64,000 nucleotides of DNA, taken from contig JAEUSY010000015.1 in assembly GCA_016788295.1 (NCBI GenBank), positions 1-64,000 of the forward strand, written 5' to 3'. Below, piece by piece: positions 1-64,000 of the stretch. The stretch comes from Flavobacteriales bacterium. Lineage in GTDB: Bacteria; Bacteroidota; Bacteroidia; Flavobacteriales_F; PHOS-HE28. Within the stretch, counting starts at the first letter, position 1, and each line of letters begins with the position of its first letter. The translations under genes and the position numbers were made by a program. The notes under the pieces were generated by a model. It did no database searches and was not told the DNA's origin. It was given only the letters and a program-made list of their open reading frames with translations.

Positions 1-1
1 C

Positions 2-2419
2 ACCCAGAAGTGCCTGCGCGTCTCGGGCAAGCACAACGACCTGGAGGAGGTGGGCATCGACACGTACCACCACACGATGTTCGAGATGCTCGGCAACTGG
101 AGCTTCGGCGACTACTTCAAGAAGGAGGCGATCGAATGGGCTTGGGAGCTGCTCACCGAGGTGTACGGCATCGACAAGAACAACATCTATGTGACCTACT
201 TCGGCGGCGACGACAAGGACAAGCTGCCCGCCGACCTGGAGACGCGCGACCTGTGGAAGCAGTTCATGGCCGATGACCGCATCCTGCCCTTCAGCCGCAA
301 GGACAACTTCTGGGAGATGGGCGACACCGGTCCGTGCGGGCCGTGCACCGAGATCCACGTGGACGTGCGCACCGCCGAGGAGAAGGCGCAGAAGCCCGGC
401 CGCGAGTTGGTGAACAACGACCACCCCCAAGTGATCGAGATCTGGAACAACGTGTTCATGCAGTTCGAGCGCAAGGCCGACGGCTCGCTCGTGGAGCTGC
501 CCGCCCAGCACGTGGACACCGGCATGGGCTTCGAGCGCCTGTGCATGGTACTGCAAGGGAAGCGCAGCAACTACGACACGGACGTGTTCCAGCCGCTGAT
601 CCAGGCCATCGCGAAGCGGAGCGGCAAGACCTATGGCAAGGACGAGAAGGCCGACATCGCCATGCGCGTGATCGCCGACCACCTGCGTGCCATCAGCTTC
701 GCCATCGCCGACGGTCAACTGCCGAGCAACACCGGTGCGGGCTACGTGATCCGCCGCATTCTGCGGAGGGCCGTGCGTTACGGCTACAGCTTCCTCGGCT
801 TCAATGAGCCCTTCATGCACGAGCTGGTGAAGACCTTGGCCGGTCAGATGGGCGACCAGTTCCCCGAGCTGCGCAAGCAGCAGCAGCTGGTGGAAAGCGT
901 GATGCAGGAAGAAGAGAAGGCCTTCCTGCGCACGCTGGAGCAGGGCACGAAGCGTTTGGAACAAGCGCTCGCAGAGTCGAAAGGAACCCTCGCTGGCGAC
1001 CGCGCCTTCGAGCTGTTCGACACCTACGGCTTCCCCATCGACCTCACGCAGCTCATGGCACGTGAGCAGGGAATGAGCGTGGACATGAAAGGCTTCGAGG
1101 CGGAGCTGCAGAAGCAGAAGGAACGCTCCCGCGCCGCCACGGCCGTCACCACCGGAGATTGGGTGGAGCTCGGCAAAGGCGAAACGGCGTTCATCGGCTA
1201 CGATGAGCTGGCCACAGAGGCGCGCATCCTGCGCTACCGCAAGGTGAGCGGCAAGGGCGGCGACCAGTTCCAGCTCGTGCTCGACCGTACGCCCTTCTAT
1301 GCGGAAGGCGGCGGCCAGGTGGGTGACCAGGGCTGGCTGGTGCAAGGTGCCGATCAGGTCGAAGTGATCGACACCAAGCGTGAGAACCAGCTGATCGTAC
1401 ACTTCACGAAGGAGCTGCCGAAGGACGTGGAGAAGCCGCTCACCGCGCAGGTGAACACGCAGCGCCGCGGCCTCACTGCGCGCAACCACACCGCCACGCA
1501 CCTGCTGCACCACGCCCTGCGCAAGCACCTGGGCACGCACGTGGAGCAGAAGGGTTCGCTCGTGGCGCCCGACCGCCTGCGCTTCGACATCAGCCACTTC
1601 GCCAAGGTGACCCCCGAGGAGCTGGCCACCATCGAGCGCGAGGTGAACGCCATGATCACCGACGACATCGTGTTCGAGGACAAGCGCAACGTGCCCATCG
1701 CCGAGGCGAAGGCCATGGGCGCCATGGCGCTCTTCGGCGAGAAGTACGGCGACAACGTGCGCGTGGTGAAGTTCGGCCCCAGCGTGGAGCTCTGCGGTGG
1801 CACCCACGTGCCGCGTACCGGTGTGATCGGTCCCTTCCGGATCGTGAGCGAGAGCGCGCTGGCCGCGGGCATCCGCCGCATCGAGGCCATCACCAGCGTG
1901 GAGGCCGAGCGCATGATCAACGAGAAGCTCGCGAAGCTGGAGGCCATCGAGGCACTGCTGAAGAACCCCGCCGATGTGGTGGCCGCCGTGCAGAAACTTA
2001 CGGAGCAGAACACCGCGCTCTCCAAGGAACTGGAGAAGGCCGCCCGCGAGAAAGTGAAGCGCTACGCGACGTCGATCCCCGCCAAGGCCACGGCCAACAG
2101 CAAGGGCGTGAAGGTACTCGTGGAACAGCTCGACCTCGATGCCCAGGGCCTGAAGGACCTTGGCTTCACACTGCGCGAAACGCACGCCGACCTCGCCTTC
2201 GTGGCCGGCTCCGTGATCGACGGCAAGCCGCTGCTCGCGGTGTCGCTCGGGAAGCAAGCGCTCGAAGCTACCGGCCTCAAGGCCGTCGACATCATCAAGC
2301 AGATCGGTCCGCTGATCAAGGGCGGTGGCGGTGGCCAACCCGACTTCGCCACAGCCGGAGGCAAGGAGCCCAGTGGCATGGCCGAAGCGCTGAAGAAGGC
2401 GGCGGAGCTGTTGATCTGA
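2..2419 (+). CDS. alaS: Alanine--tRNA ligase, 5' end cut off by the window
   Basis: Charges tRNA-Ala with alanine in the cytoplasm and hydrolyses mischarged Ser/Gly-tRNA-Ala. The frame is open from base 2, so the true start lies outside; by comparison with E. coli AlaRS roughly 65-70 residues are missing. Visible are the class II aminoacylation core just after the edge (GKHNDLEEVG, FEMLGNWSFGDYFK), the second-domain signature NTGAGYVIRRILRRAVRYG, the editing-site zinc ligands HTATHLLHH and CGGTHV, and the Gly-rich C-Ala tail (KGGGGGQPDFATAGG). The 805 visible residues fit a full-length enzyme. It ends 60 bases before the convergent DJ-1-like gene, with no clear terminator hairpin between them. 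Confidence 0.97.
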   Translation, partial: TQKCLRVSGKHNDLEEVGIDTYHHTMFEMLGNWSFGDYFKKEAIEWAWELLTEVYGIDKNNIYVTYFGGDDKDKLPADLETRDLWKQFMADDRILPFSRKDNFWEMGDTGPCGPCTEIHVDVRTAEEKAQKPGRELVNNDHPQVIEIWNNVFMQFERKADGSLVELPAQHVDTGMGFERLCMVLQGKRSNYDTDVFQPLIQAIAKRSGKTYGKDEKADIAMRVIADHLRAISFAIADGQLPSNTGAGYVIRRILRRAVRYGYSFLGFNEPFMHELVKTLAGQMGDQFPELRKQQQLVESVMQEEEKAFLRTLEQGTKRLEQALAESKGTLAGDRAFELFDTYGFPIDLTQLMAREQGMSVDMKGFEAELQKQKERSRAATAVTTGDWVELGKGETAFIGYDELATEARILRYRKVSGKGGDQFQLVLDRTPFYAEGGGQVGDQGWLVQGADQVEVIDTKRENQLIVHFTKELPKDVEKPLTAQVNTQRRGLTARNHTATHLLHHALRKHLGTHVEQKGSLVAPDRLRFDISHFAKVTPEELATIEREVNAMITDDIVFEDKRNVPIAEAKAMGAMALFGEKYGDNVRVVKFGPSVELCGGTHVPRTGVIGPFRIVSESALAAGIRRIEAITSVEAERMINEKLAKLEAIEALLKNPADVVAAVQKLTEQNTALSKELEKAAREKVKRYATSIPAKATANSKGVKVLVEQLDLDAQGLKDLGFTLRETHADLAFVAGSVIDGKPLLAVSLGKQALEATGLKAVDIIKQIGPLIKGGGGGQPDFATAGGKEPSGMAEALKKAAELLI

Positions 2420-2479
2420 GCGATTGGAGCCCGTGGCGCAGCCGAGAAGAGTGCCGCGCTCGACCGCTCACGGATGCTG

Positions 2480-3250
2480 CTATTCCTTGGTCTTCAGAAG
2501 ACCTGCTTCGCGCAGGGCATGGTCATACATGCTTCGCATCATGTCCACTGTGGCACTATCGCATTTCTCGGGCGAGCCATGGTCCATGGGCGGTGATGGG
2601 TCGTAATGCAGACCCAGCTGGACCGCCTTGGCATACTCATCACCCGCGATCAACCGTACCAAGGTGAGGCCCATGTCCATACCCGCTGAGACACCAGCGC
2701 TGGTGATGTACTTGCCGTTCACGACCACTCGAGCAGGGTCATAGCGCGCACCCAACCGCTCCAGTTCTTCAGCCCCATACCAATGCGTGCTCGCGGGGCG
2801 GTCCTTAAGCACACCACTGGCCGCCAGGATCCAAGCGCCAGTGCAGACGCTGCTGGTCCACGTGGTGGTGCGGTCGATGCGTTGGATCCAGTGCTGAACG
2901 GCGGTGTCCTGCGCGGTCTGCAGGGTTTCCACCAGACCGCCCGGGACGAGCAGGATGTATGCGCTATCCACTTCGTGCAGCGCTCGTTCGGCGGTGAGTT
3001 CGATGCCGTTGTCGCTCACCACGGGACCGCGCTCTTTGGCCACGGTAATGATGCGTACGTCCTCCAAGAGGCCCAGGGCTTGCAAGGGGCCTACGGCGTC
3101 AAGTGCGGTGAACCCATCGTAGAGAAGCACAACGATGGGCCGGGCCGTACTGTGTTGCTGAGGACCAGCGGGCAATGAGGGGCCGTTGGAGTGCGTGCAG
3201 GCGGTCAGGCCGGTCAGAATGCCTGCGAAGATGATGGACCTCGGTGACAT
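2480..3250 (-). CDS. DJ-1/PfpI family lipoprotein (class I glutamine amidotransferase-like)
   Basis: A 256-residue protein with a lipoprotein signal (hydrophobic stretch then LTAC lipobox, Cys about residue 18), followed by a complete DJ-1/PfpI domain. The fold is shown by IVVLLYDGFTALDAVGPLQ near residue 40, LLVPGG about residue 100, and the nucleophile elbow SSVCTGAWILAASGVL with its reactive Cys about residue 136. This subgroup resembles the isonitrile hydratase/ThiJ-like branch, but the substrate cannot be deduced from the sequence. The lipobox implies a periplasmic, membrane-anchored location, which is unusual because most family members are cytosolic. It is the last gene of a leftward run that includes a small membrane peptide and a WD40 protein. 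Confidence 0.85.
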   Translation of the reverse strand: MSPRSIIFAGILTGLTACTHSNGPSLPAGPQQHSTARPIVVLLYDGFTALDAVGPLQALGLLEDVRIITVAKERGPVVSDNGIELTAERALHEVDSAYILLVPGGLVETLQTAQDTAVQHWIQRIDRTTTWTSSVCTGAWILAASGVLKDRPASTHWYGAEELERLGARYDPARVVVNGKYITSAGVSAGMDMGLTLVRLIAGDEYAKAVQLGLHYDPSPPMDHGSPEKCDSATVDMMRSMYDHALREAGLLKTKE

Positions 3251-3273
3251 GATGGAACAGGTGATCGGTGGAT

Positions 3274-3304
3274 CCCCTGCACGCCCTTGATCGGCGCGCA
3301 GGGG
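3274..3304. other. GC-rich inverted repeat upstream of the DJ-1-like gene
   Basis: Two 12-base arms (3274-3285 and 3293-3304) pair with a single mismatch around a 7-base loop. It lies 24 bases upstream of the DJ-1-like start and downstream of the small membrane peptide. No T-run follows on either strand, so a classical intrinsic terminator is unlikely; an attenuating or mRNA-stabilising hairpin between two leftward genes is possible. Confidence 0.4.
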
Positions 3305-3335
3305 ACACCACCGTGTTTACGATGTTCGTCCAGAC

Positions 3336-3470
3336 CTATGGCGCTTGGGGATCTTGTGCGCCACTACGCCTGATCAACTGCGCGTACCTCCTGGCCAGGC
3401 GTCGCACGTCCAGGATGCTCTTGGCAGCCAGCAGTGCCAACGCGCCGATGGTGATGTACAGGAGCGTCAT
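3336..3470 (-). CDS. Small single-helix membrane peptide (44 aa), putative
   Basis: A short frame starting ATG at 3470, preceded by an AAAGGA Shine-Dalgarno-like sequence four to six bases upstream. It begins seven bases after the WD40 gene stop on the same strand. The translation is MTLLYITIGALALLAAKSIL followed by a basic tail (DVRRLARRYAQLIRR) and a short polar end. This is a typical layout for a small inner-membrane peptide with the positive tail in the cytoplasm. No family is recognised. It fills an otherwise empty 225-base gap, and its position suggests co-transcription with its neighbours. The call rests on start context and composition only. Confidence 0.42.
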   Translation of the reverse strand: MTLLYITIGALALLAAKSILDVRRLARRYAQLIRRSGAQDPQAP

Positions 3471-3476
3471 GGTCCT

Positions 3477-4691
3477 TTATTGTTTGATGAAATGACGCAC
3501 CCCCTGCGTACCGGCGCCTTGCATGCGCAACAGGTAGGCACCTTGTGCAAGGCCGCTCACATCGATCGGTTGTCCGCTCCAGTTACCTTCAGCAAGCCGT
3601 TCACCCGTAGTGCTGAAGATGGTATAGGTGCGCGGGGCACCATCCTCCGTCCTGATCAGGAGCGCGTCGTTCACCACGTTGCCCAGCAGATCGAAGGTGA
3701 GCGCGGGCCGCAGACCATCCTCTACGGTCAACACGGTCCCAAGTTCGAACACCGCCACATCGCCGTTGGAATTACCGATGGCCACTTTGGTGCCATTGGG
3801 CTGGATGTCCGCCGAATAGACCGTGGTGCCGGATGTGCTGTTGAACGACGCGAACTGTGTACCTGTTGGAAGGCTGTAGGCTCGGGCCTGTCCGTTCCGC
3901 GCCGCCACGATCCAGGTGTTGTCGTCACTGATGTCCACTTGGTACACCGAGCTGCCCGTGTTGAACTGGGCGATCTGTGCATGCGACACGGCATCGTAGA
4001 CGTAGATGTTCCCATTGTTCTTGGCCACCACCACACGGCTGTTGTCCGCGCTCACACGCACGTTGGCGATCGCGGCCGTGGTGTTGGTGTAGGCATGCAG
4101 CAGGTTGCCGGTAGCGGCGTCCCACAGCCGCGCCGTGCCATCCTGGCCGCCTGTTGCGATGAACGCACCGTTGGGTGACCAGTCCACCGACCGGATCGCG
4201 CTGGCACTGGCGTTCACACTGATCAGCAGGTTCCCGGTGGACACGTCGTAGATCCGCACCACGCCATCGCTGCCATCCATCGCCACCTTGCTGCCATCGG
4301 GGCTGAAGTCAAGCGAGTAGCTGCCGCTGACACCCAGATCAATGGTGTGGATCAACGCAGGAACGGCACCGGTGTTGTCGAAGATGAGGAGGTTGCCCAG
4401 CTCCTCGGTAGTGGCGAAGTAGGAGCCACTGCTACTGAAGGAAACGCCCACCAGGCACATCAGGGAGTTGCTCACCTGAAAATCCCAGTCGAGATTGCCG
4501 TTGTTCGCATCCCACACGCGGATGCGGGCCTGTGGGCACTCACTGCCACTGATCAGCTTGGTGCCATCGCCGTTGAAGACCACCGCGTAGGCATCGCGGT
4601 CCAGGTTGTTGCAGGCGCCCGACCACACCTGGGTCTGGGCGGTTACCATCCCGGTGATGCCCAGGATGGTGAGGGTCAAGATCGTTCTCAT
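3477..4691 (-). CDS. Secreted WD40-repeat protein with T9SS type A sorting domain
   Basis: 404 residues. A signal peptide (MRTILTLTILGITGMVTAQ, cleavage near residue 18) is followed by a seven-bladed-propeller-like series of WD40 repeats. Visible units include YAVVFNGDGTKLISGSE, SLDFSPDGSKVAMDGSDG, SVDWSPNGAFIATGGQDG and SADIQPNGTKVAIGNSNG, with the usual DxxxG..RVWD/RLWD/RIYD blade endings. The last about 75 residues form a type A T9SS C-terminal domain (YTIFSTTGERLAEG, VSGLAQGAYLLRMQ, ending HFIKQ), which directs export across the outer membrane and surface attachment. It lies 26 bases downstream of the MbnP-like lipoprotein gene on the same strand. The binding partner is unknown. Confidence 0.88.
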   Translation of the reverse strand: MRTILTLTILGITGMVTAQTQVWSGACNNLDRDAYAVVFNGDGTKLISGSECPQARIRVWDANNGNLDWDFQVSNSLMCLVGVSFSSSGSYFATTEELGNLLIFDNTGAVPALIHTIDLGVSGSYSLDFSPDGSKVAMDGSDGVVRIYDVSTGNLLISVNASASAIRSVDWSPNGAFIATGGQDGTARLWDAATGNLLHAYTNTTAAIANVRVSADNSRVVVAKNNGNIYVYDAVSHAQIAQFNTGSSVYQVDISDDNTWIVAARNGQARAYSLPTGTQFASFNSTSGTTVYSADIQPNGTKVAIGNSNGDVAVFELGTVLTVEDGLRPALTFDLLGNVVNDALLIRTEDGAPRTYTIFSTTGERLAEGNWSGQPIDVSGLAQGAYLLRMQGAGTQGVRHFIKQ

Positions 4692-4717
4692 GGTTCGTTC
4701 GTATTTCTGTTGTTCGT

Positions 4718-5437
4718 TCAGTTCGGTTCACCCAGCACGCGGCTTGTCAGGTTGGCCAGCGCCTGGCGGTTGAAAAGTGATGGTGCGATGCACTGGGGCT
4801 CATCGGCAATGTCGATCCCGTGGAACAGCGCATGCACATCAACGGTGATCATCAAGGTGGCTGTCATCCCCTCGGTCACGCTGGTATGCGCATGGATGCG
4901 GAACATCTCCTGCTCCGCAGGCAGCGCACAACGGATGACGAACGGTTGGTCCTCTGGCGTGATGTGATCGTCGTCGTTGCTGTCCACGACGCCCTTCACT
5001 ACAAGCGCGGACCAGCGGGGATCGCCAGCCGTCGTGTCGCAGAGCGCACCTGTGGGCGGCGCGTGCGGGTCGGAAGGTCCAAGGCGAACATCGAGGTAAT
5101 GTAATTCGCCGGGATCCAGGCGCCCAAGCATCGTGGTCTGCTGTGGCGAAGCGAGGTCAGCAACGATGTGAACGGACGGCCAGCTGCCGATGGGCATGCC
5201 CTGGTCATCCAAGGCTGTTGTTCCGGATAGCATAAAGCCCAGTTCATCCACGCGGCACAGGGTGTGCACAAAGTCGCGCACGAACCTGTCCTGTTCGAGC
5301 GGCAGGCCCCGGTCCGTGAACACGAATCGTACTTCCAAGCGCGTGTCGTCCCTGTTCACGGCCGGGGCAATGCCGTCCTTTTTGCAGCCCGTGAGGGCCA
5401 AAGCGGCAAGGAACACCGCATTTGTAAAGGGTCGCAA
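4718..5437 (-). CDS. Lipoprotein resembling the MbnP copper-binding family (tentative)
   Basis: 239 residues starting with a lipoprotein signal (FLAALALTGCKK, lipobox LTGC). The opening strand (LEVRFVFTDRGLPLEQD, then VDELGFMLSG) resembles the first beta strands of Bacteroidota MbnP-like periplasmic lipoproteins. Four Cys occur in the mature part, and an Asp-rich loop (DSNDDDHITPEDQPF) could bind a divalent metal. The Trp-rich and C-terminal features of well-characterised MbnP are not obvious, so the family call is provisional. The upstream neighbour encodes a small CC..C-motif membrane protein, a pairing that would suit metal handling. Otherwise it is simply a secreted lipoprotein of unknown function. 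Confidence 0.5.
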   Translation of the reverse strand: MRPFTNAVFLAALALTGCKKDGIAPAVNRDDTRLEVRFVFTDRGLPLEQDRFVRDFVHTLCRVDELGFMLSGTTALDDQGMPIGSWPSVHIVADLASPQQTTMLGRLDPGELHYLDVRLGPSDPHAPPTGALCDTTAGDPRWSALVVKGVVDSNDDDHITPEDQPFVIRCALPAEQEMFRIHAHTSVTEGMTATLMITVDVHALFHGIDIADEPQCIAPSLFNRQALANLTSRVLGEPN

Positions 5438-5584
5438 GAGAAGTTAGGTAAATGGTGGGAAGGCGCCCTACCCAAAGCGGAGCAGGTTCCGCCTTAGGTC
5501 GCTGTATACCGGGTGCAGCGTATGGACGCACACCAGTTCACCGGTGGGGACCGGTGCGGGCGTGGGAAGAGTGCACAGCGTAGC

Positions 5585-5977
5585 TCAGGCCGTCCATGGC
5601 ACCGGGTCCGGCACGGTGCGCACCCCCTTCTCCAAGTGGGCCTCGGTAGCGGGGAAGATGCGCAGGGAGGGCATCTGCCCGAAGGAGCTATCGGACCTAT
5701 CCACGATAGCGATCACCTCCACCAGTTCGACGCGAGGTGGCGCTTCGCCGCCGCTCGTTCCAGACGAGGCTGCTTCGAGCCGCTTCGTAAGTTGGCAGCT
5801 TCCCTTACAGCAGTTCTTTTCCATCGGCTTGGTCCGTTCCACGCAGAGCGTGCGGATGATCTCGGCCCGGTCCAGGTGGAACTGTACAAGCACCAAAGCA
5901 GGCGCAAAGACCATGAGCCCGTATGCCATCGCAAGCCCGAGGGCCAAGATGCAGCGTTGGCGCGCCAAGCGGTCCAT
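5585..5977 (-). CDS. Small membrane protein with Cys-rich KNCCKGSCQL motif
   Basis: A 130-residue product when started at the ATG at 5977; an upstream ATG at 6037 would add 20 unlikely residues. One N-terminal transmembrane segment (CILALGLAMAYGLMVFAPALVLV) is followed by FHLDRAEIIRTLCVERTKP and the Cys cluster MEKNCCKGSCQLTKRLE, then a low-complexity tail. Short proteins with the layout helix - Y/FH - LC..R..P - C.G.C.L.K.L recur in Bacteroidota with no assigned function. The clustered Cys may bind a soft metal such as copper, which agrees with the MbnP-like neighbour downstream, but this is inference. Confidence 0.65.
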   Translation of the reverse strand: MDRLARQRCILALGLAMAYGLMVFAPALVLVQFHLDRAEIIRTLCVERTKPMEKNCCKGSCQLTKRLEAASSGTSGGEAPPRVELVEVIAIVDRSDSSFGQMPSLRIFPATEAHLEKGVRTVPDPVPWTA

Positions 5978-6070
5978 GGTTGGCAAAGGTAGTCTTGGAA
6001 GCGTTAGCCGGTGGGTTGGTCCAACGGCATGGTCCAAGCGCTGAAGAAGGCTCCGGAGTTGCTGGGCTGA

Positions 6071-7216
6071 TCAGTCCTTCACGTCGACCTCCGGGATCGG
6101 CCGCAGCAGGATGTTCACGTAGCCATCATACGCGTCCACACGCACGTTCGTACCTGTGAGCGACGGATCGAGCATCACGCGGTAGGGAAGGACCACCACT
6201 TCACCCTCCCCGACGAAGGGAGCCAGCCGCTGCAGAGAAAGCTCGGCGATCAACCGCAGGCGCACGTTGCTGCCGAAGTCCCCGATGGTCAGGTCCTCCA
6301 GTCGGAAGACGTTGCCATGCTTGCGCGCCTTGATCGACCAGATACTGGGGCGGTCCGCATGCACGGAGCTGGCCAGGAGTTCCCAGTCCCGTTCCGTTGT
6401 GGCGTCTTGTTGAAGGACCGTTCGCGCAGCATGGAACATGGCATCCAGCAGCGCTTCGTTCAGGCCGTCAATGTCAGTTGTTCGGATGCGGTTCGTGGTA
6501 TCGCAGCGTAGACGGCCGTTCGGCGCATAGATCGCCATGGACAGGCGCTCCTTGCGTGCCTGCTCGACCCGTTGGAGGCTGTCTCGGCGTACGGCATCGC
6601 GAAGGGCTGCTCGTTGCGCTTCCTCCTTGGCCTCCCAGGCTTCGTGTGCGCGAAGCGCTTCTGTGCCCTCCTGGATCAACGCTTCCAATACCGAGGCACA
6701 GCCACAAGCGGTCGGGGGAAGACCCTCCACACGGTTGCCGTTCCGCTCGAACGCACGTCTGCACAGTTCGCGCTCCAGGTTGCGCGCTTCTGCAAGGGCC
6801 TGCTGCTGTTCCGCCGCCGAAGGGTAGCCGTCCACCGTTCCCAGCGCCACCATCCGCTCGTAGTTCCTGAACCCCTGCTGAAGCCCACTGGTGCTTTGCC
6901 CGCTGATGCGAGCTTCATGCAGGTAACACAGGAAGTTCAGGAACAGCGCCTCCTGCTGCCGGGCCATGCGCGTGGGGTGCTGTTGCCGGGTGTCCACCGG
7001 ATCGGCGGTATCCGCCAACTGATGGCGCAGTTCGGTGATGGCGCGCAGCTGTTCGTTCGCATCGGCATTGTGCTGGATGCGGGTGCGGTAGAAGGTGCGG
7101 CGGTCGGGGTCGGGTTGGGCATGGATCGCGGCGGCAATGCACAGCTGGAACACCAGAATGCAAAAGGTCCTCCAGAAGAGGCCTCTAGATATGTTTCGGG
7201 GAGGAAATACAAGCAT
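6071..7216 (-). CDS. Secreted protein of unknown function (381 aa)
   Basis: Started at the ATG at 7216 because it gives a clean signal peptide (hydrophobic WRTFCILVFQLCIAAAIHAQ), whereas the longer frame adds 45 implausible residues. The mature protein has an alpha-helical N-terminal half rich in Ala/Glu/Arg (LAEARNLERELCRRAFERNG, then AHEAWEAKEEAQRAALRDAV), which may form a coiled coil. A possible disulphide pair occurs in TACGCASVL. The C-terminal half is more beta-like and ends NILLRPIPEVDVKD. No known domain is recognised and no T9SS tail is seen. Flanking genes are leftward but separated, so it may be transcribed alone. Confidence 0.7.
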   Translation of the reverse strand: MLVFPPRNISRGLFWRTFCILVFQLCIAAAIHAQPDPDRRTFYRTRIQHNADANEQLRAITELRHQLADTADPVDTRQQHPTRMARQQEALFLNFLCYLHEARISGQSTSGLQQGFRNYERMVALGTVDGYPSAAEQQQALAEARNLERELCRRAFERNGNRVEGLPPTACGCASVLEALIQEGTEALRAHEAWEAKEEAQRAALRDAVRRDSLQRVEQARKERLSMAIYAPNGRLRCDTTNRIRTTDIDGLNEALLDAMFHAARTVLQQDATTERDWELLASSVHADRPSIWSIKARKHGNVFRLEDLTIGDFGSNVRLRLIAELSLQRLAPFVGEGEVVVLPYRVMLDPSLTGTNVRVDAYDGYVNILLRPIPEVDVKD

Positions 7217-7446
7217 GGTGTGCTCTACACGAATGACCCTGAAAGTATTTGTTCCGTTACAATACAGATGCCGGAACATACCGAGTTGCACAAAGCTCGC
7301 TTCACAGGGTCGTTGAACGTCGATGTGAGGGGCATGAGGCCTACCGCACAAGTCAGGTCGCTATTGTAAGCACAAGCTTGATAAGCCACAGACGGCGGCA
7401 AGGAACCTGGCGGCATGGCCTATGCCTCGAGCAAAGCGGCAGAGCT
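7217..7446. other. Intergenic region, no gene seen
   Basis: About 230 bases between two leftward genes. It must hold the promoter for the secreted protein gene that starts at 7216. No convincing -33/-7 pair, terminator hairpin or short ORF with plausible composition was found. Confidence 0.4.
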
Positions 7447-8178
7447 TCAGGGCTGATCGATCGCCTTGTCCAAACGCTCGATCATCCGCTCTGTGGCGGT
7501 GCGCTGTTTCTCCAGCACGACCAACGCGATCTCGCTGAGGACGCGACGTTGCTCAATGCTCTCGTAGAGCCGGAAACGGTCCTGGCCGCTGAGCGCTGTG
7601 TTCGTCTCCAGCCGTCCTTGCGCATCCCGCGAAAAGCTCGGTGCGTTGCTGGCCGCGTAGAGACTGAACAGCTCGTCGATGAGCCGGTTGTTGGTGTTGA
7701 CCACCTGGGTGGTGTAGTCCAGTTGCTGGTGATAGCGCATGAGCTCTGTACGCAGACGGGGGTCGCCGATCAGGTTCATGCCGCCGGTGGAGAGCAGCAC
7801 CTTGAAGGTGGCATCGCTGGCCACGAAGGTCTTTCGCCAGCCCAGGTTGCGGCTGCCGTAGAGCCTGCGCTCCAGGTCCTCCAGGCCCATGTGGCCGGTA
7901 AAGAAGGCCATCGCCGAATCGGCCCGCAGGATCATGCTGGAATCGTGCACCATCTGGGTGCGGATCACCTCCAACTGCAGGTTCAGGTCCTCCCGAAGGT
8001 TCTCCAAGTGGACCTTTTCCGAGGCCCGGTCCCGTTGGTCCGCTTTCCAGGTGTTCAGCTGCAAGGCGATGAGGATGCCGATCACCACCAGGATGATCTC
8101 GCCCACGGCATAGACCAGGTAGCGCTGGAGGCGACCCTCGCTGAGCAGGCGTTTGCGGACCGCGTTGAAGACCTTCAT
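7447..8178 (-). CDS. DUF6090 family membrane protein
   Basis: 243 residues. The N-terminus carries the family hallmark: a short basic segment (RKRLLSEGRLQRYLVYAVGE) running into one transmembrane helix (IILVVIGILIALQLNTW). It continues as a long amphipathic helical region starting ENLREDLNLQLEVIRTQ, which probably forms a coiled coil in the periplasm. Such proteins are common and often multicopy in Flavobacteriales; no function has been established. The end of the gene (ERMIERLDKAIDQP) is intact. It is separated from the upstream leftward gene by a hairpin at 8264-8300 that likely terminates that gene. Confidence 0.88.
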   Translation of the reverse strand: MKVFNAVRKRLLSEGRLQRYLVYAVGEIILVVIGILIALQLNTWKADQRDRASEKVHLENLREDLNLQLEVIRTQMVHDSSMILRADSAMAFFTGHMGLEDLERRLYGSRNLGWRKTFVASDATFKVLLSTGGMNLIGDPRLRTELMRYHQQLDYTTQVVNTNNRLIDELFSLYAASNAPSFSRDAQGRLETNTALSGQDRFRLYESIEQRRVLSEIALVVLEKQRTATERMIERLDKAIDQP

Positions 8179-8263
8179 GGTGCCAACGAATGTAGGTGAA
8201 CCCGCCTTTGCCTACGGCGGCTGTAGGAAGGAGGGGTTTCCCAGCACCATGCCCCCGAACACA

Positions 8264-8300
8264 ACAAAGCCCCTTCCGAGCGCATCGGAAAGGGCCTTGT
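8264..8300 (-). terminator. Intrinsic terminator of the upstream leftward membrane-protein gene
   Basis: Two 16-base arms (8264-8279 and 8285-8300) pair with two mismatches around a 5-base loop. Read on the minus strand the hairpin is followed by a T-rich stretch (TTGTTGTGTT). It begins 29 bases after the stop of the 152-residue membrane protein, which fits transcription termination before the DUF6090 gene. Confidence 0.7.
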
Positions 8301-8328
8301 GGTGACGTGAAGCGGATGGTCTGCTACC

Positions 8329-8787
8329 TCACGCCAGCTGAGGGCGCTGGCGCGACACTTTGTGCGAGGGGGGCAGGGGCACATCGGCGCCATGCACCGG
8401 GCCGAGGTAGCGGGTCTCGTAGTCCAGGCCGATGTTCAGGATGTACAGGCCGTTCAGCAGGATCACCAGCACATAGTCCAGCGTGGTGCGCTTGCCAAAG
8501 CTCTGGCACACCTCGATCCACACCTTGGGCATGAAGTAGAGCTGGCCGTAGAGCGGGATGAAGAAGTAGAGCACATGGCTGGCGGGGCGCCCCACCACTT
8601 TCAGGAACACCACCAGGTTCCAGAAGGGTACAATGGAGGCGATACCGGGCTGGCCGGCCTTTTCGTAAAGCCGCCATTGGGCCGCAACGGCGATGATACC
8701 AGCGAAGATCAGGGCGTAGTAAAGGGTGTTGCCCATGATGGCGTACAGGTGGTCGTGCGCGTCGAGGAGGGGTTGTAGGATGTTCAT
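8329..8787 (-). CDS. DUF5684-like integral membrane protein
   Basis: 152 residues with about four transmembrane segments. It shows the conserved pattern of small membrane proteins annotated as DUF5684 or signal-peptidase-I-associated: YEKAGQPGIASIVPFWNLVVFLKVVGRP, then FFIPLYGQLYFMPKVWIEVCQSFGK, then a hydrophobic stretch with ILNIGLDYE. No Ser/Lys peptidase catalytic residues are present, so it is not a signal peptidase. The role is unknown. The C-terminal tail after RYLGPVHGADVPLP is polar and basic. Confidence 0.75.
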   Translation of the reverse strand: MNILQPLLDAHDHLYAIMGNTLYYALIFAGIIAVAAQWRLYEKAGQPGIASIVPFWNLVVFLKVVGRPASHVLYFFIPLYGQLYFMPKVWIEVCQSFGKRTTLDYVLVILLNGLYILNIGLDYETRYLGPVHGADVPLPPSHKVSRQRPQLA

Positions 8788-8807
8788 GGCCGCAGGTATT
8801 GGTTCAA

Positions 8808-8905
8808 CAAAAGTGCCCGCCCGTAAGCGGTGGTTCCGTTAGGAAGACGGCCCACCGGTGGTGCGGTTGCCTACGGAACGCACACCAATGCCCACTTTGG
8901 TATGT
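8808..8905. repeat. 98-base imperfect palindrome
   Basis: Arms 8808-8844 and 8869-8905 are imperfect inverted copies: CAAAAGTG opposite CACTTTGG, and GGTTCCGTTAGG opposite GCCTACGGAACG. They are symmetric about a perfect CACCGGTG core at 8853-8860. It sits between the end of the NtrC-type regulator and the start of the next leftward gene. It could fold into one long cruciform or RNA hairpin; the function is unknown. Confidence 0.45.
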
Positions 8906-8967
8906 GAACAACGGCCAACGGCAGCTTCCGGTCGACCAACGGCCGCAATGCACTTCCCGACCCGGGG

Positions 8968-10143
8968 TCAACCCCTGGGTACCGCGTAGGCTTTCACATC
9001 GGCCTCGGTGATCTCCTTGCCGCTGAGGATCACCAGCCGTTCGATCACGTTGCGCAGCTCGCGCACATTGCCCGTCCAGGGCAGCTTTTGCAGCTCCTTC
9101 ACGGCCTTGTCGGCGATCTTTTTGGGGGCGATGCCCTGTTCGGCACACACCAGGTTGATGAAGTGCTCGGCCAGTAGGGGGATGTCCTCCAGGCGCTCGC
9201 TGAGGCTGGGCACGTGGATGGGGATCACGCTGAGGCGGTGGTAGAGGTCCTCGCGGAAGTTGCCGGCCGCGATCTCCTTTTTCAGGTCCTTGTTGGTGGC
9301 GGCTATGACCCGCACGTTCACTTGTACGTCCTTGTCGCCACCCACGGGAGTGATGCGCCCTTCCTGCAGGGCGCGCAGCACCTTGGCCTGTGCGGCCAGG
9401 GCCATATCGCCGATCTCGTCCAGGAAGAGGGTTCCGCCATCGGCCAGTTCGAATTTGCCTTTGCGGTCCTTGATGGCGCTGGTGAAGCTGCCTTTCACGT
9501 GGCCGAAGAGCTCGCTCTCGATCAGTTCACCGGGAATGGCCGCGCAGTTCACCTCGATATAGGGGCCTTGGGCGCGCTGGCTTTTCTCGTGCAGGGTGCG
9601 GGCCACGCCTTCCTTGCCGGCCCCGTTGCCGCCGGTGATCAGCACCCGGGCATCGCTGGGGGCCACTTTCTCGATCATCTCCCGGATCTCGTGCAGGGCC
9701 TTGCTCTCACCGATCATCTGCACGCCACCGGCCTTGGCCTTGCCCACCTTGGTGCGCAGCACTTTGGTCTCCTGCACCAGGTTGCCGCGGTCCAGCGCAT
9801 TGCGCACGCTCACCAGTATCCGGTTGATGTCGGGTGGTTTCTGGATGAAGTCGAAGGCGCCCTTCTTCAGCGCGTCCACGGCGGTGTCGATGGTGCCGTG
9901 GCCGCTGATCATCACCACGGGCAGGTCGGCGTCGTGGGCCTGTAGCTTCTCCAGCACTTCAATGCCGTCCATCTTGGGCATCTTGATGTCGCAAAGCACC
10001 AGGTCGAACTTGCCCTTCTTCGCTTTCTCCAAGCCCGCGGCACCATCCTCGGCCTCCTCCACGGTGTGCTTTTCGTGTTCCAGGATCTCGCGCAAGGCGT
10101 AGCGGATGGCTTTTTCGTCGTCGATGAGGAGGATGTTCGCCAT
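8968..10143 (-). CDS. NtrC-type sigma-54-dependent response regulator lacking an HTH domain
   Basis: A 391-residue product from the ATG at 10143 (MANILLIDDE); a longer frame adds an unlikely 15 residues. Receiver domain about residues 3-115 with acidic pocket LIDDE, phospho-acceptor in LCDIKMP and conserved Lys in FIQKPP. AAA+ domain about 140-365 with Walker A GGNGAGKE, the sigma-54 contact loop as GSFTSA instead of GAFTGA, Walker B GGTLFLDEIGD, and R-finger region DLYHRL. The protein ends at DVKAYAVPRG shortly after the AAA+ lid, so no Fis-type DNA-binding helix-turn-helix is present. Similar short regulators exist in Bacteroidota. The cognate kinase is not adjacent. Confidence 0.92.
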   Translation of the reverse strand: MANILLIDDEKAIRYALREILEHEKHTVEEAEDGAAGLEKAKKGKFDLVLCDIKMPKMDGIEVLEKLQAHDADLPVVMISGHGTIDTAVDALKKGAFDFIQKPPDINRILVSVRNALDRGNLVQETKVLRTKVGKAKAGGVQMIGESKALHEIREMIEKVAPSDARVLITGGNGAGKEGVARTLHEKSQRAQGPYIEVNCAAIPGELIESELFGHVKGSFTSAIKDRKGKFELADGGTLFLDEIGDMALAAQAKVLRALQEGRITPVGGDKDVQVNVRVIAATNKDLKKEIAAGNFREDLYHRLSVIPIHVPSLSERLEDIPLLAEHFINLVCAEQGIAPKKIADKAVKELQKLPWTGNVRELRNVIERLVILSGKEITEADVKAYAVPRG

Positions 10144-10298
10144 GGCTGCCGGTCCGTATCGGGTGGGTGCAAAGATGCTCAACATCACATTCTTCCCAAG
10201 GTCCCGCCATAGGCAACCGTGCCGGACAGGGGCGTCTTCATGCTGCAGGGTCGCGGTCCATTGGGCCGAACCCCTTATTTTCGAGTCACCACTGCGCC

Positions 10299-13200
10299 AT
10301 GCTGAGAACGATCATGATCCTGGGCTTCTGGCTCACTACCGCCCAGCAGGTCCTGGTGGCGCAGCAGCAGTGCAAGAGTTGGGACAGGCGGCACGGCTCA
10401 ACTTCAGGGGCGGTGGTCGTTGAGCGGTTGTCTTTGGCCGATGGCGGTTTTGCGGTGCTGGCTCAAGTGCAAGGTGTCGGTGGCGACGTGACCGAGGCCG
10501 CTTATGGCGGTAACGACTTTTGGCTACTTCGCTTTGATGCCGCAGGGAACAAGCTTTGGGACAAACGATACGGCGGCCCAGGCAACGAGGTGCCCTCGGA
10601 TATGTCCGCAACCAGCGATGGTGGGTTCCTGCTCGTGGGTACCACCGACGGCGACGCTGGAGGTCTGGTCTCGGATGGACCCTCTGGGCTTACCGATTGG
10701 TGGATGATCCGCGTGGATGCGAGCGGTGTGGTGCTGTGGGACAAAAGGATGGGTAGTTCGATCGCGGATCAACTGGACCAGGTGGCCACCTTGCCGGATG
10801 GGAGGTTCTTCCTCGCAGGCCGGCTGCGAGGGGTTTTCGCTGGGAGCTCAAGTAACTGTCTTTACCTCCGCACGTTCTTGTTGGATCAGAGCGGCACGGT
10901 CATTAACAACCGCTGTTGGCCTTCATTGAACACGGCCCAAGTGGTGGAACTGATCGCCGAACCGAACGGGGATTGCACCATGTTCCACGGTCCAGGGATC
11001 AATCTGAGCCGGTTCGATGCTTCGGGCATTGGTCTCATCACGCAGCAGAACACCTACACGGCCCCAGGGGTCCTACAACTGAACGCTGCCGCACGTACAC
11101 CGGACGGCGGCTACTACCTCTCGTCCATCTGCGACGGCGGAGTGGGAGGGAACAAGACCCAGCCAAGCCGCGGTGGCTACGATAACTGGGTGCTGCGCAT
11201 CACCGCCACGGGCATGGTGCTTTGGGATGCCACGATCGGCGGTGCGGGCAACGACTATGTCTGGGGCTCCACGGTACTGGCTTCAGGTGAATTACAGACC
11301 ATAGGCCAGACCTTCGGCAACGCTTCCGGCGAACGTACCCAGCCTTCGCGGGGTGGGAGCGACCTATGGACCATGCGCTTGGGAACGGGCGGCAACCTGG
11401 TGTGGGAGGCCCGCTATGGTGGAAGTGGTGGGGATAGTGGAGCTGCACTGCATCAATCGCCGGACGCCAGCCTCTATCTGATCGGGAGCTCTTCCAGTAA
11501 CATCGGTGGTGATCGCAGTGCAGCATTGCTCAGCACAGGCGACATGTGGATGCTGAAAGTGGATGGATCAACGGCCACGCCTTGGTACCGCGATGCGGAT
11601 GGCGACGGGCTTGGCGACCCGACCTTCTCTGTACTGGCCTGTGCAGCGCAACCCGGCTTTGTGCAGAACAACAGCGACTGCAACGATGCGCTTGTTCTGG
11701 GTTCGCCCTGCAATGACAACGATCCCTGCACGGTGCAGGACGTTTACAACTCGAACTGCCAGTGCGTTGGGCAATCCGCTACACCCATTACCGCAGTAGA
11801 GGCGACCAGTAATTCGCCCGTTTGCGAGGGTGTGGGCATCCAACTGGGCGCGGGGTCCAGTGGGACCGGGATCCTCAGCTACGCATGGTCAGGTCCCAAT
11901 GGATTCAGTTCAACGGCCCAGAACCCCACGATACCCGGAGCCACCAATGCCACGGCCGGCACCTACTCCGTTACCATTTCCAATGGCTGCGGCAGTAGCG
12001 CTGCATCGAGCGTAGCAGTATCCGTGATCGACCCATCGGTGTCCATCGCCTACCCACCCGGTACCTATTGCACCCTTTACCTGGACCATCTGACCCCTGT
12101 CATCACGGGCCCCGCGAACGGTACGTTCACGGACAACTCCACCAGCTTGGTCGTAGCTCCGGGCTCAGGTGCCTTGTATCCGAGCATATCATACCCGGGT
12201 GATTATGTGGTTACCTATACCGTTGCGGCCACTTCGGGCTGCCCGCAGCTACAGGCCAGCACCCCCGTTACCCTTGCCCCGGCACCGAGTGCGGAATTCT
12301 CCTATGCCGGTGGAACGAATATGATCTGCAGTCGATCCCCGGGTCCCTTCCTGCCCGGTGGTTCCTTTACCCCGGGCGGTGTGTTCTCCGGATCGTTCGG
12401 TACCACGGGTGTCGATCCAGTTACCGGGGAACTGTCCTTCGATCCGGTGTCGCAGGACACCTTGACGTATTGGGTGAATTATGAGGTGCCGGAAACGCCG
12501 TTCTGCAGCGGAGTGGATTCTTATTTGCAGGTCACGGTACTTCCATGGTTCACCTATGCACGTGACCTGGATGGCGATGGTTTTGGCGATCCGAACGATG
12601 TGATGGAGACCTGCGATCCCTTGCCCGCTGGTTACGCCCTACAAGCGGGTGACTACTGCCCCTTGGACCCACTGAAAACGGAGCCGGGGGCTTGCGGCTG
12701 TGGTGCACCCGAACCCGGCACGTCCTGCGACGATGGCGATCCCCTTACGCACGATGATGTGATCACCGCAGCGTGTACCTGTGCCGGTACCGTCATCGAG
12801 CCTTTGTGTAAGCAATGGTCGATCGTGCTGGGTTCCAACGGTAGCGACGAGCCGCAGAACGTGGTCCCTGCCGCCGATGGTGGTTTCCTGGTGACCGGCC
12901 GTTCCAACGGCGGCGTTGGCGGTGACCGAAGCCAGGACTCCCGGGGATCCTACGACTATTGGGTCGTTAAGGTGAGCGCATCAGGCGAGAAGCAATGGGA
13001 CAAGCGATACGGTGGAACCTCCGAGGAATATCAGGACGGCGCGGTTGCTACGGCCGATGGTGGCTTCCTCGTCGGTGGATTCACTTTCTCGTCCAGCGGA
13101 GGTGATATCACCCAAGGCACATTCGGCAATACCGACTTCTGGGTCGTTCGTTTGGATGCCGATGGCAACGCGCTTTGGAACCGGCGCTATGGGGGGAGCG

Positions 13201-15029
13201 ACCTGGACAAGATGACCGCTGTGGTGGCCACACCCGACGGTGGCTTCCTGCTCGGCGGCTACACCTGGAGCTCATCCAGCGGCGATATGAACGGCATCAA
13301 TCGCGGGGGCATGGACTATGCCGTGATGAAGATCAACGCGAGCGGGGTTCGCCTATGGACCCGCATGGTGGGCAGTTCCGGACAGGATTACCTCTACGAT
13401 GTCCAGTTGGCCACGGACGGCAGCATCTACCTGATCGGCGAGTCCAATGGTCCGGTGAGCGGCGACAAATCACAGGCAAGCTTCGGAGGTATCGATACAT
13501 GGATCGTGAAGCTCAACGCTTCCGGAACGTTCATCTGGGATCGGTCATTCGGCGGTTCCGGTGCCGATACTCCCATGAACACACGCGCAACGATCACGCC
13601 CGATGGCGGACTGCTGTTCGTAAGCCGTTCCACATCCGGCATCAGTGGTAACCGCACCGCACCGCAACAAGGCTTCTCGGACGCATGGACCGTGCGGGTC
13701 AGTTCCTCCGGCGCGAAGCTCTGGGACCGGTCCATGGGTGCCGTATCCAACATCTGGCTGGAGGATATGGTATTGGCCCCGGGTGGCGGTTGCTACATCG
13801 GTTCACGCGAAGTGCTGGAGGAAGAGGTGGTGGACCAGGGAATGAACAACGCAGGGCTCTATGACAGCTACCTCCTGCGCACGGACTTCAATGGCCAGCT
13901 CTTGTGGGACAAAGGCGTTCCGATCAACGCTTCGCTGCGCGGAATGCTGCGTGCGCCGAACGGCCTCGCAATACTTGGCGAGGGTACCAACGGCTATCCG
14001 GATGCCACCAACTTCACCGGCCAAACGGGCGCCAACTATGTGCTTACTTACCTGGCCCAAGGGCAGGATGTCCAAGTGTGGCTCGATGAGGACCAGGATG
14101 GGCATGGAGGTTCGCCCCAAGGCCCTTGGCAACGGCGCTGCGGAGAGATCGCCGGCTGGTCCCTGCTCAACGATGATTGCGATGACCTGCTGGACACGGT
14201 ATACCCTGGAGCGCCCTGCGACGATGGGGATCCGACCACGTTGAACGACCAGTATGATACTAACTGCATGTGCGCTGGTTCCGACGTTGTGCTCCTGCTG
14301 AACATGCGCGTCCTGCTCAGTGGTCCTTACAACAGCAGCACGGGGCTCATGAGCGATGCGTTGCGGGTGGCAGGCCTTGTGCCTTTCGTGGAGCCCTACA
14401 CCCAGCTCGGTCATTCCTTTGTTGGCGGGGGGGGCGAAACAGCGCAATCCATTGCATTGTCCATGGTCGGGGCCGATGCGATCGTGGATTGGGTCGTGAT
14501 CGAGCTCCGCTCAGCACAGGCTCCCGCCACGGTGGTATTCTCCCGGTCGGCACTCCTTCAGCGGGACGGTGATGTGGTGGACGTGGATGGCGGCTCTGCG
14601 GTCCAGCTCCTCGCGGCTCCGGGCAACTACTACATCGTCGTTCGCCACCGCAATCATTTGGGTGTCGCCACGGCAACGCCCATCGCGCTCACCCAGTCAG
14701 GCACCTCCGTGGATCTGACTTCAGTAAGCACTGCTACTTATGGTGTCGATGCCCAGGCCATTGTGAACGGCATGCGCATGCTATGGCCGGGGGATTCCGA
14801 TCACAACGGCATTGTGCGGTACACGGGAGGGGTTAACGACCGTGACCCGGTCCTTACGGCCATTGGTGGCGTCATCCCCACGAGTACCGTTACCAACGCG
14901 TATCATGTGGGTGACCTGAATCTGGACGGCGTGATCCGCTATACCGGTGCGAACAACGACCGCGACATCATCCTGCAGACCATTGGCGGGTCGGTGCCAA
15001 CGGCGGTTCGGGTTGGGCAGATGCCTTAG
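10299..15029 (+). CDS. Very large secreted propeller protein with dockerin-like C-terminus
   Basis: 1576 residues from the ATG at 10299, which gives a signal peptide (MILGFWLTTAQQVLVAQQ). A first repeat block (about residues 30-420) has units such as FWLLRFDAAGNKLWDKRYGG, each followed by DGGFLLVG, typical of tandem propeller blades. Then come Asp/Cys-rich MopE-like metal-binding segments (WYRDADGDGLGDP, NNSDCNDA), Ig/PKD-like domains, a second MopE-like segment, and a second propeller block (about 870-1230). A third MopE-like segment follows. The C-terminus has two EF-hand-like units (GDSDHNGIVRYTGGVNDRDP and GDLNLDGVIRYTGANNDRDI), a dockerin-like pair seen in Bacteroidota surface proteins. 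No standard type A/B tail is visible. A surface or extracellular location is inferred; the ligand is unknown. Confidence 0.85.
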   Translation: MLRTIMILGFWLTTAQQVLVAQQQCKSWDRRHGSTSGAVVVERLSLADGGFAVLAQVQGVGGDVTEAAYGGNDFWLLRFDAAGNKLWDKRYGGPGNEVPSDMSATSDGGFLLVGTTDGDAGGLVSDGPSGLTDWWMIRVDASGVVLWDKRMGSSIADQLDQVATLPDGRFFLAGRLRGVFAGSSSNCLYLRTFLLDQSGTVINNRCWPSLNTAQVVELIAEPNGDCTMFHGPGINLSRFDASGIGLITQQNTYTAPGVLQLNAAARTPDGGYYLSSICDGGVGGNKTQPSRGGYDNWVLRITATGMVLWDATIGGAGNDYVWGSTVLASGELQTIGQTFGNASGERTQPSRGGSDLWTMRLGTGGNLVWEARYGGSGGDSGAALHQSPDASLYLIGSSSSNIGGDRSAALLSTGDMWMLKVDGSTATPWYRDADGDGLGDPTFSVLACAAQPGFVQNNSDCNDALVLGSPCNDNDPCTVQDVYNSNCQCVGQSATPITAVEATSNSPVCEGVGIQLGAGSSGTGILSYAWSGPNGFSSTAQNPTIPGATNATAGTYSVTISNGCGSSAASSVAVSVIDPSVSIAYPPGTYCTLYLDHLTPVITGPANGTFTDNSTSLVVAPGSGALYPSISYPGDYVVTYTVAATSGCPQLQASTPVTLAPAPSAEFSYAGGTNMICSRSPGPFLPGGSFTPGGVFSGSFGTTGVDPVTGELSFDPVSQDTLTYWVNYEVPETPFCSGVDSYLQVTVLPWFTYARDLDGDGFGDPNDVMETCDPLPAGYALQAGDYCPLDPLKTEPGACGCGAPEPGTSCDDGDPLTHDDVITAACTCAGTVIEPLCKQWSIVLGSNGSDEPQNVVPAADGGFLVTGRSNGGVGGDRSQDSRGSYDYWVVKVSASGEKQWDKRYGGTSEEYQDGAVATADGGFLVGGFTFSSSGGDITQGTFGNTDFWVVRLDADGNALWNRRYGGSDLDKMTAVVATPDGGFLLGGYTWSSSSGDMNGINRGGMDYAVMKINASGVRLWTRMVGSSGQDYLYDVQLATDGSIYLIGESNGPVSGDKSQASFGGIDTWIVKLNASGTFIWDRSFGGSGADTPMNTRATITPDGGLLFVSRSTSGISGNRTAPQQGFSDAWTVRVSSSGAKLWDRSMGAVSNIWLEDMVLAPGGGCYIGSREVLEEEVVDQGMNNAGLYDSYLLRTDFNGQLLWDKGVPINASLRGMLRAPNGLAILGEGTNGYPDATNFTGQTGANYVLTYLAQGQDVQVWLDEDQDGHGGSPQGPWQRRCGEIAGWSLLNDDCDDLLDTVYPGAPCDDGDPTTLNDQYDTNCMCAGSDVVLLLNMRVLLSGPYNSSTGLMSDALRVAGLVPFVEPYTQLGHSFVGGGGETAQSIALSMVGADAIVDWVVIELRSAQAPATVVFSRSALLQRDGDVVDVDGGSAVQLLAAPGNYYIVVRHRNHLGVATATPIALTQSGTSVDLTSVSTATYGVDAQAIVNGMRMLWPGDSDHNGIVRYTGGVNDRDPVLTAIGGVIPTSTVTNAYHVGDLNLDGVIRYTGANNDRDIILQTIGGSVPTAVRVGQMP

Positions 15030-15063
15030 TGGGGGTTCGTGCTTCACGGCGCATCTTTGCGGC

Positions 15064-15567
15064 ATGCCCGCCATCAAGGTCCACGACCTGCGCCGCCAGC
15101 GCACCACCTTCGCCACCGTGCTGTTCCTGGCGGTGTCGATGGCCATTCTGTGGTGGGCCCAGTTCGATGGCAATCTGAACGGTACGGTGGCCCTGGGCAT
15201 GATCGGTGCCTGCGCCACGGTGTACATCGGCATGCTCAACTACTGGCTGCAGCGCGATAAGGTGATGCAGGACCTCTTCACCGCCTTCAACGTGCGCTAC
15301 GACCGATTGAACGGCGACCTGCTGGCCATTTCTAAGGGCACCTTCGAGGGCGATCCGGACCGCATCATCATCGACTACCTGAACCTGTGTGCCGAGGAGT
15401 ATTTCTGGTACACCCGTGGCCGCATCGACGGGGCCATTTGGAAGGCCTGGCGCAACGGCATGGAGAACTGGTTGCAGGTGCCGGCCATCCGCGAGGTGGC
15501 CCGAAGGGAGAGCACACTGCGCGATAGCTACTACGGCCTGTTCGAGGCGGTGCCGCTGGAACGGTGA
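15064..15567 (+). CDS. Small membrane protein, FNxRYDxLN family, unknown function
   Basis: 167 residues from the ATG at 15064. Two N-terminal transmembrane helices (TVLFLAVSMAILWWAQF and VALGMIGACATVYIGMLNYW) are followed by a soluble domain. Conserved-looking motifs are FTAFNVRYDRLN, IDYLNLCAEEYFWYTRGRID and WKAWRNGMENWL. Similar short proteins are scattered through many bacteria, often alone or in accessory contexts; I know of no assigned activity. It starts 34 bases after the giant propeller gene on the same strand, preceded by a CATCTTTG element. Confidence 0.72.
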   Translation: MPAIKVHDLRRQRTTFATVLFLAVSMAILWWAQFDGNLNGTVALGMIGACATVYIGMLNYWLQRDKVMQDLFTAFNVRYDRLNGDLLAISKGTFEGDPDRIIIDYLNLCAEEYFWYTRGRIDGAIWKAWRNGMENWLQVPAIREVARRESTLRDSYYGLFEAVPLER

Positions 15568-15622
15568 TGGCCGATCGGGTCTTGGGCCCGGTCACGCATT
15601 GTTCCGTTCATCACTGAACAGC

Positions 15623-15653
15623 TTTGGTCAGCAACTGCTCGGCATCATATTTG
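15623..15653 (+). promoter_or_regulatory. Bacteroidota-type promoter for the secreted protein at 15750
   Basis: TTTG at 15623-15626 is followed, after 19 bases, by CATATTTG at 15646-15653. This matches the Bacteroidota -33/-7 consensus TTTG-N19-TAnnTTTG in all but one base. Transcription would start about 15660, giving a leader of roughly 90 bases before the gene. Confidence 0.6.
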
Positions 15654-15749
15654 CCTGCGGGCGGCCTGTTACTTTCGAACGTGTGTTCCGTCCCATGGGG
15701 GCGCACTCCTGCTTCAACGATCCACTGAAAACCAACCAAACACATAGGA

Positions 15750-16607
15750 ATGATGAGAACCGTACGCTTCGTAGCATGTCTTTCTCTGCTCGCCATGGGC
15801 ACGGCCATGGCGCAGGTCCCTAACGCCGGCTTTGAGCAATGGACCAGTTTCGGCACCTACCAGGACCCCACGGGTTGGACAAGCTTGAACATCCTGACCT
15901 CCAGCCTTGGTGCGTCGGCTTCATGCGAACAATACACGCCGGCTTCCGCTGGTAGCTATGCCGTAAAGGTGACCACACGCAATCTCCTTGGTCTTGGTGT
16001 TCTGCCTGGCCTGTTGCTTTCCGGGAGCCCGGATGCCGCGGTTGACGGGTTCCCTTATACCTCCCGTCCACAGGCCTTGAACGGGAAGTGGCGTGCCGAT
16101 CTGGCCACTGGCGATCAGGCCACGGTCGTTGTGACGCTTACCCGCTGGGATGCCGTTGCGGGCGAACGTGTGACGGTGGGTGGTGGTGCGGTCATCACAA
16201 GCGGCGACATCAACGCATGGACCAACTTCTCCGCGGTGATCGAGTACGCCGAGACATCGAACCCCGACACGGCGAGCATTGCCATCCTGTCAAGCACGGG
16301 TGATGGCGTTGAGGGTAGTTGGGTGGCCGTGGACGAGCTCGGGTTCGGTGGTGCTGTGGGCATCGGTGAGGCTTACACGGGTAACTACCAATTGTATCCC
16401 GTTCCTGCGGCCGATCAGCTCACGCTTACCACGGACCGTCCTGTTCAAAGCATTGAACTGTGGGCCGCTGATGGTCGTTTGGTGCTGACCGCCCGCCCCG
16501 GCACCGACCGTGTGGTGATGGACCTCTCCGCCTTCAGCGCCGGTGCTTACACCCTCGTAGCGCGCATGGACGACGCCACGGTGCTGCGTCGTACGGTGGT
16601 GAAGTAA
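15750..16607 (+). CDS. Secreted protein with T9SS type A sorting domain
   Basis: 285 residues; either of two adjacent ATG codons (15750 or 15753) may be used. A signal peptide (VRFVACLSLLAMGTAMAQ) leads into a jelly-roll-like domain beginning VPNAGFEQWTSFGTYQDPTGW, similar to the PCMD/carbohydrate-binding-like modules of Bacteroidota surface proteins. Strands such as NAWTNFSAVIEYAETSNPD and a VDELGFGG end follow. The last about 75 residues are a type A sorting domain (YQLYPVPAADQLTLTTD, IELWAADGRLV, DLSAFSAGAYTLVARM, ending RRTVVK). It is bounded by its own promoter and a strong terminator, so it is probably monocistronic. Confidence 0.85.
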   Translation: MMRTVRFVACLSLLAMGTAMAQVPNAGFEQWTSFGTYQDPTGWTSLNILTSSLGASASCEQYTPASAGSYAVKVTTRNLLGLGVLPGLLLSGSPDAAVDGFPYTSRPQALNGKWRADLATGDQATVVVTLTRWDAVAGERVTVGGGAVITSGDINAWTNFSAVIEYAETSNPDTASIAILSSTGDGVEGSWVAVDELGFGGAVGIGEAYTGNYQLYPVPAADQLTLTTDRPVQSIELWAADGRLVLTARPGTDRVVMDLSAFSAGAYTLVARMDDATVLRRTVVK

Positions 16608-16629
16608 GGCACATCGAATTGCATATGGC

Positions 16630-16660
16630 GAAGGCCGTCCTGCGGGGCGGCCTTCGTTCT
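16630..16660. terminator. Bidirectional intrinsic terminator between convergent genes
   Basis: A perfect 8-base-pair stem (GAAGGCCG at 16630-16637, CGGCCTTC at 16648-16655) with a 10-base loop is followed by GTTCT. It lies 22 bases after the T9SS gene and just before the end of the convergent yitT gene, so it can serve both. Confidence 0.7.
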
Positions 16661-16669
16661 ATTGGTCCT

Positions 16670-17635
16670 TTAGTGGGCCCTTCGTTTACGCATGATGCCG
16701 CCGCGCACATCCTTCACGGGGCTCATCACCACGAACGCGTTCGGGTCGATCTTCTCGATCTCGGCGAGGAAGCGGCCCACTTCCAAGCGGGTAAGCACGC
16801 AGTAAAGGATGTCCACTTCGTGGCTGCCGGCACCTTTGGTGAAACCGCGTTTACCGCTGTATACGGTGATGCCACGCCCCATGGTGTTCGCGATCATGTG
16901 GCGGATCTCGGCGTGGTGCGGACTGGTGATGGTGATGCCGGTGTACTCCTCGATGCCTTCCACCACCAGGTCCAGCGTTTTGCTGGCCGCGAGGTAGGTG
17001 ATCATGGCGTACATGGCGGTCTCCAGGTCGATGAGCCACGCGGCCACACTGAACACGGCCACGTTGATGAGCATGATCACATCGCCGATGGTGATGCCGA
17101 TCTTCCGGCCAAGGGAAAGGGCCAGTACTTCGGTGCCGTCCAATACGCTGCCACCACGCACCGCCAGCCCGATGCCGGCCCCCAGGAAGAAGCCGCCGAA
17201 GGCCGCCACGAGCAACTTGTCGTGCGTTACATCCTGGATGTGTACCAATGAGGTGAGGGTGGCAAGTGCCACGATGGAGATCCCCGCCCGCAATGCGAAG
17301 GCCCGACCCACCAGGCGGTACGCAAGGAAAATGAAGGGCAGGTTGATCACCACCAACAATGCCGAGAACGACATGCCGGTGAGGCGTGATGCCAGTAGTG
17401 CGATACCCGTGGCACCACCATCCAGGAAACCGTTCGGGAGCAGGAAGCCCTCGAGCCCGAACGCTGCGGAGCACACACCGATGGCGATGAACAGGGCGTC
17501 CTTCAGCCCATGCACGAGATTGATCCGTGCGTTCAGCAGGGCTTTGGCGTGAACATAGGGTGTCTTTCCGCCTTTGCGTGCGGTTCCGGTCTCGGGCAGC
17601 AGGCGGATAAGTCGATGTCGGAGCGTTCCCCTCAT
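16670..17635 (-). CDS. YitT family membrane protein with DUF2179 domain
   Basis: 321 residues from the ATG at 17635; the longer frame adds 26 improbable residues. Five or six transmembrane helices are seen, with the family motifs FGLEGFLLPNGFLDGGATGI and GAGIGLAVRGGSVLDGTEVL. These are followed by a cytoplasmic DUF2179 domain (GITVYSGKRGFTKG, DILYCVLTRLEVGRFLAEIE, DPNAFVVMSPVKDVRGG). The family is widespread in Firmicutes and Bacteroidota, but its substrate is unproven. It lies 20 bases downstream of the Ppx/GppA gene on the same strand, so a yitT-ppx-nadR-like leftward operon is likely. Confidence 0.93.
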   Translation of the reverse strand: MRGTLRHRLIRLLPETGTARKGGKTPYVHAKALLNARINLVHGLKDALFIAIGVCSAAFGLEGFLLPNGFLDGGATGIALLASRLTGMSFSALLVVINLPFIFLAYRLVGRAFALRAGISIVALATLTSLVHIQDVTHDKLLVAAFGGFFLGAGIGLAVRGGSVLDGTEVLALSLGRKIGITIGDVIMLINVAVFSVAAWLIDLETAMYAMITYLAASKTLDLVVEGIEEYTGITITSPHHAEIRHMIANTMGRGITVYSGKRGFTKGAGSHEVDILYCVLTRLEVGRFLAEIEKIDPNAFVVMSPVKDVRGGIMRKRRAH

Positions 17636-17655
17636 GGCGGCAAGATAGCCGGGCT

Positions 17656-18582
17656 TCAGTTGGTCCGCATCATGCGTGCCGCAGCGCCTTCCTTCAGGGC
17701 GAAACGGCTCCATGCCAGGTCGCGTATGCCACCGGCCAGCAGCACGCGCTCGATCTGGATCAGTGCGTAGGGTATGGTGTCCACGCGATGCTCGGGCAGC
17801 CCCGGCACCTCTACGCGTTCAGCGCGGGTCTTGCGCATGAGGTTGTCGCGCAGGGCATCGAACGTTGATGCATCGAAGGCCAGGGTGGTGGCCTCCTTGG
17901 GCAGCTCTTGTTGACTGCCTGCCGCCACCATGCGGGCCAACGTATCGAAGCTGCCCGCACTGCCGATCAAGAGGTGCGGTTCGTGGCGATCGATGATGGC
18001 CCACAGCGGTTCCAGTCGGCTGTCCAGGTGCTCGGCGATACGGGCCTCTTCCTCCATGGTAATGGGGTCGCTCACGGGAATGCGTTCGCGCAGGCGGGTC
18101 ACCCCCAGCTCAAAGCTCTGTTTCCACATCAGTGCCTTATCCGTGGCCAGTATGAACTCCGTGCTTCCGCCACCAATGTCCATGATCAGCGTGGGGCGTT
18201 TTCCCAAAGGCACGGCCTGTCGCACACCGTCCAGGATCAGCCCTGCTTCCTCTTCGCCCGGAACAATGGTGATGGCGATGCCCAGTTCGTCCCATGCGCG
18301 TTGCACGAAGTCCTTTCCATTGCGTGCGTTCCGCAGGGCCGAAGTGCCGAACCCGGCAATGCGTTCGGCCCCATGCTCCATGGCTGTTGCACGATGAACA
18401 CGTAGCGCTTCCATGCCGCGCTCAAAAGCATCGGCAATGATCACGCCCTTTTCAATGCCGCCTTTTCCAAGGAAGACCGGTCGCTCCACCGAGACGATGA
18501 TCCGCATGGGCTGATCGGGCACGTGCTCGAAGACCAGCAGGTTGAAGGTGTTGGTGCCGAGGTCGACGATGGCGTTGCGCAT
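17656..18582 (-). CDS. Ppx/GppA family phosphatase (exopolyphosphatase/pppGpp phosphohydrolase)
   Basis: A 308-residue short-form member of the actin-like ASKHA superfamily that hydrolyses polyphosphate or pppGpp. Seen are the phosphate-1 loop (VDLGTNTFNLLVFE), GFGTSALRNARNG, the acidic VPGEEEAGLI and the phosphate-2 loop DIGGGSTEFIL. The ATG at 18582 is preferred since AAGGA lies 10 bases upstream. A GTG at 18600 overlaps the stop of the upstream kinase gene as GTGA and is an alternative. Close spacing points to co-transcription with the NadR-like gene. Confidence 0.93.
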   Translation of the reverse strand: MRNAIVDLGTNTFNLLVFEHVPDQPMRIIVSVERPVFLGKGGIEKGVIIADAFERGMEALRVHRATAMEHGAERIAGFGTSALRNARNGKDFVQRAWDELGIAITIVPGEEEAGLILDGVRQAVPLGKRPTLIMDIGGGSTEFILATDKALMWKQSFELGVTRLRERIPVSDPITMEEEARIAEHLDSRLEPLWAIIDRHEPHLLIGSAGSFDTLARMVAAGSQQELPKEATTLAFDASTFDALRDNLMRKTRAERVEVPGLPEHRVDTIPYALIQIERVLLAGGIRDLAWSRFALKEGAAARMMRTN

Positions 18583-18596
18583 GCTGCAAAGTTCCT

Positions 18597-19103
18597 TCAC
18601 AGGCGCATCACAGCGGCAACCGCAGTGCGCAGTCGTTCATCCGGACTGCCGGTGATCAATGTGAAGGGTTTGGCCAAGTGCGTAAGCATGGTGTGGTACA
18701 CATCGAACAACCGGTCGCGGTCGTGCGGGTTCTCGCGCAAGGGGTCGGGCTCCCAGGGAATGTCCGGTGTGCAGAGCAGCCAATGATCGTAGTGCCGGTG
18801 TTCTGCCAACGCCATCAGCTCCGGAGCGCAGTGCCCGTATTTCTCCTCGCTCCAGATCCTGATGGTGATCATGTCCGTGTCGCAGAAGAGCAGCCCGTCG
18901 TGCTGTTCCGGGATATCGTCTTCGAACGCACATTGCCCGCGGGCGATCACCAATAGATCACGCTCTTCGTAGGCGCGTCCGAGGTGCTCCAGATAGTGCC
19001 GTGCGAACTCGTCCACCCGCTTTTCCTGGAAGTGTTCCGCAAGCGCAGCGCAGAGTGTGCTCTTGCCGCTGCTCTCGGGTCCTACAATGGCGATCTTGAT
19101 CAT
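18597..19103 (-). CDS. NadR-like AAA ATPase (probable nicotinamide riboside kinase)
   Basis: 168 residues from the ATG at 19103. It matches the kinase half of NadR: Walker A GPESSGKSTL at residues 7-16, EFARHYLEHLG, LFCDTDMITIRIW (substrate/Mg site) and the lid-like DPLRENPHDRDRLFDVY. It lacks the HTH and adenylyltransferase parts of enterobacterial NadR, as is usual for Bacteroidota stand-alone forms. The expected reaction is phosphorylation of nicotinamide riboside to NMN after uptake by PnuC; a pnuC gene lies about 6 kb away on the same strand. It is divergent from a T9SS gene. Confidence 0.82.
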   Translation of the reverse strand: MIKIAIVGPESSGKSTLCAALAEHFQEKRVDEFARHYLEHLGRAYEERDLLVIARGQCAFEDDIPEQHDGLLFCDTDMITIRIWSEEKYGHCAPELMALAEHRHYDHWLLCTPDIPWEPDPLRENPHDRDRLFDVYHTMLTHLAKPFTLITGSPDERLRTAVAAVMRL

Positions 19104-19201
19104 GGGCCTTTCGCCTCGAATGTAACTTTCCGTCACTGGCCGGGCAGCGATCGGCGAACGCACACGGTCTTGATGGTGAAACACGTTCAACTCTCTTGAC
19201 C

Positions 19202-21022
19202 ATGCAACGATCTCTGCTCCTCCTCTTGACCGCGCTTCTCACGATATGCTGCCGCGCACAACTTGCACCGGGCACCATGGCCCCGCTCAGCGAGCACCTG
19301 GTGGAAGTGAACGCCCAATGGGCCGTGCAGGGGCTGTTGCCAGCTGATGCATCGGGTCCGGTGAGCTTCAGCGACGAGGCCGAACGGATCGCCACGCATT
19401 TGCGCATGGTCCGCGAACGATTGGAACAACGCACATCCGAAGGACTAAGTGCTGCGCAATGGACCGCCCGGCACCAGCTGCTCGAAGCGCTGGGCGTGTA
19501 TGCCGAGGCCGGTGTTTTCCCCCGCAACTATGTTCTGCCCTACCGCAATCCGGTCTTCATGGATCCGCATGGCACGGCCTGCGCGGTGGGTCAGTTGATG
19601 ATCGCCAGTGGGCACGGGGATCTGGCGCACCGCATCGATACGGAGATGGAGCTTGCCTATCTGTTGGACATGGAATGGCCGGAGATCGGCACGTGGGCGA
19701 CCGAGCATGGCTTCTCGGCCAATGAACTGGCATGGATACAACCCGGTTATCCGCCCAACCTGCCGTGGACCACGCTCGGTGGTGGCACCAATGGCGAAGT
19801 GACCACCATGCTGAAATTGGCCAATGGCGATCTGTTGGTGTGCGGGTCGTTCACACAGGCCGGGTCTGTTGCCGCGAACGGTGTGGCCATTTGGAACGGC
19901 AGCTCGTTCAACGCGCTTGGTGGAGGCATACAAGGTGAAGTGAACACTGCGGTGGAGTTCAACGGAGCGCTGTACATCGGTGGCGCCATGCTCAGCGGTC
20001 CTGCTGACCTCGCGAAATGGGATGGTACATCATGGACGTTCACCAGTGTGTTCGAGGGCAAGTATCCGGTGATCAATGCATTGCACGTTCACAATGGAGA
20101 GTTGTATGCGGCAGGAAGCCTCAGCGGTTTCGCGGGCATCACCGAGTTCGTGCAGCGGTGGGATGGGTCGCAATGGCTGCCCGTGGGCGTGCCGTTCGAT
20201 GCGCCGGTGCTTGCGCTCGCTTCGCACAATGGCGAATTGGTGGCCGGTGGGGCGTTCGTTTCACTTCAAGGCCCGCCCATGCCGCTGGTGCGCCATGTGG
20301 CAGCATATGGTGACAACGGCTGGTACCAATTGGGCGATGGTGTCAATGGCAGCGTGAACGACCTGTTGGATGTGGATGGTGTGCTTTACGCTGCCGGCCA
20401 GGCCTTCGAGAATGTAGCGCCCACCTACGGCCTGGCGCGCATTGCCGTTGGTGCATCAACGTGGGAGCCCCTGATGCCCGACCTCGTGAACTACATGCAG
20501 CCATGGGTGGGTGCGGCCGAGGTCCGCAGCATTGTGGCACATGATGGCCATGTCTACTTCGGTGGCAACTTCTTCCTGTCCACGCAGATCATGGTCATGG
20601 GCACGCACATGGGCCGCTGGGATGGCGTGGACCAAGTGCTTGAACTGGCGGCACCGGACCAACCCGTGAACAGTGTGGCTGTGCGCGAAGGTCGCCTGAT
20701 CATTGGCGGGGCCTTCTCTGCATGGCAACCGTATGTGGCCACGCTCGACCTCGCCACCGGCACGCGCGATGCGCTTCCTCGGACACCAATGACCGTGTTC
20801 CCGAAACCGGCAAGCACCGAAGTGTTCGTCCACGTGCAGGGCACCGACCTGAGCAAGGCGGCTTTGGGTGTGGTGGACGCAGCGGGTCGGCACATGAACG
20901 TGCCCGTGGTCCGCATGGGCGATCGCGTTCGGCTGGACGTGAGCGGTCTGGCCTCGGGCACTTATCACCTTCGTGTGGCCGCAGGCGAACAGTCGTGGAC
21001 GGACAGGTTCATCAAGCCGTGA
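19202..21022 (+). CDS. Secreted propeller protein with an unnamed N-terminal domain and T9SS tail
   Basis: 606 residues from the ATG at 19202 (signal peptide MQRSLLLLLTALLTICCRAQ). Residues about 25-180 form a domain shared with the protein at 25973: LSEHLVEVNAQW, EAERIATHLRMV, LLEALGVYAEAGVFPRNY, PVFMDPHGTACAVGQLMI, SGHGDLAHRI and ELAWIQPGYP. Then come propeller-like repeats (VAIWNGSSFNALGGGIQG, NGALYIGGAM, NGELYAAGSLSG). A type A sorting domain ends the protein (TVFPKPASTEVFVHV, VSGLASGTYHLRVA, DRFIKP). It is divergent from the NadR-like gene, and its 3' end overlaps the convergent crtA-like gene by 11 bases. Confidence 0.85.
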   Translation: MQRSLLLLLTALLTICCRAQLAPGTMAPLSEHLVEVNAQWAVQGLLPADASGPVSFSDEAERIATHLRMVRERLEQRTSEGLSAAQWTARHQLLEALGVYAEAGVFPRNYVLPYRNPVFMDPHGTACAVGQLMIASGHGDLAHRIDTEMELAYLLDMEWPEIGTWATEHGFSANELAWIQPGYPPNLPWTTLGGGTNGEVTTMLKLANGDLLVCGSFTQAGSVAANGVAIWNGSSFNALGGGIQGEVNTAVEFNGALYIGGAMLSGPADLAKWDGTSWTFTSVFEGKYPVINALHVHNGELYAAGSLSGFAGITEFVQRWDGSQWLPVGVPFDAPVLALASHNGELVAGGAFVSLQGPPMPLVRHVAAYGDNGWYQLGDGVNGSVNDLLDVDGVLYAAGQAFENVAPTYGLARIAVGASTWEPLMPDLVNYMQPWVGAAEVRSIVAHDGHVYFGGNFFLSTQIMVMGTHMGRWDGVDQVLELAAPDQPVNSVAVREGRLIIGGAFSAWQPYVATLDLATGTRDALPRTPMTVFPKPASTEVFVHVQGTDLSKAALGVVDAAGRHMNVPVVRMGDRVRLDVSGLASGTYHLRVAAGEQSWTDRFIKP

Positions 21023-21743
21023 CCTGATCGGTTGTGTGTGTTAGCCGCACAGGCTGTTCACCCCGCCAGGTGCCTTCGCATCCCACCACTCTGAACCGCG
21101 CATACAGTTCCTCGCTGAAGCCGTTGGCCTGCCGGGTCCGTGCCACGGCTTCGGCATGTCGGGTGCCGCGCCCGTAGGCGAATGCCGTCATGTCGCGTTC
21201 ACTGCGCCATACACTGAAGGTGGCCTGTTCCACCCAGGGCAGTTCACCAACGCCCTTGGTGAAGAGCAATCCCTCGCGGCCTTCCAGGGAACGGGCCACA
21301 CCGGCCACGCGCCGCCAGAAGGGCACCACATAGCGCGGTCGAATGGTGGCCCTGGTCAGTACGGCCAGTGGCCCATCACCGGCGCGGTCCGTGCACTCGA
21401 AGGGGTTGATGCCGCTCCAGGCCCCACGGCTGAGCAAGGGGGTTAGATGCAACGTGTACAGTTCGTGGCTGTGTTGCTTGAACGCCTGGTGAGCGGGATG
21501 TGCGCGGTGGAATTTCTCTGCCGCGCTGCGGTCCGTCCAGCTGCCCAGCAGGCCATAGGTGCCCAGGTCGGGCCAGAACCCATAGCCGTTGCCACCACCG
21601 GTGCCGAGCAGCTTGTAGAAGTTCAGGCCGTGCACCTTGCCAAGCGGGGCCCTCATCTCGGCCATCTGGCGCATGCCCCAAACGCGTTCACGCCCTGCAT
21701 AGCGGAAGAACGAAAGCGTGACGTGGCGTCCGGGGCGGTGCAT
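21012..21743 (-). CDS. crtA: CrtA-like carotenoid (spheroidene) monooxygenase family protein
   Basis: 243 residues from the ATG at 21743. It shows the spheroidene monooxygenase family signature: LSFFRYAGRERVWGMRQM, LNFYKLLGTGGGNGYGFWPD, TYGLLGSWTD, LHLTPLLSRGAWSGINPFE, and a second half with ATIRPRYVVPFW and FSVWRSERDMTAFAYG. Family members introduce a keto or hydroxyl group near the end of acyclic carotenoids. The gene is divergent from crtI with only about 40 bases between starts, which supports a role in pigment modification. The exact substrate in Bacteroidota is not known from the sequence. Confidence 0.82.
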   Translation of the reverse strand: MHRPGRHVTLSFFRYAGRERVWGMRQMAEMRAPLGKVHGLNFYKLLGTGGGNGYGFWPDLGTYGLLGSWTDRSAAEKFHRAHPAHQAFKQHSHELYTLHLTPLLSRGAWSGINPFECTDRAGDGPLAVLTRATIRPRYVVPFWRRVAGVARSLEGREGLLFTKGVGELPWVEQATFSVWRSERDMTAFAYGRGTRHAEAVARTRQANGFSEELYARFRVVGCEGTWRGEQPVRLTHTTDQVTA

Positions 21744-21784
21744 GAAGAATGAACGATCCACAGGTGCCAACTGTTCTCCGGGTC

Positions 21785-23287
21785 ATGTCGAACGCCATTG
21801 TCATCGGTTCCGGGGTCGCTGGTCTGGCGGCGGCCATAAGGTTGGCCATCAAGGGCCACGATGTGCAGGTGTTCGAGGCGGCCGACACACCGGGTGGAAA
21901 GCTGGCCGAGTTCACGGAAAGCGGTTATCGGTTCGACATGGGCCCTTCGCTTTTTACGCGGCCCGATCTGGTGGAGGAATTGTTCCGTGAAGCGAACGTG
22001 GACATGGCCGGTCGGTTCAGTTACTTGAAACTGGATGAGGCGAACCGTTATTTCTGGGAGGATAGCACGCGGCTGACCGGCTGGTGCGATGCGCAGCGGT
22101 TCGCGCAAGAGTTGGAACAGGCCCTGGGCGTGCCACAAGAGGCCACGAACAAGCACCTTCTGCGTGCCGGTGAATTGTTGGCCAGCACGGGGCGCACCTT
22201 CCTCGAACACTCGCTGCACCGACCTGCCGAGCTGCTGCGAGGTGGGTTCCTGAAGGCATTGACATCTGTGCATGCGGGAGAGCTGTTCCGCAGCCTCGAT
22301 GCCGTGAACCGCTCCACGCTTGGCGACAACCCGAAGGCCGTGCAGCTCTTCGATCGGTTCGCCACCTACAACGGCAGCGATCCGTATCGGACTCCGGGGC
22401 TCATGCGCATGATACCGGGCCTTGAACACGGCCAGGGCGCGTTCTATCCGGTGGCAGGGATGTACAGCATCACGCGTGCGCTGCACCTGCTCGCCGTGGA
22501 CCTTGGCGTGCGTTTCCATTTCAATGCGACTGTGGAACGCATCGTGCTCGATGCGACCAAACGACGCGCCACCGGTGTGCGTGTGAGCGGAGCAGTACAC
22601 AAGGCCGAGGTGGTGGTCAGCAACATGGATGTGGTGCCCACCTACCGGAGGCTGATGCCCGATGTGAAGGCCCCGGAACGCACGCTGCGCCAGGAACGCA
22701 GCAGCAGCGCTTTGGTGTTCTATTGGGGCATACGGGCCGACCACGCTGAGCTTGGCCTGCACAACATTCTCTTCAGCAATGATTACAAGGCCGAGTTCGA
22801 TCACCTGTTCAGCAAGTTGGAGGTGTTCGATGACCCCACGGTCTACATCAACATCACCAGCAAGCACACACCGGGCGATGCGCCGAAGGGCTGCGCCAAT
22901 TGGTTCACCATGATCAATGCCCCTCGTGATGTCGGGCAATATGATGCCGCCACCATTGCGTTGGCGCGCAAGGCCATTCTCCGGAAGGTGCAACGAACGT
23001 TGGGCATCGATGTGGAGCCGCTGATCCAAGTGGAGCGTGTGCTCGATCCCCGGTCCATTGCCGTGCGCACATCGAGCCACCAGGGTTCGCTCTACGGCAC
23101 CAGCAGCAACAGTCCCTGGGCGGCCTTTCTGCGCCACCCGAACGACCATCCGCACATCAAAGGCCTGCATTTCTGCGGTGGCAGTGTGCACCCTGGCGGA
23201 GGCATTCCGCTCGCATTGCTCAGCGCACGCATCGCCACAGCACCAGTGCCTACCAACAAGACCATTGAAAAGACCGCACACGTATGA
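21785..23287 (+). CDS. crtI: Phytoene desaturase
   Basis: 500 residues from the ATG at 21785. FAD-dependent desaturase converting phytoene to lycopene. The N-terminal dinucleotide-binding motif is AIVIGSGVAGLAAAIRLA with EAADTPGGKLAEF. RFDMGPSLFTRPDLVEELF is typical of CrtI. The C-terminal FAD signature LHFCGGSVHPGGGIPLALLSARIA is intact. It heads a rightward operon: its stop overlaps the cruF-like start (ATGA at 23284-23287), and cruF overlaps crtYcd by one base. Unlike many Bacteroidota clusters, no phytoene synthase (crtB) follows it here. Confidence 0.95.
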   Translation: MSNAIVIGSGVAGLAAAIRLAIKGHDVQVFEAADTPGGKLAEFTESGYRFDMGPSLFTRPDLVEELFREANVDMAGRFSYLKLDEANRYFWEDSTRLTGWCDAQRFAQELEQALGVPQEATNKHLLRAGELLASTGRTFLEHSLHRPAELLRGGFLKALTSVHAGELFRSLDAVNRSTLGDNPKAVQLFDRFATYNGSDPYRTPGLMRMIPGLEHGQGAFYPVAGMYSITRALHLLAVDLGVRFHFNATVERIVLDATKRRATGVRVSGAVHKAEVVVSNMDVVPTYRRLMPDVKAPERTLRQERSSSALVFYWGIRADHAELGLHNILFSNDYKAEFDHLFSKLEVFDDPTVYINITSKHTPGDAPKGCANWFTMINAPRDVGQYDAATIALARKAILRKVQRTLGIDVEPLIQVERVLDPRSIAVRTSSHQGSLYGTSSNSPWAAFLRHPNDHPHIKGLHFCGGSVHPGGGIPLALLSARIATAPVPTNKTIEKTAHV

Positions 23288-23931
23288 AGACCCTGATCCA
23301 ACGTCTCGATCATCGCCATGGCATTGGCCTGGTGCTCATCCTCCACGTCGTTGGTGTGCTTGCATTGGCCAGCCCGCTCGCACCGTGGGTGGTGGCTCTC
23401 ACGCCGTTGAACCTGCTGCTCACCGCAGCCGCCATGGCCGTGTTCGCCAAGCTCGATCGGCGCACGGTGCTCTTCGCCTTCGTGGTGGGTGCCCTGGGCT
23501 ACTTCGTTGAAGTGCTGGGTGTCTGGACCGGGCGCGTCTTCGGGGAGTATGCGTATGGTGATGTGCTCGGTTTCAAGTTGCTCAATGTACCAGTGCTGAT
23601 CGGCCTCAACTGGAGCATGCTCGTGTTCGCCATCGGCGTCCCGCTGTCGCGGACCTCGCTCCCGGTGTGGACGAAGGTGCTTCTGGGCAGCCTGGCCATG
23701 GTGGCGCTGGACCTGCTGATCGAGCCGGTGGCCATCCACCTGGGCTTCTGGAACTGGGAACAGACCACTGTGCCTTTGCAGAACTATGTGGCGTGGGGGC
23801 TTGTGAGCGCGCTCTTTTTCACGCTCTTCTTCCTGCTCCCGCTCCGGCGCGAGAATCCGGTGGCCCGCTATGTTCTGGCGGCGCAGGTGCTTTTCTTTGC
23901 CGGGCTCAACCTGGTGCTGGGCGTGGCGTAA
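23284..23931 (+). CDS. CruF-like carotenoid biosynthesis membrane protein (1',2'-hydratase family)
   Basis: 215 residues with about six transmembrane helices (LVLILHVVGVLALASPLAPW; FAFVVGALGYFVEVLGVWTG; VPVLIGLNWSMLVFAIGVP; VALDLLIEPVAIHLGFWNW). The conserved acidic/aromatic positions Y..E..G..TG, NW and D...EP are as in the CruF/bisanhydrobacterioruberin hydratase family. These enzymes hydrate the psi end of acyclic or monocyclic carotenoids, as in saproxanthin or myxol synthesis. Both ends overlap neighbouring crt genes, so translation is probably coupled. Confidence 0.85.
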   Translation: MKTLIQRLDHRHGIGLVLILHVVGVLALASPLAPWVVALTPLNLLLTAAAMAVFAKLDRRTVLFAFVVGALGYFVEVLGVWTGRVFGEYAYGDVLGFKLLNVPVLIGLNWSMLVFAIGVPLSRTSLPVWTKVLLGSLAMVALDLLIEPVAIHLGFWNWEQTTVPLQNYVAWGLVSALFFTLFFLLPLRRENPVARYVLAAQVLFFAGLNLVLGVA

Positions 23932-24644
23932 TGGAGCACTACTATTACCTGGGTCTCGACCTCTTCACCATCTCCTTCCCGCTGCTGCGCAGTTTCGAAC
24001 CGCGCATCACCTTCTGGAAGAAGTGGCCAGGGCTCTTCGTTGGCATTGCGGTTATGGCGGCCGTTTTCCTGGTGTGGGATGCCATCTTCACGGCCAACGG
24101 CGTGTGGGGCTTCAACCCGCGCTACCTCACCGGTCCCAAGCTCTTCCACCTGCCCATTGAGGAGTGGTTGTTCTTCCTGGTGGTGCCCTATGCCTGCGTG
24201 TTCCTGTACGAAGTGATGCGCTACTTCGTGCGTCGCGACATACTCGGCAGCATCGCAAGGCCCCTCAGCATGGTGCTGATGACCGTGCTGCTCGTTGTGG
24301 GCGTGCTGTACATCGATCACATCTACACGGCGATCACTTTTCTCTGCACAGCGGCCATGCTCGCCATTCACCTGTTCATCCTGAAGAGCACCTACCTCGG
24401 ACGTTTCTATGTGGGCTATGCAGTGAGCCTGATCCCCTTCTTTCTGGTGAACGGGATCCTTACGGGCTGGCTGCTGGACGAGCCGATCGTGTGGTACAAC
24501 AATGCCGAGAACCTGGGCCTTCGACTGAACACCATTCCTCTGGAGGACAGCATGTACCTGTTGTTCTTCCTGCTGCTCACCATCACCTTCTACGAGCGGC
24601 CCTTGAAGCGCGAGCATGGGGATCTGCCGCCGGTTGTGGGGTAG
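23931..24644 (+). CDS. crtYcd: Lycopene cyclase, CrtYcd type
   Basis: A 237-residue integral membrane protein that carries both tandem cyclase domains found in CrtYc plus CrtYd. Each half has about three helices and the diagnostic acidic motif: LPIEEWLFFLVVPYACVFLYE in the first and IPLEDSMYLLFFLLLTITFYE in the second. LRSFEPRITFWKKWPGLFVG and GVWGFNPRYLTG are also typical. It cyclises lycopene to beta-ionone rings. It is the last crt gene in the rightward operon. A CrtYcd with a CruF-like hydratase suggests a monocyclic end product, though crtZ and crtB must lie elsewhere. Confidence 0.92.
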   Translation: MEHYYYLGLDLFTISFPLLRSFEPRITFWKKWPGLFVGIAVMAAVFLVWDAIFTANGVWGFNPRYLTGPKLFHLPIEEWLFFLVVPYACVFLYEVMRYFVRRDILGSIARPLSMVLMTVLLVVGVLYIDHIYTAITFLCTAAMLAIHLFILKSTYLGRFYVGYAVSLIPFFLVNGILTGWLLDEPIVWYNNAENLGLRLNTIPLEDSMYLLFFLLLTITFYERPLKREHGDLPPVVG

Positions 24645-24690
24645 TGGTCCGGGAACCGATCGGTATCTTGGGGGACTCATGCACTGCCCG

Positions 24691-25074
24691 ATGGCCTCAT
24701 TCGTACAGATCCTCGCGTCGCTGATGTTCATCGTCGCCGCAGGCATGTGCAATGCTCAGCCAGTTGATGGTACGGGCCCATGGGAGGGTGATGGACTTGC
24801 GCCCCATGTCCTGGTGCCGGTGCGGAACGAAGAGAACGGGCTTATGGGTTTCACGTCCGGTTCTGGGCGGTCGCTCGCACCGATCTACGAAGAAGCGGGT
24901 TGGTTCGAGGAGGGTGTGGCACCGGTGAAGTTGAATGGCAAATGGGGATTGATCGATACGCTGGGGCGACCGGTGGCCGAGATGAAGTACGATCTGATCT
25001 CGAACAGGACCAACGGTCGTGCGGTAGGCTACATGAATGATGGAGCGCAGGTGTGTATCCTGCGAACGAATTAG
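24691..25074 (+). CDS. Secreted WG-repeat-like protein
   Basis: 127 residues from the ATG at 24691 (131 if the ATG at 24679 is used). A signal peptide (SFVQILASLMFIVAAGMCNAQ) is followed by a polar stretch. A WG-type repeat follows: IYEEAGWFEEGVAPVKLNGKWGLIDTLGRPVAEMKYD. Only one full repeat and a partial one are present, fewer than the usual several. The protein ends soon after at CILRTN. The function is unknown; periplasmic or secreted. Confidence 0.7.
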   Translation: MASFVQILASLMFIVAAGMCNAQPVDGTGPWEGDGLAPHVLVPVRNEENGLMGFTSGSGRSLAPIYEEAGWFEEGVAPVKLNGKWGLIDTLGRPVAEMKYDLISNRTNGRAVGYMNDGAQVCILRTN

Positions 25075-25086
25075 CCGGAGGTCTGT

Positions 25087-25287
25087 GTGGCGTGGGAGAT
25101 CTATTGGACCGCATGGAAGCAGGAGCTTGAAGCAACCATGCTGGCTGATAAAGCATTGATCCTGCGCGTGCTGGAAATGCACCGCGATCCCGCTTCGCGC
25201 TTGAAGGAGATGATGTTCTTGCAGCAGACCTACCAAGAGGTGATCAAGGTCCGGGATCGGGCCGTGGACCGGGTGCTACGGAATTGA
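25087..25287 (+). CDS. Small hypothetical protein, GTG start (uncertain)
   Basis: A 66-residue frame that opens 12 bases after the WG-repeat stop codon and in the same reading frame, with a GTG start. The composition looks protein-like (YWTAWKQELEATM, LADKALILRVLEMHRDP, LQQTYQEVIKVRDR) and predicts helices, with no membrane segment. It may be a separate short gene or the remnant C-terminal part of a longer protein interrupted by the TAG at 25072. No family is recognised. Confidence 0.35.
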   Translation: MAWEIYWTAWKQELEATMLADKALILRVLEMHRDPASRLKEMMFLQQTYQEVIKVRDRAVDRVLRN

Positions 25288-25309
25288 TGCGCCACCGCAG
25301 CGGCAGTGA

Positions 25310-25885
25310 TCAACGCTGAGCCGCTTTCCATTGGCCGTGCCAACGCCTTAGTGCCGATGCCGAGATCACCACGTACACCATGTACAGCCCGGCATACCAA
25401 TACATGCCCAGCAGCATGTAAAGCACGATGGCCACCGCATCGGCCACGATCCAGTAGGCCCAGTTCTCCAACACCTTGCGCGCCAACATCCACGTGGCCA
25501 ATAAGCTGAAGGCCGTGGCGAAGCCGTCCAAGCCTGTATAACGCGCATCGGGTAGGAGCTTCAGCAGCAGTGCACCCGCAATAGCGAGCGCTCCACCACC
25601 AACAATGATCACGAGATGGAAACGTGTGCTCCGGCGGTTGATGGCCAGTTCGCCCTTCCCCTCGTTGCCCCACGACCACCAACCGTAGACGCCCATGATC
25701 ACATAGTAGGCGCTCAATCCCACTTGGGCATACACGTGCTGGTGCATGAACAAGGCCACGCCCATGGCCGAAGCGGCAATGCCGAACAGCCAGCCCACAC
25801 GCTTCTCGTACAGCATGAGCACGGTATAGGCCAGATTGCCAACGGCGGCCACCGCCTCAAGCACCTGCCAGGGGTCCACGGTCAT
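25310..25885 (-). CDS. pnuC: Nicotinamide riboside transporter PnuC
   Basis: 191 residues from the ATG at 25885, an integral membrane protein with about seven helices. Family features: LEAVAAVGNLAYTVLMLYEKRVGWLFGI, YAQVGLSAYYVIMGVYGWWSWG, GLDGFATAFSLLATWMLARKVLENW and WIVADAVAIVLYMLLGMYWYAGLY. It imports nicotinamide riboside for NAD salvage, to be phosphorylated by a NadR-type kinase such as that at 18597. The paralogue PnuT carries thiamine, but no TPP riboswitch is seen upstream here, so PnuC is preferred. It is divergent from the secreted protein at 25973. Confidence 0.9.
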   Translation of the reverse strand: MTVDPWQVLEAVAAVGNLAYTVLMLYEKRVGWLFGIAASAMGVALFMHQHVYAQVGLSAYYVIMGVYGWWSWGNEGKGELAINRRSTRFHLVIIVGGGALAIAGALLLKLLPDARYTGLDGFATAFSLLATWMLARKVLENWAYWIVADAVAIVLYMLLGMYWYAGLYMVYVVISASALRRWHGQWKAAQR

Positions 25886-25972
25886 GCGGCGAAGGAACGA
25901 AGAAGCCGCCCCCGTTCCGTATCGATCGAACCGGAACGCTCCACAGGTGTACGGACAGCCAACTTCGACCCC

Positions 25973-26938
25973 ATGTTGCGCAGCACACCCCTCATACTTG
26001 CATGTCTCTCCTTCAGCGGTGCCCATGCTCAATTGGATCCGGGCCAAGACGCACCGCTCGGCCAACACCTGCTCGCGGTGAACGCCCAATGGGGCTCGAT
26101 GGCCCCGGCCGTATTGGACGATCAGCGCACGCTGGCCTTTGCTACTGAGGCCGCCCGCATTGCAGAACACCTGCATAACGTGGCCGATCGCCTGGCCACG
26201 CGAGCGCCTATCACTGTTGATGAGGCGCCATACCAGCGGCGACGCGCTCTGCTCGATACATTGCATGTGTATGCGGATCGCGGCTTATTCCCACAGAATA
26301 GCACGGTGCCCGGCCGCACACCGGTCTTCATCGATGAAGAAGGTGCCGCCTGCGCTGTTGGACAGTTGATGATCAGCAGCGGTCACGAGGCGCTTGCCGA
26401 GCGGATCCGCAAGGGGATGAACCTGGCCTATATCCACGACATTGATCTACCGGAGGTCACCGTCTGGGCCAGGGACCATGGCTTCACCATCGATGAACTG
26501 GCCTGGATCCAGCCGACCTATTATTTTGAGCGGACCCGAGACCCGAGCATACTTGCTGCTTTCGACCTCGCGAACGGCGACCGCATCGAAGTGCACCCCC
26601 CGACCAGCCCCGATGCCCCAAAAAAGCTCCGATTGGTCCGGAAGAACGGTCAGGGTGAGAAGGTGCTTGCCACATTCCCCCTGTTATCGGCTGTGCAAGC
26701 CATGGAGTTCAACGGACAAGTGTACGTGGGCGGGATGCCACCCGAAAAAGGTCCTTCCGCTGAGGTGTACCATTGGGACGGTACCGCCCTTCACGCCCTC
26801 GATCCCTTCCCCGGACGTTTCGTGATCGGTTCGCTGTTCATGCAGAATGGTAAGCTGCACGTGGTGGGATACGAAATGGGGAGCCCGGTGCTTCAAGAGC
26901 GCTACCTGGCCGAGGACGGCACATGGAAGACCCCGTAG
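25973..26938 (+). CDS. Secreted paralogue of the 19202 protein, lacking a sorting domain
   Basis: 321 residues from the ATG at 25973 (signal peptide MLRSTPLILACLSFSGAHAQ). Residues about 22-180 match the N-terminal domain of the 19202 protein motif by motif: LGQHLLAVNAQWG, EAARIAEHLHNV, LLDTLHVYADRGLFPQNS, PVFIDEEGAACAVGQLMI, SSGHEALAERI and ELAWIQPTY. A shorter part follows with NGQVYVGGMPPE, VYHWDGTALHALDPF and NGKLHVVGYEMG, like the first propeller units. It stops at DGTWKTP without T9SS tail. Either truncation or a periplasmic form is possible. Its 3' end faces the convergent LRR gene. Confidence 0.78.
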   Translation: MLRSTPLILACLSFSGAHAQLDPGQDAPLGQHLLAVNAQWGSMAPAVLDDQRTLAFATEAARIAEHLHNVADRLATRAPITVDEAPYQRRRALLDTLHVYADRGLFPQNSTVPGRTPVFIDEEGAACAVGQLMISSGHEALAERIRKGMNLAYIHDIDLPEVTVWARDHGFTIDELAWIQPTYYFERTRDPSILAAFDLANGDRIEVHPPTSPDAPKKLRLVRKNGQGEKVLATFPLLSAVQAMEFNGQVYVGGMPPEKGPSAEVYHWDGTALHALDPFPGRFVIGSLFMQNGKLHVVGYEMGSPVLQERYLAEDGTWKTP

Positions 26939-26995
26939 TCGACCTCAACAGCAGTCATCCGCTGGTGCGTTCCCTCGATGGCGCTGTGATCGCAC

Positions 26996-27619
26996 CTACA
27001 TGCCGCAATTGCACGGCTGGCTGAAGAACAGCTTCGTTCGCGGAAGCAGTTCCTGTATCCGGTCCATCTCGTGCTGTTCGAACTGGATGGCGCGCAGGTC
27101 AAGGAAGCGCAAGGAGGTCATGCCCTCCAACTGCTCGGGAAAGTCGGCGAGGTCGTTGCTCCAAAGGTCCAATGAGATCAACTCTTTCAGTTTGCCCATG
27201 CATGCTGGCAGGCCGGTGAGCGCATTGCGGCTCAGGTCGAGCCGTTTGAGGTGTTCCAGCTTGCAGATCACTTCTGGGAATTGCACCAGCTTGTTCCGCG
27301 ATACCCGCAATTCCTGCAGGTAGGCCAGTTCGGCCAGCCAGGCGGGTAGTTCCTTCAGCTTGTTGCCCGAAAGGTCCAGTGAGTTCAGGTTCTTCAGTTG
27401 TTTGATGCCTTCGGGCAGCTCCTTCAGTTTCTGGCCGGAGAGGTCGAGGCGGTAGACCTGGTCGGGTTCCTTCAGCGCGCGTTCCAGGCTGCGGTAGGTG
27501 CGCATGCTGTCCAGGGCCACACTGGGCAGCAATTGGGCCTTGGTGATCTGCGGCAGGGCGAGTGCCAGCAGCAGGAGCAACCTCCAAAGAGCGGCGGGTC
27601 GTTGGGCCAATGGGTTCAT
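26996..27619 (-). CDS. Secreted leucine-rich-repeat protein
   Basis: 207 residues with a signal peptide (LWRLLLLLALALPQITKAQ). Six or so LRRs of about 23 residues follow: VYRLDLSGQKLKELPEGIKQ, NLNSLDLSGNKLKELPAWLA, YLQELRVSRNKLVQFPEVIC, HLKRLDLSRNALTGLPACMG, ELISLDLWSNDLADFPEQLE and SLRFLDLRAIQF. The end CNCGM has a Cys pair. It probably mediates protein binding in the periplasm or at the surface. Its ATG overlaps the ribF stop (ATGA at 27616-27619), so it is translationally coupled to ribF although no functional link is evident. Confidence 0.85.
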   Translation of the reverse strand: MNPLAQRPAALWRLLLLLALALPQITKAQLLPSVALDSMRTYRSLERALKEPDQVYRLDLSGQKLKELPEGIKQLKNLNSLDLSGNKLKELPAWLAELAYLQELRVSRNKLVQFPEVICKLEHLKRLDLSRNALTGLPACMGKLKELISLDLWSNDLADFPEQLEGMTSLRFLDLRAIQFEQHEMDRIQELLPRTKLFFSQPCNCGM

Positions 27620-28557
27620 GGCAGTTGGCGCAGCAGGTCCAGGGCGGCTTTGCGGTCCTGGTGCAGTTGTTCCTTCAGTTGTTCCATTCCATCGAACCGC
27701 ATGTCGCCGCGGATCCTGTCCATGAAACGCACGTTGATGGGCTCTCCGTACAGGTCGCGGTCCAGGTCGAAGATGTTCACCTCCACGGTGCGTGCCGGTG
27801 CGGGGTTGGAGAGGGTGGGGCGCTCGCCGATGTAGAGCATGCCGGTGTGCGTGCCTGATCGCAGTTCCACGGTTACGGCATACACCCCATCGCCGGGTAC
27901 CAGTTTCTGCGGGTCGATACCGCCGATGTTGGCCGTGGGGTAGCCCATGGTGCGGCCCAGTTGATCGCCTTTCACCACCACGCCGCCCAAGGGGTAGGAG
28001 TAGCCCAGCAGGTCGTTGGCCATGCGCACATCGCCCGCGATCAGGGCCTGTCTCACCTTGGTGCTGCTCACTTTAACATGCTCCACTTCCTGGGCCGGTA
28101 TCTCCTCCACCTCGAAATCGTACACCTCGCCCAATTGGTGCAGCAGGTGCAGGTCGCCTTCGCGGTTCCGGCCGAAACGGTGGTCGTACCCGATGACGAC
28201 GGCATGCACCCCGATGGCGCCCACGAGCACCTCGCGCACATAGTCCGTGGCATGCATGCGCGAGAACTGGCGGCTGAAAGGCACCACCAGCAAGTGGTCC
28301 AGTCCAGCCTTCTCCAACAGGGCTGTCTTCTCGTCCTGGGTGCTCAGCAGCTTCAGGTCGTTATCGCCCGGGAACAGCACCATCCGGGGGTGCGGATGGA
28401 AGGTGAAGAGCACGCTCTCGCCCTCATCGCGCCGGGCCCGCTCCGTAAGGCGGTCGAGTATGGTGCGGTGGCCGCGGTGTACGCCATCGAAGGTGCCCGT
28501 GGTGAACACAGGGCGGCGAACGTTGGCAAAGGAGGCCAGGTCGGTGTGGACGCGCAT
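27616..28557 (-). CDS. ribF: Bifunctional riboflavin kinase/FAD synthetase
   Basis: 313 residues from the ATG at 28557. The N-terminal FMN adenylyltransferase domain (about 1-175) shows TTGTFDGVHRGHRTIL, FTFHPHPRMVLFPG, VVIGYDHRFGRNREGD and KVSSTKVRQALIAGDV. The C-terminal riboflavin kinase domain (about 185-310) shows GYPTANIGG, GDGVYAVTVEL and the catalytic-region VEVNIFDLDRDLYGEPINVRF. It makes FMN and FAD from riboflavin in the cytoplasm. The gene is divergent from the FG-GAP protein gene and overlaps the LRR gene by four bases downstream. Confidence 0.97.
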   Translation of the reverse strand: MRVHTDLASFANVRRPVFTTGTFDGVHRGHRTILDRLTERARRDEGESVLFTFHPHPRMVLFPGDNDLKLLSTQDEKTALLEKAGLDHLLVVPFSRQFSRMHATDYVREVLVGAIGVHAVVIGYDHRFGRNREGDLHLLHQLGEVYDFEVEEIPAQEVEHVKVSSTKVRQALIAGDVRMANDLLGYSYPLGGVVVKGDQLGRTMGYPTANIGGIDPQKLVPGDGVYAVTVELRSGTHTGMLYIGERPTLSNPAPARTVEVNIFDLDRDLYGEPINVRFMDRIRGDMRFDGMEQLKEQLHQDRKAALDLLRQLP

Positions 28558-28684
28558 GGGAGCGCTACAAAGGTGGTGTGGATCGGGCTTATCTAAGTCA
28601 TAGGGGGCCTCGTTGGCTACGCATTGAACGGTATGCCCCATCCACCATCCTGAAGACCCTCGATCGGGGGATCTTGCAGTCTCA

Positions 28685-31600
28685 ATGGAAAAGGGACGCA
28701 TTATGGAGGCGAACAGGCCTGGCCATTGGGTGGCTAGTGTTTCCTATGCGTGGCTCTTCTGGGGTCTGGGTGCTGTCGTATTGCTCGCAGTGGTCATCGG
28801 TTTTACACCCGCTCTGCGCCATGGGAAAGCCGACAATGAACGGTCGGGTGGGGTGTTCACGACATCTTCCGTGAGCTGGGGAGCTGTCTCTTCGCTGCAA
28901 CAGGTCATTGAACGGCAGGAGTATCACATGCGGCCGGATGGATTTGGTGGTTTCAAAACACCTAACAGGTATCAGGACCTGAGGTTTCAATTCGATGCAT
29001 TGGGGTTCACCTTATGCCCACGGGCGAACGACCCTGATTGGACCATGCGCTTTGAATTGGAGAGCATAGGGCGTTCACACTTTTCACAGCGACCATCCGA
29101 TAATCCTCGGATGATCGCATCTGGATCGATTCTTCGGGTGGAGCATGGGAAATTCACCGTTAGGTATGCGAACGACCGTACGGGGATGCGGCAGGATTTT
29201 CTGGTCCATGAGCGGCCAGAGGGCAATGACCCATTGCAAGTACGGATCCGGGTCAGCGGCCCTTTGGTGGCCATGAGCGCAGCACCGGACGCTGTGCACT
29301 TCGTCGCACGAGACCCCAAGGGCAGGGTCAAAGGGCCTGCTTTTACCTACGATGGACTGGTGGCCTGGGATGCTGATGGCGATACGCTTCATGCTACAAT
29401 GACTGTGCAGGATACCGAACTGGTGATAAGTGTCGATGATCGTGATGCCATTTATCCAATTACCATCGATCCGCTTTCCAGCACGGGCGGTAGCCTGTTG
29501 GAGATGGATCAGGCCAGCGCATCATTCGGAACTTGCACGGCCACGGCCGGTGACGTGAATGGGGATGGGTACTCGGACGTGCTGGTAGGCGCTCCCTTGT
29601 TCGATCTGGGTTCGGGTGATGAGGGGGCAGCGTTCCTCTTCCTAGGGTCAGCTAACGGCCTTGCCAATGTGCCGGCCTGGAGCTGGTCGGCAGGTCAACC
29701 AGGAGCACGTTGTGGTCAAGCGGTGGCAACGGCCGGGGACGTGAACGGGGACGGGTTCAGCGATATGCTGATCGGCGTGCCTCAATGGAACAACGGCCAA
29801 AGTGAAGAGGGTAGGTCGGTCTTGTTCCTGGGCGCCTCGACAGGACCTGCCGCTACACCTGCCTGGTCCATGGAAGGACAGCAGGTAGGCGCCCGGGCCG
29901 GTAGCAGTTTGGCCACAGCGGGTGATGTGAACGCCGACGGATTCAGTGATGTGGTCATTGGTGCTGATGCTTATGATAGTGGGCAGATCGACGAAGGAGG
30001 CGTATTCGTATACATGGGTAGTCCAACAGGTCTGGGTCCGGTCGCGAGCATCATTCTCCAACGCGACCAAGCGGGTGCATCGTTCGGTGCAGCGGTCTCC
30101 TCAGCCGGCGATGTCAATCGGGATGGTTACAGTGATGTGGTGATCGGTGCACCGTTGTACGACAATACGTTGATCGATGAGGGTGGTGTTTTTGTTTTCC
30201 ATGGCTCTGCATCGGGGCTCTCCGCCGCTCCCAATTCCTCGAGGTTCCGGGCCCAGTCAGATGCTCGGTTCGGGGCATCCGTCTCGTTCGCGGGAGATGT
30301 GAACGGTGACGGGTTCGGGGATGTCATCATTGGCTCGCCACAATTCAGTGGAACGCTTGCCCAACAGGGCCAGGCCTTGATGTACCGCGGAAGCGCCTCG
30401 GGGATAGTGGCAGCCGCATCATGGACAGCCAATGGCGGCCAGGCGGGTGCCCGTGCAGGAACGAGCGTGACAGGGCTTGGCGATGCGAACGGTGATGGTT
30501 TTGCCGATGTGGCCATTAGCTTGCCTGCATATAGCAATGGTCAGAGCGGAGAAGGCTTGGTGCGGGCCTACATGGGGGTCTCATCACTTGCGGGATTGGC
30601 CTTGACACCGTCATGGTCATTCGAAAGCCAACAGGTGGGCGCGGCTATGGGTACCTGGGTCGCGGCGGCGGGTGATGTAAATGGGGATGGTCTGGCCGAT
30701 CTCGCTATTGGTGCTCCACTATTCGATAATGGGCAAACAGATGAAGGAAGGGTGTTCGTATTCCATGGGACCAGCGCTCCACCAGCGTTGAATGCCGTTT
30801 GGTCGGTCGAGAGCGATCAATCAGATGCTCAGATGGGCTATGCCGTCTCACGGGCAGGTGATGTGAACGGAGATGGGTTTGCAGATGTGATCATTGGTAC
30901 ACCTCGGTTTACGAACGGGCAATTGCGTGAAGGGCGAGCGACAATGCACTTGGGAAGTGCCACAGGCCCCACTGCCGCCCCATCATGGACCGTTGAAGGA
31001 GATCAGGTGGAAGCCCAATACGGACTGGCCGTGGCTTCAGCCGGTGATGTGAACGGGGACGGTTACGGGGACGTTATCGTCGGTGCGCCATACTATGACA
31101 ATGGGCAGTTGGATGAAGGTCGGGCCTACGTGTATTTGGGTTCACCAGGAGGATTGGCCACATCGCCGGCATGGACGTTCGAGAGCGATCGGGCAGGTGC
31201 CCGACTTGGATGGAGCGTTGCTTCAGCCGGCGATGTGAACGGGGATGGTTACAGCGACGTGATCGTGGGTGCCTACATGTACGATGCAACGGTATCTGCT
31301 GAGGGGCGTTGTTACCTCTTTTTGGGGTCGGCCACCGGGCTTGCTGGTGCTCCGGCATGGATACGGGATGGTGGACAGATCAATTGCTTCTTTGGCATAG
31401 CCGTGGCTCTTGCTGGCGATGTTAACGGTGACGGATTGGATGATGTGATCATTGGTGCCCATCTATATGACAATACGTACAGCACGGAAGGTGCTGCTTT
31501 TCTGTTCCTTGGCACGCCCGGTGGTCTGGCGGCAACTCCTGCGTGGGTCACATACGGAGGGCAAGGCGGGGCTCAGGCGGGCGGTTGCGTAGGACATGCA

Positions 31601-33067
31601 GGAGACGTGAACGGGGACGGCTACAGCGATGTCTTTGTGACCGCCTATCAAGGCTCCAATGGACAATCGGCCGAAGGCATCGTTCGGGTATATCACGGCA
31701 CTGTCAATGGGCTGTCCGTAGCACCTTCGGTCGTGCTTGAGAGCAACCAGGTCGATGCGCGTTTCGGCGTTAGTGCCTCTTACGCTGGTGATGTGAACGG
31801 AGATGGTTACGGTGATCTCGTGGTAGGGGCACAACGATTCAGCACGTTCTATTTGAACGAAGGCCGTGCCAACATTTACCTGGGTGGTCCATCCGGACTT
31901 TCGGTTGTTTCAAGCTGGTCCTTCAATGGAGGGCAGACCGGTGCCGAATCCGGATCTGCTGTTAGTGGTGCCGGGGATGTGAACGGGGATGGCTTCGGGG
32001 ATATCCTTGTAGGTGCACCTAACTATGCGAACGCACTGGCCTATGAAGGCCGTGCCTCCCTTTTCCTTGGGAATGGTGGCACAGGCATCGCGCAACGGAC
32101 ACTGCAGTATCGGGAGGATATGACAACGCCGGTTCGAACGGGCAATAAGACATTCAACAGCAGTTGTGGTTGGGGGATCGGGCAGTTCTCGCGCTCGCCA
32201 CTTGGTCGCACGCGACTGCGGCTCCAATGGGAGGTGAAAGGGCATGGCCCCCCCTTCTCCGGCTCGCCGATAAACAGTGGCATGGGATTCACGGGTATAG
32301 GTGCTAGTTGGTCCGACAGTGGAACAGGTGGAGTGGACATCCTGGAGCCTTTGTCCATTCTTTCCCTGAACAGTTCACACCCGGCCTGGCGTGTTCGGGT
32401 GCGCTATCATCCTGCCACGATGATCAATGGCCAGCCATTCGGGATATGGCGGTATGGAGGCCTGCATGATGATCAGGTTCCCAGCTTGAAGGTCGATCTC
32501 GATGTCTGTGGGCCTTTGGCTCTTCAGTGGCTGCACTATTCGGCCGCTTGCATTTCAGGCCGGACCGCGCTGGAATGGAAGGTTGTCGAGGATGAACGTG
32601 TACGGCAGTTCAATGTGCTTTCGAGCATCGATGGCACGGATTGGGAACTTGTGGGAAGCCTGCCAACATCAACCAACACCGCGACCTATCATTGGCAAGA
32701 GGACTTACCGATCTCAGTGTTGACCTACTATCGTGTGGAAGCACAATATGTCGATGGTGTCGTGGAACCGGCTTCGATACTGGCTTTAAGTCCATGCGGG
32801 TCGGATGAGGACATGGGGCTTGCCATCATGCCGAACCCGGCCAACGAAAGTGCTTGCATGGTCCTTCATTCAGGCAGTTGGGATGGTCTTCTGGTCGCGG
32901 TACTTGCATCCAATGGCCAGGAGGTGGAGCGCTTAGGACCCCTTGCTGGTGTTGAAGGACAGCGTATCTGTATGGATGTGAGTGATCTTCAGCCTGGTCT
33001 TTACCTGATCGTGCTGGAGGAGCCATCAGGTCATCGGTCTGCAATGGCACGACTGATGGTCCATTAG
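28685..33067 (+). CDS. Giant FG-GAP-repeat (integrin-alpha-like) surface protein
   Basis: 1460 residues; the ATG at 28685 or 28703 precedes an N-terminal hydrophobic segment (WLFWGLGAVVLLAVVIGFTP) acting as a signal or anchor. A region with SVDDRDAIYPITIDPL (about 245-265) leads to 14 FG-GAP units of about 60-65 residues (about 275-1125), each with a Ca-binding loop such as GDVNGDGYSDVLVGAP and a blade end such as EGRVFVFHG. Fourteen units suit two seven-bladed propellers. A beta-rich region and a type A T9SS tail follow (IMPNPANESACMVLHS, VSDLQPGLYLIVLEE). Probable calcium-dependent surface adhesin. One unit has GDANGDG instead of GDVN. Confidence 0.9.
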   Translation: MEKGRIMEANRPGHWVASVSYAWLFWGLGAVVLLAVVIGFTPALRHGKADNERSGGVFTTSSVSWGAVSSLQQVIERQEYHMRPDGFGGFKTPNRYQDLRFQFDALGFTLCPRANDPDWTMRFELESIGRSHFSQRPSDNPRMIASGSILRVEHGKFTVRYANDRTGMRQDFLVHERPEGNDPLQVRIRVSGPLVAMSAAPDAVHFVARDPKGRVKGPAFTYDGLVAWDADGDTLHATMTVQDTELVISVDDRDAIYPITIDPLSSTGGSLLEMDQASASFGTCTATAGDVNGDGYSDVLVGAPLFDLGSGDEGAAFLFLGSANGLANVPAWSWSAGQPGARCGQAVATAGDVNGDGFSDMLIGVPQWNNGQSEEGRSVLFLGASTGPAATPAWSMEGQQVGARAGSSLATAGDVNADGFSDVVIGADAYDSGQIDEGGVFVYMGSPTGLGPVASIILQRDQAGASFGAAVSSAGDVNRDGYSDVVIGAPLYDNTLIDEGGVFVFHGSASGLSAAPNSSRFRAQSDARFGASVSFAGDVNGDGFGDVIIGSPQFSGTLAQQGQALMYRGSASGIVAAASWTANGGQAGARAGTSVTGLGDANGDGFADVAISLPAYSNGQSGEGLVRAYMGVSSLAGLALTPSWSFESQQVGAAMGTWVAAAGDVNGDGLADLAIGAPLFDNGQTDEGRVFVFHGTSAPPALNAVWSVESDQSDAQMGYAVSRAGDVNGDGFADVIIGTPRFTNGQLREGRATMHLGSATGPTAAPSWTVEGDQVEAQYGLAVASAGDVNGDGYGDVIVGAPYYDNGQLDEGRAYVYLGSPGGLATSPAWTFESDRAGARLGWSVASAGDVNGDGYSDVIVGAYMYDATVSAEGRCYLFLGSATGLAGAPAWIRDGGQINCFFGIAVALAGDVNGDGLDDVIIGAHLYDNTYSTEGAAFLFLGTPGGLAATPAWVTYGGQGGAQAGGCVGHAGDVNGDGYSDVFVTAYQGSNGQSAEGIVRVYHGTVNGLSVAPSVVLESNQVDARFGVSASYAGDVNGDGYGDLVVGAQRFSTFYLNEGRANIYLGGPSGLSVVSSWSFNGGQTGAESGSAVSGAGDVNGDGFGDILVGAPNYANALAYEGRASLFLGNGGTGIAQRTLQYREDMTTPVRTGNKTFNSSCGWGIGQFSRSPLGRTRLRLQWEVKGHGPPFSGSPINSGMGFTGIGASWSDSGTGGVDILEPLSILSLNSSHPAWRVRVRYHPATMINGQPFGIWRYGGLHDDQVPSLKVDLDVCGPLALQWLHYSAACISGRTALEWKVVEDERVRQFNVLSSIDGTDWELVGSLPTSTNTATYHWQEDLPISVLTYYRVEAQYVDGVVEPASILALSPCGSDEDMGLAIMPNPANESACMVLHSGSWDGLLVAVLASNGQEVERLGPLAGVEGQRICMDVSDLQPGLYLIVLEEPSGHRSAMARLMVH

Positions 33068-33117
33068 GTTATACATACCGGAACTTGCATCACAGGTCCG
33101 TTCACGCGGGACCTTTT

Positions 33118-34410
33118 ATGATGTCAAATTCTGCTCAATGCCGATCGATGATGAACAGCCCTTTTCAGCTCGTGGACGGACATTGCCACATTGGTGGTGT
33201 TCCTGTGAATGCAATTGTTGAACGCTCTGGGACACCAGTGTATGTGTATGATGCAGGACGGATATCCCACCAAGTGACGCGGCTGAAGCGAGCGTTTGAT
33301 CGCTGGCCGGTCCGCATCATGTACGCGTGCAAGGCACTTCCGAACGTGAGCATCATGCGCTTGGTCCGGGCCCAGGGTATTGGGCTTGATACTGTCTCCA
33401 TACAGGAAGTGGAGCTGGGTATGAAGGCCGGATTTGCTCCGGACGAAATACTGTTCACGCCCAACATGGTGCCTTTTGCGGAGATCCAACGCGCGGTCGA
33501 GCTCGGCGTGCATGTGAACATCGACTCCATCCCCATGTTGGAGCGGTTCGGTGCAGAGTACGGTGGTAGCGTGCCGTTGTTCATCAGGATAAATCCGCAC
33601 ATCATGGCGGGTGGCAATGAACGGATAAGCACTGGCCACATTGACTCGAAATTCGGCATCTCCATACATCAGCTGCGTCATGTGGAGCGTGTGGTAGCGT
33701 CACACGGCATTCATGTACATGGCCTGCACATGCACACGGGTAGTGATATCCTGGAAGCCGAGGTGTTCATGCGCGGTGCTGAGCTGCTGCTTGAGGCTGT
33801 GGTGCATTTCCCCAAGGTCCGTTTCATTGATCTGGGCAGTGGGTTCAAGGTCGCCTATCGTGATGGTGATATCGTTACCGATGTGGAGGAACTGGGCCAA
33901 CGGCTATGCACCCGCATGGAACGCTTTGTGGAGGGAAGGGATACACCCGTGGAGATCTGGTTCGAACCGGGCAAGTTCCTGGTGAGCGAGGCCGGTGTGT
34001 TGTTGACCCGTGTTACACAGATCAAGCAGACCACCGCAACCATTTTTGCTGGTGTTGACAGTGGGCTCAATCACTTGGTCAGGCCCATGATGTACGGCAG
34101 CTATCATCATATCCTCAATGTGAGCAATCCTCAGGGTGCACCGCACATTTACACGGTGGTGGGGAACATCTGCGAGACAGACACCTTCGGCTGGGACCGT
34201 AAGGTCGCGGAGCTCAGGGTGGGTGATGTTCTGGCCATGCTCAATGCTGGTGCATACGGTCATTCAATGGCAAGCAACTATAACAGTCGGCTGCGCCCGC
34301 CCGAGGTTTTGGTGGAGAATGGGGTGGCCTGCACCATTCGACGTCGTGAAACATTGGATGACCTTCTGGCCACCCAGTTCGTCCCGGAGGATGATCGGAC
34401 GGACGTGTAG
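33118..34410 (+). CDS. lysA: Diaminopimelate decarboxylase
   Basis: 430 residues from the first ATG at 33118; ATGs at 33121, 33148 and 33151 are alternatives, and 33148-33151 gives the most family-like N-terminus. A PLP fold III decarboxylase making L-lysine from meso-diaminopimelate. The PLP lysine lies in IMYACKALPN, the phosphate-binding region in HMHTGSDIL and FIDLGSGF, the substrate loop in EPGKFLVSEAGVLL, and the catalytic Cys and Tyr regions in GNICETDTFG and GAYGHSMASNYNSRLRP. It is a housekeeping gene embedded between two giant surface-protein genes and is closed by a strong bidirectional terminator. Confidence 0.95.
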   Translation: MMSNSAQCRSMMNSPFQLVDGHCHIGGVPVNAIVERSGTPVYVYDAGRISHQVTRLKRAFDRWPVRIMYACKALPNVSIMRLVRAQGIGLDTVSIQEVELGMKAGFAPDEILFTPNMVPFAEIQRAVELGVHVNIDSIPMLERFGAEYGGSVPLFIRINPHIMAGGNERISTGHIDSKFGISIHQLRHVERVVASHGIHVHGLHMHTGSDILEAEVFMRGAELLLEAVVHFPKVRFIDLGSGFKVAYRDGDIVTDVEELGQRLCTRMERFVEGRDTPVEIWFEPGKFLVSEAGVLLTRVTQIKQTTATIFAGVDSGLNHLVRPMMYGSYHHILNVSNPQGAPHIYTVVGNICETDTFGWDRKVAELRVGDVLAMLNAGAYGHSMASNYNSRLRPPEVLVENGVACTIRRRETLDDLLATQFVPEDDRTDV

Positions 34411-34447
34411 GTCTCTGGATCGAGGTTCCGGTCTTGTAATGCGTTGA

Positions 34448-34487
34448 AAGTAAAAGGGCCGCCTCATGTGAGGCGGCCCTTTTACTT
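34448..34487. terminator. Strong bidirectional terminator between lysA and the 1473-aa protein gene
   Basis: A perfect 18-base-pair stem (34448-34465 with 34470-34487) around an ATGT tetraloop. The GC-rich core GGGCCGCCTC is flanked by A-tracts on one side and T-tracts on the other (AAAAGGG...CCCTTTT), so it works in both directions. It lies 38 bases after lysA and 21 bases after the end of the leftward gene. Confidence 0.93.
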
Positions 34488-34507
34488 GGATTCGAGCTTC
34501 TAATTGA

Positions 34508-35690
34508 TCACTTGGCGATCACCAAGCGCTCGGTGTAGCGCTGGGCACCAGCGGTGATGTTCACCATGTACATTCCGTCGGCCATTTCGCCGAGGCTCAG
34601 CACTTGGTACACCATGCCGTCGTTCACAGCCATTGTGCGGCTGCTCACGCGGTCGCCGCTCAGGTCGAAGATGTCCACGCTGATCGTGTTCACCCCCTCC
34701 TCCACTGTGCTCAGGCTCACGGTGAGCTGCTCGCCATTGTTGGGGTTCGGGAACATCGCCAGCTTGGCATCGCCCGTGGCCACGGTGTTGCCACCGTTCA
34801 GGGCCATGGCGGTGCTACCCGTGATCGTCACGTTGCACTCATCGCCCCATGGCAGGCTGGTAATGCACCACACACCGTTCTTGAAGGCACGCACCTGCAC
34901 TTGGTAGGTACCATTGGGCAGGGCAGGGCTCCAGTTCAGTTGCAGAACGGGCGTGGTGGTGGTACGGATCACCGGTGCGGCCAGTTCAGCATTGTTCCAG
35001 CGGAACTGGTACTGCGTGGCGCCGTCCACGGCCTTGGCCACCACCTTGCTCAGCGAGCTGCCACCCCAGGTGCGAGTAACACCGCAACTATACTGGGCGT
35101 TGCCCGGGATGTCCATCAGCTTGGTGAGGGGGCAAGCTGCACGCACTGGATCGATCATGAAGCGGCATACTGGACCCCAGTTGCTGTTAACTCCGGCCAC
35201 GCGGCTGCGCACCTTCACGTTCATCAGCACGTTGGCGGGGATCTGGTTAGGGCTCCAGTTGTTGATGCGGGCGTGGCAGGCACGCGTTGCACCTGTACCG
35301 AATCCATCGCTGGTGGCATGGCTGCGGAACTTGCTGTAGCCATATGTACCGTTCGGATCGAACCACCAGAACTGGTAACCGCTCGTGGTGTTCGTCACAC
35401 CGAACTGGGCGCTCACAGCAGGGTTCTCGGCAGCCACAATGAACTGGTTATTCACCCAGTCCAGCTTGTCGCAGCTGGTGAAGATCAACTTGTCGGTGCC
35501 CAAGGGCAGGCAGAAGCCGCCGTTGCCGATCACCGCGCTAACGCTACCGCTGGTGAAGTTGTCCCGATTGTCGATAATGCGCTGCGCGCCAACAAGTGTG
35601 CGCATCACATAACCACCGTTGGCAATACCATCACCACCAGCGTCGAACACACGGAGGTAATAGCAACCATCGGGCAGGCAGGTGTTGTCC
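34508..35690 (-). repeat. Duplicated C-terminal module, copy 1 (inverted relative to copy 2)
   Basis: The 3' part of the 1473-residue protein gene, encoding about 390 residues from CLPDGCYYLRVFDAGGDGI to the stop. It is near-identical in protein and DNA to 61215-62390 on the plus strand; long stretches such as TSDGFGTGATRACHARINNW and the whole sorting domain match with scattered substitutions. The two copies form an inverted repeat of about 1.18 kb separated by about 25.5 kb. Confidence 0.9.
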
Positions 35691-38600
35691 GTCAGCGTGG
35701 CATTATTGGGATAGGATCCGCCACCGCTCTGTGCCAGATCACTGGTACCCTGCTGGCGGATCTCCCAAGTGGTCTGGGTTCCATTGCCATCCGTACGCAC
35801 CTCGAGAACGAGGTCATTCGTGCAGGTTACAGGTGTGCCTACGCACTGGCAATCGCCAGTGATCACATCGTTGATGGTGGATCCGTTCCCATCATTGCAT
35901 GCGGTGCCGGGCTCGGGCCCTCCCGGGCATTGGTCAAGACAATCCACAACGCCATCTCCATCACTGTCGGTGGCGCATGGGTCTTGTAGGTTCCAGCTCA
36001 ACAGGAAATCGCCGGAGTCGGTGCCATCCTGCCACCAGTAAACGTTCTGTGTAACGCCGGTCGTATTCGTCCACGTGTACAGGTCCAGGCCTGCAGCACA
36101 GGTCAGCATCGTTCCAGGGCAATTGCTGCCGTAGGAGACCTGCACTACAGCGTTGTAATCATGCAGTGCTTCAAAATCGATGGTGGCCCCATCGGGCACG
36201 CTAATGAAGTACACGAGGTCGCCGCCACCTGATGCGCCACAGCTCAGGGACGATGCATCGTCCGTAGTGCCCGTCGTGCTTGCTATCAAGGGAGCGGATT
36301 CATTGGCGAGGTCGATCGCCACTGCACAATTCTCCCCCGGGATGATGGTGAAGTTGAGCACTGCACTGTTGGCGCTGAAGCTGTCTCCGCAGTCCTGTCG
36401 CACGTACACGTCATACGGCACTCCGGCACTAAGGCCGGAAAGCGCCGTGTTGGTGCCTGAAACCGGAAGAACAATGCCATCACCTGTCGATGCATCCGAA
36501 CCAGGGTTGAATCCTGCAACACCATACTCCACGATGACATTGCCGCTGCAAGTCGCGTCCCAGGAGATGTTGGCGTTGGAAATTCCTGTTATTTGGGCTG
36601 CGAGACCGGATGGTGTCTGACAGGTCGGGCCATTGCTCACATAACTGTAGTTCCAGATGTAAACAGCGCCACCGCTGCCGGCCTGTGTCGCATCCACGGT
36701 CAGGTATACGCGCTGCTCATCGCAGGTGGTGTTGGTCCATGTGACCAGACCGTCACCATCCACGTAAGTGCCCGCTGTGAAGTAACCGCCATTGGAACAG
36801 GCCAGCGCCGTCGTTCCTGGGCATGTGCCGCCATGGCTCAGCGTCATGCGGGCATTCCCGAAAATGGTCTGTGCAGTGAAGCTGAGGGTTGCACCCGCGG
36901 CCACATCATGGTACAGGACCACATCAGGACCAGGCAGGCTGGCATTGCATCCCGAGCTGTTGAAGTTGTTCTGCGCATTGGTGCTGTTCGCTGAAGGCGT
37001 GGTGGGCGTGTCGCTCGGATTCGAACCGGCGAAGTTGATCGCGGAAGTACAGAAGTCACCGGCCACAATGGAAAAGGCGATGGGTCCGACATTGGAACTG
37101 ACACCGTTCCCGCCACAATCCTGGCGCACGTAAGCTTCATAATTGCCCAAGGCCACACCGTTGATGGAGGCAGCACTACTGGCGAATGGGCCTGCTACGG
37201 TGCCTGTACCAAGCGTGAAGCCCGTGGTGCCATATTCCACATAGTATGATCCCGTGCATGACGCGCAGGTCCAGCTCACATCAACGGAACCGGGACCGGT
37301 GACCGTGGCGCTCGCGCCCGTTGGTGCGGTGCATGTCGCAGCAGGGATGATCCGGAAATTGTCGACGCCGATATCGTTGCCGGTCGCCGATGCTGCGGCA
37401 GTGCCGCGGAGCCTGATGACCGTTGTCGGTGATGTGGATCCAATGCTGAAGTGCTGCGTCACCCAGGTGTTGATCGCGGTGGTAAGTAGTGTGGTTCCCA
37501 CCTGGCTGAAATTGGCGCCACCATCGGTGGATACGAATACGGCCAGGTTACCGCCACCAGCAGAGTTGATGTACTCGAAGCGCAGGAATTCAGCTCCGGT
37601 ACCGGCGCTCATGTCAACGAAGTAGTCAAGTGTGCCAACAACAGAACCGCCCTGACGACTATGGAATCGTGCCGACGGGTAAGAGATGGGCACGGCATTC
37701 GGGTTGGCAGCCACCGTTGTGGCAGTGAAGGCGCCACTGATGTTGTTCCATCCGGAAGCTCCGGTCGATGTGTTGCTCTGACGCCAGGTACCGGCACCGA
37801 ACGCCGGTGCGTTCCTCCATGATGTGGTGGGCACGTCACTGGTGCTGCAACGGTTGGTCCAGGTGGAGAAGGACTCCGTGAGCTGAACTCCGGCATAGAC
37901 GGCGTAGGTGGGTGCCGGTTCCGAGACCACGATCTGTACCGGTGTGCTGGACACGGTACTAGGTCCTGTGCTGCAAGTGACCTCGCAGCGGAACCAAGTG
38001 GTGATCGCCAGGCTGCCGGTATTGTGCGTTGCGATCGACGTGCCCAAGTTCGTCCAAGTGTCAACACCATTGGGGCTCGACTGCCACTGGTAGCTGACCC
38101 CGGAGCCTGCTGTATTGTTCTGCAGGCTTAACGATGTGGAGAATCCAGGGCATCCGGATGCTGCTGCCGCAATAGTATTCCCCGGTGCTGGTGGAGGGGT
38201 ACAAGGCGCAGGTGGCGTGAATGTGAAGATGCTGCCGTTGCCTGGCCATGCGTTCAGCGGAGCGCTATCCGTGGTGCTGCCCATAGGACCTGGACGAACG
38301 TTGATGTAGTTGGTGCTTACCGCGCCTCCAAGGGCGATCAACTTGTCCGGAGCGCCACCACCGGTAGGCGCACCCGTACCATAACGGTACTCGATGACGT
38401 TCGTGCTCTCATACAACCACACCTGGAAGACGCAGTTGGTTGTTGCGGCATTGTAGTCCACGCCAACATTCCATTGAACAATGCGAATTCGGACAGGAGC
38501 GGACCCTAGTAGTACCGTACTCACGTTACCGTTGCTCGTGGTTGATCCGTCCGCGCTGAACGGGAGCACCTTCGGGTCATCGCCGCTTTGGGTGAGATTG

Positions 38601-38929
38601 TAGATTGCGGACGACCCGATCGCTGTGCCACCGAAGCGCATGCCACCGTTCGAGTTGGTGGAGAACTGGGTGTGGTCCACACCTTCGAAATTGAAGGTAA
38701 AGCCTATCCCTGTTACCGCCGAGGACACATCGTCCTGGTTCGCTCCGATAAGGACCGTTGCACCGGACATCGGGTCTAGGGTAGTGCCCGTGCCGGACGA
38801 GAATGAGTAAAGTGACACCACTTGCGCGGAGAGCGGCGTGAGCAGGACGGCCGATATGGACAGCAGGCCGATCTTCAGCCAACTGACCACCGTGTCCAGG
38901 TGGGTTCTATTTGTCTTTCTACAATTCAT
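34508..38929 (-). CDS. Giant secreted Fn3/Ig-like protein with T9SS type A tail
   Basis: 1473 residues. Signal peptide ending LSISAVLLTPLSAQ. An N-terminal beta-domain (about 40-240: VTGIGFTFNFEGVDHTQFST, VWLYESTNVIEYRYG) resembles those of Bacteroidota Fn3-containing adhesins. Then come an Ig-like domain (VSYQWQSSPNGVDTWTNLG), a jelly-roll region (TLDYFVDMSAGTGAEFLRFE), Fn3-type repeats (ASCTGSYYVEYGTTGF, NANISWDATCSGNVIVEYG) alternating with C-rich domains (CPGTTALACSNGG), a Ca-binding DSDGDGVVDCLDQCPGG segment, and the duplicated module of about 390 residues. It ends with a type A sorting domain (MFPNPNNGEQLTVSL, MADGMYMVNITAGAQRYTER). Probable adhesin or matrix component; the ligand is unknown. 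Confidence 0.87.
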   Translation of the reverse strand: MNCRKTNRTHLDTVVSWLKIGLLSISAVLLTPLSAQVVSLYSFSSGTGTTLDPMSGATVLIGANQDDVSSAVTGIGFTFNFEGVDHTQFSTNSNGGMRFGGTAIGSSAIYNLTQSGDDPKVLPFSADGSTTSNGNVSTVLLGSAPVRIRIVQWNVGVDYNAATTNCVFQVWLYESTNVIEYRYGTGAPTGGGAPDKLIALGGAVSTNYINVRPGPMGSTTDSAPLNAWPGNGSIFTFTPPAPCTPPPAPGNTIAAAASGCPGFSTSLSLQNNTAGSGVSYQWQSSPNGVDTWTNLGTSIATHNTGSLAITTWFRCEVTCSTGPSTVSSTPVQIVVSEPAPTYAVYAGVQLTESFSTWTNRCSTSDVPTTSWRNAPAFGAGTWRQSNTSTGASGWNNISGAFTATTVAANPNAVPISYPSARFHSRQGGSVVGTLDYFVDMSAGTGAEFLRFEYINSAGGGNLAVFVSTDGGANFSQVGTTLLTTAINTWVTQHFSIGSTSPTTVIRLRGTAAASATGNDIGVDNFRIIPAATCTAPTGASATVTGPGSVDVSWTCASCTGSYYVEYGTTGFTLGTGTVAGPFASSAASINGVALGNYEAYVRQDCGGNGVSSNVGPIAFSIVAGDFCTSAINFAGSNPSDTPTTPSANSTNAQNNFNSSGCNASLPGPDVVLYHDVAAGATLSFTAQTIFGNARMTLSHGGTCPGTTALACSNGGYFTAGTYVDGDGLVTWTNTTCDEQRVYLTVDATQAGSGGAVYIWNYSYVSNGPTCQTPSGLAAQITGISNANISWDATCSGNVIVEYGVAGFNPGSDASTGDGIVLPVSGTNTALSGLSAGVPYDVYVRQDCGDSFSANSAVLNFTIIPGENCAVAIDLANESAPLIASTTGTTDDASSLSCGASGGGDLVYFISVPDGATIDFEALHDYNAVVQVSYGSNCPGTMLTCAAGLDLYTWTNTTGVTQNVYWWQDGTDSGDFLLSWNLQDPCATDSDGDGVVDCLDQCPGGPEPGTACNDGNGSTINDVITGDCQCVGTPVTCTNDLVLEVRTDGNGTQTTWEIRQQGTSDLAQSGGGSYPNNATLTDNTCLPDGCYYLRVFDAGGDGIANGGYVMRTLVGAQRIIDNRDNFTSGSVSAVIGNGGFCLPLGTDKLIFTSCDKLDWVNNQFIVAAENPAVSAQFGVTNTTSGYQFWWFDPNGTYGYSKFRSHATSDGFGTGATRACHARINNWSPNQIPANVLMNVKVRSRVAGVNSNWGPVCRFMIDPVRAACPLTKLMDIPGNAQYSCGVTRTWGGSSLSKVVAKAVDGATQYQFRWNNAELAAPVIRTTTTPVLQLNWSPALPNGTYQVQVRAFKNGVWCITSLPWGDECNVTITGSTAMALNGGNTVATGDAKLAMFPNPNNGEQLTVSLSTVEEGVNTISVDIFDLSGDRVSSRTMAVNDGMVYQVLSLGEMADGMYMVNITAGAQRYTERLVIAK

Positions 38930-39234
38930 GTGTTGGGATTTTGGTTTTTGGGACGAGGTAGTTTTCCGAAGCGCAGGTCAAAGTATCGAGGTGCCTTATC
39001 CTTACCTGAGCGGATGGGGCAGATCGTTATGTGCGGCGTGAACGGTATGCCGGGGGAAAGGAAAGAGCCACTCCGCGATGGAATGGCCCTGCCTTGAATG
39101 CACCCTTTCGGGTATCCACGCTGGTCTTGAGTTCTTTCGATGCGCTTCCGATCATTCGGTAGGAAGTGCCATCGTAGTCGTTCAGGGAGTCCTGTCCTGA
39201 TGTGCCCGAGGTTGAACTATGGAAGGCATTATGG
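38930..39234. other. Intergenic region between two leftward surface-protein genes
   Basis: 305 bases. It holds the promoter and leader of the 1473-residue protein gene. A minus-strand TACTTTG (38979-38985), one base shorter than the usual -7 box, is the only promoter-like element noticed, and no -33 partner is clear. A minus-strand frame stays open through about 39045-39235 but has no usable start. No terminator hairpin is evident after the choice-of-anchor L gene. Confidence 0.4.
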
Positions 39235-40926
39235 TCAATTGTTCCCGAGCACGGTCAGCGTGCCTGTGTACGAGCGCGAATCATGGGGTGTGAAAAGCAC
39301 ATAGAAGTACGTTCCGTCCGGTGATCCGTTGCCGCTCCAGTTGTTCAAGTAGTTCTCCGTTTCCAGTAAAACCTGTCCCCACCGGTTGAAGAGACGGAGG
39401 GTATGTGACACGTGTTCAATGCCATCGATCACCCAAAAGTCGTTGGACCCATCCTGGTTGGGGGTGATCACATTCGGGATATCCAGCTCGCACCCGGAAT
39501 TCACCTGCACGGTCTGCATCACGGTCTTCGGACAAGCATCGGTCGCGCTCACGGTGTAGCTGGCGTTCTGCATACCGGGTGCCACGGTAACAGGTCCGTT
39601 GGTGCCATTGCTCCATTGAATGTCGATGATACCGAACCCTCCACTTGTCGAGGCAGCCAGTTCAACGGTCTCAGCATCACAGAAGAGCTCGGGGACGATC
39701 ACTTCGAGATCGATCGGCACGTAGTCCAACAGGGTGACAGCTACACTATCTATCGTTGCAGATCCGCAAGAGTTGGTGGTGGAGATTGTGATATACAGGG
39801 TCTCGCTCCCCTCGATGACCTCATCCTCCAAAGCGGTGAATGTGAATGAGCTGGTGGACGTTCCTGCTGGTATTAGGATGGATGGGGGGATCCCGGCAAG
39901 CTCCGTGGCCAGGACCCCCGCCCCTTCCAACCCTAACTCAATAAGCAGGTCACTCGATGAATTGTCCCGTTGAATGTTGACGGTGGCAGTACCGCAGCCT
40001 TCGGTCAATGTGCCGTCACCGGTAGACGTAGTGATGTTCGCATTGAGCCCACCGGTAGAGGAGAAGCTGCCGCCTTCAAGGAACACGGCCGAATCCACAC
40101 TGGCATCGCCAGCGTCTGATAATGCGATTTTGATGTGGTATGTCTGACCGCATTGGACACGAGCTCCAGCGACTAGGGGCACCGTGAAACCATCCATCTG
40201 CATGGTAGTGCCGCTGCCATTGTTCACATAATACTGAGCATTCGCCTGCCAATTGGGATCGGAGGCCATACAGGTTGATGCCCCTTGCCCTAGAACGCCC
40301 GGTGCCCCGCTGTTCACCGTATTAATGGCGATCGGGACCTGTGAGCCAGGCACAAGTGCCAGGTTCATGGCGTCGTTGGTAAAGGTGCCATTGATCCCGG
40401 GGCCACTGAGGAAAAAGCCAAAGACATCATTCCACATGGAGCATACGTATTCCGGATACTCCTCCGATGCGAAAACGAATCGGAAGCTCACCGTATCTCC
40501 AGTGGGCACGAAATCGAATTCTAGGATGACCTGGTCACGCAACATGATGGTCGTACTGATCTGCATAAGATCAGGGTCGGCCTGATTGAATGAGCTCGAT
40601 GGTGACAGGCTGGCGCTCATGTCCAGGTTCGGGCCTGTGACCACCGGGATACGGCCGGTAGCCATGACGATGCCCGTTGCAAGGCCCAGGTTCGAATCGC
40701 TGCCGTTGAACGCACCCACTTGATCATGTGTGCTGTTGGCCAGGACCCCGTTCAACGTGACGTTGCTCACCGACACGCCCTGGCCTACCAATACCTGCTC
40801 CACCAACTGTGTTGGTGATAGCGTGTTGGTAACGGTGAGCTGGGCAAATGCGGAATTGCCAAGCAGTGCAAGGCCGATTACGCAGCTTGTCGGGAGAATG
40901 CGGGTGATGAACGAGATGCTCAACAT
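39235..40926 (-). CDS. Choice-of-anchor L domain protein with type B T9SS (gliding-motility) tail
   Basis: 563 residues from the ATG at 40926 (signal peptide ILPTSCVIGLALLGNSAFAQ). The first about 270 residues are a choice-of-anchor L domain: SPTQLVEQVLVGQGVSVSNV, ATGIVMATGRIPVVTGPN, LEFDFVPTGDTVSFRFVFAS, EEYPEYVCSMWNDVFGFFLS and YHIKIALSDAGDASVDSAVF. A Calx-beta-like region follows (IPAGTSTSSFTFTALEDEVI). The end is a gliding-motility-associated type B domain (IPNVITPNQDGSNDFWVIDG, LRLFNRWGQVLLETENY, DGTYFYVLFTP). Surface-exported, role unknown. It is the third gene of a leftward group, 85 bases after the 41012 gene. Confidence 0.92.
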   Translation of the reverse strand: MLSISFITRILPTSCVIGLALLGNSAFAQLTVTNTLSPTQLVEQVLVGQGVSVSNVTLNGVLANSTHDQVGAFNGSDSNLGLATGIVMATGRIPVVTGPNLDMSASLSPSSSFNQADPDLMQISTTIMLRDQVILEFDFVPTGDTVSFRFVFASEEYPEYVCSMWNDVFGFFLSGPGINGTFTNDAMNLALVPGSQVPIAINTVNSGAPGVLGQGASTCMASDPNWQANAQYYVNNGSGTTMQMDGFTVPLVAGARVQCGQTYHIKIALSDAGDASVDSAVFLEGGSFSSTGGLNANITTSTGDGTLTEGCGTATVNIQRDNSSSDLLIELGLEGAGVLATELAGIPPSILIPAGTSTSSFTFTALEDEVIEGSETLYITISTTNSCGSATIDSVAVTLLDYVPIDLEVIVPELFCDAETVELAASTSGGFGIIDIQWSNGTNGPVTVAPGMQNASYTVSATDACPKTVMQTVQVNSGCELDIPNVITPNQDGSNDFWVIDGIEHVSHTLRLFNRWGQVLLETENYLNNWSGNGSPDGTYFYVLFTPHDSRSYTGTLTVLGNN

Positions 40927-41011
40927 GATCGGAACAATATTCCGACGAAGAACGCGCAGCTTTAGCAAGTGATGAGCCTGACCGTTCGACTTGATGCGAA
41001 CAGCGTGGCGA

Positions 41012-43648
41012 TCAGGGGAGCACTGTAACGTGACCGCGGAATTCCCGCCTCATTCCATCCACATCGGAACGGGCAAGAAGACGCCAGACATAGACATCCG
41101 TTTTTGGCGAAGCGCCCTTTACGGATCCATCCCAGCCTGCATTGATGTCACTGGTGGTAAAGATCTCTTCGCCCCAACGATCGAAAATGAGCAACTGATA
41201 GCCATCGGTCATCACATCCCGCATCACGGGAATGAACAGGTCGTTGATGCCGTCGCCGTTCGGCGTGAACGAGTTGGGTACATGTACCGAGAACAGGCCG
41301 GATATGCTCACGACCGCGATCGCCGTGTCCACACAGCCGAGGTCGTTGTTCACGATCAGCATCACCGGATAGTCGTTCACTTCGCCGAACGGGAACATCA
41401 CCACAGGGTCCGTTGCGGAAGAAGTTCCAGGGTCGCCAACACTGAAGGTCCAGGACCACACGATGACATCCGGACTTGAACGGTCGGTGAAGATCACTTC
41501 GGTATTGAACAGGTCGGTAGGTTGCGGGTTGGCCTCGAAAGCCGCAGTTGGCGATGGGTTGACGGTGATGAGTTCAAAGAGCGTGGTATCACCGGTACAT
41601 GATCGGGGTGTGGTCACCGTCAGGCTCACGTTATAGATGCCTGGCTCCGTGTAGGTATGGACCAGGTTGCAGCCGTTCGCAGTGGTGCCATCACCGAATT
41701 CCCAAAGACAGCCGGCGGTCAATGCGGGGTCGGTGATGTTCTGAAAGGTTACTGATAACGGCGCGCAGCCACTATCAGGTGATGCTGTGAAGAGCACCTC
41801 GGGTAATGGATATGCGGTGATCGTATCCAGGTGGACGAGAGTCGCACTGCAACCGAGTGTGTTCGTCATGGTCAGCGACACCGTGTACACGCCGGGTTCT
41901 GTATATGTTCCGATGGTATGTGTTTGGTCGCTGGTCTGTCCATTGCCCAGGTCCCAGTCTGCGGTCTGGGTGGCCGCCCCAGGGGTTTCATTGTCGAAAC
42001 GTACCACGAGCGGGATGCAGCCTTCGGCGGGGTCGATACTGAATGATGGTGCGGGCACGGGTAGGATCGTCACCAACGCGTTGGCCAACGTATCGTCAGG
42101 GCAGCCTTCAGGTGTGGTGACCGTTAGCCGCACGTCATAAATGCCAGGTTGTGCATACGTGTATACCGGGTCACAATCGGTGAGCGTGGTGCCATCGCCC
42201 ATGTCCCATGTGCAAGTGGCACCGTTGGCGAGCAATGATGTGTTGGTGAACGCTACCACCAGCCCTGGGCAGCCCGCCAACGTATCGGCCATGAAGGATG
42301 CCGCGGGAACAGCGGATACCTGGATCAGGTCCTGGAAAAGAGTGTCTTTCACACATCCCTCAGGTGATGTGATCGCGAGGGTCACGTCATACGAGCCTGG
42401 CTCTGAATAGATGTGCGTGACATCAGTTGTGTTCGCGGTGGTGCCATCGCCAAGGTCCCAGAGACTTGTACCTATGGGGGTTATCGTTATATTGGTGAAG
42501 GCCACCTCCAATGGGGCGCAACCGGATGTTGGTATCGCTGAGAGGTCGGGTTCCGGCCACTCAACCTCAATGGTGTTAGCGGCCACTACACAGTCCGATC
42601 CATTCGAAGCACGGATCTGGTAGATGCCGTCAGTAAGGCCAAGCGCAGATGCCGACAGTTGTTCACCCGTTTGCCCCACGATCGCTACACCGTTCAAATA
42701 CCATTGGTACTGCGCAGCGGATGCGTCATAAGGTACAGCCGTGAGCACAAGGTCATCGGTGCAAATGTTGCCTTGCGGTTCAATGGTCAGTTCGATCGGT
42801 TCAAGGATGAACTCATCGAAGAAAAAGTAGGGCCAGCTCTGATTGCCCATGGTATAATCGGTCGGCGTTGGGCAGGTGGGCCCGAACGCAATGGCCTGCA
42901 CATCAAAGGGCGCGGTGAACGTAAAAGTTACCGTCTCCCAGTTGGTAGTAGGGGTGTAGGTCGCCTGCCCCATCTCGGTCCAGCCGAGGTCAGTCATGCA
43001 GATATTGGCTGGGACGCCCAGGTCATAAGGCATGGTCGGACAAGAGGAGATGCCGTAAATGGCCAGTCCGACCGGACCATAGTTGATCGGATAGGTGATG
43101 TCCGCGAAGGTGCCGAGGAACCTACGTACCGAGGCCACTTGAAAGCCGAACTGGTAGGACTGCCCCCCCTGCATTTGTACGGGAAGGCACTGTGCGATGA
43201 ACTCGTAGTAACTGGTGCCCGGCGAGGATGCAATACCCATGCCCACTGCCGCATTGCCGCCAGGAAGGGGTACCGGCACGGAGCCGGGGAAGTAATCGCA
43301 GTTGTTGAAATAATCCGCCGTTGCGGTCTCCAAGTAGTCAACCCAGCCGGTAGCGCAGTTGATGTAGTCAAAAGGGCTTTGGCTCACTCCCTCAGGACAG
43401 CAGTTGAACTCCTCGAAGGACCCGTTGGTGATCAGCGTCGGAACCTGTACCACGGGGTCGCATGGGCATCCGACCAGATCGTTCAGGTCGATGAGGCCAT
43501 TGCCATCATCATCCACGCCGTTGTCGCAGATCTCTTGGGCGGTCAGCGGGGCGGCCAGGGTCAGAAAGAGGAACAAGGGCAGCAGCGTTCGCAGGACCGC
43601 AGGGCCCTGGCGCATACGTTCATCACCGCTGCCCTTGCCCATGTTCAT
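41012..43648 (-). CDS. PKD-repeat secreted protein with type B T9SS tail
   Basis: 878 residues. The ATG at 43648 overlaps the previous stop (ATGA), so it is chosen over the ATG at 43615. Signal peptide TLLPLFLFLTLAAPLTAQ, a Ca-type segment EICDNGVDDDGNGLID, then a CBM/jelly-roll-like domain (LITNGSFEEFNCCPEG, YYEFIAQCLPVQMQGG, TNWETVTFTFTAPFDVQAI). An Ig-like unit is followed by five PKD domains with GDGTT and Y..PG.Y.V.L motifs (for example WEFGDGTTANGCNLVHTY and EPGIYNVSLTV). The end VPNSFTPNGDGINDLF, LLIFDRWGEEIFTT is the gliding-motility type B tail. Likely an extracellular structural or adhesive protein; coupled to its upstream gene. Confidence 0.93.
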   Translation of the reverse strand: MNMGKGSGDERMRQGPAVLRTLLPLFLFLTLAAPLTAQEICDNGVDDDGNGLIDLNDLVGCPCDPVVQVPTLITNGSFEEFNCCPEGVSQSPFDYINCATGWVDYLETATADYFNNCDYFPGSVPVPLPGGNAAVGMGIASSPGTSYYEFIAQCLPVQMQGGQSYQFGFQVASVRRFLGTFADITYPINYGPVGLAIYGISSCPTMPYDLGVPANICMTDLGWTEMGQATYTPTTNWETVTFTFTAPFDVQAIAFGPTCPTPTDYTMGNQSWPYFFFDEFILEPIELTIEPQGNICTDDLVLTAVPYDASAAQYQWYLNGVAIVGQTGEQLSASALGLTDGIYQIRASNGSDCVVAANTIEVEWPEPDLSAIPTSGCAPLEVAFTNITITPIGTSLWDLGDGTTANTTDVTHIYSEPGSYDVTLAITSPEGCVKDTLFQDLIQVSAVPAASFMADTLAGCPGLVVAFTNTSLLANGATCTWDMGDGTTLTDCDPVYTYAQPGIYDVRLTVTTPEGCPDDTLANALVTILPVPAPSFSIDPAEGCIPLVVRFDNETPGAATQTADWDLGNGQTSDQTHTIGTYTEPGVYTVSLTMTNTLGCSATLVHLDTITAYPLPEVLFTASPDSGCAPLSVTFQNITDPALTAGCLWEFGDGTTANGCNLVHTYTEPGIYNVSLTVTTPRSCTGDTTLFELITVNPSPTAAFEANPQPTDLFNTEVIFTDRSSPDVIVWSWTFSVGDPGTSSATDPVVMFPFGEVNDYPVMLIVNNDLGCVDTAIAVVSISGLFSVHVPNSFTPNGDGINDLFIPVMRDVMTDGYQLLIFDRWGEEIFTTSDINAGWDGSVKGASPKTDVYVWRLLARSDVDGMRREFRGHVTVLP

Positions 43649-45435
43649 TGGTGGATCACCATCACAGGTATGCGGATACGGTCACCTGCGCCCAGCTCCA
43701 GTTCGATCAGGTAGCTGCCGGAAGCAATGTCGTCTACGCTCACCGATACGCCATTGGTACCAAGGCCGTGGAACATGCGTTGTACCCGGCGCCCTTGCAC
43801 GTCGATCGCTGTGGCGGAGAGCACGGTCGTGCCTTCTTTCAGATCGATACGAATGGACTGGTCGGCAGGGTTGGGATAGGGTGCGCGAAGCATGTACCCG
43901 AGTTCGTCGACCCCCACGGTAAGTACTACGGGTGCGCAGGTCTCGCTGTCGCCGCAGTCCCCTGTTACTGTCAGACAAACAAAGTACGATCCATTGCCTG
44001 TGAATGTGTGTACCGGCGAGGTCTCAGTGCTGGTCGTTCCATCGCCAAAGTCCCAAGAGTAGGTCGCGCCGGCAGTGCTGGTGTTGGTGAATGTCCATTG
44101 GTAAGGGTTGCCGGGTGTTTGTTGTTGGGTGAATGCGGCCAACACCTCGCAACATGGGTTCTGTTCGAAGATGGTGAGCGGGGCCGTGCCCAGTTCCAGA
44201 GTGAACACTTCGGCGCCCGTGCCGACAACGCTGGTAAATGGTACTACGTTAGGCGTGTACGACTGCCAGGCGATATCCCAATCGGACCCGTTGCAGCTTC
44301 CTTCGCCATCCGCGTCGATCTTGATAACCTGAAAAGCCCATTCCCCCTGAAAGCTGTTCGTCGTGCCGAAGAGGTACCATCCACCTCCAGTGGCAGGCGC
44401 CATGTTGCCGATGTAATCATCCGCTTGACGTCCATAGATCTTCGTGATCACTGCTTGGCCATCAGCATCGAGCACACCCCAGCCGATATCGTATCCGCCG
44501 AAGCCGCCGGTCACGTTCTGCGGCCTGGCCAGCCAGGTCACACCTCCGGCAGGGTTTGCCTTGAGGCTGGTGATCTCGATCGCATTGGGCAACACCTTTG
44601 TCCATAAGTGTGAGCCATTCGGGTCAAGCTTTGTAATGAAACCCGATACGCTGGGTGGCGTTACGCCCATGCCCAGGCTACGTCCACCGATGTACAGGTT
44701 GCCCTGAGCATCTTCCGCCACGGTGTACCCCTCATCCGCCCCGGTGCTGTAGATGCCGCGCGCCCACAGTTCAGTGCCATCGGCGTCGGTACGCACAACG
44801 TAGGCAGAGGTCTGGGAGGCCAGGCCATCTCCGTAACCCACCATAGCATGTCCGCCATCGGCCAGGGGAATGGCTTGGTAGGCCCAGTCCCATTGTGAAC
44901 TGCCATAGCTGCTGGTCCACTCCAGTTCTCCATTGGAGTCGAATGAGCCGAGGAACATGTCGTAGCTGTTGGCTCCGGGCTGGCAGCGGCCTGCGATCAG
45001 GAAGCCATGCCCCAGGGGGGTCACTCCGTGAAATGCGTTCGACCCTCCGAGAACGTCGAGCCGCTTCGTGCCGATCAGTGTCCCGTCGAATCCGATGTGG
45101 AGCAGCACACCATCCCGGGATGCGGTACCGAATCCCATGGTATAACCGGCCAGGAAGATGCCTTCACTGGTTGAGGCAAGTGCCGGACCGTAAAGCCCCT
45201 CTTCCGTGAATATCGGATAGCGTTGGGACCATTCCACTTCCCCTGTGGGAAGGAGTCGCATCACCATCAGATCATCCTCGACAGTGGCGGTCACCACCAG
45301 ATGACCTTCAGCGTCAACAATTCCCCCCTGCGTCTCCAACGAGCCGGCAAATGGGTAGTATCGTTCGAACGTGGTCTGAGCAGAGCCGATCGCTGCGGAG
45401 AGGGCAAGAACAAGGGCGATGGAAAGATCCTTCAT
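43645..45435 (-). CDS. Secreted propeller-PKD protein with T9SS type A tail
   Basis: 596 residues from the ATG at 45435 (signal peptide IALVLALSAAIGSAQ). About residues 20-380 are propeller-like repeats with LLPTGEVEWSQRYP, FDSNGELEWTSSYGSSQWDW, DADGTELWARGIYSTGADEG and LDPNGSHLWTKVLP motifs, as in the giant 10299 protein. One PKD domain follows (YSWDFGDGTTSTETSPVHTF, GNGSYFVCLTV), then a type A sorting domain (PYPNPADQSIRIDLKEG, SATAIDVQGRRVQRM, IASGSYLIELELG). It is the first gene of the leftward group 43645-41012-39235, overlapping the next gene by four bases. It combines with type B cargo in one operon. Confidence 0.88.
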   Translation of the reverse strand: MKDLSIALVLALSAAIGSAQTTFERYYPFAGSLETQGGIVDAEGHLVVTATVEDDLMVMRLLPTGEVEWSQRYPIFTEEGLYGPALASTSEGIFLAGYTMGFGTASRDGVLLHIGFDGTLIGTKRLDVLGGSNAFHGVTPLGHGFLIAGRCQPGANSYDMFLGSFDSNGELEWTSSYGSSQWDWAYQAIPLADGGHAMVGYGDGLASQTSAYVVRTDADGTELWARGIYSTGADEGYTVAEDAQGNLYIGGRSLGMGVTPPSVSGFITKLDPNGSHLWTKVLPNAIEITSLKANPAGGVTWLARPQNVTGGFGGYDIGWGVLDADGQAVITKIYGRQADDYIGNMAPATGGGWYLFGTTNSFQGEWAFQVIKIDADGEGSCNGSDWDIAWQSYTPNVVPFTSVVGTGAEVFTLELGTAPLTIFEQNPCCEVLAAFTQQQTPGNPYQWTFTNTSTAGATYSWDFGDGTTSTETSPVHTFTGNGSYFVCLTVTGDCGDSETCAPVVLTVGVDELGYMLRAPYPNPADQSIRIDLKEGTTVLSATAIDVQGRRVQRMFHGLGTNGVSVSVDDIASGSYLIELELGAGDRIRIPVMVIHQ

Positions 45436-45556
45436 CAAAGGGTGGATTGGGTGTGCTGCAAATTTGACCGTAACCAACGGCTGTGGTCGAAACGCTCACT
45501 ACGTTCCCAACACCTCGTCCCATCCGGGCGTGTTCGATGTGATGGGCCGTTGGCCT

Positions 45557-46339
45557 TCAGGGGTTTCCAGTGCCGCTGGACAAAGCGATTGAGACCTTGT
45601 CCCGGTAGCTGCGGCCGCTCAACAGATGCTGGCCATTGCTCATGGTGAACGTGAACTCATTATTGCCACTGTAACGTGCATTGCGCACATGGGGCATGTT
45701 CACGATGTAGCTTCGATGAATGCGCAGGAACTGTTTGGGGTCCACTTCGCTCTCGAGCATGTTCAGGGTCATCCTCAGAAGAAAGTGCCGTTCCTTGAGC
45801 TGTAGGATAAGGTAGTTGCTCTCAGCCCGCACGAAGATCACATCCTTGTACTTCACTCTATAGCTGCGGCCTTTCTCCTTGATCACGATCTCGTCCGAGT
45901 AATCCTTCTGGGCTCGTACATGCTGTTGCACGATGTCGATCAATCTACCAGCGAGATCCTTGCTGTTCCGCATTTCGATGAACTCCTTGGCCTTGGCGAG
46001 CGATGAGTGGAAGCGCTCTTCGTCGTAGGGCTTCAACAAGTAGTCCACAGCGTTCACGTCGAATGCTTTCAGGGCGTACCGGTCGTGTGCAGTCACGAAG
46101 ATCACAAAGGGTTTAGGGTCCCTGCGGATCGCCCCCAGTACCTCGAACCCGTTCGCCTGGGGCATTTGCACATCCATGAAGACCAGGTCCACCGCTTCCT
46201 TTGCAATGGTGTCGATGGCTTCCTGGCCATTGCGGCACTCACGTATCACCCGAACATCCTGATCGCGCTCCAGCATACGGAGTATCCGGGCACGCGCCGC
46301 AGGTTCATCGTCCACCACCAAGGTCCGTATATGGTTCAT
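45557..46339 (-). CDS. LytTR-family response regulator
   Basis: 260 residues. Receiver domain (about 4-120) with acidic pair LVVDDEPAARAR, phospho-acceptor Asp in DLVFMDVQMP and Lys in YLLKPYDEERF. The C-terminal LytTR DNA-binding domain (about 150-250) has VKYKDVIFVRAESNYLILQL, HFLLRMTLNMLE and FLRIHRSYIVNMPHV. It controls transcription in response to the partner LytS-type kinase at 46336, with which it overlaps four bases (ATGA). Its targets are unknown; the three-gene surface-protein operon begins immediately downstream. Confidence 0.95.
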   Translation of the reverse strand: MNHIRTLVVDDEPAARARILRMLERDQDVRVIRECRNGQEAIDTIAKEAVDLVFMDVQMPQANGFEVLGAIRRDPKPFVIFVTAHDRYALKAFDVNAVDYLLKPYDEERFHSSLAKAKEFIEMRNSKDLAGRLIDIVQQHVRAQKDYSDEIVIKEKGRSYRVKYKDVIFVRAESNYLILQLKERHFLLRMTLNMLESEVDPKQFLRIHRSYIVNMPHVRNARYSGNNEFTFTMSNGQHLLSGRSYRDKVSIALSSGTGNP

Positions 46340-47469
46340 CGCTCTGGTTGTTGTGCGCCGACCTCATAGGGCAGCTCCAAGTGCACTTGGAATCCTTTGC
46401 CGACGGTTGACAACACCTGGAAGGTGCCATTGTCGCCGTACATCAATTTCAATCGTTGCTGCACGTTCCGAAGGCCAATACCGCCCTGTGTCACCGCTTT
46501 TTCCACATCAGGGCATCCGCGCCCGTCATCGATCACCGAAAGCTTGATGCGGTCAGCCTCGCGCCATGCCTTCACCTCGATACGTACAGGCTCGCTGGTC
46601 CCGCTAACGCCGTGTTTCACGGAATTCTCCACCAAGGGTTGAAGGACAAGATTGGGCACTATGGCGTCGTGACAGTCGTTCGAAACGGTGTATTCGACCT
46701 GCAGCCGGTCCTTGTATCGGACCGCTTCGATCGCGAGGTAATGACTGGCCGTATCCAGTTCATGCAACAGGTGGACCCGGTCCAGACGGGATTCGTCCAA
46801 CGTGGTGCGAAGCAACTGGCCCAAACGGATCAGCACATCCTGTGCGGCTTCTACATCCTCCTCCATCAGGGAGCTGACGGTATTGAGCGCATTGAAGAGG
46901 AAATGAGGCTGTAACTGCTTCTTGAGCGAGTTGAGCTCGGCCTCCTGCAATCTGTTCTCCAATTCCAGCAACTGGGTGCGTTTCTCGGCCACTTGTTTGT
47001 TGGTACGGGCGTACATCAACAGGACGAGCAGCACCCAATACTCCATGGTGCGCTGAAGGATGCCGCCCGGCATGCTGATCATCACCTCCTTGGCGTTCGT
47101 CAACGTCCATACGAAGCGGTCGGCGTAGGAGAGGATACTGATGTAGACCACATTGGAGAAGACCTCCTGGACAGTGCCGAGCAGAAGGCCAAAGGCTAAG
47201 TGGATGAGGACCTGGGGGAACGTCCTTCCGGAAACCAACGGCCACCGGGACAGGATCATGTTCACAAGCGGAACGAACAAGGCCCACGTGAGGAAATTCA
47301 GGAATGGGATAGGGGCCACTCCGAGCCAGTCGAACCGCTCCGGATAGCGCCCCATGCCCGTGCGGCCGATGAACGAGGTGAACACGAACAGCACCGCCAA
47401 GAGCACCGCCCAAAGGAACACCGTTCGTATCGGTATGGGGGACCGATCGAAATAGCGCTTTAGTGGCAT
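46336..47469 (-). CDS. LytS-type sensor histidine kinase
   Basis: 377 residues from the ATG at 47469; the longer frame adds 37 unlikely residues. About four transmembrane segments (VFLWAVLLAVLFVFTSFIG, LTWALFVPLVNMIL, VLIHLAFGLLLGTVQEVFS, YWVLLVLLMYA) are followed by a short coiled coil (QLLELENRLQEAELNSLKKQ). The His_kinase domain comes next with the phospho-acceptor motif LQPHFLFNALNTVSSL and ATPase boxes LVLQPLVENSVKHGV (N), VIDDGRGC and GGIGLRNVQQRLKLMYG (G). It phosphorylates the coupled LytTR regulator. The ligand is unknown; no periplasmic sensor domain is visible. Confidence 0.94.
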   Translation of the reverse strand: MPLKRYFDRSPIPIRTVFLWAVLLAVLFVFTSFIGRTGMGRYPERFDWLGVAPIPFLNFLTWALFVPLVNMILSRWPLVSGRTFPQVLIHLAFGLLLGTVQEVFSNVVYISILSYADRFVWTLTNAKEVMISMPGGILQRTMEYWVLLVLLMYARTNKQVAEKRTQLLELENRLQEAELNSLKKQLQPHFLFNALNTVSSLMEEDVEAAQDVLIRLGQLLRTTLDESRLDRVHLLHELDTASHYLAIEAVRYKDRLQVEYTVSNDCHDAIVPNLVLQPLVENSVKHGVSGTSEPVRIEVKAWREADRIKLSVIDDGRGCPDVEKAVTQGGIGLRNVQQRLKLMYGDNGTFQVLSTVGKGFQVHLELPYEVGAQQPER

Positions 47470-49456
<1,987 letters not shown>

Positions 49457-49472
49457 TCCACGCAGAACGCTG

Positions 49473-49509
49473 CAGGTCCGCACCTGTAGCGTCGACCCAC
49501 AGGGTCGAC
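49473..49509 (+). repeat. Hairpin-forming short repeat in the atpD-atpC spacer
   Basis: Two consecutive hairpins. CAGGT/ACCTG is at 49473-49477 and 49482-49486. A perfect GTCGACCC-ACA-GGGTCGAC is at 49491-49509. Elements of this GTCGACCC...GGGTCGAC kind resemble dispersed intergenic REP-like repeats. Its place in the mRNA suggests it could tune the relative expression or stability of atpD and atpC. Confidence 0.5.
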
Positions 49510-49549
49510 CGAATGGTGCGGCAGGCATGGAAATCAGACACCCCGATCA

Positions 49550-49783
49550 ATGCGCGTAGAGATCATCACCCCCGATAAGGAGCTCTTCAAGGGCGAGGCC
49601 ACCAGCGTTACCGTGCCCGGTGTCGATGGCAGCATGGGTTTCCTGAAGGACCACGCCCCACTGATCACCGTGCTGAAGGCCGGTGAGGTGAAGGTGAGGA
49701 CCGCCGAAGGCGATAAGGCCTTCACCGTGAAAGGCGGTGTGGTGGAAGTGATGAACGATACCGTGCTGGTGCTGGCGGAGTGA
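49550..49783 (+). CDS. atpC: F1 ATP synthase subunit epsilon, short form
   Basis: 77 residues: RVEIITPDKELFKGEATSVT, VPGVDGSMGFLKDHAPLITV, LKAGEVKVRTAEG and FTVKGGVVEVMNDTVLVLAE. This is the complete N-terminal beta-sandwich that joins the central stalk. The C-terminal two-helix domain that inhibits ATP hydrolysis in many bacteria is absent, as is common in Bacteroidota, so no epsilon-type inhibition is expected. It is followed by a terminator at 49810-49836. Confidence 0.95.
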   Translation: MRVEIITPDKELFKGEATSVTVPGVDGSMGFLKDHAPLITVLKAGEVKVRTAEGDKAFTVKGGVVEVMNDTVLVLAE

Positions 49784-49809
49784 TCCACCTGTTTTCCTGA
49801 ACGAATTGC

Positions 49810-49836
49810 GAACGGCGCTCCGGTGGGGCGCCGTTC
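49810..49836 (+). terminator. Intrinsic terminator of atpD-atpC
   Basis: A perfect 9-base-pair stem, GAACGGCGC (49810-49818) with GCGCCGTTC (49828-49836), a 9-base loop, then TGCGTTATT. It lies 26 bases after the atpC stop. Confidence 0.8.
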
Positions 49837-49884
49837 TGCGTTATTGGTGGGCCGCCTGTTGGGCCGGGCCTACATTTACCTGCC

Positions 49885-50295
49885 ATGGACCGAGTGACCG
49901 CACAGCAACACCCCATCGTCTTCTTCGATGGCGTTTGCGGGCTGTGCAATGCCTCGGTGGACCGTATGCTGAAGTGGGACCATCGCAGGGTATTGCGGTT
50001 CGCGCCGCTTCAGGGAAGTACGGCTGCACAGTTGCTTCCGCGCACATTCGCCAAGGACTTCGACACGTTCGTGCTGTTGGACGAGCGGGGCATGCATGTG
50101 CGCTCCGATGCCGCCATCAGGGCGTTGGTGCATATCGGTGGTGTGTGGCGCATCGCCGCGATCATGCGGGTGGTGCCGCGTTCCTTGCGCGATGCCTTCT
50201 ATGCGTGGGTGTCGCGGAACCGTTACCGTTGGTTCGGCAAGCGCGATGTCTGTCGGTTGCCCACACCACAGGAGCGGGAGCGCTTCCTTCCGTGA
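49885..50295 (+). CDS. DCC family thiol-disulfide oxidoreductase-like protein (DUF393)
   Basis: 136 residues. The hallmark DxVCxxC motif is present near the N-terminus (VFFDGVCGLCNASVDRMLK), followed by LRFAPLQGSTAAQLL, DTFVLLDERGMHVRSDAAIR and a C-terminal WFGKRDVCRLP. The fold is thioredoxin-like and the family is predicted to act on disulfides; real substrates are unknown. No signal peptide, so cytoplasmic. A TACATTTA box at 49871-49878, close to the start, may be its -7 element. It is convergent with mlaD. Confidence 0.9.
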   Translation: MDRVTAQQHPIVFFDGVCGLCNASVDRMLKWDHRRVLRFAPLQGSTAAQLLPRTFAKDFDTFVLLDERGMHVRSDAAIRALVHIGGVWRIAAIMRVVPRSLRDAFYAWVSRNRYRWFGKRDVCRLPTPQERERFLP

Positions 50296-50322
50296 TCCAG
50301 GGAACTTTTGCTTGTGGTACGG

Positions 50323-51318
50323 TCAGGGCCGGCTCTTGCCTTGGCGCTTCAATTCCTTGGCCTTCGCTTTTTCCTGGTCCTCGAAATAGCCGCGGAAGAA
50401 CCAGTTGCTCTGCAAGGCCTTCAGGTCCTCTTCCAAAGTGACGCTGCTCTTCTCCAACTGTTGGATGGTGCGTCGCACGTTGCCTGCCACAGCGGTGTCC
50501 TGCGTTAGGGTGTGGCCCAAGGTCCCGGTGGTGTTGAGGCCTTTGGCAAAGCGGTCCACTTGTGCGCTCGCCTCGGCCAGGCTGTCGGCCAGGTGCTGCA
50601 TGGTCACCAGCCATTGGCGGACCTGCTGTTCGGCGGCGGGGTCGCTGACCAGCATGCCCAGTGCGCCCTTACCGGCCCGCACATCGGCGAGCATGGCATC
50701 CACATTGGCGGTGGCATTGCGAACATGGCTAACTGACCGCTCCAGTTCGACCAGTGAAGTGCGCACGTCAGAGGCAAGCGTCGTATCGCTCAACACCTGC
50801 ACGATCCCACCTGGGCGGTTGATGTTGCTGCTCAGCTCCCTAAGATCATCCGTGATGGCGGCCATGTTGGCGTTGGTGCGGTCCAGTGTGCGCATCATCA
50901 GGTCGGTGTCCAAGGGGATCGATGAACGCAGGGAACTGCCTTCGGCGACCGGGTTACCGTTGCCTGCGCCCGGCCCGATGTTCACCAGTTTGTTGCCCAT
51001 CAATCCGTCGCTGCCCAGGCTCGCGATCGCGTTGTCGCGGATATGCACGGCCTCATCGGCGCGGATGGCCATTTCCACCAGAACGGTCGTGTCGTTCAGG
51101 ATGGTGATGCGTTTCACCGTGCCCACGTTGATCCCCGCGTAACGCACGTTGTTCCCTGGTCGCAATCCGCCCACCTGCATGAAGGTGGTGGACACCGTGA
51201 TGTTCGAGCTGAACAGGTCGCGTTTGCTGCCCAGCAGGTACAGCCCCACCACCAGCAGGAGCGTGCCTGCCAGTACGAAGAGGCCGAGTTTGATCCGATC
51301 ACCGCTCTTGTCCGCCAT
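50323..51318 (-). CDS. mlaD: MlaD/MCE family lipid-transport substrate-binding protein
   Basis: 331 residues. One N-terminal transmembrane helix (LGLFVLAGTLLLVVGLYLLG) anchors it in the inner membrane. The MCE domain (about 38-120) follows with VSTTFMQVGGLRPGNNVRYA, GINVGTVKRITILNDTTVLV and GSDGLMGNKLVNIGPG. A long helical C-terminal region (about 150-310) could form the hydrophobic channel seen in MCE assemblies. With the ATPase and permease encoded directly upstream, it forms an Mla-type system moving phospholipids between membranes. Its start abuts the mlaF stop with no gap. Confidence 0.93.
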   Translation of the reverse strand: MADKSGDRIKLGLFVLAGTLLLVVGLYLLGSKRDLFSSNITVSTTFMQVGGLRPGNNVRYAGINVGTVKRITILNDTTVLVEMAIRADEAVHIRDNAIASLGSDGLMGNKLVNIGPGAGNGNPVAEGSSLRSSIPLDTDLMMRTLDRTNANMAAITDDLRELSSNINRPGGIVQVLSDTTLASDVRTSLVELERSVSHVRNATANVDAMLADVRAGKGALGMLVSDPAAEQQVRQWLVTMQHLADSLAEASAQVDRFAKGLNTTGTLGHTLTQDTAVAGNVRRTIQQLEKSSVTLEEDLKALQSNWFFRGYFEDQEKAKAKELKRQGKSRP

Positions 51319-52074
51319 TTACATGAAGATAAAGAACTGCTTCACCAACGGGTCTTCCGAGGCCAGCAGTTGTTGGTACGTGCCTTCCAGGTGGTTGCGC
51401 CCATCATACAGTACGGCAATGCGATCAGCCGCGAGCTTCGCCACGTTCAGGTCGTGCGAGATGATGATGGAGGAGGTGTTGTAGGTGCGCTGCAGTTGCA
51501 GGATGAGCTCCACGATCTCTTTGCCAGTGATGGGGTCGAGGCCGGTGGTGGGCTCGTCGTACAGCATGATCTCGGGCTTCAGGATGAGCGTGCGCGCCAG
51601 GCCGATTCGCCGCCGCATACCGCCCGAGAGCTCCGAAGGGTACATGTTGCGCGTATGGGCAAGTCCTACGGCCGTAAGCACTTCATCCACCAAGGCATCG
51701 GTGTCGCCCTTGGTGGTCGCCATCCAATGGCGTCGCAGCGGGAACTCCAGGTTCTCTTGCACGGTCATCGAGTCGTACAGCGCACTGCTCTGGAACAGGA
51801 AGCCGATCTTCACCCGAAGGCGGTCCAGCGCATCCTGGTCAAGGTCTGCCACGTTCTGGCCCAGCACATCGATACGGCCCGCATCGGTCGTCAGGAGCCT
51901 TACAATACACTTGATGAGCACGCTCTTCCCGGAGCCGCTCTTCCCCAGCACCATCACGTTCTCGCCACGATACAGGTCGAGGTCGAACTCGCGCAGCACA
52001 TGGTTCTCACCGAACGACTTGCACAATCCGCGTATGCGGATCACCGGCTCCTTGTTCTCTTCGCTCATCGCCAT
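51319..52074 (-). CDS. mlaF: MlaF-type ABC transporter ATP-binding protein
   Basis: 251 residues. A complete ABC ATPase: Walker A VLGKSGSGKSVLIKCI, Q-loop FLFQSSALYDSMTV, signature ELSGGMRRRIGLA, Walker B EIMLYDEPTTGLDP, and the switch His in IIISHDLNVA. The KSFGENHVLREFDLDLYRG opening and the MSVxENxxFPL-like VQENLEFPLRRH are typical of MlaF. It powers phospholipid transport with MlaE and MlaD. It overlaps mlaE in a TGATG junction, so translation is coupled. A second start (ATG at 52068) is possible. Confidence 0.94.
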   Translation of the reverse strand: MAMSEENKEPVIRIRGLCKSFGENHVLREFDLDLYRGENVMVLGKSGSGKSVLIKCIVRLLTTDAGRIDVLGQNVADLDQDALDRLRVKIGFLFQSSALYDSMTVQENLEFPLRRHWMATTKGDTDALVDEVLTAVGLAHTRNMYPSELSGGMRRRIGLARTLILKPEIMLYDEPTTGLDPITGKEIVELILQLQRTYNTSSIIISHDLNVAKLAADRIAVLYDGRNHLEGTYQQLLASEDPLVKQFFIFM

Positions 52075-52844
52075 CAGTTGATGCCCATGATGTCGGTGAT
52101 CTGTACGGCCACCAGGTCAAGGATGAAGATGATCAGCGAGGCGACCACCACACTGCTATGTGCCGAAATGCCCACGCCCTCGGTGCCCTTTTCGGTGTGG
52201 AAGCCCTTGTAGCATCCGATGATCCCGATGGCGAATCCGAAGAAGTAGCTCTTGATGAACGAGGGGATGAAGTCGCTGAACTCAAGGCTCTCGAACACCT
52301 GCCGGTAGAACAGGTCCCAGCTCACCACGTCCTTGATGTTCACGCCGATCCAACAGGCCCAGATGGCAATGCCTTCCGAAAGCACCACCAGCACCGGAAG
52401 CATCAGCGTGGTGCTCCACACGCGCGTCACCACCAGGTAACGGAACGGATTGGTGCCGCTCACTTCCATGGCGTCGATCTGTTCGGTCACTTTCATGCTG
52501 CCCAGTTCGGCGCCCAGGCTGCTGCCGATCTTGCCCGCACAGATCAGCGCCGTGATCACCGGTGCGATCTCGCGCACCACGCTGATGGCCACCATGGCGG
52601 GCAGCATGCTCTCCGCCCCGAAGCGCGCGAGCGTGGGCCGGCTCTGCACCGTGAGCACCAGGCCCATGATGAACGCAGTGACGGCCACCAGCGGCAACGA
52701 GCGGTAACCGTTCTCCGTGGCCTGCCGCAGCAGTTCGTTCCACTCGAAACGCGGGTAGAACGCATTGCGGAAAAAACGACCGGTGAAGTGAGCGATGGAG
52801 CCGACCTCGTTCAGCGTATCGCGAATTCCGTTCCTGGTCGCCAT
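52074..52844 (-). CDS. mlaE: MlaE-type ABC transporter permease
   Basis: 256 residues with five to six transmembrane segments. Family motifs: the N-terminal amphipathic entry helix (SIAHFTGRFFRNAFYPRFEW), LVAVTAFIMGLVLTVQSRPTL, VAISVVREIAPVITALICAG, IGSSLGAELGSMKVTEQIDA, MEVSGTNPFRYLVVTRVW and SSVVVASLIIFILDLVAVQI. This is the inner-membrane permease of the lipid-transport complex. First gene of the leftward mlaEFD operon and divergent from the TonB receptor gene (119-base spacer). Confidence 0.95.
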   Translation of the reverse strand: MATRNGIRDTLNEVGSIAHFTGRFFRNAFYPRFEWNELLRQATENGYRSLPLVAVTAFIMGLVLTVQSRPTLARFGAESMLPAMVAISVVREIAPVITALICAGKIGSSLGAELGSMKVTEQIDAMEVSGTNPFRYLVVTRVWSTTLMLPVLVVLSEGIAIWACWIGVNIKDVVSWDLFYRQVFESLEFSDFIPSFIKSYFFGFAIGIIGCYKGFHTEKGTEGVGISAHSSVVVASLIIFILDLVAVQITDIMGIN

Positions 52845-52963
52845 GTGTTATTGAACGCGAAAGGTACCTGAACAGCGCTCTGCAAAAGTTGAGAAATGAC
52901 AGTTCCAGGGCTGATCCGTTGGTCGCCGGTACCGCATCTTCGCCGCCCGAAAGAACGAGGAGC

Positions 52964-54961
52964 ATGCATGACCATTTCCGTAGATCGTTGAGCTGTGTCT
53001 TGTTGGGCTTGCCCATAATGGCTATTGCACAGGAACAAGTGGCCACAGGTCCCAAGCTGGACACACTGCATGTCACCGCCACCCGGATCACCAGTCCGTT
53101 GCCCCGCACGGCCCGCCACCTGCAGGTGCTGGACTCTGCCCAGTTGCAGGGCGCACCTCGTCCAGAGGTGAGCGAGCTGTTGCGCACGGCCACTCTTGTT
53201 GATGTTCGCCAACGGGGTCCTTTCGATGCGCAGACCGATCTGGGCATTCGCGGGGGCACCTTCGACCAGGCCTTGGTGCTGGTGGACGGCATACCCATGA
53301 CCGACCCGCAGACCGGTCACCACCTGATGAACCTGCCCCTGCTCTCCGATGCCTTGGAGCGCGTGGAAGTGCTGTACGGAGGCGCCGCGCGCACCTTCGG
53401 CGCGGGTGCCATGACCGGGGCCATCAACCTGGTCACGCGCGAGCCGGTGGGCCGGGGTGGCAGTTTCCAAGTGGACGGAGGGCAATACGGTTCGTACTTG
53501 TTGCGGGCCTCGCAGGACCTTGCAGGGCCTCGTGGTGGCATACGGCTCACCGCGTTCCACGGCCGCACCGACGGCTATGTACCGAACAGCGACATGGACC
53601 GTACGGGCGGCCATTTGGTGGGCGTGCATCGCATGGGCCGCGTGAAGTTGAAGGGCCAACTGGGCGGCGTACATCGCCGCTTCGGTGCGCAGAACTTCTA
53701 CTCGTCGGTCTATCCCGATCAGCAGGAGATCATCGGCAGCTATTTCGGTGCGTTGGAATTGCGCAACGATGATGCGCTGTGGGCCTGGAACGTGAAGGCC
53801 TATCACCGTCGCCATGACGATCAGTTCCAGCTTTTCCGCGAGAGCGATGACTATTACCGTTACGCTGATGGGTACTTCATTCGCGGCGAAGCGGATACCG
53901 CACGGTTCACGCCGACCTTCTTCTACACCTTCCACAACCGCCACCGCACCGATGTCACCGGAGCGGAGGCGAACGTGAAGCGCCGCTGGAAGGCGGGCAC
54001 CACGGCCTTCGGCGCGCACGCCCGTAGGGAGCATATTTTCAGCAACGTGCTGGGCGAGCCGATGGATGAGCCACGGGAGGCCGCCGGCGCGCGTGAGGCC
54101 TTCACCCGGAGCGATGCGCGCTACAACCTGGCCATGCACCTGGATCACCGCGCGGAGCTGGGTCGTTGGGGAATTGATGCGGGCCTCTTGCTCAACGTGA
54201 ACGACCGCTTCGTGCCCGAGTGGATCCCCGGAGTGGATCTGCACTATCGTTGGGGCAAAGGGCACGTGACCTACGGCAGCGCGGGACGTGCGTTCCGTTT
54301 CCCGACCTGGACCGACCTGTACTACAGTCGTGGAGGTGCACAAGGCAGCAAGGACCTGCGCACCGAACATGCCGTACAGATGGAGCTCGGGCATCGCTTC
54401 ACTGCCGATTCCTGGAGCACGGTGCTGTGCGTTTGGCGCCGCGAAGGCAGCGACCTCATCGATTGGGTGCGCCTGCCGGGCGATGCTGTTACACGTGCCA
54501 CCAACCTCACGGAGGTGGACCTCAACGGTGTGGAGCTTCAGGTGGACCGGCGCACGGCCAACGGCAAAGGTCGTGGTGGTGTGCTCTATGCCTACCAGTG
54601 GTCCGATCAGCAGGAGTTCCCGTTCACTTCGCTCTATGTGCTCGATCATCTGGAGCACAACGCGGTGTTCTGGTGGCAGCAGCGTGTGGCCGGCCGCTGG
54701 ATGTTACGATCTGACCTGTCTTGGCGCACACGGTACAGCACCTACGTGGACTTCGCGGATGGCCAGCGCGTGGAATACCCTTCGCCGCTGCGGATCGATG
54801 TGCGTGTCGACCGCACTTTCGGACCTGTTACGCTGCATGTGGGCTGCACCAACCTGCTGGACGCCGAACAAGTGGACCGTGGCAATGTGCCGCTCCCTGG
54901 GCGCTGGTTCACCGGAGGCGTGCGTGTGGAGTGGGGGAGCAGGGGCAGGCAGGGTTCTTAG
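52964..54961 (+). CDS. TonB-dependent outer-membrane receptor
   Basis: 665 residues from the ATG at 52964 (signal peptide SLSCVLLGLPIMAIAQ). Short form without an N-terminal carboxypeptidase-like domain. TonB-box-like region DTLHVTATRI, plug domain (about 40-150: VDVRQRGPFDAQTDLGIRGG, FDQALVLVDGIPMTDPQTGH, VEVLYGGAARTFGAGAMTGA), then a barrel whose last strands include VTLHVGCTNLLDAEQVDRG and FTGGVRVEWG. The size and plug resemble BtuB- or siderophore-type receptors; no riboswitch was seen upstream, so the substrate is open. Not closely linked to a periplasmic binding protein. Confidence 0.92.
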   Translation: MHDHFRRSLSCVLLGLPIMAIAQEQVATGPKLDTLHVTATRITSPLPRTARHLQVLDSAQLQGAPRPEVSELLRTATLVDVRQRGPFDAQTDLGIRGGTFDQALVLVDGIPMTDPQTGHHLMNLPLLSDALERVEVLYGGAARTFGAGAMTGAINLVTREPVGRGGSFQVDGGQYGSYLLRASQDLAGPRGGIRLTAFHGRTDGYVPNSDMDRTGGHLVGVHRMGRVKLKGQLGGVHRRFGAQNFYSSVYPDQQEIIGSYFGALELRNDDALWAWNVKAYHRRHDDQFQLFRESDDYYRYADGYFIRGEADTARFTPTFFYTFHNRHRTDVTGAEANVKRRWKAGTTAFGAHARREHIFSNVLGEPMDEPREAAGAREAFTRSDARYNLAMHLDHRAELGRWGIDAGLLLNVNDRFVPEWIPGVDLHYRWGKGHVTYGSAGRAFRFPTWTDLYYSRGGAQGSKDLRTEHAVQMELGHRFTADSWSTVLCVWRREGSDLIDWVRLPGDAVTRATNLTEVDLNGVELQVDRRTANGKGRGGVLYAYQWSDQQEFPFTSLYVLDHLEHNAVFWWQQRVAGRWMLRSDLSWRTRYSTYVDFADGQRVEYPSPLRIDVRVDRTFGPVTLHVGCTNLLDAEQVDRGNVPLPGRWFTGGVRVEWGSRGRQGS

Positions 54962-54986
54962 CGCCTTCAACAACGGTCCGGAGTGA

Positions 54987-55020
54987 CCACCGGCATGGGC
55001 GATCCATGCACGGCCGGTGG
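54987..55020 (+). other. Bulged hairpin between the TonB receptor and ABC genes
   Basis: CCACCGG (54987-54993) pairs with CCGGTGG (55014-55020), and CATGG (54994-54998) with CCATG (55004-55008), leaving a 5-base bulge. No T-run follows, so termination is uncertain. A TATCTTCG box at 55039-55046 just upstream of the next gene may be its -7 element. Confidence 0.4.
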
Positions 55021-55070
55021 TGCCCAATGGTGTGCGGCTATCTTCGCCCCGTTCCCATCGCACTTACCGC

Positions 55071-56012
55071 ATGCTGCACCTCGAAGGCATCGTAAAACGC
55101 TACGGCTCCCACACGGCGCTGGACGGCATCACCATGGACGTGCCGCCCGGTCAGGTGTTCGGCCTGCTGGGCCCCAACGGAGCGGGCAAGACCACCCTCA
55201 TCCGCATCATCACGCGCATCACCGGTCCCGATGAGGGCACCGTTACGCTCGATGGCCACCCCATGGGCCCCGAGGATGTGGCGCGCATGGGCTACCTCCC
55301 CGAAGAGCGCGGCTTGTACAAGAAGATGAAAGTGGGCGAGCAGTCCCTTTACCTCGCACAGCTCAAAGGCATGTCCAAGGCCGAGGCCACCAAGCGCTTG
55401 AAGGCCTGGTTCGAGCGGTGGGAGATGAGCGCGTGGTGGAACAAGAAGGTGGAAGAGCTCAGCAAGGGCATGGCCCAGAAGGTGCAGTTCATCACCACTG
55501 TGCTGCACGAGCCCAAGCTGCTCATCCTCGATGAACCTTTCAGTGGTTTCGACCCGATCAACGCCGAGCTGATCCGCGCCGAGATCCTGCGCCTGCGCGA
55601 TGCGGGTGTAACCGTGATGCTGAGCACCCACAGCATGGCCAGCGTGGAAGAGCTGTGCGACAACATCGGCCTCATCGACCGTTCGCGCCTGATGCTGCAT
55701 GGCAATGTGCGCGAGATCCGCAAACGCTACGGTGCCAATGTGTACCGCATCGAGTACAAAGGCAGTCGCGTGGCCTTTGCCAATGCCCTCGGTTTCGCCG
55801 GCGAGCTGATCGAAGTGCAGGAAGGCGGTGAGTATTCGGTGGCCAAAGTGAAGCTGGGCAAGGGCAGCACGGTGAACGATGTGCTGCGCCCGATCATCTC
55901 CGCCGTGGAGGTCCACGGGGTACAGGAGGAAGTGCCGCGCATGCACGACATTTTCATCAAGGTGGTGGGCGAGACCGCGCCTGAGCACGTTACCGCTGGT
56001 ATGACCGAATGA
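55071..56012 (+). CDS. NatA-type ABC transporter ATP-binding protein
   Basis: 313 residues from the ATG at 55071. ABC ATPase with Walker A GLLGPNGAGKTTLIRII, Q-loop-like region MGYLPEERGLYKKM, signature ELSKGMAQKVQF (variant of LSGGQ), Walker B LLILDEPFSGFDP and switch His LSTHSMASVEELC. A C-terminal DUF4162-like domain (about 225-300: VYRIEYKGSRVAFANALGF) is typical of the NatA/bacteroidal group. It pairs with the permease at 56113, most likely as an exporter of small ions or drugs. The spacer to the permease is 100 bases. Confidence 0.94.
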   Translation: MLHLEGIVKRYGSHTALDGITMDVPPGQVFGLLGPNGAGKTTLIRIITRITGPDEGTVTLDGHPMGPEDVARMGYLPEERGLYKKMKVGEQSLYLAQLKGMSKAEATKRLKAWFERWEMSAWWNKKVEELSKGMAQKVQFITTVLHEPKLLILDEPFSGFDPINAELIRAEILRLRDAGVTVMLSTHSMASVEELCDNIGLIDRSRLMLHGNVREIRKRYGANVYRIEYKGSRVAFANALGFAGELIEVQEGGEYSVAKVKLGKGSTVNDVLRPIISAVEVHGVQEEVPRMHDIFIKVVGETAPEHVTAGMTE

Positions 56013-56112
56013 TGAGCACGAACGAACCAATAGTGCGTTTCATGTTGCCGGGTTGCGTGGTACGCGTTGGCGAACACGCAACACGCAACCCGTCAACGCG
56101 CAACCTCTTCCC

Positions 56113-57426
56113 ATGAACAAGATCAAGCTCATCATCTGGCGCGAGTTCATCACCCGCGTGCGCAAGCCCAGCTTCCTCATCATGACCTTGCTCGCCCCGG
56201 TGCTCATTGCCGCGGGTGTCACGGTGATGGTGTACCTCGGGTTGCAGGACAGCGACGACCACCGTGTGCTGGTGGTTGACGAGGCCCACATCATTGCGGG
56301 CAAACTGAAGGACAGCGACAAGGTGAGCTTCTATGTGGACCAACGTCCATGGAGCGATTCGGCCTTCAAGGCGAGCCCGTACACGGTGATGGTGGAGGTG
56401 AACGACGACATCCTCAACACCAACACGGTGCTGTTCTTCTATAAGCAGTTGCCCAGCCTCGGTGTGCAGCGCCTTATTGGCAACGAGTTGGAGAAGACCA
56501 TCGAACTGGCCAAACTGCGCGGCGAGAACATCGATGCTGAAGCCTATCAGCGCGTGCGCAAATCGCTTGTCATGAAGATGTTCGACATCGAGAAGATGGG
56601 TGAGGAATCCCTGGAGCAGGAGCGCGCGGGCATCGGCTTCTTCTTCGGGTACTTCATGTTCATCTTCATCTTCATGTACGGCGTGCAGGTGATGCGCGGC
56701 GTGATGGAGGAGAAGCAGAACCGCATCGTGGAAGTGCTCATCAGCAGTGTGAAGCCCTTCCAATTGATGATGGGGAAGATCATCGGTATTGCGCTCGTGG
56801 GCTTTGTGCAGTTCATCCTTTGGATCACCATCACCGCCACGCTGGTAACGGCCGGTTCCGCACTGTTGCTCAAGGACCGCTTCGATCCGAAGGTGCTTGC
56901 CGAAACACCCATGACGGCCCAGGTACAACAGCAGTTGGGCGAACAAGTGGCCATGCCCGATATGGAGGATGTGAAGTTCCTGAAGGCCCTCCAGAAGATC
57001 GACTGGCCGCTCACGCTCGGCATGTTCCTCTTCTTCTTCGTGGGTGGCTACCTGCTGTACAGCTCACTGCTGGCCGCCATCGGTTCGGCGGTGGACAGCG
57101 AGACGGACACACAGCAGTTCATGTTCCCCGTAACACTGCCCATGATCCTCGCCATCGTGATCGCGCAGGCCGCTGTTTACAACCCGAACAGTGCGATGGT
57201 ATTGTGGTGCAGCCTCATTCCGTTCACCAGTCCTATTGTTATGATGGTGCGTGTGGCCATGGGCAGCGCACCGGCGTGGCAGATGCTGCTCAGCATGGTG
57301 CTGTTGATCGGTGCCTTCGTGTTCACCACCTGGCTCGCTGGCCGCATCTATCGCACCGGCATTCTCATGTACGGCAAGAAGGTGAGCTGGAAAGAGCTCG
57401 GCAAGTGGCTGTTCTACAAAGGCTGA
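56113..57426 (+). CDS. NatB-type ABC transporter permease
   Basis: 437 residues from the ATG at 56113. The ABC-2 type permease layout is seen: N-terminal helix (FLIMTLLAPVLIAAGVTVMVY), a large extracytoplasmic domain (about 45-190) containing DSDDHRVLVVDEAH, then a six-helix bundle (FGYFMFIFIFMYGVQVMRGV, EEKQNRIVEVLISSVKPFQLM, IIGIALVGFVQFILWITITA, LTLGMFLFFFVGGYLLYSSL, LPMILAIVIAQAAVY). The EEKxNRIxEVLxSSVxPxQLMxGKI motif is the family hallmark. Works with the ATPase at 55071. Confidence 0.95.
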   Translation: MNKIKLIIWREFITRVRKPSFLIMTLLAPVLIAAGVTVMVYLGLQDSDDHRVLVVDEAHIIAGKLKDSDKVSFYVDQRPWSDSAFKASPYTVMVEVNDDILNTNTVLFFYKQLPSLGVQRLIGNELEKTIELAKLRGENIDAEAYQRVRKSLVMKMFDIEKMGEESLEQERAGIGFFFGYFMFIFIFMYGVQVMRGVMEEKQNRIVEVLISSVKPFQLMMGKIIGIALVGFVQFILWITITATLVTAGSALLLKDRFDPKVLAETPMTAQVQQQLGEQVAMPDMEDVKFLKALQKIDWPLTLGMFLFFFVGGYLLYSSLLAAIGSAVDSETDTQQFMFPVTLPMILAIVIAQAAVYNPNSAMVLWCSLIPFTSPIVMMVRVAMGSAPAWQMLLSMVLLIGAFVFTTWLAGRIYRTGILMYGKKVSWKELGKWLFYKG

Positions 57427-57605
57427 TCACATCCATCACGGCCGAGCGAGCTTAGACGGAGCTCTTCGTTCTGTGCTTGACCAGGGTTTTGTGTCCTCCT
57501 CCTCGCCCCTTGGCGCCTCCCGAGGCCTCGGGAGCAGTGAATTTGCATTCACTCGGCCTTACTTCGTATGCCGTACAGCGGACCTCTGCGTTGAATTGTG
57601 TTTCC

Positions 57606-57693
57606 CTCCGCGTTCCTTCGCGTTCTTCGCGTCTCTGCGGTGAACCAGCCTTCCTCTACTTGCCCCTTTGCGCGCTTTGCGCCTTTGCGGTGA
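57606..57693 (+). repeat. Two degenerate short-period repeat arrays ending TGCGGTGAA
   Basis: Array 1 (57606-57645) has a 9-10-base period (CCGCGTTCCTTCGCGTTC then TTCGCGTCTCTGCGGTGAA). Array 2 (57664-57693) has TTTGCGC repeated (CCCCTTTGCGCGCTTTGCGC then CTTTGCGGTGAA). Both end in the same TGCGGTGAA. Similar CTTCGCGT/CTTTGCG-type arrays occur between genes in many unrelated bacteria; their function is unknown. Confidence 0.6.
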
Positions 57694-57734
57694 ATGAGCA
57701 TTCCCCTCCCCGAACCATTTCCCACTTCCCCTGT

Positions 57735-57742
57735 TAGCTTTG
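57735..57742 (+). promoter_or_regulatory. -7 promoter element of the TPP-riboswitch transcript
   Basis: TAGCTTTG is an exact match to the Bacteroidota TAnnTTTG consensus. It sits so that transcription would begin about 57748, just where the riboswitch aptamer begins. A -33 TTTG at the expected distance is not clear. Confidence 0.55.
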
Positions 57743-57750
57743 CATCGTCG

Positions 57751-57830
57751 CACACTGGGGTGCCCTCCGATAGGCGGGCTGAGATCATACCCATCGAACC
57801 TGCGCAGGTAATGCTGCGAAGGGAGCAGAC
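57751..57830 (+). promoter_or_regulatory. TPP riboswitch (THI element)
   Basis: The conserved blocks appear in order: GGGGTGCCC (57757-57765), GGGCTGAGATCATACCC (57776-57792), GAACCTG (57796-57802), CAGGTAATGCTGCGAAGGGA (57805-57824). These are the pyrimidine-binding CTGAGA and the diphosphate-binding GCGAAGGGA parts of the thiamine pyrophosphate aptamer. It lies in the leader of a TonB receptor gene and should reduce expression when TPP is plentiful. Confidence 0.93.
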
Positions 57831-57852
57831 CAAGGCCACCACTGCGGTGCAC

Positions 57853-57887
57853 CTCCGTGAAGCGACCAACGAACACGGAGCATCATG
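57853..57887 (+). promoter_or_regulatory. Sequestering hairpin over the Shine-Dalgarno of the TPP-regulated receptor gene
   Basis: CTCCGTG (57853-57859) is an exact complement of CACGGAG (57874-57880). The latter contains a GGAG Shine-Dalgarno four bases before the ATG at 57885. The 7-base-pair stem with 14-base loop would hide the ribosome site. This points to translational control as the riboswitch expression platform. Confidence 0.6.
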
Positions 57888-60290
57888 TACCATCGTATCG
57901 CCTTATTCGTCGGCCTCCTGCTGCCGACCACTCTTCTTTCACAGGTGCGCCTCACCGGCACCGTTACTGCTGCCGATGCCGGCCCGCTCGACGCCGTGAG
58001 CGTGGTGGCAGGGGAGGACCAACGCTTCGGCACGTGGACCGATCGCGAGGGACGCTTCGCACTTGCCGGTCTGCGCCAAGGCCCACTGCGGCTGCGCCTC
58101 TCGTACGTGGGCTACCACCCGGTGGATACCCTGCTGGAACTTACCAACGACCACTTGGACGTTAAGCTGGTGATGCGCCCACAGGCCGTGCTGATGCGCG
58201 AGGCCGAAGTGAGCGCCCTGCGCGCCGGTGAACGTGCGCCCTTCGCCCAGAGCAAGGTGACGCGTGAAGAGATCGAACGCATCAATACCGGCGTGGACCT
58301 GCCCATTCTGCTCGATCTGCAGCCCAGTGTGGTCACCACCACCGATGCGGGCACGGGCATCGGCTACACCGGTCTGCGCATCCGGGGTAGTGATGCCACA
58401 CGCATCAACGTCACACTGAACGGTGTGCCCATCAACGATCCCGAGAGCCAGGCCGTGTTCTGGGTGAACATGCCCGATCTAGCCAGTGGCCTCGAGGATA
58501 TTGAAGTGCAGCGTGGCGTGGGCACCAGCACCAATGGCCCCGGTGCGTTCGGTGCTAGCATCAACATGCGCAGTGCCACCATTCGAGAAAAGGCGTTCGG
58601 CGAGCTCGGTGTCTTCACAGGCTCTTACAACACGCAGCGGCAATACGTACGCTTCGGCACCGGACTGCTGGGTGTGGGTGATGGTGGCAAGCTGGGTTCC
58701 TTCAGCATCGATGGCCGCCTGAGCAACATCACCAGCGATGGCTATATCGACCGCGCCACGGCCGATCTGAAGAGTTATCAATTGCAGGCCGCTTGGTTGG
58801 GGCGCACACGATCACTGCGCTTTTTCACCATGAGCGGGCACGAGGTCACCTACCAGGCCTGGGAAGGTGTGCCGCGTGAGGTCATCGACACCAACCGCAC
58901 CTACAATCCGTACACCTACGACAACCAAGTGGACGACTACCGCCAGACACACTACCAACTGCTCTTCGATCAGCAGGTGGGCGCGCACGGCACCTTCAAC
59001 CTCACGTTGTTCCGAGTGCTGGGCAGTGGGTTCTTTGAGCAGTATCGCGACAATGATGATCTACAGCGTTATGGCATCGGACCCATAGCTGTTGGCGATA
59101 CCGTGATCACGGAAGGCGACGTCATCCGTCGACGTTGGTTGGATAACACCATGGATGGCGTGAATGCCACCTACCAGCAGAACATCGGGGCGCATCGGTT
59201 GGCCATCGGCGGTAGCTACAGCAAGTACGACGGCGATCACTTCGGTGAGGTCATCTGGGCACAGTGGGCCGGTGACAGCCCGATCCGGCAGCGCTACTAC
59301 GACAACAAGGGCACCAAAACGGATGCGAACGCTTTCGCCAAGTTCACCTATGTGATCAATGATCGTGTCGATCTCTTCGGCGATGCACAGGTGCGTTCCG
59401 TCGCGCATGAGTTCCTCGGGTATAACAACGCGTTGGAGAATGTGACACAGGAGGCCTCGTGGACCTTCTTCAATCCCAAGGCAGGCGCGCAATGGAAGGT
59501 GCATGAAGGTGGTCGACTCTATGCCAGTGTCGCTCTTGCGAACCGGGAGCCCAACCGTAGCGATCTGATCGAGAGCAGCCCGCAAAGCCGTCCACGACCC
59601 GAACGCATGATCGACTACGAGCTGGGTTACGAGCGGCGCAGTGGACGCCTCGCATTCGGTATCAACGGCTACTACATGGACTACACGGACCAGTTGGTGC
59701 TTACCGGTGAGCTGAACGATGTGGGCTATGCATTGCGCACCAACGTGGCCAGCAGCTACAGGGCAGGGGTGGAGCTAACTGGCGCGGTGCAGTTCGCCAA
59801 GCGGTTCACCTGGCGCCCCAATGCCACCTTCAGCAGCAACCGCATCACCGCCTTCACCGAATACGTGGACGATTGGGACAACGGCGGTCAACAGTCCAAC
59901 GCATTGGGCACAACGGACATCGCCTTTTCACCGAGCATTATTGCGGGCAGTGAGCTGATCTGCCGGTTCTGGGAGCGCGCTGAACGCGGCCATGCGGAGA
60001 TCGCGCTGGTCACCAAGTATGTCGGCGAGCAATACTTGGACAACACATCAAGCACCGATCGTATGCTCGACGCCTATGTGGTGAACGACCTGCGCCTGAA
60101 CGTGACGTTGCTGGGAAAGGGTGCCCGCTCACTGGGGCTCAACCTCACCGTGCGCAACCTCTTCAGCGAGCTGTACGAGAACAATGGCTGGGTGTACAGC
60201 TATGTCTTCGATGGCCGTCGCCAGGACCTGGTCGCGCTGTTCCCGCAGGCGCCGTTGAACGTACTGGGCGGTGTGGTACTGCGGTTCTGA
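57885..60290 (+). CDS. TonB-dependent receptor under TPP control (probable thiamine or precursor uptake)
   Basis: 801 residues. Signal peptide (IALFVGLLLPTTLLSQ), carboxypeptidase-regulatory-like domain (about 18-105: VRLTGTVTAADAGPLDAVSV, FALAGLRQGPLRLRLSYVGY), plug domain (about 120-240: INTGVDLPILLDLQPSVVTT, TGLRIRGSDATRINVTLNGV, IEVQRGVGTSTNGPGAFGAS) and a 22-stranded-barrel-sized C-terminal part ending PQAPLNVLGGVVLRF. The TPP riboswitch and start-site hairpin just upstream imply that it brings thiamine or a thiamine precursor across the outer membrane. No thi biosynthetic gene or PnuT follows in the window. Confidence 0.93.
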   Translation: MYHRIALFVGLLLPTTLLSQVRLTGTVTAADAGPLDAVSVVAGEDQRFGTWTDREGRFALAGLRQGPLRLRLSYVGYHPVDTLLELTNDHLDVKLVMRPQAVLMREAEVSALRAGERAPFAQSKVTREEIERINTGVDLPILLDLQPSVVTTTDAGTGIGYTGLRIRGSDATRINVTLNGVPINDPESQAVFWVNMPDLASGLEDIEVQRGVGTSTNGPGAFGASINMRSATIREKAFGELGVFTGSYNTQRQYVRFGTGLLGVGDGGKLGSFSIDGRLSNITSDGYIDRATADLKSYQLQAAWLGRTRSLRFFTMSGHEVTYQAWEGVPREVIDTNRTYNPYTYDNQVDDYRQTHYQLLFDQQVGAHGTFNLTLFRVLGSGFFEQYRDNDDLQRYGIGPIAVGDTVITEGDVIRRRWLDNTMDGVNATYQQNIGAHRLAIGGSYSKYDGDHFGEVIWAQWAGDSPIRQRYYDNKGTKTDANAFAKFTYVINDRVDLFGDAQVRSVAHEFLGYNNALENVTQEASWTFFNPKAGAQWKVHEGGRLYASVALANREPNRSDLIESSPQSRPRPERMIDYELGYERRSGRLAFGINGYYMDYTDQLVLTGELNDVGYALRTNVASSYRAGVELTGAVQFAKRFTWRPNATFSSNRITAFTEYVDDWDNGGQQSNALGTTDIAFSPSIIAGSELICRFWERAERGHAEIALVTKYVGEQYLDNTSSTDRMLDAYVVNDLRLNVTLLGKGARSLGLNLTVRNLFSELYENNGWVYSYVFDGRRQDLVALFPQAPLNVLGGVVLRF

Positions 60291-60362
60291 GGGGGGGTGT
60301 AACTTTTGTTATAGCGCAGGCAGGTTTGCGGTCGGCTACCTTGGCCGGACAACCACACTGTC

Positions 60363-62390
60363 ATGACCATTCGTTGGCCCTTTGCCCTCCTGGTACTTGT
60401 GCTCTCAGGTTCCCTCGCAGCCCAGAACACCTACGATGCCAAGATCCTGGACTATGCCGGATTGAAGTATCCCTGTGAGGGAACTTCGGCCCCGGTGCTG
60501 AAGATCCAGAACGTGGGAACCGCCACCATGGGGACGTGTGTGGTGGAGACCTGGAAGAACGGGCTCATGGTGAACACCTTCAACTGGATCCTGGCCGTTC
60601 CGGCCTTGACCGGGCAGGTCCGTCAACCTGTACTGCCGCTTGTTCCTGATGTACAACCCGGTGATGACCTGGAGTTCCGCATCATCAGCGTGAACGAACA
60701 GCCGGACCAGGATGCCACCGGCAACATCCTACAGCTTGATCTGGACACTGAAGTGAAGTACGCGGATGATGGCGGTCTGACCGTTGAAGTGATCACAGGC
60801 GATGTAACGGGTGAGGTGTATTGGAAGATCATCAATTCCAGCGGTCAGACCGTTGGCAGCGGTGGGCCATACACCGAGGAGAACACCGTCGTGACCGTGC
60901 CGGTCTCCCTTGATGCAGGCTCCTGTTTCCAGTTCGAGAGCTATGACGCCACTCGTGGCGGAGCGAGCGATGTGCAGGTAAGGGTGCTGCTTAATGGCTC
61001 CACCTTGATCGAGGCAGTGGCCGCTGACCTCGGTGGTCAGTTCACGGAAGGCATTCGCACCGGTAATGGCGAGGGTTGCACTTACCCTGTGGTCCTGGAG
61101 CTGACCACCGATGGGTTCGGTGGCCAGGTGTCATATGAGATCGTGCAGCGAGGGTCGGATGCCGTTGTCTGCGTCGGAGCTGGCTTCCCGAATGAGGTCA
61201 CCGTGACGGAGAGCTGTTGTCTGCCCGACGGTTGTTACCGCCTGCGCGTACTTGACGCCGGTGGCGATGGCATCAGCGGCGGCGGTTACATCCTGCGCAC
61301 CCTGTCGGGCGCCCTGCGCATCATCGACAACCGTGGCAATTTCACCACAGGCAGCGTGAGCGCGGTGATCGGCAACGGTGGCTTCTGCCTGCCCTTGGGC
61401 ACCGATAAGCTGATCTTCACCAGCTGCGACAAGATGGACTGGGTGAACAACCAGTTCATTGTGGCCGATGAGAACCCTGTTGTAAGCGCCCAGTTCGGTG
61501 TAACGAACACCACGAGCGGTTACCAGTTCTGGTGGTTCGATCCCAACGGCAGCTACGGGTACGCCAAGTTCCGCAGCCACGCCACCAGCGATGGATTCGG
61601 TACGGGTGCAACGCGTGCGTGCCACGCCCGCATCAACAACTGGAGCCCCAACCAGATCCCGGCCAACGTGCTGATGAACGTGAAGGTGCGCGGCCGTGTG
61701 GCCGGCAACAACCTGCCTTGGGGTCCTGTATGCCGCTTCATGATCGATCCGGTGCGTGCGGCATGCCCGCTCACCAAGCTGGTGGACATCCCCGGCAATG
61801 CCAACTACAGCTGCGGCGTTACCCGCACCTGGGGCGGCAGCTCGCTGAGCAAGGTGGTGGCCAAGGCCGTGGACGGCGCCACGCAGTACCAGTTCCGTTG
61901 GAACAATGCTGAACTGGCCGCACCGGTGATCCGCACCACCACCACGCCCGTATTGCAACTGAACTGGACGCCCGCACTGCCCAACGGCACCTACCAGGTG
62001 CAAGTGCGTGCCTTCAAGAACGGTGTGTGGTGCATTACCAGCCTGCCCTGGGGCGATGAGTGCAACGTGACGATCACGGGCAGCACCGCCATGGCGCTGA
62101 ACGGTGGAAGCGCCACCAGCACGGGCGATGCCAAGCTGGCGATGTTCCCGAACCCCAACAACGGCGATCAGCTCACGGTGAGCCTGAGCGCAGTGGAAGA
62201 GGGTGTGGAGACGATCAGCGTGGACATCTTCGACCTGAGCGGCGCCCGCGTAAGCAGCCGCACGATCGCTGTGAACGATGGCATGGTGTACCAGGTACTG
62301 AGCCTCGGCGCAATGGCCGATGGACTGTACATGGTGAACATCACCGCTGGAGCACAGCGCTACACCGAGCGCTTGGTGATCGCCAAGTGA
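60363..62390 (+). CDS. Secreted protein with duplicated module and T9SS type A tail
   Basis: 675 residues (signal peptide PFALLVLVLSGSLAAQ). The N-terminal part (about 20-110) is a beta-sandwich of the CARDB-like kind (DAKILDYAGLKYPCEGTSAP, KIQNVGTATMGTCVVETWKN, WILAVPALTGQVRQPVLPLV). Residues about 285-675 are nearly identical to the C-terminus of the 1473-residue protein at 34508: CLPDGCYRLRVLDAGGDGI, DKLIFTSCDKMDWVNNQFIV, FRSHATSDGFGTGATRACHA, WGPVCRFMIDPVRAACPLTK, and a sorting domain MFPNPNNGDQLTVSL ... NITAGAQRYTERLVIAK. Exported to the surface; function unknown. Followed by a strong terminator. Confidence 0.87.
   Translation: MTIRWPFALLVLVLSGSLAAQNTYDAKILDYAGLKYPCEGTSAPVLKIQNVGTATMGTCVVETWKNGLMVNTFNWILAVPALTGQVRQPVLPLVPDVQPGDDLEFRIISVNEQPDQDATGNILQLDLDTEVKYADDGGLTVEVITGDVTGEVYWKIINSSGQTVGSGGPYTEENTVVTVPVSLDAGSCFQFESYDATRGGASDVQVRVLLNGSTLIEAVAADLGGQFTEGIRTGNGEGCTYPVVLELTTDGFGGQVSYEIVQRGSDAVVCVGAGFPNEVTVTESCCLPDGCYRLRVLDAGGDGISGGGYILRTLSGALRIIDNRGNFTTGSVSAVIGNGGFCLPLGTDKLIFTSCDKMDWVNNQFIVADENPVVSAQFGVTNTTSGYQFWWFDPNGSYGYAKFRSHATSDGFGTGATRACHARINNWSPNQIPANVLMNVKVRGRVAGNNLPWGPVCRFMIDPVRAACPLTKLVDIPGNANYSCGVTRTWGGSSLSKVVAKAVDGATQYQFRWNNAELAAPVIRTTTTPVLQLNWTPALPNGTYQVQVRAFKNGVWCITSLPWGDECNVTITGSTAMALNGGSATSTGDAKLAMFPNPNNGDQLTVSLSAVEEGVETISVDIFDLSGARVSSRTIAVNDGMVYQVLSLGAMADGLYMVNITAGAQRYTERLVIAK
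61215..62390 (+). repeat. Duplicated C-terminal module, copy 2
   Basis: Plus-strand copy of the module at 34508-35690 (minus strand), covering the coding sequence from CLPDGCY to the stop. Differences are scattered substitutions and a few clustered changes (for example around the RVAG loop and the LNGG linker) rather than insertions of whole domains. Confidence 0.9.
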
Positions 62391-62412
62391 TCGGCTAACG
62401 AACAACAATGAG

Positions 62413-62451
62413 GAAGCGCCCCTGCAGCAATGCGGGGGCGCTTCGCTTTTC
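62413..62451 (+). terminator. Strong intrinsic terminator after the 60363 gene
   Basis: A 14-base-pair stem with one G-U pair (62413-62426 with 62431-62444) and a GCAA tetraloop, followed by GCTTTTCC. It starts 22 bases after the stop codon. Confidence 0.9.
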
Positions 62452-62534
62452 CGGCAGGTGGGGGCGCAAGAACCGCATAGAACACCAGGATGATCGCCCA
62501 TTCTGAATAGTGCACCGTGATCGGTACATCCGAC

Positions 62535-62626
62535 AGCTTCGAACGAAGCTAAAAGACGAGTGCCTTCCCGTATGGTTGCCTTTGTCGATATAATTCCTCG
62601 GATTGTCGATAAATAATGACCATACG
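62535..62626 (+). promoter_or_regulatory. Cluster of operator-like repeats upstream of the last gene
   Basis: From left to right: a near-palindrome AGCTTCGAACGAAGCT (62535-62550); CGTATGGT (62569-62576); the exact direct repeat TTGTCGATA at 62582-62590 and 62603-62611, spaced 21 bases or two helical turns; and ACCATACG (62619-62626), inverted with CGTATGGT. The stretch is much richer in A/T than its surroundings. It lies just upstream of the promoter at 62640-62671, as expected for activator or repressor sites. Confidence 0.55.
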
Positions 62627-62639
62627 ACGAACATATTAC

Positions 62640-62671
62640 TTGACAGGCGGATGCGGATGGGTCTAGTTTCG
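62640..62671 (+). promoter_or_regulatory. Promoter of the last, incomplete gene
   Basis: TTG at 62640-62642, a 21-base spacer and TAGTTTCG at 62664-62671 (one base off TAnnTTTG). Start of transcription is predicted about 62678, leaving a leader of about 70 bases to the ATG at 62748. Confidence 0.5.
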
Positions 62672-62747
62672 ATCATGTTAGACGATGGTTCTTGCCTGTT
62701 CATAGGCTGCAAAAGTTGATCGGTCGAAGCTCAAAACCTCCACCTCC

Positions 62748-64000
62748 ATGAAGAAAGTTCAACCCCCTAAACTGTCGGTCGGCCAGTTGATCCGTTGGCG
62801 ATGGATCGCCTTGGTGTGTGCGTTGGTCGTTGCCATTTTCGCCCCTGCATTACTGAATGCCCAGATCCAGCTCATCACCGCCTCCAACGGTGGTTTCGAG
62901 GGTGCTACGGCCACCTTCGCAGGAAATGGTTGGTCCACCGCCCAGCCTGGAATTACCAGACAATGGCAGGTAGGCACGGCCGCTGGTAGTGTGGCACCCG
63001 GCACGCGTGCGGCCTATGTGGGTTCCACAACGAACTACAACGGCAATGCGACTCTTTTCGGGACTACCATGCACTTCTACCGCGACGTGGTGATACCTGC
63101 CGGGGCCACCAACGTGCAGCTGCGTTTCTCGCTACGCATGCCCACGGTGGATAACACATACGATTATTTGCGTGTGTACACCACGAGCACCACCAATACG
63201 CCGGTTTCCGGTACGGTGCCCGGGGCGGGTTATGTGCAGCGGTTCGTGAATACGGCCACCGCCTATGCCAATTTCACGACCATTGGCCCCATCAACCTTA
63301 CGGGCGTTGCGGGCACCACGGTGCGTCTGGTGTTCACGTTCACCAGTGATGGGGCCACTCCACATGCCAATCCGGCCATCGATGATGTGCAGCTCTCGAT
63401 GGACTGCATCCTGCCCACGGCAACGTTCACCGTGGTGGAGAACTGTGCGGCCAACAACTTCACCGTGAACGCCAATGTGACAAGTTTCGGCTTTGGCACC
63501 ACAGGTACGCTCGCTTATTCGGTGAACGGTGGTGCGCCAACGAACCAGTCCCTCACGAGCACAGGCACGGTGACCATCGGGCCTTTCCCTTCATCCAGCA
63601 CGGTGGTGGCCTCGGTCAGCAATTCGGTGCCCAGTTGCGGTGCCACGTCCTCGGGCAGTTTGTACAGCGGTTGTCCCATCACCATAGCATGTGGCACCCC
63701 CGTGGATGTGCAGCATTGTTACGGCAACCTCGATACACGGACCTTTACGTACATCGCGCCGCCCGGTGAAACGGTCACGCTCACCTTCATACAAGGTACC
63801 ATGGGTCTCGGTGATGTGATCCGTGGCTACAGCGGCACCAGTTCAGCCGGCACTCCGATCCCCGAGCTGACGGGCAGTTTCGCGAGTTTGGCAGGGTTGA
63901 GCGCTTCGAGCATTGGCAACGAGCTGTACCTGGAGGTGGAGAGCAACGCCTCTGGAAGTTGTGCCGATGGGCAACAGACCTCCTGGCACTTCGAGGTGAA
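62748..64000 (+). CDS. Secreted beta-sandwich protein, 3' end cut off by the window
   Basis: The frame is open from the ATG at 62748 to the window end (417 codons). Signal peptide with a long n-region (SVGQLIRWRWIALVCALVVA, then LLNAQ). The first domain (about 50-225) is a jelly-roll (NGGFEGATATFAGNGW, VVIPAGATNVQLRFSLRMP, NPAIDDVQLSMD) similar to CBM-like or MAM-like modules. A region with CGTPVDVQHCYGNLDTRTFT (about 315) begins a second domain, close to the CUB-like modules of Bacteroidota adhesins. A T9SS tail may be encoded beyond the edge. Regulatory repeats upstream suggest tight control. Confidence 0.85.
   Translation, partial: MKKVQPPKLSVGQLIRWRWIALVCALVVAIFAPALLNAQIQLITASNGGFEGATATFAGNGWSTAQPGITRQWQVGTAAGSVAPGTRAAYVGSTTNYNGNATLFGTTMHFYRDVVIPAGATNVQLRFSLRMPTVDNTYDYLRVYTTSTTNTPVSGTVPGAGYVQRFVNTATAYANFTTIGPINLTGVAGTTVRLVFTFTSDGATPHANPAIDDVQLSMDCILPTATFTVVENCAANNFTVNANVTSFGFGTTGTLAYSVNGGAPTNQSLTSTGTVTIGPFPSSSTVVASVSNSVPSCGATSSGSLYSGCPITIACGTPVDVQHCYGNLDTRTFTYIAPPGETVTLTFIQGTMGLGDVIRGYSGTSSAGTPIPELTGSFASLAGLSASSIGNELYLEVESNASGSCADGQQTSWHFEV

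Follow-up and report, generated by a model that had tools for sequence, protein, structure and literature searches.

The leader of a Flavobacteriales TonB-dependent receptor gene looks like a conserved thiamine-type riboswitch with a rebuilt phosphate-binding pocket and closing helix

Introduction

What does the leader of a TonB-dependent receptor gene in a Flavobacteriales bacterium sense, and by which rearrangement could it act on the gene? The gene lies on contig JAEUSY010000015.1 of assembly GCA_016788295.1, of which positions 1-64,000 of the forward strand were analyzed (in the following, the window). An initial annotation of this DNA described a complete TPP riboswitch whose mechanism could be read directly from a hairpin covering the Shine-Dalgarno (SD) sequence. 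We compared the leader across a set of 118 genomes, consisting of its own, 44 of the same genus and 73 of the same class. Based on these sequences, we propose that the leader is a ligand-OFF translational riboswitch for a TonB receptor that imports thiamine, with an aptamer of the TPP type that lacks a standard P1 helix and in which J4/5 is closed into a helix; we put the probability of this reading at roughly 0.6.

Results

The receptor and its genomic context

The features of the locus are compiled in Table 1. The -7 promoter box TANNTTTG noted previously is present at 57735-57742; the consensus used (TAnnTTTG; PMC7366714) has two matches in the 64 kb of the window versus 8.9 expected by chance, and a TANNTTY box occurs a little upstream of the aptamer in all 37 genus leaders. 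Judging from this box, transcription is predicted to start at about position 57745.

The product of the receptor gene matches the TonB barrel, plug and CarboxypepD_reg domains, which, together with the RF00059 match described below, bears out the annotation of a TonB receptor gene behind a riboswitch of the thiamine type. That the substrate is probably thiamine was likewise backed by orthologs: in two genomes (G115 and G075), the receptor gene, a gene for a PnuC-family transporter and one for thiamine pyrophosphokinase (TPK) are contiguous, with a THI element in front. From this context, the receptor likely imports thiamine. PnuC-family and TPK genes are unlinked to the receptor in this genome. 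Its sole PnuC/PnuT-family match, about 32 kb away from the receptor, shares 33% identity over 153 residues with the protein encoded beside the G115 receptor, and none of the genome's RF00059 matches lies upstream of it. Searches of all 45 genomes of the genus, this one among them, yielded no thiC, thiE or PF04263 TPK (present in 27, 36 and 14 of the 118 genomes overall, respectively), and a TIGR01378 TPK was absent from the five genus genomes tested; many genomes of the set are incomplete, which limits how such absences are to be read. The pattern fits a genus of thiamine auxotrophs but does not account for the missing kinase, for which two TPK families were searched.

Table 1. Positions of the leader elements and of the associated genes within the window.
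Feature	Position	Strand	Basis
PnuC-family inner-membrane transporter, candidate thiamine permease	25337-25864	-	family match
-7 promoter box TAGCTTTG (TAnnTTTG)	57735-57742	+	1 of 2 window matches
5' tail; antisequestor strand (H1), possible toehold	57747-57755	+	pairing analysis
TPP-like aptamer core P2-P3-P4-P5, T-loop CUGAGA, P1 unformed	57756-57824	+	RF00059 match and leader comparison
GGGGUGC; P2/P3 5' strand (aptamer) or H2 with 57849-57855 (putative ligand-free state)	57757-57763	+	covariation
Closed J4/5, 5' side (positions 61-62)	57803-57804	+	strand comparison
Closed J4/5, 3' side (positions 77-78); pairs with 57804 and 57803	57817-57818	+	strand comparison
Hairpin X between aptamer and platform; 3' strand overlaps H2	57835-57850	+	halves covary
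GCACCUC; H2 antisequestor partner of 57757-57763	57849-57855	+	covariation
CUCCGUG; 5' arm of the start-region sequestor (H3)	57853-57859	+	covariation
GCGAC in the sequestor loop; H1 partner of the 5' tail	57862-57866	+	covariation
CACGGAG; sequestor 3' arm, 5-11 nt upstream of the start codon	57874-57880	+	pairing
TonB-dependent receptor, predicted thiamine (OMthi-like) importer	57885-60290	+	domains, ortholog context

The leader is a variant of the RF00059 family without a detectable P1 helix

A covariance-model search with Infernal matched the Rfam THI model (RF00059) to positions 57746-57841 (+) with 40.4 bits (E 1.3e-6). A match to the family was thereby recovered; nothing in the window reached the gathering level of 54.3 bits, and the element is not the full THI aptamer that had been annotated, as both P1 and J4/5 are altered in addition to the low score. 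It is the single credible THI element of this genome (next-best match 14.1 bits, E 8). Across the set, RF00059 matches (E ≤0.01) occurred in 106 of the 118 genomes and receptor orthologs (E ≤1e-50) in 89. All 37 copies of the genus, own included, missed the gathering score (30.9-48.3 bits), and all 37 adjoin the receptor, counted by position only. Among the eight genus genomes without a THI match, four (G003, G007, G014, G033) also gave no receptor match, and in the other four (G012, G021, G036, G043) the receptor is present as a piece or contig-end copy only.

Removal of one duplicate left 36 unique genus leaders, across which 45 columns are invariant; the pyrimidine pocket is kept, with the GGGGTG, CTGAGA and ACCC columns identical in 36/36. 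P1, in contrast, is non-standard at four of its five pairs in this leader. The genus leaders form on average 1.42 of five P1 pairs compared to 1.45 after permutation of the partners. At least four pairs form in one of the 36 leaders versus 28 of the 30 top-scoring class relatives (mean 4.7), a choice of relatives that exaggerates the contrast because only 36 of 112 unique elements with canonical J4/5 (see below) reach that number. With a fixed anchor, these 112 elements average 2.86 pairs (2.18 permuted; 0/2000 as high), and the 72 of them that precede the receptor average 2.58 (2.10 permuted). The 40 others average 3.35, and loss of P1 may therefore accompany receptor control more widely. Elements outside the genus with a J4/5 of 5/5 nt gave 2.11 versus 1.82 permuted at the fixed anchor (73/2000), and fell to the permutation level once one base of slip was permitted. 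By this comparison, many receptor leaders have a weak P1, and in this genus the helix cannot be detected.

The leader shares with RF00059 the P2-P3 arm, the T-loop CUGAGA, the GAACCUG, L5 UAAU and AGGGA motifs, and the thiamine-gene context. It departs from the family in its score, in P1 and in J4/5, whose strands are of 5/5 nt and complementary to each other where the family has 6/6 nt with an A.G opposition. Given these departures and the agreement in T-loop and context, we classed it as an RF00059 variant.

J4/5 is closed by covarying pairs, apparently in more than one lineage

In canonical elements, P4 and the L5 loop are separated by a J4/5 of 6/6 nt. We refer to its positions 61-62 and 77-78 by the thiM numbering, mapped by eye. 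In the 112 unique canonical elements, 61:78 is A.G in 109 and C-G in three, and 62:77 is complementary in none. In this leader, each side is one base shorter and the strands are self-complementary; all 37 genus copies have 5/5 nt and are complementary at both positions. Closure extends beyond the genus: 27 unique non-genus 5/5 elements are complementary at 61:78 in 26 cases, at 62:77 in 23 and at both in 22. Counted over the 21 distinct types of J4/5 strands, those of the genus among them, complementarity holds at 39 of 42 positions, as opposed to 19.3 (sd 3.0) after permutation (0/5000 as high). Parsing left out 15 of 173 loci with strands of unequal length, and three loci complementary at both positions (L108, L134, L142) are absent from the later parsing owing to a P5 mismatch.

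With a pattern that did not demand complementarity, matches were obtained in 39 of 395 class genomes, including 14 genomes of the genus. Among the 25 non-genus matches, 20 are complementary at both positions, those in G094 and G148 have one mismatch each, and three are without P5 and look random. The canonical pattern occurred in 102 of the 395 class genomes and in none of the 16 genus genomes within that set. On a quick tree of 55 receptors, the closed form calls for six changes, at least four of which fall on well-supported branches; J4/5 closure, found in several Bacteroidota lineages, apparently arose more than once. Three Bacteroidales elements (L138, L144, L157) have a 5/5-nt J4/5 that is partly open, with CA opposite CG, and possibly represent an intermediate between the canonical and the closed form.

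All 22 unique closed elements examined outside the genus precede the receptor, 21 of them by tblastn and one (G104) as seen in a longer locus. Loci that had been fetched by receptor similarity cannot be counted for gene context, and pattern-found loci were used instead: here the receptor lies downstream in 14 of 14 closed non-genus loci compared to 19 of 29 canonical ones, with six more closed pattern matches that have no locus standing outside this count. Both forms coexist in one genome (G107): the element located some 0.8 kb from thiC is canonical and scores 74.4 bits, and the one that precedes the receptor is closed. The one-mismatch element of G148 (L243), with a J4/5 of 5/5 nt, precedes an ORF that by eye resembles a THI4-like thiazole synthase, not a receptor.

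These observations bear on the ligand. According to published structures, the pyrophosphate or its metal is contacted by C77 and G78 (PMC7824784, PMC3764141), both of which are listed as highly conserved in TPP riboswitches (PMC3764141). Because of the rebuilt diphosphate-sensing loop, less confidence can be placed in TPP as the specific ligand than the initial annotation assumed: the leader may respond to TPP or a less phosphorylated thiamine, and we give TPP itself a little better than even odds. A possible minority reading is an aptamer blind to the diphosphate that would sense thiamine or thiamine monophosphate. It is consistent with the replacement of the contacting positions by covarying pairs next to a pyrimidine pocket that is invariant in the genus, and with the receptor following all 22 closed elements examined outside the genus while the element near thiC in G107 is canonical. 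However, the letters C77-G78 persist in 22 of the 37 genus copies, Mg-TPP could be bound even by a paired loop, the receptor follows canonical elements too (72 of 112), and with no TPK family found in the genus the fate of the imported vitamin is clouded. We put forward only tentatively that the receptor leaders with closed J4/5 in several Bacteroidota lineages might form a variant riboswitch class within the TPP family that senses thiamine or thiamine monophosphate, not TPP.

A conserved antisequestor may link the aptamer to the start region

The 7-bp hairpin 57853-57859/57874-57880 (H3) was found exactly as initially annotated. The mechanism can nevertheless not be read from this hairpin directly, since an antisequestor had been overlooked: the 5'-terminal ~20 nt of the leader can pair with 57849-57866. 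This pairing consists of H1 (57747-57751, GUCGC, with 57862-57866, GCGAC, followed by 57753-57755, CAC, with 57857-57859, GUG) and H2. The antisequestor overlaps both aptamer and sequestor; by their predicted pairing, which covariation supports, the two folds are mutually exclusive.

Across the 36 unique genus leaders, each helix was more stable with its own than with swapped partners, in permutations that ignore the kinship of the leaders: H1 gave -8.00 versus -6.39 (sd 0.29) kcal/mol, H2 -17.6 versus -16.7 (sd 0.23) and H3 -14.6 versus -12.4 (sd 0.31), each with 0/5000 permutations as extreme (outer H2, 3/5000). The halves of hairpin X covary as well (0/5000); at -4.4 kcal/mol (z 0.4), the copy in this leader is a weak one. 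The five core pairs of H3 form in 32-34 of 34 leaders (L041 and L063 left out) and the two loop-side pairs in 24 and 26. The first three H2 pairs form in all of 35 leaders (L063 left out), and position 4 is unpaired in 14 of these. H1 is more variable. Its position 3 is U-A in 13, G-C in 11, A-U in two and C-G in one of the 36 leaders and unpaired in nine, and positions 3-7 are unpaired in 9-17. On a tree of 28 receptors, pair types changed at least five, three, three and one times at H1 positions 3, 4, 5 and 7, counting paired leaders only (7-12 of the 28, unpaired at positions 3-7, were left out). In the leaders of two sister receptors (L035 and L036), both H1 strands differ together. When the candidate partners for H1 are ranked, just 19 of the 36 leaders have their own loop in the top quarter. 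Two leaders deviate: the platform of L063 is rearranged, and L066 shows no H3 in the model.

Folding energies speak neither for nor against the switch. The unconstrained fold of this leader is no more stable than those of shuffled sequences (z -0.33), so the evidence is comparative and not thermodynamic. The ensemble energies with H2 and H3 are 0.3 kcal/mol apart in this leader (-57.6 versus -57.9), and forcing the aptamer gives H3. In the genus, forcing it moves H3 by more than 0.3 in only 15 of 36 leaders and lowers the predicted mean accessibility of the start region slightly, from 0.39 to 0.34; many leaders form H3 in both states. As 300 platform-swapped pairs responded about like the own platforms and clear switches were few, these energies do not test the switch model.

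Starting from the helices and the two aptamer changes, which emerge from the comparison of the leaders, we infer the direction of switching, a toehold role for the 5' tail, translational control and a thiamine-type ligand. In the ligand-free state, the first ~20 nt (5' tail 57747-57755 and 57757-57763) would pair with 57849-57866 (H1+H2); with the aptamer thus blocked and the 5' arm of the sequestor occupied, we propose that the start region is accessible and that the receptor is produced. Upon ligand binding, P2/P3 would retake GGGGUGC, and the released arm 57853-57859 would pair with 57874-57880 (H3), such that the initiation region would be occluded by structure and not through hiding of an SD sequence. 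Loss of P1 would leave the 5' tail free; through H1, the tail may then serve as a toehold for the displacement of P2/P3 by H2.

A different role for H1, which we regard as rather unlikely, would be as a substitute for P1. With ligand bound, the 5' tail would pair with the sequestor loop and form a pseudoknot that clamps H3, similar to cobalamin riboswitches. The 3' strand of H1 sits within the H3 loop, H1 (57747-57751/57862-57866) and H3 do not overlap in this leader, and several loop nucleotides, judged by eye, remain for the crossing. Against this, H1 and H2 are in register and together form a single long helix with interruptions, and 14 of 33 leaders (L041, L063 and L064 left out) have H1 and H3 competing for shared loop nucleotides.

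The hairpin most likely occludes the start region as structure

According to the initial annotation, the hairpin covers the SD sequence. A GGAG is truly present in its arm; SD motifs, however, were not enriched in the part of the genome that was sampled, the window and 12 further stretches. Of the 65 ORFs taken from these, this receptor included, none had GGAGG at -20 to -4 (one in the upstream control, one inside genes), and six had GGAG, GAGG or AGGA (10 and six, respectively); starts in this count were set mechanically and spurious ORFs may be included. The 16S tails of three genus mates (L182, L183, L184) read AUCUCCUUU, with the anti-SD core UCUCC and not CCUCC in 3/3; searches of the own assembly and of another mate (G041) returned no 16S. 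Ribosomes of Bacteroidia fail at SD recognition, and mRNA structure tunes initiation (PMC9976891, PMC6847099); in Flavobacteriales, SD control was suggested to be limited to rpsU (PMC9976891). The missing enrichment, the UCUCC tails and these published data make it most likely that the hairpin acts by structural occlusion of the initiation region. SD sequestration as such was rejected on the counts and the tails; GGAG would be conserved as a pairing arm, with an SD role unlikely.

The same data weigh on the unlikely reading that this is an ordinary TPP riboswitch with an SD-sequestering hairpin, its oddities being neutral drift. The RF00059 match, the GGAG directly ahead of the ATG and the textbook logic of sequestors (PMC2258182) would suit it, and many canonical Bacteroidota elements likewise have a weak P1. 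Drift, however, would not account for the covariation of J4/5, genus P1 is at the permutation level, and the SD counts, the 16S tails and the suggested restriction of SD control to rpsU (PMC9976891) speak against SD hiding. That the leader is a non-functional remnant or a transcription terminator is very improbable: the sub-threshold score, the unremarkable fold energy and a terminator-like hairpin with a T-rich tail at 57909-57928 (+) inside the receptor gene (one found, 0.3 expected, so close to chance) could be cited in its favor, but the invariant columns and the covariation of four helices stand against decay, and no terminator-like site was found at H3, in line with the translational platform that had been annotated.

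Discussion

The receptor leader has a counterpart in OMthi (BT2390) of Bacteroides thetaiotaomicron, a thiamine receptor of the TonB type that is regulated by a TPP riboswitch (PMC5613172), and in some relatives related receptors go with PnuC-family and TPK genes. OMthi mRNA was not significantly changed by thiamine (PMC5613172), which by analogy would suit translational control. The systems differ in J4/5, which is canonical in the Bacteroides receptor leader compared here (L154), and in that the present leader has an antisequestor, whereas the accessible text of the OMthi study describes none (PMC5613172). With the antisequestor/sequestor platforms of Barrick and Breaker (2007; PMC2258182), the proposed switch shares two mutually exclusive folds and OFF logic. 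Most riboswitches switch through P1 (PMC2258182); here, the P2/P3 5' strand and the transcript 5' end would do so, and SD pairing is unlikely to matter. The pairing of a strand with a loop outside the aptamer core recalls the pseudoknot of cobalamin riboswitches (PMC2258182), a resemblance only, as aptamer and strand differ.

If the ligand is indeed altered, import would answer to the vitamin itself and biosynthesis, as at the thiC-side element of G107, to the coenzyme. The recurrent, covarying loss of a diphosphate-contact loop at one kind of gene resembles the way in which altered-specificity riboswitches of other classes have been recognized. A TPP riboswitch with closed J4/5 or without P1 was not mentioned in the titles and abstract openings searched, where subscription journals are thinly covered.

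Two minor observations concern the receptor genes. In five genus genomes (L051, L052, L053, L054, L069), extra DNA that appears repeat-like by eye lies between the ATG of the switch and the start of receptor homology. In the window, a second TonB-dependent receptor gene (52889-54958, +) is located about 3 kb upstream of the first, with neither a CarboxypepD_reg match nor a THI element.
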